Shown here: piece after piece, positions 1-28,938 of the stretch | How positions within the stretch are numbered: the stretch's first letter is position 1 | Layout of the letters: the number at the start of each line of letters is the position of its first letter | DNA from: a virus | DNA length: 28,938 nucleotides | Reading direction: 5' to 3' (one strand) | Virus record (IMG/VR): IMGVR_UViG_3300036766_001043 | Coordinates: 1 to 28,938 of that record | Made by a program: the position numbers and the translations under genes | Notes under the pieces: generated by a model | Databases searched by the model: none | The model's input: the letters and a program-made list of their open reading frames with translations, nothing else | What the model was told of the DNA's origin: nothing

Positions 1-1
1 A

Positions 2-544
2 AAGAAGCGGGCTCAAACCAGAGCTAATAAACCTGACGAAGAAAAGGCTGAGATAAAAAGAAAAAATCAAGAAACTTGGGCTAATAAATCTGAAGAAGAA
101 AAATTGAACTATAGTAAGAGTCAATCCGAATCTAGTAAAATCGCCCAGAATCGACCAGAGGTTAAAGAGAAGAAATCCATCAATGGTATGGTTGCACAAA
201 ATAAGCCTGACATTAGAGCTAATAAATCCAAATTGTTGAAAGGTAAAAATACGGGACCTAAATCAGAAAAACACAAAAAGAAGCTGTCTAATTCTAGTAA
301 AATCGCCCAGAATCGACCAGAAGTTGCGTTTAAAAAATCAAAATCCATGAAGGAGAATTGGGCTAATAAATCTGAGAAAGAAAAAGCTGAAACAAGAAAT
401 AGACAATCTAAATCTGGGAAAATTGCGGCAAATCGGCCAGAAGTAATTGAAAGCAAGAAGTATCACGCCCACATTCGCTGGGATGTTAATAGAAATATTA
501 TTAATCCTAATTGTAAATTTTGTACTGTTGAATCTAATAAATAG
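2..544 (+). CDS. C-terminal part of a repeat-rich homing-endonuclease-type protein (5' end outside window)
   Basis: The reading frame is open from base 2, so the gene starts upstream of the window; the TTG at 104 is only an internal codon. The visible 180 residues are very rich in Lys, Asn and Ser and are built from repeated modules: SSKIAQNRPEV occurs twice exactly and once as SGKIAANRPEV, interleaved with WANKSE-type segments. This resembles the nuclease-associated modular (NUMOD3-like) DNA-binding repeats of phage homing endonucleases. The extreme C-terminus, HIRWDVNRNIINPNCKFC, matches the short tail common to phage GIY-YIG and HNH homing endonucleases. The catalytic domain is not in the window, so its class cannot be stated. 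TAG at 542-544 ends it. Confidence 0.6.
   Translation, partial: KKRAQTRANKPDEEKAEIKRKNQETWANKSEEEKLNYSKSQSESSKIAQNRPEVKEKKSINGMVAQNKPDIRANKSKLLKGKNTGPKSEKHKKKLSNSSKIAQNRPEVAFKKSKSMKENWANKSEKEKAETRNRQSKSGKIAANRPEVIESKKYHAHIRWDVNRNIINPNCKFCTVESNK
131..444 (+). repeat. Direct repeats coding for the modular segments
   Basis: A 29-base unit is identical at 131-159 and 293-321, with a diverged third copy at about 413-444. A second unit, around GGGCTAATAAATCTGA, occurs near 78-93 and 359-374. The repeats are in frame and code for the SSKIAQNRPEV and WANKSE modules, so they are coding duplications, not intergenic repeats. Near-identity at the DNA level suggests recent duplication or gene conversion. 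Confidence 0.75.
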
Positions 545-606
545 GAGTTATAAATGTTGATTGTCAGCACTGCATCGATCAGATAATGAAGGAGCATTCT
601 TAAATT

Positions 607-1452
607 ATGTTTTTTGGGGAGGCGAAACCCACACCGCGAGAAAAGGTTTTACTAATTGTAGATTTTAATAATCTATTATGGAGGGTCCATTATTCTTACT
701 CCAGCCTATCATTCGGGGGGCGCGCAACCGGCTGTCTTTATGGAATCGTGAGTCAGCTGGTCAAATACATTTCCACATTTAAACCTTCCCATATAATCTT
801 TACAGATGACTCACCACCCTATTTACGCAAAGAACTATTTCCAAATTTAAAAGCTGGCCGCGTGAAATTAGGATTCAAAGATCTTGAGGAATTCAAGACA
901 TCAAAATTAGACTGTATAGCGTTTTTAAATTTGATTAATGTTCCAGTTTTGGCGGAAAAAGGATTAGAATCTGATGATCTGATAGCATCATTGGTGGTAG
1001 AGTATTCAGATAAGATGGATAAAGTAATTATTTTGAGTAATGACTCCGATCTGCATCAAATTCTTTATTTTGATAATGTTTTTATTCAAAAAAGTAAAGT
1101 CTTATATGGAATAAAAGAATTTAAAGAAGAATATCTTGATTTAGATATTAATGATTACATTAAACACACAGCATTATCTGGTAGCCACAACGGAGTTCCT
1201 GGCCTTCCCGGAATAGGTCCAGTTAAGGCTAAGAAGATCCTAACTGATGGAAAATGGGAAGAGGTTTACTCACAGAACAAGGAAATACTGGATTTATATC
1301 TAAAATTAGTAAAATTACCATTCAATGATGATTTCAAATCACCGCCTCTAGTAAAACATTCTTATAATGAAAGACAAGTTTTAAATTTCTTGAGGGTATT
1401 TGGGATTAATTTAACGCAAAATATGATAGATTCACTACAGTTGTTGAACTAG
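607..1452 (+). CDS. 5'-3' exonuclease / flap endonuclease (PIN-fold FEN family)
   Basis: Predicted structure-specific 5' nuclease that would remove RNA primers and flaps at the fork, like T5 D15, T4 RNase H or the Pol I 5' nuclease. Of 281 residues, visible motifs are LLIVDFNN (Asp19), TDD (66-68), ESDD (121-124) and SNDSD (144-148), which carry the first metal site, then a helix-hairpin-helix PGLPGIGPVKAKK (198-210). Oddly, the usual GDxxDN motif before the hairpin reads SGSHNG (191-196), so both Asp ligands of the second metal site appear replaced. AAGGAG lies 12 bases before the ATG. It opens the helicase cassette, 7 bases ahead of the DnaB-like gene. The family call is secure; full exonuclease activity is less so. 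Confidence 0.88.
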   Translation: MFFGEAKPTPREKVLLIVDFNNLLWRVHYSYSSLSFGGRATGCLYGIVSQLVKYISTFKPSHIIFTDDSPPYLRKELFPNLKAGRVKLGFKDLEEFKTSKLDCIAFLNLINVPVLAEKGLESDDLIASLVVEYSDKMDKVIILSNDSDLHQILYFDNVFIQKSKVLYGIKEFKEEYLDLDINDYIKHTALSGSHNGVPGLPGIGPVKAKKILTDGKWEEVYSQNKEILDLYLKLVKLPFNDDFKSPPLVKHSYNERQVLNFLRVFGINLTQNMIDSLQLLN

Positions 1453-1459
1453 GATCATT

Positions 1460-2935
1460 ATGTCAGAAAAAAATTACCACAGTCTTTTTCAAGATATCTT
1501 AATTCTACTCTGCTATAATAACCAAGCCGCACCTATTTTAGTACATAGCTTAAAACTGGAATATTTCAGTGATTCTTGTTATCGGGACATTGCGTCTAAA
1601 GCAATTGAATACTATTTAAATTATAAAAAAGTTATAAGAACCGACCTTTATACCGAATTTGAGAGCGTTCTTAATGGAAAAGATGTTAAAAAAGCCGGTA
1701 GGTATCTTGAGACTTTAAATAATATTTATGCTCATGCTGGAGACGATAATGTAGATTATACATTACATAGATTAGATGAATTCATTAGTAGGCAAGAGAT
1801 AGAATTAGTATTTCGCGAAGGCATTTCTCTGTTTGAGGCTGGCAAGGCCGGTAATGTTGATAACACGGGGGAAATAAGAGAGCTTTTTAGAAAATCGAAT
1901 AAGCAAAAGGCAAGTATATTTGATCCAGGAATTAAGATTACAGATGTGGATGCGGTCTTAGAATCTCTTGCTAAGACGGAATTATACGTTCACACAGGAA
2001 TACCCGAGTTAGATAGATTAGGAATTTGTCCGACTCCCGGAGAAATGCTTGTAATCACAGCGCCTTCCGGTCGCGGTAAAACTTGGTTTGCTGGTAGTTT
2101 GGCCAAACACGCCTTTTTAGATCGTAAATCCAGTAATAATACTGATGAGGTTTTAGATAGAAAACTTGATAAATATAAAGTCTGTCATATAAGCCTGGAA
2201 ATGTCTCAGGGCCGGACCATACAAAGATATTGGCAGAGTTTTTTTGCGGGGTCAAAATACTCAGAACCGCAGCTTATAAGGTATTTTGGAAAAGATAAGG
2301 ACGATAGAGTTCTTAAAGAGATTACCGATCCAGTAGAAGTTAAGCCAAAATTAGTTCTTAACATTAAAGATATAGATTTAGAAGAAAAACTAAGAAAAAA
2401 AGTTAGCATGTTAAAACATGATAATCTGATTATAAAAGATTTTCCAACAGGTCAATTAACTATGAATGATCTTTATGCTTATTTGGACTCTTTAGAGACC
2501 TTCCTAGACTTCAAACCCGATATACTTGTACTTGATTATCCAGATTTGATGAAATTGCCCGCAGATAATCTCAGAATTGCAACTGGTAATCTTTATAAGG
2601 AATTACGCGGTCTTGCAAGGGAGAGGAATATGGCTTTGATTGTGCCGTGCCAAGTAAACCGAGCTGGGGATGGGATTAGTCAACTAATAACAAGAAAATT
2701 TATGGGTGAGGACTATTCTAAAATTCAAACATGTGATATGCATATTACCTATAATCAAACTGAGGCAGAACGATCACAGGGCTTGGCCCGATTGTATATT
2801 GATAAGAATAGAAATGGTGAAACTGGGGACTTGATTCTTATTTCTCAGAATTACGCCATAGGACAATTTTGTATAGATTCAAGACCACTTAACAAAAAAT
2901 ACAATCCGGCTACCGGGCAAATGGATAATAATTAA
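1460..2935 (+). CDS. dnaB: Replicative DNA helicase, DnaB/gp41-like
   Basis: Hexameric 5'-3' fork helicase of the RecA-fold DnaB superfamily. The 491 residues contain a helical N-terminal region of about 150 residues, then Walker A SGRGKT (203-208), SLEM (245-248, motif H1a), the Walker B region DILVLDYPDL (354-363) and the sensor strand ending PCQVNR (396-401). The DYPDL and QVNR motifs correspond to DYLQL and SQLNR of bacterial DnaB. It starts at ATG 7 bases after the exonuclease stop, with AGGA nearby, and lies 3 bases from the methyltransferase. The N-terminal domain is diverged from bacterial DnaB, as in phage versions; it would pair with the primase encoded at 5976-6998. Confidence 0.92.
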   Translation: MSEKNYHSLFQDILILLCYNNQAAPILVHSLKLEYFSDSCYRDIASKAIEYYLNYKKVIRTDLYTEFESVLNGKDVKKAGRYLETLNNIYAHAGDDNVDYTLHRLDEFISRQEIELVFREGISLFEAGKAGNVDNTGEIRELFRKSNKQKASIFDPGIKITDVDAVLESLAKTELYVHTGIPELDRLGICPTPGEMLVITAPSGRGKTWFAGSLAKHAFLDRKSSNNTDEVLDRKLDKYKVCHISLEMSQGRTIQRYWQSFFAGSKYSEPQLIRYFGKDKDDRVLKEITDPVEVKPKLVLNIKDIDLEEKLRKKVSMLKHDNLIIKDFPTGQLTMNDLYAYLDSLETFLDFKPDILVLDYPDLMKLPADNLRIATGNLYKELRGLARERNMALIVPCQVNRAGDGISQLITRKFMGEDYSKIQTCDMHITYNQTEAERSQGLARLYIDKNRNGETGDLILISQNYAIGQFCIDSRPLNKKYNPATGQMDNN

Positions 2936-2938
2936 CTT

Positions 2939-4420
2939 ATGGAAATAAATAAATTATATAATGGGGATTGTCTGGAAGTGTTAAAGGACATTCCAGATAA
3001 CTCTCTTGATTTGTTATGTACAGATCCGCCTTACGGTTTTTCTTTTATGGGAAAGGCGTGGGATAAAGCTGTTCCATCCGTAGAGATTTGGAAGGAGTGT
3101 TTGAGAGTGCTTAAGCCCGGTAGTTTTGGCTTCATTATGTCGTCGCCTAGACAAGATGTTCTTTCCAGAATGATTGTTAATTTAGAAGAGGCTGGATTTA
3201 ATACTAATTTTACGAGTATATATTGGAGCTATGCAACAGGATTTCCGAAGGCAATGAACATAAGTAAAGCTATTGATAAAAAATTAGGGTTTGAACGTGA
3301 AGTGATTGGACAACGGCAAGATATTTTAATAAAGCAAGCAAAAGATTTTAAAAGAGGTTATCGTAAAATAAAAGATTCTTATGATAGTGGAGCTTCAGAT
3401 AGGGACAATGGATTTAAAACAGTCTCCGCAGATATTACGGACCCGGCATCGGGTCAAGCAAAAGAATTAGATGGATCATACGCTGGATTTTCTCCAAAAC
3501 CTGCCGTTGAAGTTATTCTTGTTGTAATGAAACCTTTATCCGAAAAAAATTATACAGAGCAAGCTATGGATAATGGGAAAGGAGTAACGTGGTTTGACGA
3601 TTGTAGAATACCTTTTGCTGACAAAGATGATACTAGGGTTGGAAAAGAGTACACCCATAACGCAAAAGCCGGATTAGAGATTGGTAATAAAGATAATGGA
3701 CAAGGTGAAAAACAACTACTTCATAAATCTGAAGGTAGATTTCCAGCAAATCTTTTGGTAAGTGATGATGTTTTGAATGATGGAATAGAAAGAAAAAGCG
3801 GAACTGGTGCTGTAAAAAAAGAGAGCGCTAAAGGATATCAGGGGAATGCTTATGGTAAAGAGAGCAGGGGAATTGGAACCCCTAATATAGAGTATGGAGA
3901 TTCGGGGTCTTTTTCACGCTATTTTGATCTTGATATGTGGTTTGAAAAGAAGTTACAAGAACTTCCTGAATCTGTTCAAAAAACATTTCCATTTTTAATT
4001 ACGCCTAAAGCTTCTAAGTCTGAAAAAAATAAAGGATGTAATGAGTTAGAAGATCGGTTATCCGCAGGGTTGCCTCTAAGAAAAGCAGGTGGAGAAAGGG
4101 AAGGAGTTGGAGGAGATGGAAGGAAAACAGATCGTGTAACAACTAAAAAGAATTTCCATCCTACAGTTAAACCCCTAAAGCTGATGTCAAATTTAGTAAC
4201 TTTGGGATCTAGGGAAGGTGACATTGTTCTGGATCCATTCTTGGGTTCTGGAACAACTGCGTTAGCTGCTAAGATGCTAGATAGAAATTATATTGGTATC
4301 GAGCTTGATCCAGAATACTATAAAATTGCGGAATTACGATTGAGTGGTAATTTAGAAGAGGTTGACGAGATTAAAGAAACCGAAGAGACCGTAAATAAGC
4401 CAAAGAGAGGCTTCTTTTGA
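2939..4420 (+). CDS. DNA methyltransferase, beta-class amino-MTase (DPPY type)
   Basis: SAM-dependent N6-adenine or N4-cytosine DNA methyltransferase. Catalytic motif IV, DPPY (29-32), precedes the SAM-binding motif DPFLGSGTT (432-440), the order of the beta class. The DPPY form favours N6-adenine. Between them lies a long insert (about 110-390) expected to contain the target-recognition region, with a GRFPANLL segment and FHPTVKP just before the SAM motif, both common in phage-borne methylases. No restriction enzyme is adjacent, so this is probably an orphan methylase for protection or marking. The protein ends in RGFF, as does the second methyltransferase. Its TGA overlaps the next start (TTGA). 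Confidence 0.9.
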   Translation: MEINKLYNGDCLEVLKDIPDNSLDLLCTDPPYGFSFMGKAWDKAVPSVEIWKECLRVLKPGSFGFIMSSPRQDVLSRMIVNLEEAGFNTNFTSIYWSYATGFPKAMNISKAIDKKLGFEREVIGQRQDILIKQAKDFKRGYRKIKDSYDSGASDRDNGFKTVSADITDPASGQAKELDGSYAGFSPKPAVEVILVVMKPLSEKNYTEQAMDNGKGVTWFDDCRIPFADKDDTRVGKEYTHNAKAGLEIGNKDNGQGEKQLLHKSEGRFPANLLVSDDVLNDGIERKSGTGAVKKESAKGYQGNAYGKESRGIGTPNIEYGDSGSFSRYFDLDMWFEKKLQELPESVQKTFPFLITPKASKSEKNKGCNELEDRLSAGLPLRKAGGEREGVGGDGRKTDRVTTKKNFHPTVKPLKLMSNLVTLGSREGDIVLDPFLGSGTTALAAKMLDRNYIGIELDPEYYKIAELRLSGNLEEVDEIKETEETVNKPKRGFF

Positions 4421-5988
4421 TCGCCAAACAAGCCATAGATGAGTTTTTAAACGCTCCTGTCGAAGATTGGGCATGGCTGAAAGGGGTTCCCAAAGAAGAG
4501 CTGCTGGAGAATATTAAAGAAATCTACCCAGACTTTGACCCTAAACACATCGAACCATATAAGCATCAGTTGGCATCTCTTCTGATTGGAATGTCTCAGA
4601 AAGAATTCTTGTTTTTTCTTTCTATGGGGCTAGGAAAAACGATTATCCTTTTATTTTTAATAGCGTATTTAAAATATCGGGGTAAACTAAAATCTGCCCT
4701 GGTTGTAGTTCCTAATGTGAGCGTTGTAAACTCGTGGTCCGTACAGATAAAAGAGCTGTCTGATTTAAAAGTAGTAGAGTTAACAGGCACTATGGTAGAA
4801 CGATCCGAGCTGATAAAACAGGAAGCGGATCTTTTTATTATAAATTATACCGGAATGCAGCTCCTTCTCACTGACATAAAAGAAGTTAAGAAATATGGTA
4901 AGCCTGCTAAAAATAAATGGGTCCCTTCCCCTAAAAAAATAAAAGAACTGAGCAGCAAATTTAATGTGGTTGTATTCGACGAAGTGCATTATGTGAAAGA
5001 CCGAAACAGTTTAAATTTTAAATTAGCTAATAAATTAACTGATGTCTGCGAGTACCGATATGGACTTACAGGCACCCCATTCGGGCGTTCACCGGAGGAT
5101 CTCTGGTCACAGTTTTATCTCATAGATAAAGGAAAAACTTTAGGTACATCACTAGGGTTGTTCAGAGAAGCTTTCTTTACTGCAAAAAATAATTACTGGG
5201 GCGGTATTGATTATAAATTTAAGAAAGAATTAGAGCCGGTTTTGCAGAAAAAACTACGTAATAAGTCAATCAGGTATTCCAAAGAAGAAACAGAAATAGA
5301 GCTTCCACCGTTAATTTATAATAAAGTAATTACTACTTTTTCTGTAGAAGCCGCCAATTATTATAAAGCGGTCGTAGCTAAATTTATTAACCTTAAGGGT
5401 AATGTGGAAGAATTTAAAAATTCTTTTATTAAGTTCAGGCAGATAACAGCTGGTTTTTTAAAGCACAAAACGGATGAAGGAGAGGATATTTTAATCCGAT
5501 TTGCGGAAAATCCAAAATTAGAAGCTTTAGAGAATCTGATTACGTCAGCTCCTCCTGATGCAAAAATGATAATTTTCAACGAATTTATTGAGAGTGGTCA
5601 TATAATTGAGGAGCTGTTAAAAAAATTAAAATTAAAATACATAAGATTATATTCTGGAACTGCGGACAAAGAGAAGAGGAACGCTGAAACGCTGTTTAAC
5701 GAAAAGAGCTGCCGAGTAGCTTTAATGAACTCCCAGAGCGGATCATTGGGTCTAAATATGCAGGCCGCTTCGTACACCTTCTTTTATGAAACTCCGGTAA
5801 GCCCTATTACCAGATCTCAGGCTGAGATGCGCACGAATCGCCCCGGCCAAAAAAATGTCACATTTATTTATGATATTATTATGCAAAAAAGTGTAGATGA
5901 GAAAATTCTTGGGCTCCTTAAAGAAGGAAAAGATTTATCTACAGCACTGCTTGATTACCAGAAGGAAGTTAAAGAATGTTCGACATAG
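4417..5988 (+). CDS. SNF2-type superfamily 2 helicase/translocase
   Basis: ATP-dependent DNA translocase of the SNF2-like SF2 group, probably used in recombination, fork remodelling or displacement of bound proteins. Motifs in order across 523 residues: a Q-like YKHQ (48-51), Walker A MGLGKT (70-75), DEVH box (188-191), a GLTGTP motif III near 217, and in the second RecA-like domain GSLGLNMQAA and RTNRPGQ (472-478), the SNF2 form of motif VI. The start is TTG, overlapping the preceding stop, with GAGAGG 6-7 bases upstream; the next ATG in frame would cut into the conserved core. It overlaps the primase by 13 bases, indicating translational coupling. Confidence 0.9.
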   Translation: MIAKQAIDEFLNAPVEDWAWLKGVPKEELLENIKEIYPDFDPKHIEPYKHQLASLLIGMSQKEFLFFLSMGLGKTIILLFLIAYLKYRGKLKSALVVVPNVSVVNSWSVQIKELSDLKVVELTGTMVERSELIKQEADLFIINYTGMQLLLTDIKEVKKYGKPAKNKWVPSPKKIKELSSKFNVVVFDEVHYVKDRNSLNFKLANKLTDVCEYRYGLTGTPFGRSPEDLWSQFYLIDKGKTLGTSLGLFREAFFTAKNNYWGGIDYKFKKELEPVLQKKLRNKSIRYSKEETEIELPPLIYNKVITTFSVEAANYYKAVVAKFINLKGNVEEFKNSFIKFRQITAGFLKHKTDEGEDILIRFAENPKLEALENLITSAPPDAKMIIFNEFIESGHIIEELLKKLKLKYIRLYSGTADKEKRNAETLFNEKSCRVALMNSQSGSLGLNMQAASYTFFYETPVSPITRSQAEMRTNRPGQKNVTFIYDIIMQKSVDEKILGLLKEGKDLSTALLDYQKEVKECST

Positions 5989-6998
5989 AAAAGTTTTTGT
6001 CTTTTAATAATATTCCTGTTAGATTAAAGGGGGAGAATGTCTCAACGGGCGAAATCGGGATATGTTGCCCCTTCTGCATAAGGGATGGCCGCGGTGATAT
6101 TAATTTTCATATGGGGGTCAATCCCCTAAATGGGTATTATAATTGTTGGAGGAACACCGCTCATCGTGGAAGAAAAATAGAAAAGATCGTAAAGCTGTTA
6201 TTAAATTGCTCTTTTGAAGAGGCCTATAAAACAGTTCATGGTACGGTTCTAATCGATCTTACAGAAGGTGAAAACTTGTTAGATACTTTTAATAAGATAT
6301 TTGATAACGACAATGAAGCGGAAAGCGAGACCGTAATACCCACAAAAGAACTATTATTTCCCAGTGAGTTCATTGAGATTAGAAATACAGGAGTTACCAA
6401 GAAGTTTTATGATTATTTAGCTTCAAGGGGATTTGATGATGTTGACAAATTAATTAAAAAATATTCACTTTTTTGTGCCTTAAATGGGGAGTATGGAAAT
6501 CGTATTATTTTCCCTATTTTCTATGAAGGGGAATTAGTTACTTGGACAAGTCGTAGTATTTTACCGAATGACAAATTGAGATATAAGGACCTATCAGTTG
6601 ATAAAAGCTTGATTCAGATTAAACAATTGTTATACAATTATGATAATCTGATTGAGGGTGGAGATTCTCTCTTCATCACAGAGGGTATTTTTGATTGTAT
6701 TAAATTGGATTATTATTTTTCAACTGGCAATCGAGCTACCTGTATTTCTACCAAAAGCATGACTGGTAATCAAGAGTATCAGATTAGAGAGTTGAGCAAG
6801 GTATTTAATAAAATAATCATTTTTATGGATAATGATGCTAAAAGTGCCTCGATGGAAATCAGCTCACGATTTTGCACATTACCAAATGTAAGTTTTAGGT
6901 TTTTGCCAGATGGGGTCAAGGATCCCGGCGAGTTTACTAAGGAAAAAATATTAAATCTGGAAGCGGGGGTTCAAAATGGAAAGAATAAGGGCGGATAA
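5976..6998 (+). CDS. dnaG: DNA primase, DnaG-like (zinc-binding plus Toprim)
   Basis: Makes RNA primers for lagging-strand synthesis. An N-terminal zinc-binding region has CPFC (31-34) followed by Cys57 and His63 in the GYYNCWRNTAHRG segment, as in CHC2-type primase zinc ribbons. The Toprim domain shows FITEG (233-237, catalytic Glu236) and FMDND (283-287, the acidic DxD). At 340 residues it is compact, without the C-terminal helicase-binding domain of bacterial DnaG and without the fused helicase of T7 gp4; the helicase is encoded separately at 1460-2935. It overlaps both neighbours (13 bases upstream, 23 bases downstream). Confidence 0.9.
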   Translation: MFDIEKFLSFNNIPVRLKGENVSTGEIGICCPFCIRDGRGDINFHMGVNPLNGYYNCWRNTAHRGRKIEKIVKLLLNCSFEEAYKTVHGTVLIDLTEGENLLDTFNKIFDNDNEAESETVIPTKELLFPSEFIEIRNTGVTKKFYDYLASRGFDDVDKLIKKYSLFCALNGEYGNRIIFPIFYEGELVTWTSRSILPNDKLRYKDLSVDKSLIQIKQLLYNYDNLIEGGDSLFITEGIFDCIKLDYYFSTGNRATCISTKSMTGNQEYQIRELSKVFNKIIIFMDNDAKSASMEISSRFCTLPNVSFRFLPDGVKDPGEFTKEKILNLEAGVQNGKNKGG

Positions 6999-7587
6999 AT
7001 ACATTCCTGATTGGAATGGGGTTTATAAAAGATATGCTCAGAAACTAATAAATAAGGACTTATGGAAATACCAAAATTTGGGGTACGAAAAATCCGATCT
7101 TTTACAGGAAGCCTGGGTATCATTTGATTTTTGTGTTAAAAGATACACCACCAAAGAACCCAGGCATTTTATGTCTCTTTTCAAAAAGCGCCTGCACTGC
7201 CAACTATGGTATTTGTCCCAGGCATCCAGCAAAGGTAATTTTATAGTTCATGATACATATGACGAACAAAATTACGATGGGGTAGTTAATAACAAATTAC
7301 TGGCTAAGGGTAAACTAGATTATAATACCGGACCATTAAATATTTTACTAGAGCGAGCCCCAGCTGAAATAAAAGAAGTGTTGAATGCTTTGGTTAATGC
7401 CCCATCAGATTTAGTGGATGAGTTATTTTTAAAGAAGAGGATTACTAATACCGATATATGCAGAGTTATAGGATATGACCCAAAAAAGTCTTTGTGTAAA
7501 GCTCTTGGGTATAAGGATGCTGAGATGAAGAAAATGAATTTGCTAGAGATTTTTAGAGAGTATTTTGGGTGTTTGCAAAAAAGATAG
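6976..7587 (+). CDS. Putative sigma-like transcription factor (sigma region 2-like)
   Basis: A 203-residue protein with sigma-70 region 2 character: about residues 18-75 hold YEKSDLLQEAWVSFDFCVKRY and then FMSLFKKRLHCQL, matching the usual pattern of a helix with DLxQEgxxgL, an aromatic/basic segment and a helix ending in a strand-binding region. A possible small helical region 4-like part lies around 130-180. Near the C-terminus, NLLEIF (188-193) looks like a short hydrophobic clamp-binding peptide. Known parallel: T4 gp55, a small sigma-like late factor that binds the sliding clamp. The gene overlaps the primase by 23 bases. The sigma call rests on motif reading only. Confidence 0.55.
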   Translation: MERIRADKYIPDWNGVYKRYAQKLINKDLWKYQNLGYEKSDLLQEAWVSFDFCVKRYTTKEPRHFMSLFKKRLHCQLWYLSQASSKGNFIVHDTYDEQNYDGVVNNKLLAKGKLDYNTGPLNILLERAPAEIKEVLNALVNAPSDLVDELFLKKRITNTDICRVIGYDPKKSLCKALGYKDAEMKKMNLLEIFREYFGCLQKR

Positions 7588-7593
7588 TATATT
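7565..7593 (+). promoter_or_regulatory. Promoter-like site upstream of 7643 gene
   Basis: TTGGGT (7565-7570), a 17-base spacer, then TATATT (7588-7593) inside ATAGTATATTA. The same 11-mer occurs in the only other comparable gap (15595-15605), also with a TTGG -35-like element. Both sit 24-50 bases before a gene with a strong ribosome-binding site. The -35 is a weak match to TTGACA, so this could need a phage-modified polymerase. Confidence 0.4.
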
Positions 7594-7642
7594 ATATTGA
7601 TAGCAGGAACTATAGAGCTTTAACTAGGAAAGGGAGAGTAAA

Positions 7643-8449
7643 ATGGATGTAAGAATGGAATTGGAAAATATTTCTAATATTAAACAAGGGACAAAGGAAG
7701 ACAATTACGAGTACACCGTCAGATTGGCCGAGACAATAGATCGTGAATTGCCGGATGAAGCTTTTGAGTCATTATCTGATTCTGCTAAAAGTTGGATGAA
7801 TAAAGCAATTACAAGTTATAAAACCCAAACAAAACTACCTGAGTTTCCCTCTGTAATAAAGACCGAGTCTACTGAAAGCACGGCTATGAAACCACTTTCG
7901 GAACCGCTAAAAACACTTATAAACACACTGGATCATATTGATATAACTAACGTAAATCCAGTTTCGACTCCTACCAAGGGAGAATTGAATAAACTTGTGG
8001 TCGCTAATCTTGTCACTGAACTTAAGCCCAAAAGGGTTAAGAAAGTAAAAGTTAAGAAAACCTCCTCTGATGACCCCTCATCTTCTTCGGATATTCGAGA
8101 TATTATCTGCCAGAATTATTCTTTATCATTGCCCGAGATTGAGGCTGTTCTTACAGAGAAAAAGATTCCCTTTAAATCAGATTTAGTGCGAAATGTACTA
8201 GCATATATGACAGCTACAACTAAAACCCTGAATAAATTAGGCTTGTTAAAAAACCCTACTTTTAAAGGAGCCAGTGAATCTGAAAAACTCAGAGAGTTAA
8301 TTTGTGCTAATCCAACTTTAGGTGTGAAGGAAATACAGCAGGCAGTCATTGAACAAGGGATTGATTGTAATAAGGCCACGGTGTCGGTGTCATTTTACCA
8401 CATTAGAAGTGCTATTAAAACATTAAAAAAGTTTGATATGATTAAATAG
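7643..8449 (+). CDS. Unknown protein with two tandem helical, probably DNA-binding repeats
   Basis: No known family is recognised. The 268 residues divide into a helical acidic N-terminus (1-60), a low-complexity linker with a basic patch KRVKKVKVKK (130-139) and a Ser-rich stretch, then two ungapped 53-residue repeats, 151-203 and 216-268. The repeats share about 15 identical positions, including the RxIIC/RELIC start, the ExI core and the KTLxK end. The predicted pattern of short helices ending in a K-L-x-x-K helix suggests winged-helix or homeodomain-like DNA-binding units. It is first after a promoter-like site and has a good ribosome-binding site (AAGGGAGAG). It may be a phage regulator or DNA-organising protein; that is inference. 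Confidence 0.7.
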   Translation: MDVRMELENISNIKQGTKEDNYEYTVRLAETIDRELPDEAFESLSDSAKSWMNKAITSYKTQTKLPEFPSVIKTESTESTAMKPLSEPLKTLINTLDHIDITNVNPVSTPTKGELNKLVVANLVTELKPKRVKKVKVKKTSSDDPSSSSDIRDIICQNYSLSLPEIEAVLTEKKIPFKSDLVRNVLAYMTATTKTLNKLGLLKNPTFKGASESEKLRELICANPTLGVKEIQQAVIEQGIDCNKATVSVSFYHIRSAIKTLKKFDMIK

Positions 8450-8457
8450 GAGAATAG

Positions 8458-9435
8458 ATGTCGTTAGTTGATCTAAAAAACGAGCCCTTGGTGCAGCTTT
8501 ACCTTGGTGATAATAAGGAAGAGATTTTAAATGTACCAGACAATTCCGTGGATCTTATTGTAACAAGTCCTCCTTACAGTAATCAGCGAAAAGTAACATA
8601 CGGAGGAATTGCAGAGGGTAGTTACGTAGAATGGTTTCTCCCACTCAGCGCACAGCTACTACGAGTTTTAAAGTCAACCGGAACTTTCATCCTTAATATC
8701 AAGGAGAATACAGTTGAAAAAGAACGTAATACATACGTAATAGAATTAGTTCTAGCATTAAGAAAACAGGGGTGGTTCTGGACAGAGGAGTTTTGCTGGA
8801 TAAAAAGTAATGCATCTCCTGGAAAATGGCCCACCCGCTTTAGAGATGCCTGGGAACATGTGTTTCAGTTCAATAAAAGCCAAAAATTTAATATGTATCA
8901 GGATGCGGTTAAGGTAGAACCTTCAGAGGCCTACAAGAAACAAATCGCTAATCTTAAGAAAAGGAGTCAATTAGACGCACCGGGGTACAATTCTACTGGA
9001 AGTGGGTTTCATGTTAACCTCCATAATTTGGTAAACGGAGATCGGTCGTTGGCATTCCCCAGTAATGTGCTTAAATTCCCTCTTCCCGATGAAGAGGCAT
9101 TCAAGGCATGGGAGGAAAATTCAAACTACCCCGACAATGTTTTAGAATTATCAGTTGCTAGTTCGGCTAGAAAGCACAGTGCTGTGTTTCCAGAGAGTTT
9201 ACCTGAGTGGTTTATTAAGCTCTTCACTGTCGAAGGTGATATTGTTTTAGATCCATTCGCTGGCTCCGGCACCACCCTAAAGATGGCGAAATTGATGAGT
9301 AGAAAATGTATTGGATTCGAGATTGTCCCTGAGTATATACAAGTAATAAAAGACAGGTTGTTAGAAGGCAGAAGCGAGAGTTTGGCTATGAGAAATGATA
9401 AGTTAGATGTTAATCAACGAGGATTTTTTAAATAA
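8458..9435 (+). CDS. DNA methyltransferase, beta-class (SPPY type)
   Basis: Second SAM-dependent amino-methyltransferase, 325 residues. SPPY (37-40) is motif IV and DPFAGSGTT (265-273) is motif I, in beta-class order. SPPY leans toward N4-cytosine methylation but does not prove it. It has a conserved FCWIKSNASPGKWPTRFRDAWEHVFQF-type middle region (split here only by length; about residues 107-140), common in phage and plasmid methylases. There is no restriction partner. The C-terminus ends in QRGFFK, echoing the RGFF tail of the 2939-4420 methylase although the two differ strongly elsewhere. AGGAG precedes the ATG by 4-5 bases, and the sliding clamp gene follows after 10 bases. Confidence 0.9.
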   Translation: MSLVDLKNEPLVQLYLGDNKEEILNVPDNSVDLIVTSPPYSNQRKVTYGGIAEGSYVEWFLPLSAQLLRVLKSTGTFILNIKENTVEKERNTYVIELVLALRKQGWFWTEEFCWIKSNASPGKWPTRFRDAWEHVFQFNKSQKFNMYQDAVKVEPSEAYKKQIANLKKRSQLDAPGYNSTGSGFHVNLHNLVNGDRSLAFPSNVLKFPLPDEEAFKAWEENSNYPDNVLELSVASSARKHSAVFPESLPEWFIKLFTVEGDIVLDPFAGSGTTLKMAKLMSRKCIGFEIVPEYIQVIKDRLLEGRSESLAMRNDKLDVNQRGFFK

Positions 9436-9445
9436 GGAGTAGGTA

Positions 9446-10522
9446 ATGATCATTAAACGGAAAGAACTTTTAGAAAAATTAAATGTATCCAGAACTTGTC
9501 TTGCAACTCAGGACATTATTCCAGTATTAACACATTTTTGTTTTGACAAAGATAAGATTACATCGTTTAATACCGGACAGGCTGTTATTTTAGATTGTGA
9601 TACAGGACTGTCAGGGTGCGTTCCAGGCGATTTAATTAAACTACTAGGGAGCTACGGTACTGATGATGTGTCTATAACACAAACTGAGACCAATATAACT
9701 GTAAAATCCGGGAGGTCCTCTGTTAAGTTAAATACTTTGCCCAGAAATATATTCCCATTTAAATTAGCTGATGATGTTATGAATACCGATAAACAGCATG
9801 ATTTAACAGAAGACTTTTTTGAGGGTATAAAACAGGTTGCTTTATCAATGGGTAACAACGCGAGTTTAAGAAAACAATATGGCATTACTGTTATTTCCAC
9901 ACCGGAAAAGACTGCGCTATATTCTTCTGATAGAGCCAGAGTTTCATCTTTTACATTATCTGAGCCTTTAAAAAGTACCCCATTTACTATTTTACTACCC
10001 AAAGCATTTTGTGATACTTTGATTAATGTGTCAAAGGACTTCAAGAGTGGTCGGCTTTATGTAGGTAAAGACTCTATTTTGGTTGACTTTTTAGTAGACG
10101 GCAAGTCTGCGGGAATACAGCTGTACTCGAACTTCATTGCTGACATAGATTTTATACCTTTTGAGAGCATCCTGTCTCAGGTTGTACTGAGTAACGATAA
10201 ATTCCAACCAGTGCCGGATTCTTTATTAAATTGTATTGATAGGAATCTGATTTTGATTTCGTCTGATAAGAATCCTGAGATTGAGATCAAAACCGAGGGG
10301 AAGATTATGACTATCACTTCCAGTAATGACCATGGAACTGTAGTTGATGAAATTGAATTTACCGATACTTTGGGTGATATAATTTGTAAGATGAAGCCGA
10401 TTTTCTTACGACAAGCGGTTTTAGCTAGTAACAAGATATCTTTTTCAAATTTTGATGGGGATATAGTTTTAGTTGGGATTAATGAAAATTTTCTACATCT
10501 TGTCAGTAGTGTAGCCGACTAA
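9446..10522 (+). CDS. dnaN: Sliding clamp, DnaN/beta-like
   Basis: Predicted ring-shaped processivity factor for the polymerase encoded next. The 358 residues fit the three-domain length of bacterial beta clamps. The N-terminus resembles the family opening (basic residue-KELLEKL, then IPVLTHFCF, comparable to LPILxxxLL), and later regions show NTLPRNIFPF and the SDRARVSSF segment typical of the domain 2 entry. It is strongly diverged, and the call also leans on context between a methylase and the Pol gene, with a DnaX-like loader at 14589. GGAG sits 6-7 bases before the ATG. A two-fold, three-domain phage clamp like T4 gp45 would be shorter. Confidence 0.75.
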   Translation: MIIKRKELLEKLNVSRTCLATQDIIPVLTHFCFDKDKITSFNTGQAVILDCDTGLSGCVPGDLIKLLGSYGTDDVSITQTETNITVKSGRSSVKLNTLPRNIFPFKLADDVMNTDKQHDLTEDFFEGIKQVALSMGNNASLRKQYGITVISTPEKTALYSSDRARVSSFTLSEPLKSTPFTILLPKAFCDTLINVSKDFKSGRLYVGKDSILVDFLVDGKSAGIQLYSNFIADIDFIPFESILSQVVLSNDKFQPVPDSLLNCIDRNLILISSDKNPEIEIKTEGKIMTITSSNDHGTVVDEIEFTDTLGDIICKMKPIFLRQAVLASNKISFSNFDGDIVLVGINENFLHLVSSVAD

Positions 10523-10532
10523 CGGGGGTATA

Positions 10533-13172
10533 ATGGCATTTTTTACAGAAGAGCATGGTGTGAAGAAAACCCCTTCCGCTTACGCTAATTTGGCTAAAAC
10601 CGAACAGTGTTTAGTATGTCCTAGAAACAACATCAAAGTTCAAAACACTAGTACTCACCCCAAGATGGAAGCGGTCGGTAATAAAAATCCAGACATCTAC
10701 TTTTTGGGGGTAGGACCTTCTAAGGTAGACGACTCTAATGACAGCCCATTTAGTCGTGGAGATATGACGGCCAGTATCTTGCACGAATATCTGGACGATA
10801 TGTTTAAAGATTTTTATGTTAAAAAGGAATGGTCATCCGATTCCTCCCCTCGAAAAATACCCAAGTTTGAATCCACCATCAGGTTTAATAATTTACTAAA
10901 ATGCCATGATATTGCAAAGTCTAATGAACTAACTTTGGATTGTTGTAGGACATTTTTAGAACAGGATATTATTAACACTAAGCCTAAAGTCATAGTTGGG
11001 TTTGGTGAGATCCCATTAAAAGCTATGGTAGGGGTGTCTGGAATTGCAGATTGGCGTGGAAGAAAAATACCAATTAAAATAGGAGACCATACTTGTTGGT
11101 ATTTTGTGCTAGAAGGCCTCGATGAGATATTAAAGAAACGGAACCCAGAAAGAAAATATTTTGTAAGTACATGGGAAGAAGTTTTTAAGCATGATCTTAA
11201 TAAACTAAAAAAATTACTGAATTCTTCTGAGGTCTCAAATCCTCTAGTTATACCTAAAGAAGAAAGAAGGAAAGGAATAGAATTTGTCTTAGGTAAAGGA
11301 CCAGAAGATTTAGAAACCATCAAGGGGTGGCTAAAAGAGTTAATGACACTGCCGAAGATTGGTTTGGACTTAGAAACAAGTGCTATTAAAATATGGACTA
11401 ATAATTCCAAGATATACACGGTTGCTATTGGAACAAGTAAAAAGGTATACGCTTTTCCGATTGAACACCCTAGAGCTTGGGACGGGCAATATAAAGAAAT
11501 AAAGAAAATTTTTATAGATTTTCTTTTAGAATATAAAGGAATAAAGGTTTGTCACAATGATAAGTTTGAAAAGTCATGGTGCTTTTTATACGGCGGGCCG
11601 CGAGTTTTATTTGAAACTAAATGGGGATGCACCATGACAAGAGCCTTTTTATTGGACAGTCGATCCAGCAAGAGGCAGGACAGTGTTCTTAGTTTAGATA
11701 TGTTGTCTTTAATGTATTTCGGATTTCGACTAAAAAATGAATCCAGTGTGGACGTAGAAAATATATTAGCGTCTGAATTAAGTGAGTTGTTGATATATAA
11801 CGGGATGGATACCAAATACACATATGCGTTAGACGACCTCCAAATTGAGGGCTTCAACACCCTGTTAGATAAAGCCTACCAGCATAAATTACATGTTTCT
11901 CAGACATTAGTTTTGACCGAAGATAAGGGATTTCCGGTTGACAAGCCCAAAGTTGAAATGTTTTCTAAGAAATTGGGGGAAGAGGCGTTATCTTTAGATG
12001 CAGAAATAAAAAATTTACCGGCTGTAAAACTGTTTGAAAAAACATACGGAACCTTTAATCCTGGAAGCAGCCCACATTTAGTTAAAATGTTCAGGGATGT
12101 ATTAAAGCTGGAGTCCGTTAAAAATACAAAGAGTGGTAAAGAAGATAGCTTTAGTACAGATAAAGACGTGTTAGATATTTATGCCGCTAAAGGAATAAAG
12201 TTAGCTGAGTTGATAAAATCAAATCGGGAATTGAGAAATTTAAAGTCTACCTACGTAGATAGTGTTCCGGAACTATGTAAATTCGATGGAAAAATACATA
12301 CCAACTTTAGCCATTTGTTTACTTCCACGGGTAGATTAGCTAGTTCCCAACCCAACTTACAAAACTGGCCGATTAGGAAAAATTCTTATATAAGAGAACT
12401 TATTATAGCACCAGCAGGATATTGGATGGTCTCATTCGACTATGGGCAGATTGAAGCCAAAGTTATTGCCATGCTCAGTAAAGATCCTAAATTTGTTAAA
12501 TATGTCTGGGATGATTTTGATGTTCACGGGGATTGGGCTGCTAGGGTTGCTAAAAAGGACCCTAGGTATGCAAAATGTAATAGTATTGATGAGTATCTGA
12601 ATAGTCCTGACAAGAAGAAAAAGTATAGGTCTATAATAAAGAATAGACTGGTGTTCCCATGGTTTTTTGGTGCGGGGCAAAAATCAGTTGGAGATTATTT
12701 AGGGTTTAGTGAAACTCACCGCAAAGAACTTTATGATGAATTCTGGGAGTTATTCGGGGGCATTAAAAAATGGCAGCATAATCAGATAGATTTTTATGAA
12801 AAAAATGGATATATAGAAACAATTACTGGGCATAGACGATACGGGCCCATGACATACAATGAAAAGGTGAACGGATCGGTCCAAGGCTCCGCCAGTGATA
12901 TAGTTACCGACGCCATGAATAGATTATCAGTGATGGCGTTTGAGTTAGAAAAACCGCAACTTCAAATTGTTCTTAACGTCCATGATGATTTAACGTTTTT
13001 CTTACCAGAAAAAACACTGGAAGAGGATATAGAAACTATCGCAAAAGAGATGTGTGTATCTCCCTTTAAAGAGATTAACGTGCCACTTACTCTAGAAGCT
13101 AAACTCGGGTCTAACTGGGGAAACATGAAAGAGTTTGCAGTGTTTAAAACAACCGATTTTCTTCCTAACTGA
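10533..13172 (+). CDS. polA: Family A DNA polymerase with N-terminal uracil-DNA-glycosylase-like domain
   Basis: Replicative polymerase of 879 residues in three parts. Residues 1-235 look like a family 4 UDG: CLVC (26-29) and Cys124 plus Cys137/138 would bind a 4Fe-4S cluster, and KPKVIVGFG (150-158) follows. The C-terminal HP motif of active UDGs is not evident. The 3'-5' exonuclease has DLE (279-281), HNDKFE (341-346, Glu in place of the usual Asp) and YNGMD (422-426). Polymerase motifs: A, DYGQIE (636-641); B, R699-x3-K703 then FPWFFG; C, VHDD (816-819). No 5' nuclease domain is present; that job falls to the 607-1452 gene. SPO1 polymerase has a comparable UDG-like fusion. Confidence 0.92.
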   Translation: MAFFTEEHGVKKTPSAYANLAKTEQCLVCPRNNIKVQNTSTHPKMEAVGNKNPDIYFLGVGPSKVDDSNDSPFSRGDMTASILHEYLDDMFKDFYVKKEWSSDSSPRKIPKFESTIRFNNLLKCHDIAKSNELTLDCCRTFLEQDIINTKPKVIVGFGEIPLKAMVGVSGIADWRGRKIPIKIGDHTCWYFVLEGLDEILKKRNPERKYFVSTWEEVFKHDLNKLKKLLNSSEVSNPLVIPKEERRKGIEFVLGKGPEDLETIKGWLKELMTLPKIGLDLETSAIKIWTNNSKIYTVAIGTSKKVYAFPIEHPRAWDGQYKEIKKIFIDFLLEYKGIKVCHNDKFEKSWCFLYGGPRVLFETKWGCTMTRAFLLDSRSSKRQDSVLSLDMLSLMYFGFRLKNESSVDVENILASELSELLIYNGMDTKYTYALDDLQIEGFNTLLDKAYQHKLHVSQTLVLTEDKGFPVDKPKVEMFSKKLGEEALSLDAEIKNLPAVKLFEKTYGTFNPGSSPHLVKMFRDVLKLESVKNTKSGKEDSFSTDKDVLDIYAAKGIKLAELIKSNRELRNLKSTYVDSVPELCKFDGKIHTNFSHLFTSTGRLASSQPNLQNWPIRKNSYIRELIIAPAGYWMVSFDYGQIEAKVIAMLSKDPKFVKYVWDDFDVHGDWAARVAKKDPRYAKCNSIDEYLNSPDKKKKYRSIIKNRLVFPWFFGAGQKSVGDYLGFSETHRKELYDEFWELFGGIKKWQHNQIDFYEKNGYIETITGHRRYGPMTYNEKVNGSVQGSASDIVTDAMNRLSVMAFELEKPQLQIVLNVHDDLTFFLPEKTLEEDIETIAKEMCVSPFKEINVPLTLEAKLGSNWGNMKEFAVFKTTDFLPN

Positions 13173-13188
13173 CGAGGAAATGGGACTA

Positions 13189-13216
13189 ATGTTTACGTTG
13201 GTAAATCATAAGGAGG
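13189..13216 (+). promoter_or_regulatory. Small hairpin abutting a strong thyX ribosome-binding site
   Basis: ATGTTTAC (13189-13196) pairs with GTAAATCAT (13201-13209), one base bulged, loop GTTG. AAGGAGG (13210-13216) follows directly, 6 bases before the thyX ATG. A 13-codon open frame (13180-13221) ends one base before that ATG. The layout could tune thyX translation, but the stem is AT-rich and weak. Confidence 0.25.
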
Positions 13217-13222
13217 AATAAC

Positions 13223-14017
13223 ATGTCTAATAATCGTAATCTTGTAATAGAGACGTACCCCGATATTTTTGAGCCTATTAAATGTCTCAATAAGGGGTTT
13301 GTGAGACTTGTGGATTTTATGGGAGATGACGGAAGAATAGTTCAATCAGCTCGAGTTTCTTATGGGAGTGGCGAAAAATCCCCAGAAGAAGACAAGAAGC
13401 TTATTAATTATTTAATGAAGAACGCCCACACAAGCCCATTTGAGCAGGTAGTTTTTACGTTCCATGTCAAAATGCCAATTTTTGTTGCCCGGCAATGGGT
13501 TAGACATAGAACAGCGCGTTTAAATGAAATTTCCGGACGATATTCAGTCATGAAAGATGATTTTTATCTCCCTGAATTAGAGGATGTAAGGCCGCAATCT
13601 AAAATAAATAAACAGAGTCGTGATGAAAATAGTGATATACCAGATGCTGAGAAAGAACTTTTTCTAATGAACTTAGTAGAAGACCAATCAGATCTTTACC
13701 TTCATTATTCCGAAGCCGTAGACTGTGGTGTTGCAAAAGAAATAGCCCGAATAAATTTACCTTTATCTCTTTACACCGAGATGTATTGGCAGATAGACCT
13801 CCATAATCTTTTTCATTTTCTTCGATTACGTTTAGACAGCCATGCTCAGAAGGAAATTCGGGTATATGGAGAAGCCATGGCTTCAATTATTAAAAAGATT
13901 GTTCCGGTAGCTTATGAAGCCTTCGAGGAACATATTTTAAACTCAGTTAAGGTATCGAAATCCGAATACGAAGAATTGATAAATTTCAAGAGATCTTATT
14001 TAGCACAAATGGAGTAG
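13223..14017 (+). CDS. thyX: Flavin-dependent thymidylate synthase ThyX
   Basis: Makes dTMP from dUMP using methylene-tetrahydrofolate, FAD and NADPH. The signature RHR-x7-S is complete: RHR at 94-96 and Ser104, inside RHRTARLNEISGRYS. HTSPFEQ (69-75) and the C-terminal DLHNLFHFLRLRLDSHAQ region (about 195-212), which line the FAD and dUMP sites, are also clear. At 264 residues it is slightly longer than average, with an insert near 125-150. AAGGAGG gives it the best ribosome-binding site in the window. The next gene starts 3 bases after its stop. It supports thymidine supply for phage DNA when host ThyA is limiting. Confidence 0.97.
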   Translation: MSNNRNLVIETYPDIFEPIKCLNKGFVRLVDFMGDDGRIVQSARVSYGSGEKSPEEDKKLINYLMKNAHTSPFEQVVFTFHVKMPIFVARQWVRHRTARLNEISGRYSVMKDDFYLPELEDVRPQSKINKQSRDENSDIPDAEKELFLMNLVEDQSDLYLHYSEAVDCGVAKEIARINLPLSLYTEMYWQIDLHNLFHFLRLRLDSHAQKEIRVYGEAMASIIKKIVPVAYEAFEEHILNSVKVSKSEYEELINFKRSYLAQME

Positions 14018-14019
14018 TT

Positions 14020-14592
14020 ATGGAAGTTAATAAACAACTAACTGTGATTAATTTTTGGGGCGGTCCCGGCTCTGGTAAATCTACAGTATCAGCAGGACTA
14101 TTTTATGCCATGAAGATTAATGGACACTCAGTGGAGATGACCCAAGAATTTGCCAAAGAAATACTCTGGGAAGAGCGCTGGAAACTATTTCCTGAACAAG
14201 ATTATCTATTGGCTGAACAAAACAGGAGATTAAAAAGACTTGTGGGAAAAGTTGAATATGCTATATCTGACTCGCCGTTGGCTATGGGGATTGCTTATGT
14301 CTCAAAAGATTTTTCAGAATCATTTAAAACCTTTTGTTTGGATCAGTTTAATAGTTATGAAAATGTAAATATTTTCCTGCATAGAACCTTTAAATATGAC
14401 CCTATCGGGAGAAGGCAAAGTGAACAAAGTGCTAATGATAAGTCCAAGCAGATTAAAAAGGTTATGGATGAGTATGAAATCAAGTATATTGAAATGGATG
14501 CTGACGAGAAAGTAGTAGATAAAGCTCTATCTATTATAGAGAATATGAATAGATTAAAACTTAGTTCGCCTAAAATTACATTGGGGAAATGA
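14020..14592 (+). CDS. P-loop ATPase/kinase-like protein (AAA_28/NadR-like)
   Basis: A 190-residue soluble protein with Walker A GGPGSGKST (14-22) and a likely Walker B/substrate region ISDSPLAMG (82-90). RRQSEQSA near residue 130 could be the lid with Arg residues. This layout resembles NadR-type or nucleoside/nucleotide kinase-like P-loop proteins that are frequent in phages, mostly without known substrates. It sits between thyX and the clamp loader and overlaps the loader by four bases (ATGA). A role in nucleotide metabolism fits the neighbours; the substrate cannot be read from the sequence. Confidence 0.75.
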   Translation: MEVNKQLTVINFWGGPGSGKSTVSAGLFYAMKINGHSVEMTQEFAKEILWEERWKLFPEQDYLLAEQNRRLKRLVGKVEYAISDSPLAMGIAYVSKDFSESFKTFCLDQFNSYENVNIFLHRTFKYDPIGRRQSEQSANDKSKQIKKVMDEYEIKYIEMDADEKVVDKALSIIENMNRLKLSSPKITLGK

Positions 14593-15572
14593 AGATGTTT
14601 ATAAAAGAGGATGAAAAACCAGTTGAAGAAGTACCGCTGCATCTTAAATACAGACCGCATTCTTTTGATGCAGTTCTTGGACAAGAGACCATTATTGCAT
14701 CTCTGAAATCGCTATTTCCATCACGCGTGCCTCATGCATTTTTATTCACCGGACCCTCAGGCTGTGGGAAAACGACTCTGTCTCGCATCATAGCGTCGGA
14801 ACTTGGCGTAGATAAAAATGATATTATGGAAGTAGACGTAGCGGTAGTGTCGGGCGTCGATTCGATGCGGGATTTGCTCGATGGGTTGCAATACAAAAGT
14901 ATGGGGTCTAATGGTAAAAAAGTAGTGATATTGGACGAAATTCACATGGCCTCCAAAGCCGCTTTTAATAGTATTTTGAAGGTTTTGGAAGAGCCACCCA
15001 AGCATGTTTATTGGGTTTTATGCACGACTGAATCGTCTAAAATTCCTGAGACTATAAAAACTCGTTGTCATTCTTATACTCTAAAAGAAGTGGGCTACAA
15101 TGACTTAGTTGATTTGGTTAATTATGTTTCAGAAGAAGAGCAAATAACCCTGCCACAGGGGGCGTTGGATGTTATTGTAAGAAAGGCGGAGGGGAGCCCC
15201 AGAAAAGCATTAGTTTGTTTATCCCAAGCCAGAGCTTGCTCTACTACTGATGAAGTAATTTCAATTTTGCAGTCAATAAAAGAGTCAGAAGTGATTGAAT
15301 TGTGTAGACTTTTGGTTGATAGGAATAAATCTCTTGATAGATGGGCAAAGGCTATGAAGATTTTAAATGATTTAAAAGAAGCGGATTCGGAGAGTATCAG
15401 AATTCCAGTTGTTAAATACCTGGGTAGTTGCATACGGAAATCAAAAACCGATAAAGATGCTTTATTTTTTGACAATATTATGACCGCTTTCTTAAACCCC
15501 ACTTCAAAAGCTACCGGAATGGAAGAGGTGGTCCATAGTTGCATCCAGATTATTTTTGACAATGCAAATTAA
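14589..15572 (+). CDS. dnaX: Clamp loader subunit, DnaX/RFC-like AAA+ ATPase
   Basis: Loads the sliding clamp at primer ends. In 327 residues: KYRPHSFDAVLGQ (20-32, the classic loader N-terminus), Walker A GPSGCGKTT (55-63), Walker B VVILDEIHM (112-120), sensor 1 CTTESSKIPETIKTRC (145-160) with the arginine finger in TRC, and a GSPRKAL sensor 2-like segment near 197-203. The zinc module found in bacterial DnaX is missing, giving a gp44/RFC-like compact form. No small loader subunit is obvious in the window; it may lie elsewhere or the phage may use a homopentamer. Start ATG overlaps the previous TGA; ATG 14595 is an alternative start. Confidence 0.92.
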   Translation: MKMFIKEDEKPVEEVPLHLKYRPHSFDAVLGQETIIASLKSLFPSRVPHAFLFTGPSGCGKTTLSRIIASELGVDKNDIMEVDVAVVSGVDSMRDLLDGLQYKSMGSNGKKVVILDEIHMASKAAFNSILKVLEEPPKHVYWVLCTTESSKIPETIKTRCHSYTLKEVGYNDLVDLVNYVSEEEQITLPQGALDVIVRKAEGSPRKALVCLSQARACSTTDEVISILQSIKESEVIELCRLLVDRNKSLDRWAKAMKILNDLKEADSESIRIPVVKYLGSCIRKSKTDKDALFFDNIMTAFLNPTSKATGMEEVVHSCIQIIFDNAN

Positions 15573-15574
15573 TT

Positions 15575-15604
15575 TTGGTAAATTTCACTAAAACATAGTA
15601 TATT
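15575..15604 (+). promoter_or_regulatory. Promoter-like site upstream of the recombination genes
   Basis: TTGGTA (15575-15580), an 18-base spacer, then TATATT (15599-15604) inside ATAGTATATTA, the 11-mer shared with 7584-7594. An overlapping TTGACA (15556-15561), 17 bases, TAAATT (15579-15584) is a second option with a perfect -35. Either would give a short leader carrying AAAGGAG before the ATG at 15628. Confidence 0.45.
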
Positions 15605-15627
15605 AGAATATAAACTAAAGGAGAAAT

Positions 15628-16134
15628 ATGAGTCAGATTACATTATCGGAAGCTAAAGAATTATTGTTAATAGACAAATACTCTCTTGACACTGAGTGTA
15701 GTACACATCCGTCTTTATTTAGTCATATTGCGGATCAATGCGCAGAAGCCGGCAGTCTTAGTGATCACGCCAAAGAAAATTTAGCTCAGGTAAACGCCAA
15801 AGTGGCTGAAAAACTAAGGCTTAAAGCGAATGAGGAATCAGCTAAATTAACCGAGGCAAAATTGCAGGAGTCAATCTTGTTGGATGAAGAACACAAAGAA
15901 GCCTTTCGGAATTATGCGGCGGCTAAATTAAATGCAGAAAAGTGGACATCTACGAAAGATGCATTCACCCAAAAAGCCTTTATGCTAAAGGATTTATGCG
16001 GTCTTTTTTATGCTCAATACTTTACCAAAGAGTCTGTTAATGTAAACCCAGCAGCTGTGGAAAAAGAAACTATGGATGTTAGAAAGAAATTGCAGGAACA
16101 CCGGAAAGAGAGTATGAGTAATGGACGGTTTTAA
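15628..16134 (+). CDS. Coiled-coil protein, possible recombination mediator
   Basis: A 168-residue, strongly helical protein. Residues about 45-110 are Ala/Glu/Lys-rich and read as a coiled coil; the N-terminal LDTECSTHPSLF segment and the AFTQKAFMLKDLCGLFYAQYF segment (119-139) resemble a family of small phage proteins often found near SSB and RecA. T4 UvsY, the mediator that loads UvsX onto gp32-covered ssDNA, has similar size and position, but sequence identity to UvsY is not evident, so the role is inferred from context. AAAGGAG is 5-6 bases before the ATG. The TnpB remnant lies downstream in the same reading frame, separated by this gene's TAA. Confidence 0.6.
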   Translation: MSQITLSEAKELLLIDKYSLDTECSTHPSLFSHIADQCAEAGSLSDHAKENLAQVNAKVAEKLRLKANEESAKLTEAKLQESILLDEEHKEAFRNYAAAKLNAEKWTSTKDAFTQKAFMLKDLCGLFYAQYFTKESVNVNPAAVEKETMDVRKKLQEHRKESMSNGRF

Positions 16135-16135
16135 G

Positions 16136-16166
16136 TTAATAAGTATAGGGTTATTATCAACCGTGG
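16136..16166 (+). repeat. Upstream copy of the TnpB-flank repeat with adjacent TTAAT
   Basis: TTAAT (16136-16140) is followed by AAGTATAGGGTTATT (16141-16155), identical to the 15 bases that follow the IS right end at 16442. After that the copies diverge but share a CCGTG. TTAAT is a plausible target-adjacent motif by its form; related ISDra2 uses TTGAT. Confidence 0.75.
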
Positions 16167-16200
16167 TTTTAATGCTGGTAGTTGGGTAGAAAAAGAAGGA

Positions 16201-16425
16201 CCTTGCTATACAAGCCAGGAATGCAGTGGCTGTAAGTGTTTGGTTAAGAAAACTCTTGCAGATCGGACGCATAATTGTCCTTTCTGCGGTCTTATTTTAG
16301 ACCGGGACCATAACGCTGCAATAAATATTTTAAACAAATCTACCGCGGGAACCGCGGGATTTCAAGCTTGGGGAGAAGACAGGTTTCAAACTGTTTCTAT
16401 GAACCAAGAAGCCTCGGGCTTTTAG
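16201..16425 (+). pseudogene. tnpB: Truncated TnpB (IS200/IS605 family) C-terminal remnant
   Basis: About 74 codons match the end of TnpB, the RNA-guided nuclease of IS200/IS605 elements: YTSQECSGC, a second CPFC (together the CxxC...CxxC zinc finger), the RuvC III segment LDRDHNAAINIL with the last catalytic Asp, and the family tail GTAGFQAWGED...MNQEASGF. Everything upstream (guide-RNA-binding regions, RuvC I and II) is missing, and no in-frame ATG precedes it; TTG 16240 lies inside the zinc finger. The frame is open back to the TAA of the 15628 gene and is the same frame, so readthrough would give a fusion. No TnpA is present. The tandem ACCGCGGGA (16342-16359) is part of this coding tail. 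It cannot be an active nuclease by itself. Confidence 0.88.
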
Positions 16426-16441
16426 CTCAGGAGCAGTTCAC
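16412..16441 (+). mobile_element. IS200/IS605 right end / presumptive 3' end of an omega-RNA scaffold
   Basis: CCT-GGGCT (16412-16420, C16415 bulged) pairs with AGCTC-AGG (16424-16431) around a TTT loop, overlapping the tnpB stop codon. It is followed by GAGCAGTTCAC, ending in TTCAC (16437-16441). IS200/IS605 elements commonly end with such a hairpin and a terminal TTCAC-like cleavage site, and their omega-RNA runs through this end into the flank, which serves as guide. Confidence 0.65.
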
Positions 16442-16468
16442 AAGTATAGGGTTATTTTAATACCCGTG
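16442..16468 (+). repeat. Downstream copy of the flank repeat (guide position)
   Basis: AAGTATAGGGTTATT begins at the first base after TTCAC and repeats 16141-16155 exactly. In a working IS200/IS605 element the first 16-20 bases here would be the omega-RNA guide. GGGT (16449-16452) and ACCC (16462-16465) could form a weak hairpin. The rest of the gap up to 16556 shows only the SSB ribosome-binding site. Confidence 0.75.
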
Positions 16469-16556
16469 AAAACTATGATAAAAAAAGAAACAAAAAGTAG
16501 CACAGAGGCAATTACGCCAAGAGCTATTGAAACAACAAACAAAAAGGAGAAATAAA

Positions 16557-17684
16557 ATGGAACCAAAGAGATTCGTATATAAACCGAGAAGTGTTGATGC
16601 GGTAAAGAAACGAGCAAGTGGAAGTAAATCGGATAGAATTGTAAAAGACGGGTATAAAGTTCTTACTGCGGCAGAAGGTGAGAATGTCCTTCGGATCATG
16701 CCTAATACTTGGGATGCGGAAGTTACTCATTATGGATTTGATGTCTACACACATTATGGAGTGGGTCCAGATAAGGCACAATATCTTTGTTTAGAGAGAA
16801 TGAAATTAGGTAGCAAATGCCCTGTCTGTGAAGAAGGGTATAAACCAGCCCGAGCTGAATGGGAAGCTGAGCCTGTGACTAATAAGGACAGGAAAGATGA
16901 ATTAAAAAAATATATGGTTTCTTTATCCCCAAAACAACAGGTCGCCATGTGGGTTATTGATAGGAAACATGAAGATCTTGGTCCTCAAATCTTCCTCATG
17001 ACTGCTAAAATGGATAGAGAATTTGCGGCTCTGGGGGTTGACCCCTCCGATGGGTCACTTATCTCTATTGAGAGCCCTACAGAGGGATTTGACATCATCT
17101 TTACCAGAACAGGTAAGGGTTTAACTACCGAATACACTGGAAAACAGGTTGCTAGGCGTGCTACTCCGTTAAGTTCCGAGAATGGAGACAAATGGATGCT
17201 TCTAGTAGAAAAGAATCCTCTTCCTAAGTGTTTTGTGTCATTTAGCTTCGATTACATTGATGCGGTGTATCACGCTAAATTACCTAACAAAGTTGACGCT
17301 GATGGAACAGATGAAGGAACTGAGGTAGATACAAAAATGGCTCATGTGCAAGAGGATCATGATCAGGTTACTGGGGAATCGAATGAAGAGACCTCGACTA
17401 ATGCCTCTCAGGAAGAAGAAATTACTTTCACTTATGAGGATTTGGTGTCTCAACCCGCCGCAGATTTAGCTAACTTTGCCAGAGAGAATGGTATATTTAC
17501 CACCAAAGAGATTATGTTGGCGGGCAGTAACATTCTTAATAAGTTATGCTCTAAGATGGGGATTACTGTTCCCGGTGATAAACCAGCTGAAGCCCCTGCC
17601 CCAACACCTCCTGCGGATAATTCTGCTAGGAATTCTTATCGGGAAAAATTGAGACAAACTGTAGCAGATGCTAAGGGGGTTTAA
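16557..17684 (+). CDS. Single-stranded DNA-binding protein, gp32-like
   Basis: Coats ssDNA at the fork and during recombination. The 375-residue protein has a basic N-terminus (1-35), a core with VLRIMPN (44-50), a THYG segment and a zinc-binding set His66, Cys78, Cys88, Cys91 (CPVC), as in T4 gp32 and relatives, then an acidic linker (about 245-290) and a Pro/Ala-rich tail. The acidic C-terminal half is the usual partner-binding part of phage SSBs. ATG 16557 with AAGGAG 8-9 bases upstream is preferred over the in-frame TTG 16527, which has no ribosome-binding site. RecA starts one base after its stop, so the two are co-translated. Confidence 0.82.
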   Translation: MEPKRFVYKPRSVDAVKKRASGSKSDRIVKDGYKVLTAAEGENVLRIMPNTWDAEVTHYGFDVYTHYGVGPDKAQYLCLERMKLGSKCPVCEEGYKPARAEWEAEPVTNKDRKDELKKYMVSLSPKQQVAMWVIDRKHEDLGPQIFLMTAKMDREFAALGVDPSDGSLISIESPTEGFDIIFTRTGKGLTTEYTGKQVARRATPLSSENGDKWMLLVEKNPLPKCFVSFSFDYIDAVYHAKLPNKVDADGTDEGTEVDTKMAHVQEDHDQVTGESNEETSTNASQEEEITFTYEDLVSQPAADLANFARENGIFTTKEIMLAGSNILNKLCSKMGITVPGDKPAEAPAPTPPADNSARNSYREKLRQTVADAKGV

Positions 17685-17685
17685 A

Positions 17686-18744
17686 ATGAAACGAGTAAAA
17701 GCAAATGATGATATCGATCAGAATCCAACAACTACAGAACAAGTAGGTAACTACTTCACAGACGATAAACCCACTGGATTTATTTCCAGTGGGTGTCAAA
17801 TCCTAGATAGTGTAATGGGATTTGGGTATCCATTAGGCAAGATTGTTAATGTGGTCGGCAACCGATCTTCTGGCAAAACTTTGATGGCTATTGAACTCTG
17901 TGCTAACTTTCATAAAGACTACCCCGAAAGTAAGATTTATTATCATGAGGCCGAAGCGGCCTTTGACCCCGGCTATGCGGAAACTTTAGGAATGCCCCTA
18001 GAGGCTGTGGAATTTGTAGAAGAATCAAAGACTATTCCTGATGTTTTCACAGTTGAAGGTCTGTTTAAAAAGTTAGATGAGATCATGGATGAAAAGGAAA
18101 AGAATAAGGATACTTCTCCGTCTATTTATATCTTGGACTCCCTAGATGCATTATCTGATCAAAAGGAACAAGAAAGTGAAATTGATGAGGGTACTTACGG
18201 AATGGCGAAGGCTAAGCAACTATCTACACTTTTCAGGCGTATGATTAAGAGGTTACATAAAGCCAACATTATGTTTGTTGTTATTTCTCAAGTCAGAACT
18301 AAAGTCAACGCAACTGCATTTGGGGAAAAGACAACAAGAGCGGGCGGGATGGCTTTGGATTTTTACGCGTCTATTATACTGCACCTTAATGAAATAGAGA
18401 AGATCAAGAAGACTATTAACGGAATCCAGAGGCCAGTTGGGGTGTGGGTAAAGGTAAATTGCAAGAAGAATAAAGTTGCAAATCCATACCGTCAATGTGA
18501 ATTTCCGATATATTTTGGTTTTGGGATTGAAGATGTTATTGCAAACGTGAGCTTTTTGAAAACGGTGAAAGGGACCCTGGAAGAAATAGGATATTCCACC
18601 TCGATCAAGGAAAGTGAGATTTCCGATGTTGCCAGAGAAGTGAGATCTGGGAATAAAGAACTTGGTGTTAAAATAGCTGAACAGGCTAAAAAGGTATGGA
18701 AAGAAGTTGATAAAGGTTTCATGCCAGAGTTTAAAAAATACTAA
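17686..18744 (+). CDS. recA: RecA/UvsX-like recombinase
   Basis: Forms filaments on ssDNA and drives strand exchange. The 352-residue protein has Walker A GNRSSGKT (58-65), Walker B IYILDSLDAL near 144-153, a VVISQVR strand and the loop 2 region with KTTRAGGMALDFYASIILHL near 215-234. Length and the short N-terminus resemble phage recombinases. The ATG at 17686 is chosen because AAGGGGG lies 6 bases upstream and the gene then begins one base after the SSB stop; ATG 17668 would overlap SSB and lacks a ribosome-binding site. A perfect 10-bp hairpin lies about 85 bases into the coding sequence. Confidence 0.93.
   Translation: MKRVKANDDIDQNPTTTEQVGNYFTDDKPTGFISSGCQILDSVMGFGYPLGKIVNVVGNRSSGKTLMAIELCANFHKDYPESKIYYHEAEAAFDPGYAETLGMPLEAVEFVEESKTIPDVFTVEGLFKKLDEIMDEKEKNKDTSPSIYILDSLDALSDQKEQESEIDEGTYGMAKAKQLSTLFRRMIKRLHKANIMFVVISQVRTKVNATAFGEKTTRAGGMALDFYASIILHLNEIEKIKKTINGIQRPVGVWVKVNCKKNKVANPYRQCEFPIYFGFGIEDVIANVSFLKTVKGTLEEIGYSTSIKESEISDVAREVRSGNKELGVKIAEQAKKVWKEVDKGFMPEFKKY
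17769..17794 (+). promoter_or_regulatory. Perfect 10-bp hairpin inside the recA 5' coding region
   Basis: ACCCACTGGA (17769-17778), loop TTTATT, TCCAGTGGGT (17785-17794). The stem is perfect and GC-richer than its surroundings. There is no following T-run, so it is not a typical terminator. It could slow ribosomes, stabilise mRNA or bind a protein; function unknown. Confidence 0.45.
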
Positions 18745-18754
18745 TGGATACTCT

Positions 18755-19216
18755 ATGAAGATCTACATTGCAAGTTCAGTAAAAAACGAAAAAGAAGTTT
18801 TAGACTTGGCTAAAGTCTTACGCGAAAATGGGCATGAAGTAGACGCCTTTTGTGAAGAGCGCCCAGGAAGAAAGGTTTTCCGCGAGTCTGATATTAAAGA
18901 CATAGAAAAGTATAACGCTAAAGAGTTTTTAAAATTACCGGAAGTTAGAAAGGGTTTTCGAGAGGATAAGAAATGGATTGATTGGAGTGATTGTTGTATT
19001 TTATTATTACCGGCAGGTCGATCAGCCCATTTAGAACTTGGCTATTCTGTTGGCAAAGAAAAATACGGTTTTATCTACGGGGATCTGAAAATAGGGGAGA
19101 TAGATGTGATGAATTTCTTTGCTGACGCTATTTACGGATTAAACGAGTTAGATTTATTATTAGAAAGATTACAGCGTTTAGATCGTAAATTAAACAAGGA
19201 AAAATCAGGTGTTTAA
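18755..19216 (+). CDS. Nucleoside 2-deoxyribosyltransferase-family protein
   Basis: A 153-residue protein that opens with KIYIASSVKNEKEV and carries AGRSAHLELGYSVGK near residues 88-102, the signature region of the nucleoside 2-deoxyribosyltransferase-like fold, where the Glu is the nucleophile. Known members swap bases on deoxynucleosides or hydrolyse dNMPs; some only bind nucleotides. The in-frame TTG 18707 overlaps recA and was not chosen; ATG 18755 lies 10 bases after the recA stop with only a weak GGA upstream. The next gene belongs to the same broad family, forming an unusual tandem pair. Confidence 0.7.
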   Translation: MKIYIASSVKNEKEVLDLAKVLRENGHEVDAFCEERPGRKVFRESDIKDIEKYNAKEFLKLPEVRKGFREDKKWIDWSDCCILLLPAGRSAHLELGYSVGKEKYGFIYGDLKIGEIDVMNFFADAIYGLNELDLLLERLQRLDRKLNKEKSGV

Positions 19217-19727
19217 CGCAGAAACCTCAAAAATAAAAATACAATCACAAGGGTACTTACTAACTGACTCACGACCTTCTTTATACCTGTCAGGCCCTAT
19301 CTCAGGTCTCGATTGGAAGGATTGCGTGGGTTGGAGAAATTACGTAACTGAAAATCTTCCTGAATTTAAATGTCTGTCTCCCCTTCGTGGGAAATCCTAT
19401 TTAAAAGATGTTGGTAAAATAGATGATTCTACCCAGAAATCACCAGGATACAGAGATTTTTTAGCTTCTGATCAAGCTATTATGGCTAGAGATAGTTTTG
19501 ATACACTAACTTGTGATGCTGTATTTGTTAATCTTTTAGGCGCTACTAGAGTAAGTATTGGTACGGTAATGGAGATTGCTTGGGCATGGGAAAAAAGAAA
19601 GCCGATCGTTATTTGCATGGAAAGTAATAATCTTCATAACCACCCGATGATAAGAAGTTCTTCACCATTTGTAACAACAGATTTAGATTCTGGTATAGAT
19701 TTAATTAAATTGATTTTTGATAGGTAG
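19209..19727 (+). CDS. Second nucleoside 2-deoxyribosyltransferase-family protein
   Basis: A 172-residue protein with YLSGPISG (26-33), the substrate-binding opening of this family, and GTVMEIAWAWEKRKPIV near 117-133, which supplies the likely catalytic Glu. The segment between (AIMARDSFDTLTCDAVFVNLLG) fits the rest of the fold. It is clearly different from the preceding gene, so the pair is not a recent duplication. GTG start overlaps the preceding gene by 8 bases, with AAGGA 8-9 bases upstream. Likely acts on deoxynucleotides or a modified base precursor; substrate unknown. Confidence 0.75.
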   Translation: MFNAETSKIKIQSQGYLLTDSRPSLYLSGPISGLDWKDCVGWRNYVTENLPEFKCLSPLRGKSYLKDVGKIDDSTQKSPGYRDFLASDQAIMARDSFDTLTCDAVFVNLLGATRVSIGTVMEIAWAWEKRKPIVICMESNNLHNHPMIRSSSPFVTTDLDSGIDLIKLIFDR

Positions 19728-19731
19728 AGAT

Positions 19732-21030
19732 ATGACTTATAATAAAACCCCCAAAATACAGATTTATGGTATAACCGGAAAAAAGGGATCTGGCAAAGAT
19801 TCTTTTGCAAAATTAGTACAAGAACACAAACCCAAGTTTATTATTTTACGCTTTGCAGATGATTTAAAATGGATGACCCATAAAATATTTGGATTTCCAA
19901 TGGAATTTATGGAATCTCAAGAAGAAAAAGCCAGAAAGTTGGATACCCCTATTCAGATGGACTCGTATTTACCGTTAATGGTACAATATACGGGATTACC
20001 ATTACAAAACCATAATTTGGTATCTAATAGTCTTAGAGAAATTTTACAACAGTTCGGAACCGATTATGTTAGATCCGTGTGTGATAATTATTGGGTAGAT
20101 AGAGTTGTAACTAGAATTAATAGGGGTAATAAGCGTATTAAAAATAAAGTTTTAATTCCTGACTGCCGGTTTCAAAATGAAGTGGACGCCATACGAAAAT
20201 TGGGTGGGAAAGTAATAAAAATCGTTAGAATTGATTTGCCAAAAAACACGGATTTTCATGTATCTGAGCAAAACATTGATTTAATTAAAGCCGATTTAAC
20301 TTTGGGGACTCTATCCGGAAAGTTTAATCTTCAAAAACAAGTAGCTTTTTATATAGCTATTAATAAAGACCAGTGTATGGGTAAATTCGATTACCCCAAA
20401 GTGAAATCAGCATTGGATTGTTACACAAAGGGTGGGACATTGGTCGAGTGTAATATCAAGTTGGGAATTAACAATGAGAACTCTAAAACTTTTTATTCTT
20501 TAATGGAATACTATGGGATAAAGCCCAGAGTTTTAATGTTTAAATCACATAGATTTGAAAACGGAGTTGAAGTAAAAAAGTGTGGTAAATGTAAAAGTTT
20601 TTTACCATTAAATGATTTTGGGAGATCGTTTAGAGCATGGGACCTGCTACTAGATTATTGTGTAAATTGTAAAGCTGATTATTCGGCACTTAATAAAGTT
20701 AATACCCTTTATAAAATTTGGAAAAGTACTAAAAGATCGTCGAAGCAAAGAGGGATTGAATTTGATTTATCTTTAGAAGATGTAGAAAAACAGTATGAAC
20801 AACAGAATAAAAAATGTTTTTATTCTGGTGTGGAAATGACGGAAGAGTCTGGTTTTCCCAACAAGGTTACTATCGATAGGATTAATTCTGATTTGGGGTA
20901 TATTAAATCAAATATAGTTTTATGTGGTTATATAGCTAATATGATGAAGAATAAGATGAGTATTGAACACTTCGCAAATTGGGTCAAGCTCTTATATGAC
21001 AATTATGGTAATTGGGCTGAGTTAAAGTGA
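19732..21030 (+). CDS. Deoxynucleoside monophosphate kinase fused to an HNH homing-endonuclease-like domain
   Basis: The N-terminal 215-220 residues of 432 look like a T4 gp1-type dNMP kinase: P-loop TGKKGSGKDSF (15-25), LRFADDLKWM, a LREILQQFGTDYVR segment and VLIPDCRFQNEVDAI. It would convert dNMPs to dNDPs. The remainder resembles a homing endonuclease: a helical DNA-binding-like part, a four-Cys zinc knuckle (Cys284, 287, 310, 313), then CFYSGVEM (362-369) and TIDRINSDLGYIKSN (380-394), an HNH-type core. No stop or ribosome-binding site separates the halves. ATG 19732 is preferred over TTG 19717, which overlaps the previous gene. The fusion could be a mobile invader at the kinase 3' end. 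Confidence 0.82.
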   Translation: MTYNKTPKIQIYGITGKKGSGKDSFAKLVQEHKPKFIILRFADDLKWMTHKIFGFPMEFMESQEEKARKLDTPIQMDSYLPLMVQYTGLPLQNHNLVSNSLREILQQFGTDYVRSVCDNYWVDRVVTRINRGNKRIKNKVLIPDCRFQNEVDAIRKLGGKVIKIVRIDLPKNTDFHVSEQNIDLIKADLTLGTLSGKFNLQKQVAFYIAINKDQCMGKFDYPKVKSALDCYTKGGTLVECNIKLGINNENSKTFYSLMEYYGIKPRVLMFKSHRFENGVEVKKCGKCKSFLPLNDFGRSFRAWDLLLDYCVNCKADYSALNKVNTLYKIWKSTKRSSKQRGIEFDLSLEDVEKQYEQQNKKCFYSGVEMTEESGFPNKVTIDRINSDLGYIKSNIVLCGYIANMMKNKMSIEHFANWVKLLYDNYGNWAELK

Positions 21031-21404
21031 AGGTAATTATAGTGGGGTCTCGGAATTATGGGGATTTTGGTATATTAATTAAGGTCATAAATAAGGCTTA
21101 TGACGAAGAAAAAATCTCAATAACTGAAATTGTTTCAGGTGGGGCTTCCTCTGGATCTGATAAGTTTTCTGAACAGTTTGCTAAAGAGGCAAATATTCCA
21201 ATAACTGTAATGAAAGCTAATTGGGGAATGTATAGTAGAAGTGCAGGAATTTTAAGAAATGTGGCTATGGCTAATTCTGGGGCGGATGCATTAATTTGTT
21301 TATGGGATGGTCTTAGCCCGGGTAGTAAACACATGATAGATATCGCAAAAAAGAAAGGACTTAAATTGTTTGTGTGTAATGATAAACTGGAGAGATTAGG
21401 ATGA
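21027..21404 (+). CDS. SLOG-family (YspA/DUF2493-like) nucleotide-binding protein
   Basis: A 125-residue Rossmann-like protein. KVIIVGSRNYGDF at the start, IVSGGASSGSDKFSEQFAKE (about 35-54) and RNVAMANSGADALICLWDG (about 77-95) are the hallmarks of the SLOG superfamily, proteins that bind nucleotides or nucleotide-derived ligands and occur widely in phages. Its exact ligand is unknown. GTG start overlaps the HNH-kinase stop (GTGA), and its own stop overlaps the following ATG, placing it within the nucleotide-pool block. Confidence 0.8.
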   Translation: MKVIIVGSRNYGDFGILIKVINKAYDEEKISITEIVSGGASSGSDKFSEQFAKEANIPITVMKANWGMYSRSAGILRNVAMANSGADALICLWDGLSPGSKHMIDIAKKKGLKLFVCNDKLERLG

Positions 21405-22021
21405 AATTTAAACGGAATGAAGTATTAGATGCAGTTCAATATTATCACGGGATTAGTCATCCAAAAGTAAAAGAGTATGTTTATGTCGGTGAAGATAACT
21501 TAACCCATGTTTCAGCAACTCTTTTGCAAACATCTCTTGAAGATGACCATATTCATGTTGATGAAGGAGACTGGATCGTTACCGGTGATTTAGGTGAGAC
21601 ATATCTATTGACGGATTACCAATTTAAACATGGGTTTGTGCCGATAGATAGTGGGGAACGAGACTTATTGTCTAATATAGATAACAAAATAGAAGAGAAC
21701 TTTATAAAATATTTTAATATTATCAGCAATAAAGCATACGAAAATTCTAAGAATCATGGGTTTTGGGACGGTGAACAAAATGAAGCTGAAAAAATCTGTC
21801 TTATGCACAGCGAGTTGAGCGAGGGCCTAGAGTCGTTACGAAAAGGGAACCCCCCGGATAAACATTTACCGCAATATAAAAATATTGAAGTTGAGTTGGC
21901 TGATTTAATTATAAGGGCAATGGACCTTTCTGGCGCTAAAAAATATAGAGTTGCGGAAGCTCTTATAGATAAAATGTTGTTTAATAAAAATAGACCTCAT
22001 AAACATGGGAAAAAATTCTAA
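21401..22021 (+). CDS. PGDYG-like domain fused to a MazG-like NTP pyrophosphohydrolase
   Basis: Residues 1-85 look like the small phage PGDYG-type domain: DEGDWIVTGDLGETYLL (54-70). Residues about 125-206 match MazG-like all-alpha pyrophosphohydrolases: SELSE (137-141, ExxE) followed by EVELAD (163-168, ExxD), which bind metal, then NKNRPHKHGKKF at the end. Such enzymes hydrolyse NTPs or alarmones to monophosphates and phages use them to manage nucleotides or to damp (p)ppGpp signalling. Start and stop overlap both neighbours (ATGA; TAATG), so translation is coupled. Confidence 0.8.
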   Translation: MKFKRNEVLDAVQYYHGISHPKVKEYVYVGEDNLTHVSATLLQTSLEDDHIHVDEGDWIVTGDLGETYLLTDYQFKHGFVPIDSGERDLLSNIDNKIEENFIKYFNIISNKAYENSKNHGFWDGEQNEAEKICLMHSELSEGLESLRKGNPPDKHLPQYKNIEVELADLIIRAMDLSGAKKYRVAEALIDKMLFNKNRPHKHGKKF

Positions 22022-22212
22022 TGGGCTTATTCAAAAGTAAAGGATTAGACGAAGAGGTACAGGAATATCTTGAACAGGAGTTGGAAGACCTTGCATGGCT
22101 TGATGAGCATCTTAGAACTTTAGATAAAGATAAATCTAGGGAAGAGGTATTAGACCAAACCAGCGATAAAATTAAACAGGTCAATAAACTATTAAAGAAA
22201 TTAAAGGGGTAG
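22021..22212 (+). CDS. Small charged helical protein, unknown
   Basis: 63 residues, almost entirely predicted helix, with acidic first two-thirds and a basic end (KKLKG). No family recognised. It is accepted because it starts at a TAATG overlap with the previous gene, has coding-like composition and is followed in 1 base by another small gene. It might be a small binding partner or inhibitor, but nothing in the sequence says of what. Confidence 0.6.
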   Translation: MGLFKSKGLDEEVQEYLEQELEDLAWLDEHLRTLDKDKSREEVLDQTSDKIKQVNKLLKKLKG

Positions 22213-22213
22213 C

Positions 22214-22417
22214 ATGGAAGACCGTTGCCCTCAATGCGATAGTATAGAGTGCCAGATACTTAAAAATGAGGTTGATATTGGCGTAGGAACTATGGTGGAT
22301 GTGTATGGAGCTGAGTGCAGGTATTGTGGCCAAATGGGCGTATGTTCTGTATGTGGTTATTGGGGTTTTGATGGGCATGCCAAATGGTGTGCTGATTTCA
22401 TAAAAGAGGATTATTAA
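22214..22417 (+). CDS. Small zinc-ribbon-like protein
   Basis: 67 residues with eight Cys and a His in paired arrangement: CPQC (5-8), CRYC (35-38), CSVC (44-47) and a final H-x3-C. This should bind one or two zinc ions. AAAGGGG sits a few bases before the ATG. Function is unknown; small zinc ribbons in phages often bind nucleic acid or host RNA polymerase, but there is no direct evidence here. Confidence 0.65.
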   Translation: MEDRCPQCDSIECQILKNEVDIGVGTMVDVYGAECRYCGQMGVCSVCGYWGFDGHAKWCADFIKEDY

Positions 22418-22747
22418 ATGTTAGTCGATATTGTTTTAGCCTATGCTTTATATTCAAATAGCCCGATTTATTTAAATACAAGACCCTCACCCGCGATGGA
22501 TTCTTATTTACAAATAAATGTACAGAAAGATTTAACTCATAATTTATATCTGCACGTTAATCCCTACGTGATGCGATCTTTAGAATCTGGGGTTACTGGG
22601 AGAGCGGGGGCGGAAGCCGGTATAGGCTGGCATGTAAATGATCAATTAGATATCGAACTATATCACCACAGCTCTCATTCTTTGGATGTACTAGATCAAC
22701 CTTTGGAGCTAGACATGATAAAATTTAAATGGGTGTTATCCAATTGA
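22418..22747 (+). CDS. Small beta-rich protein with barrel-like pattern, unknown
   Basis: 109 residues with alternating polar/hydrophobic strands (YLQINVQ, LYLHVNPYV, GAEAGIGWHV, DIELYHHSSH) ending in an aromatic-rich strand KFKWVLSN. The pattern and the YHHSSHSLD motif recall pieces of outer-membrane beta-barrel proteins seen in some phages of Gram-negative hosts. The N-terminus is hydrophobic but lacks the basic start of a normal signal peptide. AGAGG precedes the ATG, which follows the previous stop directly. The barrel idea is tentative. Confidence 0.55.
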   Translation: MLVDIVLAYALYSNSPIYLNTRPSPAMDSYLQINVQKDLTHNLYLHVNPYVMRSLESGVTGRAGAEAGIGWHVNDQLDIELYHHSSHSLDVLDQPLELDMIKFKWVLSN

Positions 22748-23295
22748 AACCTGGAGCAGGAAAATCCAAAGGTGGTCAATATGAAAGAGAGATTTGTGTA
22801 AAGCTATCTTTGTGGGTATCAGAAGGAGTTAGCACGGAGCTGTTTGGTCGCAGCTCGGGTTCTGGCTCTCATGCCACCTATAAAAAGAAACAAGGAAAGC
22901 AAGCTAATCAGACAGGTGACATTACCGCAGTAGACCCAACAGGAACCCCCTTAACTTCCAAATATTTCGTAGAATGCAAGTTTTACCGGGACCTAAGGCT
23001 CGATAGCCTGATCTACGGTACACCCAAAGATAACTCGGTATTAGACTTCTGGGGCAAAACTAAAGAGGACGCCCAGTTCTTCCACAAACGCCCAATCATC
23101 ATTATGAGGCAAAACAACAAAAAAGATTTAATAGGCACAGATTGGGTTACTTACGACCAGATGAAATATTGTAATTACGCCATTCGCCCTTTATCTTCTT
23201 ATCCGCACAGGCTATTACATTTATTTTTTCTTGATGAATTTCTAAAGATAGTTGACCCAATTGTTTTTGTAAACTTTGGTTTTGAAAGTAAATAA
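22729..23295 (+). CDS. PD-(D/E)XK nuclease, Holliday-junction-resolvase-like
   Basis: 188 residues with the layout of restriction-like phage nucleases: GGQYEREI (15-22, Glu19), LFGRSSGSG (38-46), GDITAVDP (63-70, catalytic Asp64) and FVECKF (80-85, Glu82 and Lys84). This is the full E...D...ExK set of the fold. Related phage proteins are annotated as putative resolvases or repair nucleases. The location between recA and sbcCD suits a role in processing recombination intermediates or debranching DNA before packaging. The start overlaps the previous gene by 19 bases and lacks a clear ribosome-binding site; TTG 22744 is an alternative. Confidence 0.75.
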   Translation: MGVIQLKPGAGKSKGGQYEREICVKLSLWVSEGVSTELFGRSSGSGSHATYKKKQGKQANQTGDITAVDPTGTPLTSKYFVECKFYRDLRLDSLIYGTPKDNSVLDFWGKTKEDAQFFHKRPIIIMRQNNKKDLIGTDWVTYDQMKYCNYAIRPLSSYPHRLLHLFFLDEFLKIVDPIVFVNFGFESK

Positions 23296-23296
23296 C

Positions 23297-23881
23297 ATGG
23301 CTAAATGCAAAAGTGTTCCCTGCCAGACCCCGTATTGTTCAAATGTATTTCATATTAGAGTAGACTCTAAATCTAAGAGTTTATACTGCAAACCGTGTAA
23401 AGATAAATACCCAATTACCTTACTTAAACTGCAGACTGAATATAATCTTCTAATTCCAGAGCTGTTTATAAAGGTGGCCAATGATTTTAATTTTGATTCG
23501 GGGCAAAGAGTGGCTTATATATTTGGGGTCACCAGACAGATATTAATCAAATGGTTGCGTGAGTATGTTGGGGTTAATTCATGGGTAGAATTTAAAAAGG
23601 TTTATTACTGCAAAAGCAAGACCTGTTATATTGCAGATGTATCCAATTTTGATATAACGAAGAACCCTTACTACTTAATCCATAAACTTAAAAAAGAACA
23701 TTCAATTTGTTCTTGCCGTTATACGCTACACAAGGAGGAGCAGCCTAGTTCTTTTAACGAATTAGACCCGCCTAAAGCTAATAAAAATCAAATACTTATA
23801 CGAATTACTGGGCCTGAGACCCTAGAAAAAATAGGATTAGTGTCATTAGAACCAAAAGAATCGGTGAAGAAAAATGAGTAA
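23297..23881 (+). CDS. Cys-rich protein with a helix-turn-helix, unknown
   Basis: 194 residues. The N-terminus has five Cys (4, 9, 14, 31, 34) in a zinc-finger-like cluster, followed by SGQRVAYIFGVTRQILIKWLREYVG (about 70-94), which reads as a helix-turn-helix of the kind seen in transposase or repressor DNA-binding segments, and later a second Cys group (C-x4-C, then CSC). Probably binds DNA; no family recognised. ATG 23297 is preferred over the in-frame TTG 23276, which overlaps the nuclease gene. Its end overlaps the next start by 8 bases. Confidence 0.6.
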   Translation: MAKCKSVPCQTPYCSNVFHIRVDSKSKSLYCKPCKDKYPITLLKLQTEYNLLIPELFIKVANDFNFDSGQRVAYIFGVTRQILIKWLREYVGVNSWVEFKKVYYCKSKTCYIADVSNFDITKNPYYLIHKLKKEHSICSCRYTLHKEEQPSSFNELDPPKANKNQILIRITGPETLEKIGLVSLEPKESVKKNE

Positions 23882-24638
23882 TCTTCTAATAGGAATAGAG
23901 TGGGAACCACAGTTTACTCTTCTTGATTACCCCAACCATACCGTATATTTCAAAACTACAAAGCGCAGAAAAAGTCTTATTTATACTCAACATGATACCC
24001 CTAATAACGATAGAGTCACTATAGAGGTGCCACCCTTATATAATACTTGGGGGTCTACAAGGGTCACCAGTAATAATATGAATAAAAACAATGAATATAG
24101 ATATACTTCTATAGACCAAGTCAATTTTGAGGTAATAACCAAGCCAGTTTCTCCAGAAAAATTACCATTAGAAATAATGAAAGCAGATAAATATTTAAAA
24201 GAGTTTTGTGTAAACATATCTAAATTGGTAGGACGACTGGGCGTGTTTTTACCCAACTGGCAATATGGATCCCCGTCCAAGCACATTAATATCTCTGATA
24301 AACAGGGTATTGAGTTTATAACCAACTCAGACGTTGACTTTTATAGCGAAGTTCGTAATTTGAACACAAAAGGATTTCATAGTAAAATTGAAATGAAGGG
24401 GGAGTGTCGTAGTCATAAAGAAAGAGTCCATCTCACAGTTCCTTACAATTTTACCGATTATAATAGATTGCTGGAGTTTTTTTATAAAGACGTCATAAAC
24501 AAGTCAGACATTTTATTTTACTTATATAGGTGGTCTCTTAAATATCCAGTTCCTTTCATAAAAGGCACTAAGAAACGCAGTATTTTCTTAGGCTATATCG
24601 CTAAAAAAGAGTATATTAAAGTGAGTGGTTTAATATGA
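23874..24638 (+). CDS. Unknown protein with faint amidoligase-like features
   Basis: 254 residues. It opens with LIGIEWEPQF, a G-x-E-x-E arrangement like that at the start of phage and bacterial putative amidoligase (COOH-NH2 ligase) proteins, followed by an FEVITKPVSPEKL segment (about 83-95) and SKHINIS (about 138-144), where such enzymes have an E-V-T-P strand and a His strand. The rest is rich in aromatic and basic residues. If correct it would join an amine to a carboxylate using ATP. The resemblance is by eye only. Confidence 0.5.
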   Translation: MSNLLIGIEWEPQFTLLDYPNHTVYFKTTKRRKSLIYTQHDTPNNDRVTIEVPPLYNTWGSTRVTSNNMNKNNEYRYTSIDQVNFEVITKPVSPEKLPLEIMKADKYLKEFCVNISKLVGRLGVFLPNWQYGSPSKHINISDKQGIEFITNSDVDFYSEVRNLNTKGFHSKIEMKGECRSHKERVHLTVPYNFTDYNRLLEFFYKDVINKSDILFYLYRWSLKYPVPFIKGTKKRSIFLGYIAKKEYIKVSGLI

Positions 24639-24656
24639 GGATTACATGATAGCTAT

Positions 24657-25580
24657 ATGAGAGTTCCTGAATTTCAAAAAGAATATGATGAGGCTTTACT
24701 TAATCCACCCTTGTGTGCTTGCGGTTGTGGTGGCAAGGTTGTGATAAAAATAAGACACGCTGTCTTTGGAGTTCCAAAATACAGAAAAGGTCACCATGTT
24801 GTAAAGAGAATTTATAATTCAAGAATTAGAAAAGATCGGTTATTATATGAAGAAAATAAAGAGTATTTTTGTTTGTGTAATTGTAAAGCTAAAATAGCAA
24901 TTAAAGAATCTCATAAATTTGAAGGCGTTCCAAAATACTTGAAAGGTCATTTTTCCAAAGGCAGACTTCTGGAAGAATCTTTCGGAAAAGAGTTTGCAGA
25001 AATTTTCTTGCAAAGAAACAAGGATTTTGGCATTACACGAAAAAATAAAACATATGAAGAGATTTACGGCGTTGACACCGCTAAAAAACTTAAAAAATGT
25101 AGATCTATAGCTTGGACTGGAAGACCTTCCCCTTTAAAGGGTAGAACTTATAAAGAAATTCATGGAGAAGAAAAAGCAGCAGAATTGTCCCAAAAGAGGC
25201 GCATGACGAAACGGGTTTTTAAAGCCACCAAACCAGAATTGATTCTTCAAGAAGCTATTAGATTAAATATAACTTTTAATTTTGAAACCCAAAAGCAAAT
25301 TTATGGTTTACCAGATATCTTTATAGAACCTAATATCTGCATTTTTGTTGATGGTGATTATTATCACGCTTATCCTGGTAAATACAAAGCGGAGACTATA
25401 TTTTTTAAAACTAAAACTGCCCAACAAATCTGGGATAAAGACAAACGAGTTACTGATTATTTAGTAAATAAAGGATATGTAGTTTTACGATTTTGGGAAC
25501 ATGATATACATAATAATTTGGAAAAATGCACTAATACAATAAGGGAGTATTGCGATGTCCAAAATAGCTATCTGTTCTGA
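24657..25580 (+). CDS. EDxHD (Vsr-like) freestanding homing endonuclease
   Basis: 307 residues in three parts. Two Cys/His repeats: CACGC...VFGVPKYRKGHH (20-47) and CLCNC...FEGVPKYLKGHF (72-99), likely zinc-binding. Two short DNA-binding-like modules: TYEEIYGVDTAKKL (132-145) and TYKEIHGEEKAAEL (164-177). Then a Vsr-like nuclease core with TKPE (191-194), GLPDIFI (217-223), FVDGDYYHAYP (230-240) and LRFWEHDIH (277-285), which fits the EDxHD homing endonucleases such as I-Bth0305I. It is inserted between the 254-residue gene and sbcD, overlapping sbcD by 26 bases and carrying that gene's ribosome-binding site inside its own 3' end. Confidence 0.85.
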   Translation: MRVPEFQKEYDEALLNPPLCACGCGGKVVIKIRHAVFGVPKYRKGHHVVKRIYNSRIRKDRLLYEENKEYFCLCNCKAKIAIKESHKFEGVPKYLKGHFSKGRLLEESFGKEFAEIFLQRNKDFGITRKNKTYEEIYGVDTAKKLKKCRSIAWTGRPSPLKGRTYKEIHGEEKAAELSQKRRMTKRVFKATKPELILQEAIRLNITFNFETQKQIYGLPDIFIEPNICIFVDGDYYHAYPGKYKAETIFFKTKTAQQIWDKDKRVTDYLVNKGYVVLRFWEHDIHNNLEKCTNTIREYCDVQNSYLF

Positions 25581-26646
25581 TATTCATTTTCACTCTAATC
25601 GCGGGGCAACTAAACAAATAGCAGAAGATGAAATTTTTGATGTTTTTAACCAGATTGTGAATTATTGCGTTAAGAACAACATCGATTATCTTTATGTGTT
25701 AGGAGATTTATTTCATATTCGTGGTAAAATAACAGTGTCTATTTTTAATAGAGTTTATGATTTGTTTAGAGAAATAACTTCTAAGGGAATAAAAATCGGG
25801 CTTCTGAGTGGAAACCATGACCAAGTTTTTTCGGAGGATGAAAAGACTACATCTATCTATTCTCTACAAGAGATCACAGGAGTTACCTTAATTAACTGGA
25901 AGAACTTTCAGCATGGTAAATGTAATTTTGTCGGAATTCCTTATGTGAATACAAAAAAAGAGTTTAGTGATTCTTTAGAAAAAATGAAACCATACCTTAA
26001 AGAAGATATGATTAATGTGCTTTTTACTCACGGTGTTGTTTCCGGTGCTATGATTGGTAGCGGTTATTCTTTTTCTAAAAGTACCGGTGTGGATTCAGGG
26101 CTGGGGATGTATAGTAGGATGTGTGTTGGTCACATTCATATACCTCAATTGTTGTTTGATAACAGAGTAGTTATAACAGGATCACCACTGACCCATACTA
26201 AAAAGGATTTAGCTTTCCCCCAATTAAAAGACTCCTCCACAAATAATAAAAGGGGTTTCTGGATAATGAATACGGAAACAGGGGGTATTGAGTTAATACC
26301 AACGGAGCATACTAGATTTCTAAAGTACAATATAGGCTCTAAACAAGAACTAGAAAGTATCTTATCTAATTGGAATAGTCGAGATTTCCTGTTTTTAACT
26401 GTTAATGCCGAGGATGTCAATAACGAAGATCACCTAGTTAAGCAATTCACTAACGAAAAGATAGACTGGGACTTTGTTAAGCCACCTAAAACTAATGAAA
26501 TCAGGCTGTCAGTCGAGATAGGGACTTCAGAAGAAAAGATTATAGAAAAATTTATTGATTTAAAATGCGAGGGGTTTGATAAAGAACTTCTTATGAGAAT
26601 GTCGGCGGATTTATTAGAGGAGTATGATTTGATGGAGAAGAAATGA
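25555..26646 (+). CDS. sbcD: SbcD/Mre11-like nuclease (T4 gp47-like)
   Basis: Metallophosphoesterase nuclease subunit of the SbcCD complex, which cuts DNA ends and hairpins and helps start recombination. All phosphodiesterase motifs are present in 363 residues: SDIHFH (8-13), GDLFH (50-54), GNHD (86-89), FTHG (157-160) and GHIHIPQ (192-198). A C-terminal region of about 120 residues would bind the SbcC partner. AAGGGAG lies 6-7 bases before the ATG, within the homing endonuclease gene. Its TGA overlaps the sbcC ATG. Confidence 0.95.
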   Translation: MSKIAICSDIHFHSNRGATKQIAEDEIFDVFNQIVNYCVKNNIDYLYVLGDLFHIRGKITVSIFNRVYDLFREITSKGIKIGLLSGNHDQVFSEDEKTTSIYSLQEITGVTLINWKNFQHGKCNFVGIPYVNTKKEFSDSLEKMKPYLKEDMINVLFTHGVVSGAMIGSGYSFSKSTGVDSGLGMYSRMCVGHIHIPQLLFDNRVVITGSPLTHTKKDLAFPQLKDSSTNNKRGFWIMNTETGGIELIPTEHTRFLKYNIGSKQELESILSNWNSRDFLFLTVNAEDVNNEDHLVKQFTNEKIDWDFVKPPKTNEIRLSVEIGTSEEKIIEKFIDLKCEGFDKELLMRMSADLLEEYDLMEKK

Positions 26647-28901
26647 TAAATTTTAAAACCTTACAAGCTCAAAATTTCATGTCGTTTAAAGATTTGTCAC
26701 TTAATTTAGAAGCTGCTGGCATCACCGCTATTGAAGGACAAAATAAAGTAAACAGCTCCTTTATCTCCAATGGCAGCGGAAAATCGACGATTCTAGAAAG
26801 CTTTGTTTGGTCTATTTGGGGAGAAACTATCAGGTCTTTGGATTCTGTAGAAGACGTAGTTAATGAAAAAATGGGGGTGGATTGTCAGGCGTACATTTCA
26901 TTTAGTGATAATGAAGAGGTTAGTTGGGAAATAAGACGCTACCGAGCACACCATGAGTTTAAGAACAGAGTTCTTCTTTTCAGAGAAGGGGAAGAATGGA
27001 CTAAAGATGTTAAGGTACAGGATAAAATAAATGCTATTCTAGGCATAGACTTTAAAACCTTCAAGAGTGCTTTCATTTTTTATAATGATGGAACCAAGCC
27101 ATTTAGTGCCTGTACCGATTCTGAACAAAAAAAGCTATTAGAAAAGTTATTTGATCTAGAAAAGTATTCCTCTTTACTTGAGATAACAAAAAATAAGTTG
27201 AAAAATATTAATGCTCAGCATGGGGAGTTGGTTAACAACATAGGGTTGAACAAGTCTAAATTAGACTTATGCACAAAAGAGATTGTAGATTTGGAATTCA
27301 AAGAACGTCTATTCACTAAAGATATTGAGGAGAAAGCTCATCTATTAGATACAGATATATCCAACTTAGAAAAGCAGGATAACTCTACGACTATATCTAA
27401 TCTTAACCAGGAAATCGACAATTACAAAATAGAGCTGGAGGGATTATCATATACCGATGAAACAGCCGGGCTAAGTGAACAACTGGAAGCTTTGCGGAAA
27501 GAATTAAACGATCTTGTTATTATTAAAACAGAAGACCCGAGCCCGATACAAGAGAGATTGAACTCTTATGCACGATTGTCAGGGGACTACATTAATAAAA
27601 TCTATTCAAAGAAGCGTGATATTGAAGATTTAAAGAAGACGAATATCAAATATGAACAGGGAATTGGTATTCAGTACCCGACATTTGATGTGGATTACGC
27701 TCTTTCAATAAAAATGACCCAAGCCAGAATTAAAGATCTGTGTGATAAAAAGACTAAGTTCGAGAAAGGTCTAGGTGTCGAGTGTCCCAATTGTAATCAA
27801 GAGATTACATCTGAATATAAACAAAAACATATCGATGAAATAACTACATTAATAGAAACTAATGGGGAAGATTTACTTAGATTAATTAACGACAAAGAAA
27901 CATTGGAAAGTAAATATCGAGAGGATAATTTAAAACTCGTTAAGGAGGCTTTACAAACCACTCTTATAGAATTAGAGGAATTGGACAGACTAAAAGCGGA
28001 CTCCGACCAAAAATGGAACGAAGCCAAGCACGACACGCAGACTTTTGAGTTGAAAAGGGAAGAAAAACAAAATAAGGAATCTTCTTTAAGGGGTCAAATA
28101 GACAAACAAGCAACCCTTATTGACACTAAGAAAAGTGAAAAGAGAAAGAAAGAAGAAATCTTAACTAAGCAAATAGGAGTTAACAAAGATAGGTTGAACT
28201 TTATTGAGAAAGAACAATCAAACAACCTACTTAAAATTTCAATGCTTCAAAAACAAAGGGAACAAATTAAGAACACTGTTAATCTTTATACCGATATGAT
28301 AGAAAGTAAAAGTCAACAAGCCTGCGAATTGTTTGATGTAGTAGAAAAAGCTTCTCAAGAAGAAAAAGAAGTGGCTAAACAGATTAAACACTATCAGTTC
28401 TTTGAAAACGCCTTCTCAAGGTCTGGGATACAGAGCTATCTCTTAGATAATATTATTCCCGTATTAAATAAGTATGCAAAACATTATGCTGATATTTTGA
28501 GCGGCGGTAGTCTACAGGTTGAATTTTGTAACCAGTCCACAAATAAATCAGGGGAAGTCAAGGAGAAGTTTTCGGTATTAGTAACAAATAAAGAAGGCAG
28601 TAAATCCTACAGTGGGGACTCTTCAGGGGAAAAACGCAGGGTGGACCTAATTACCTTGTTTTCTTTACAAAAAGCCGCTATGCTCAGGAGTAAGTCTAGG
28701 TTCAGCATCCTATTTTTAGATGAAATTTTTGACAGTCTCGATCCAGCTGGGATTGAAAACGTGATTAATATTTTGGAAGACGAAGTTCAAAGTTTCCCAT
28801 CTATATTCCTCATAAGTCACAACCCCGAAGTCGGGGGTTTGTTAGATAATACTATAACTGTATGCAAAGAAGATGGATTTTCTTCATTGGTTTCCATGTA
28901 A
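26643..28901 (+). CDS. sbcC: SbcC/Rad50-like SMC-type ATPase (T4 gp46-like)
   Basis: ATPase partner of the SbcD nuclease. The 752 residues are arranged as an ABC half with Walker A NGSGKST (43-49), a long coiled coil, the zinc hook CPNC (381-384) in the middle, the returning coiled coil, and the second ABC half with signature SGDSSGEKRR (657-666) and Walker B ILFLDEIFDSLD (689-700). At about 750 residues it is shorter than E. coli SbcC (over 1,000) and close to phage versions, so the arms are short. Start is an ATGA overlap with sbcD, indicating a coupled pair. Confidence 0.95.
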   Translation: MINFKTLQAQNFMSFKDLSLNLEAAGITAIEGQNKVNSSFISNGSGKSTILESFVWSIWGETIRSLDSVEDVVNEKMGVDCQAYISFSDNEEVSWEIRRYRAHHEFKNRVLLFREGEEWTKDVKVQDKINAILGIDFKTFKSAFIFYNDGTKPFSACTDSEQKKLLEKLFDLEKYSSLLEITKNKLKNINAQHGELVNNIGLNKSKLDLCTKEIVDLEFKERLFTKDIEEKAHLLDTDISNLEKQDNSTTISNLNQEIDNYKIELEGLSYTDETAGLSEQLEALRKELNDLVIIKTEDPSPIQERLNSYARLSGDYINKIYSKKRDIEDLKKTNIKYEQGIGIQYPTFDVDYALSIKMTQARIKDLCDKKTKFEKGLGVECPNCNQEITSEYKQKHIDEITTLIETNGEDLLRLINDKETLESKYREDNLKLVKEALQTTLIELEELDRLKADSDQKWNEAKHDTQTFELKREEKQNKESSLRGQIDKQATLIDTKKSEKRKKEEILTKQIGVNKDRLNFIEKEQSNNLLKISMLQKQREQIKNTVNLYTDMIESKSQQACELFDVVEKASQEEKEVAKQIKHYQFFENAFSRSGIQSYLLDNIIPVLNKYAKHYADILSGGSLQVEFCNQSTNKSGEVKEKFSVLVTNKEGSKSYSGDSSGEKRRVDLITLFSLQKAAMLRSKSRFSILFLDEIFDSLDPAGIENVINILEDEVQSFPSIFLISHNPEVGGLLDNTITVCKEDGFSSLVSM

Positions 28902-28938
28902 TTTCTGATAAACTATAGCTTTTTAAACCAAAATAGTA

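What the first reader, a model, noticed from the sequence alone, without database searches (positions are those of the whole stretch)
16136..16470. TnpB remnant with right end whose guide-position sequence is duplicated next to a TAM-like TTAAT
Seen: a tnpB 3' fragment, a hairpin over its stop, TTCAC at 16437-16441, then AAGTATAGGGTTATT. The same 15-mer lies at 16141-16155 directly after TTAAT. The repeat starts exactly at the IS end and identity stops after 15 bases. Known: in IS200/IS605 the sequence after the right end acts as omega-RNA guide, and TnpB cuts about 15-21 bases from the TAM. Inference: a cut at the restored empty site followed by incomplete copy-back would leave exactly this structure (left piece = TAM plus about 15 bases, right piece = partial IS plus target). 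Alternatively, the element inserted in one of two older tandem repeats and lost its left part. The omega-RNA portion appears whole, so it may still be transcribed into a guide RNA that a TnpB from the host could load, or that regulates ssb/recA.
Basis: partly seen in the sequence, partly recalled or inferred. Interest (0 to 1): 0.78.

Follow-up and report, generated by a model that had tools for sequence, protein, structure and literature searches.

The report
Broken jumping-gene remnant in phage gene
A phage gene for a tiny membrane protein is split by the worn-down 3' end of a TnpB transposon, and the short repeat beside it is most simply a duplicated piece of the insertion site rather than a scar of TnpB cutting.

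Summary
A 15-mer (AAGTATAGGGTTATT) lies at 16141-16155 after TTAAT and again at 16442-16456, flush with the right end (TTCAC) of a 5'-truncated IS200/IS605-type element. The right end and the omega-RNA scaffold are structurally whole: a covariance model built without the window finds 16340-16441 at 64 bits. Relatives show that the element sits inside a small single-TM-protein gene placed between a conserved hypothetical gene and a gp32-like ssb. The left 15-mer is native coding sequence (MDGFKLISIGLLSTVVL...) and continues natively to a second TTAAT (16169-16173), where IS homology begins exactly. After the right 15-mer comes TTAAT again and then the rest of the gene. Removing 16174-16461 restores a 48-codon ORF ending 1 nt before the ssb start. 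The identity ends at 15 bases because the right copy lacks 13 nt, not because the left piece was cut there. The TnpB-cut/copy-back model predicts a left piece of TAM plus 15-21 nt, but 33 nt are present. Best reading: an ordinary decayed IS insertion with a local duplication of its target. TnpB-linked repair is not excluded. No recurrence was found at 66 other TnpB right ends, and no close phage relative exists in the collections searched.

The parts
15628..16134 (+). Conserved hypothetical gene upstream; stop at 16132-16134
   Evidence: 22-28% identity and same position in L186, Edwardsiella phage ZHS and Vibrio phage MAR10
16121..16173 (+). 5' part of the interrupted small membrane-protein gene (MDGFKLISIGLLSTVVL...), overlapping the end of the upstream gene
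   Evidence: A 44-72 aa single-TM ORF lies at the same place in relatives; alignment A6
16136..16140 (+). TTAAT 1, candidate TAM/target directly before the left 15-mer
   Evidence: Sequence. TTAAT as TAM is inferred; relatives use TTTAT, TTTAA, TTTAG and TTTAC
16141..16155 (+). Left copy of AAGTATAGGGTTATT, native coding sequence
16156..16168 (+). 13 nt (ATCAACCGTGGTT) present only in the left copy; native TM-coding sequence
16169..16173 (+). TTAAT 2; the IS-derived sequence starts right after it
   Evidence: Homology to L106 begins at 16174
16174..16425 (+). 3' fragment of tnpB (zinc ribbon and last RuvC motif), 5' part and left end missing
   Evidence: PF07282; 71% identity to L106 TnpB; 74% DNA identity 16174-16441
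16340..16441 (+). omega-RNA scaffold and right end: 5-bp stem with GGAAC loop, CTTGG/CCAAG helix, terminal hairpin, TTCAC end
   Evidence: Covarying helices; model R1 built without the window, 64.2 bits, E=3e-12
16442..16456 (+). Right copy of the 15-mer, in omega-RNA guide position
16457..16461 (+). Third TTAAT; with the end of the 15-mer forms TTTTAAT (16455-16461), equal to 16167-16173
16462..16555 (+). 3' part of the small gene (...PVKTMIKKETKSSTEAITPRAIETTNKKEK*)
   Evidence: Joins in frame to the 5' part when 16174-16461 is left out, giving a 48-aa ORF
16557..17684 (+). gp32-like single-stranded DNA-binding protein gene
   Evidence: PF08804; relatives
17668..18744 (+). recA-like gene
   Evidence: PF00154

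Best explanation
An IS200/IS605-type element carrying tnpB entered a small membrane-protein gene of this phage directly 3' of a TTAAT, next to AAGTATAGGG. The target segment then came to stand on both sides of the element. This happened either because the 33-nt stretch between two TTAATA sequences had been duplicated by slippage and the element entered the middle TTAAT, or because an empty copy and a filled copy were joined by ordinary illegitimate recombination. The element lost its left end and most of tnpB, and the right target copy lost 13 nt. What remains is a 288-nt insertion (16174-16461) that interrupts the small gene. Shown: the remnant, its exact right end, the intact scaffold, the interrupted gene, and the extra TTAAT at both borders. 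Inferred: the order and kind of the rearrangement steps and TTAAT as the TAM.
For: The left 15-mer lies in a TM-coding ORF found at the same place in relatives. IS homology starts exactly after TTAAT 2 and ends at the canonical TTCAC end. Leaving out 16174-16461 joins TTTTAAT to TTTTAAT and gives one ORF of 48 aa, the family's usual length, ending 1 nt before the ssb ATG; it aligns with homologues across the junction, VVLIPVK against FIYIAVR. The TTAATA repeats 33 nt apart provide a plain slippage route. Among 66 right-end flanks tested only the window shows such a repeat, so nothing points to a recurring mechanism.
Against: It needs more than one step, and none is documented by an intermediate. 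No phage close enough to show the empty site was found. TTAAT was not seen as TAM in any relative (TTTAN instead). The restored 48-aa protein lacks the AYFxSK motif of its relatives, so the pre-insertion gene may have differed. The 13-nt gap begins at +15, which happens to match the main TnpB cut position on the non-target strand.
Confidence: 0.6

Rival explanations
1. TnpB-linked aberrant repair: TnpB cut the empty site produced by excision, and repair from the filled sister copied only part of the element, leaving target sequence on both sides.
For: Excision leaves an empty sister that TnpB cuts 15-21 bp from the TAM, main non-target-strand cut about +15. The right 15-mer ends at +15. The remnant keeps RE and loses LE, as copying from the right flank would give.
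Against: The left piece runs to +33 and ends at another TTAAT, not at +15 to +21. The right piece lacks +16 to +28, which copy-back should contain. TTAAT is not a TAM seen in relatives. No second case among 66 right ends.
Confidence: 0.2
2. The two 15-mers existed before the element arrived, as an older tandem duplication or an unrelated repeat, and the insertion next to one of them has no further meaning.
For: Two TTAATA sequences 33 nt apart would allow slippage. A full in-frame duplication of 33 nt would keep the gene open (11 codons).
Against: No IS-free relative shows it. The repeat starts exactly at the IS end, as expected if it is the target of this element.
Confidence: 0.12
3. The inserted 281-288 nt is a captured copy of an omega-RNA-like transcript (tnpB 3' part, scaffold, about 13-15 nt of guide), inserted between TTTTAAT direct repeats.
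For: The extent matches an omega-RNA with its guide; the insert is flanked by TTTTAAT on both sides (16167-16173, 16455-16461).
Against: Nothing shows RNA or reverse transcription; DNA-level events explain the same ends. The processed omega-RNA of AmaTnpB is much shorter (126 nt).
Confidence: 0.04

Closest known systems
IS200/IS605 elements with tnpB and GGTAGTTCAC right ends (L106 phage copy; L190 Deltaproteobacteria; Methanolobus/Methanosalsum copies L191-L198)
   Same: TNB domain, omega-RNA helices, terminal hairpin, TTCAC right end, guide-position flank
   Different: In the window the left end, tnpA (if any) and about three quarters of tnpB are missing; TTAAT instead of TTTAT/TTTAA before the target
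ISDra2 TnpB/reRNA system (PMC8612924)
   Same: Logic of right-end RNA plus flanking guide, and an empty site that becomes a TAM plus target
   Different: No intact nuclease here, and the left piece is not the size a cut would leave
TldR, phage-borne RNA-guided regulators related to TnpB (PMC13418256, abstract only)
   Same: TnpB-derived sequence in a phage
   Different: TldR keeps a full protein (own knowledge); the window keeps only about 84 C-terminal residues and shows no evidence of regulation

Membership tests
IS200/IS605-type element with TnpB | TnpB C-terminal (TNB, zinc ribbon) domain | tested here: met
   PF07282, E=1e-14
IS200/IS605-type element with TnpB | Subterminal hairpin and conserved right-end cleavage sequence | tested here: met
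IS200/IS605-type element with TnpB | Omega-RNA scaffold overlapping the tnpB 3' end | tested here: met
   All cells paired in helices 1 and 2, 8 of 14 pairs with two-sided changes; 64.2 bits with a model built without the window
IS200/IS605-type element with TnpB | Left end 3' of a TAM | tested here: not met
   Left end absent; the remnant begins inside tnpB, so it is a remnant, not an element
IS200/IS605-type element with TnpB | Intact RuvC nuclease | tested here: not met
   Only the last part of TnpB remains
   Native sequence runs to +33
   Left end lost; relatives show TTTAN
   None among the other right ends in a set of 66, most of them in longer copies; 9 more tnpB right ends also none
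Small TM gene 5' of gp32-like ssb (Mardecavirus-like synteny) | 44-72 aa ORF, N-terminal TM, between the hypothetical gene and ssb | tested here: met
Small TM gene 5' of gp32-like ssb (Mardecavirus-like synteny) | R....AYFxSK motif after the TM | tested here: not met
   Rejoined ORF has VKTMIKKETKSS at that place

The most novel reading that the evidence does not exclude
The insert is a fossil of RNA-guided nuclease activity in a phage: either the repair product of a TnpB cut at the empty site (the right copy ends at +15, the main cut position) or a captured copy of the omega-RNA with its guide. In either case it would be a natural sequence record of a TnpB-driven repair event.
Probability: 0.15. 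Interest if true: 0.7.

Novelty: new member of a known kind. Interest (0 to 1): 0.25.

Why it matters
If it were a TnpB repair scar it would give sequence evidence from nature for the proposed peel-and-paste plus cut-and-copy cycle of IS200/IS605 elements. As it stands it shows a decayed element in a phage replication operon that still carries a complete omega-RNA scaffold. Its guide matches a target 300 bp away in the same genome, so any compatible TnpB that accepts TTAAT would be predicted to cut this phage. That is testable in vitro.

Tried and rejected
Close phage relatives: blastn to 50,697 phage records gave no match; single-protein IMG/VR scans with ssb and recA found none; the upstream gene found only L186 at 30%; the ssb alignment found 73 distant ones. 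The 15-mer occurs in 103 other viral stretches; none is preceded by TTAAT or TTCAC. Rfam: no hit. An early idea that the native middle of the small gene was lost was dropped when the rejoined ORF aligned across the junction at the right spacing, though the missing AYF motif leaves some doubt. The apparent extension of the TnpB match to 16057 contains two stops and covers the conserved upstream gene, so it was taken as a spurious extension. The L106 left end could not be located. A pattern scan for right ends brought mostly chance matches, with 9 tnpB right ends and no repeat. A literature search for TTAAT as a TnpB TAM found no paper.

Full report
What was checked. The 15-mer AAGTATAGGGTTATT occurs at 16141-16155 and 16442-16456 and nowhere else in the window. 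Simulated windows give 0.08 such pairs within 400 nt on average, and the anchored form (flush with a fixed point) never appeared in 400 simulated windows. The repeat is therefore real. It is part of a 22-nt match with two mismatches.

What the element is. Frame 16138-16425 gives a protein with the TNB domain PF07282. The best viral relative, L106, carries a full-length TnpB of 389 aa at 71% identity over the shared part. DNA similarity to L106 runs from 16174 to 16441. Multi-copy relatives in archaea and bacteria fix the right end at ...GGTAGTTCAC and the left target at TTTAT, TTTAA, TTTAG or TTTAC. The window therefore holds only the right part of an IS200/IS605-type element. Its omega-RNA portion is complete: three helices are kept with two-sided changes in 8 of 14 pairs, and a covariance model built from ten relatives without the window finds 16340-16441 at 64.2 bits, within the range of most relatives at about 35-100 bits. 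Rfam has no matching family.

Where it sits. The window order polA - thyX - DnaX-like - hypothetical - [element] - gp32-like ssb - recA matches Edwardsiella phage ZHS (which has another gene in place of thyX) and, apart from a thymidylate kinase gene between ssb and recA, Vibrio phages MAR10 and SSP002. Those phages have a 44-46 aa gene between the hypothetical gene and ssb. It is also present in L186, L276 and most of the better IMG/VR relatives, with one TM helix and usually an R....AYFxSK motif. In the window an ORF starts at 16121 inside the end of the upstream gene and reads MDGFKLISIGLLSTVVL. The left 15-mer codes for its ISIGLL part, so that copy is native phage sequence and continues natively for 18 more bases to a second TTAAT at 16169-16173. 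IS homology begins at the next base.

The right side. After the right 15-mer comes TTAATACCCGTGAAAACTATG.... If the left flank up to TTTTAAT (16173) is joined to the right flank after TTTTAAT (16461), a single ORF of 48 codons appears and ends at 16555, one base before the ssb ATG at 16557. It has the family's length and aligns across the junction, although the AYF motif is not conserved. The other two joins tested give stops after 12 and 23 codons; about one in three arbitrary right breakpoints would also give the tail frame, so the frame alone is weak support. The window thus looks like an intact small gene with a 288-nt insertion, 16174-16461, made of tnpB 3' part, right end, a copy of the 15 bases that follow TTAAT 1, and TTAAT. 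A match of TTAAT at a given place has a chance probability of about 0.003 at this base composition.

How it may have arisen. The right 15-mer directly follows TTCAC, and the left one directly follows TTAAT, so the element's target was TTAAT followed by AAGTATAGGG; this is inference from the way such elements insert. To have the target on both sides, either the 33-nt segment between the two TTAATA sequences was duplicated first and the element entered the middle TTAAT, or an empty and a filled copy were joined. Both then need loss of the left end and most of tnpB, and a 13-nt loss in the right copy. These are mundane steps. With an active TnpB such an arrangement would be cut in cis, since the left copy is a TAM-plus-target for the guide. 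Loss of the nuclease is therefore what one would expect in a surviving form (inference).

TnpB cuts 15-21 bp from the TAM, mainly near +15 on the non-target strand (PMC8612924; PMC12908284). Copy-back with end joining predicts a left piece of that size and a right piece that keeps the native flank. The window shows a left piece of +33 ending at another TTAAT, and a right piece lacking +16 to +28. The exact 15 is a property of the right copy. A variant with template switches could still involve TnpB, so the idea is lowered, not excluded. A scan of 66 right-end flanks found no other such repeat, but most of those elements are longer, so the test is weak.

Limits. The TAM of this very element cannot be read because its left end is gone. 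A metagenome assembly error cannot be checked without reads, though a 15-nt repeat is too short to mislead a usual assembler.

Noticed in passing
window 16121-16555; L276, L186, L187, L188, L275: A small single-TM protein gene (44-72 aa) is conserved directly 5' of the gp32-like ssb across many phages; it is annotated only as hypothetical, and in Vibrio phage BH21-A1 (L273, about 2300-2365) the matching C-terminal sequence lies within a longer annotated ORF or is not annotated as its own gene.
   Followed up: partly
window 16340-16441, L106, L190-L198, L206, L216: The omega-RNA of these TTCAC-ended elements has a strongly covarying 5-bp stem with GGAAC loop inside the tnpB reading frame; the window copy matches no Rfam 15 family.
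   Followed up: partly
L106 and L276: The best relative of the IS remnant and the best relative of the phage ssb come from the same metagenome (3300036766), suggesting the element circulates among phages of one community.
   Followed up: partly
window 10533-13172: Family A DNA polymerase with an N-terminal uracil-DNA-glycosylase domain.
   Followed up: no
window 2-544: Repeats of the type SSKIAQNRPEV with direct DNA repeats (131-159/293-321, 76-93/358-375), resembling the DNA-binding repeats of homing endonucleases.
   Followed up: no
window 24657-25580: ORF with DUF559/Vsr-like endonuclease similarity, possibly a homing endonuclease.
   Followed up: no
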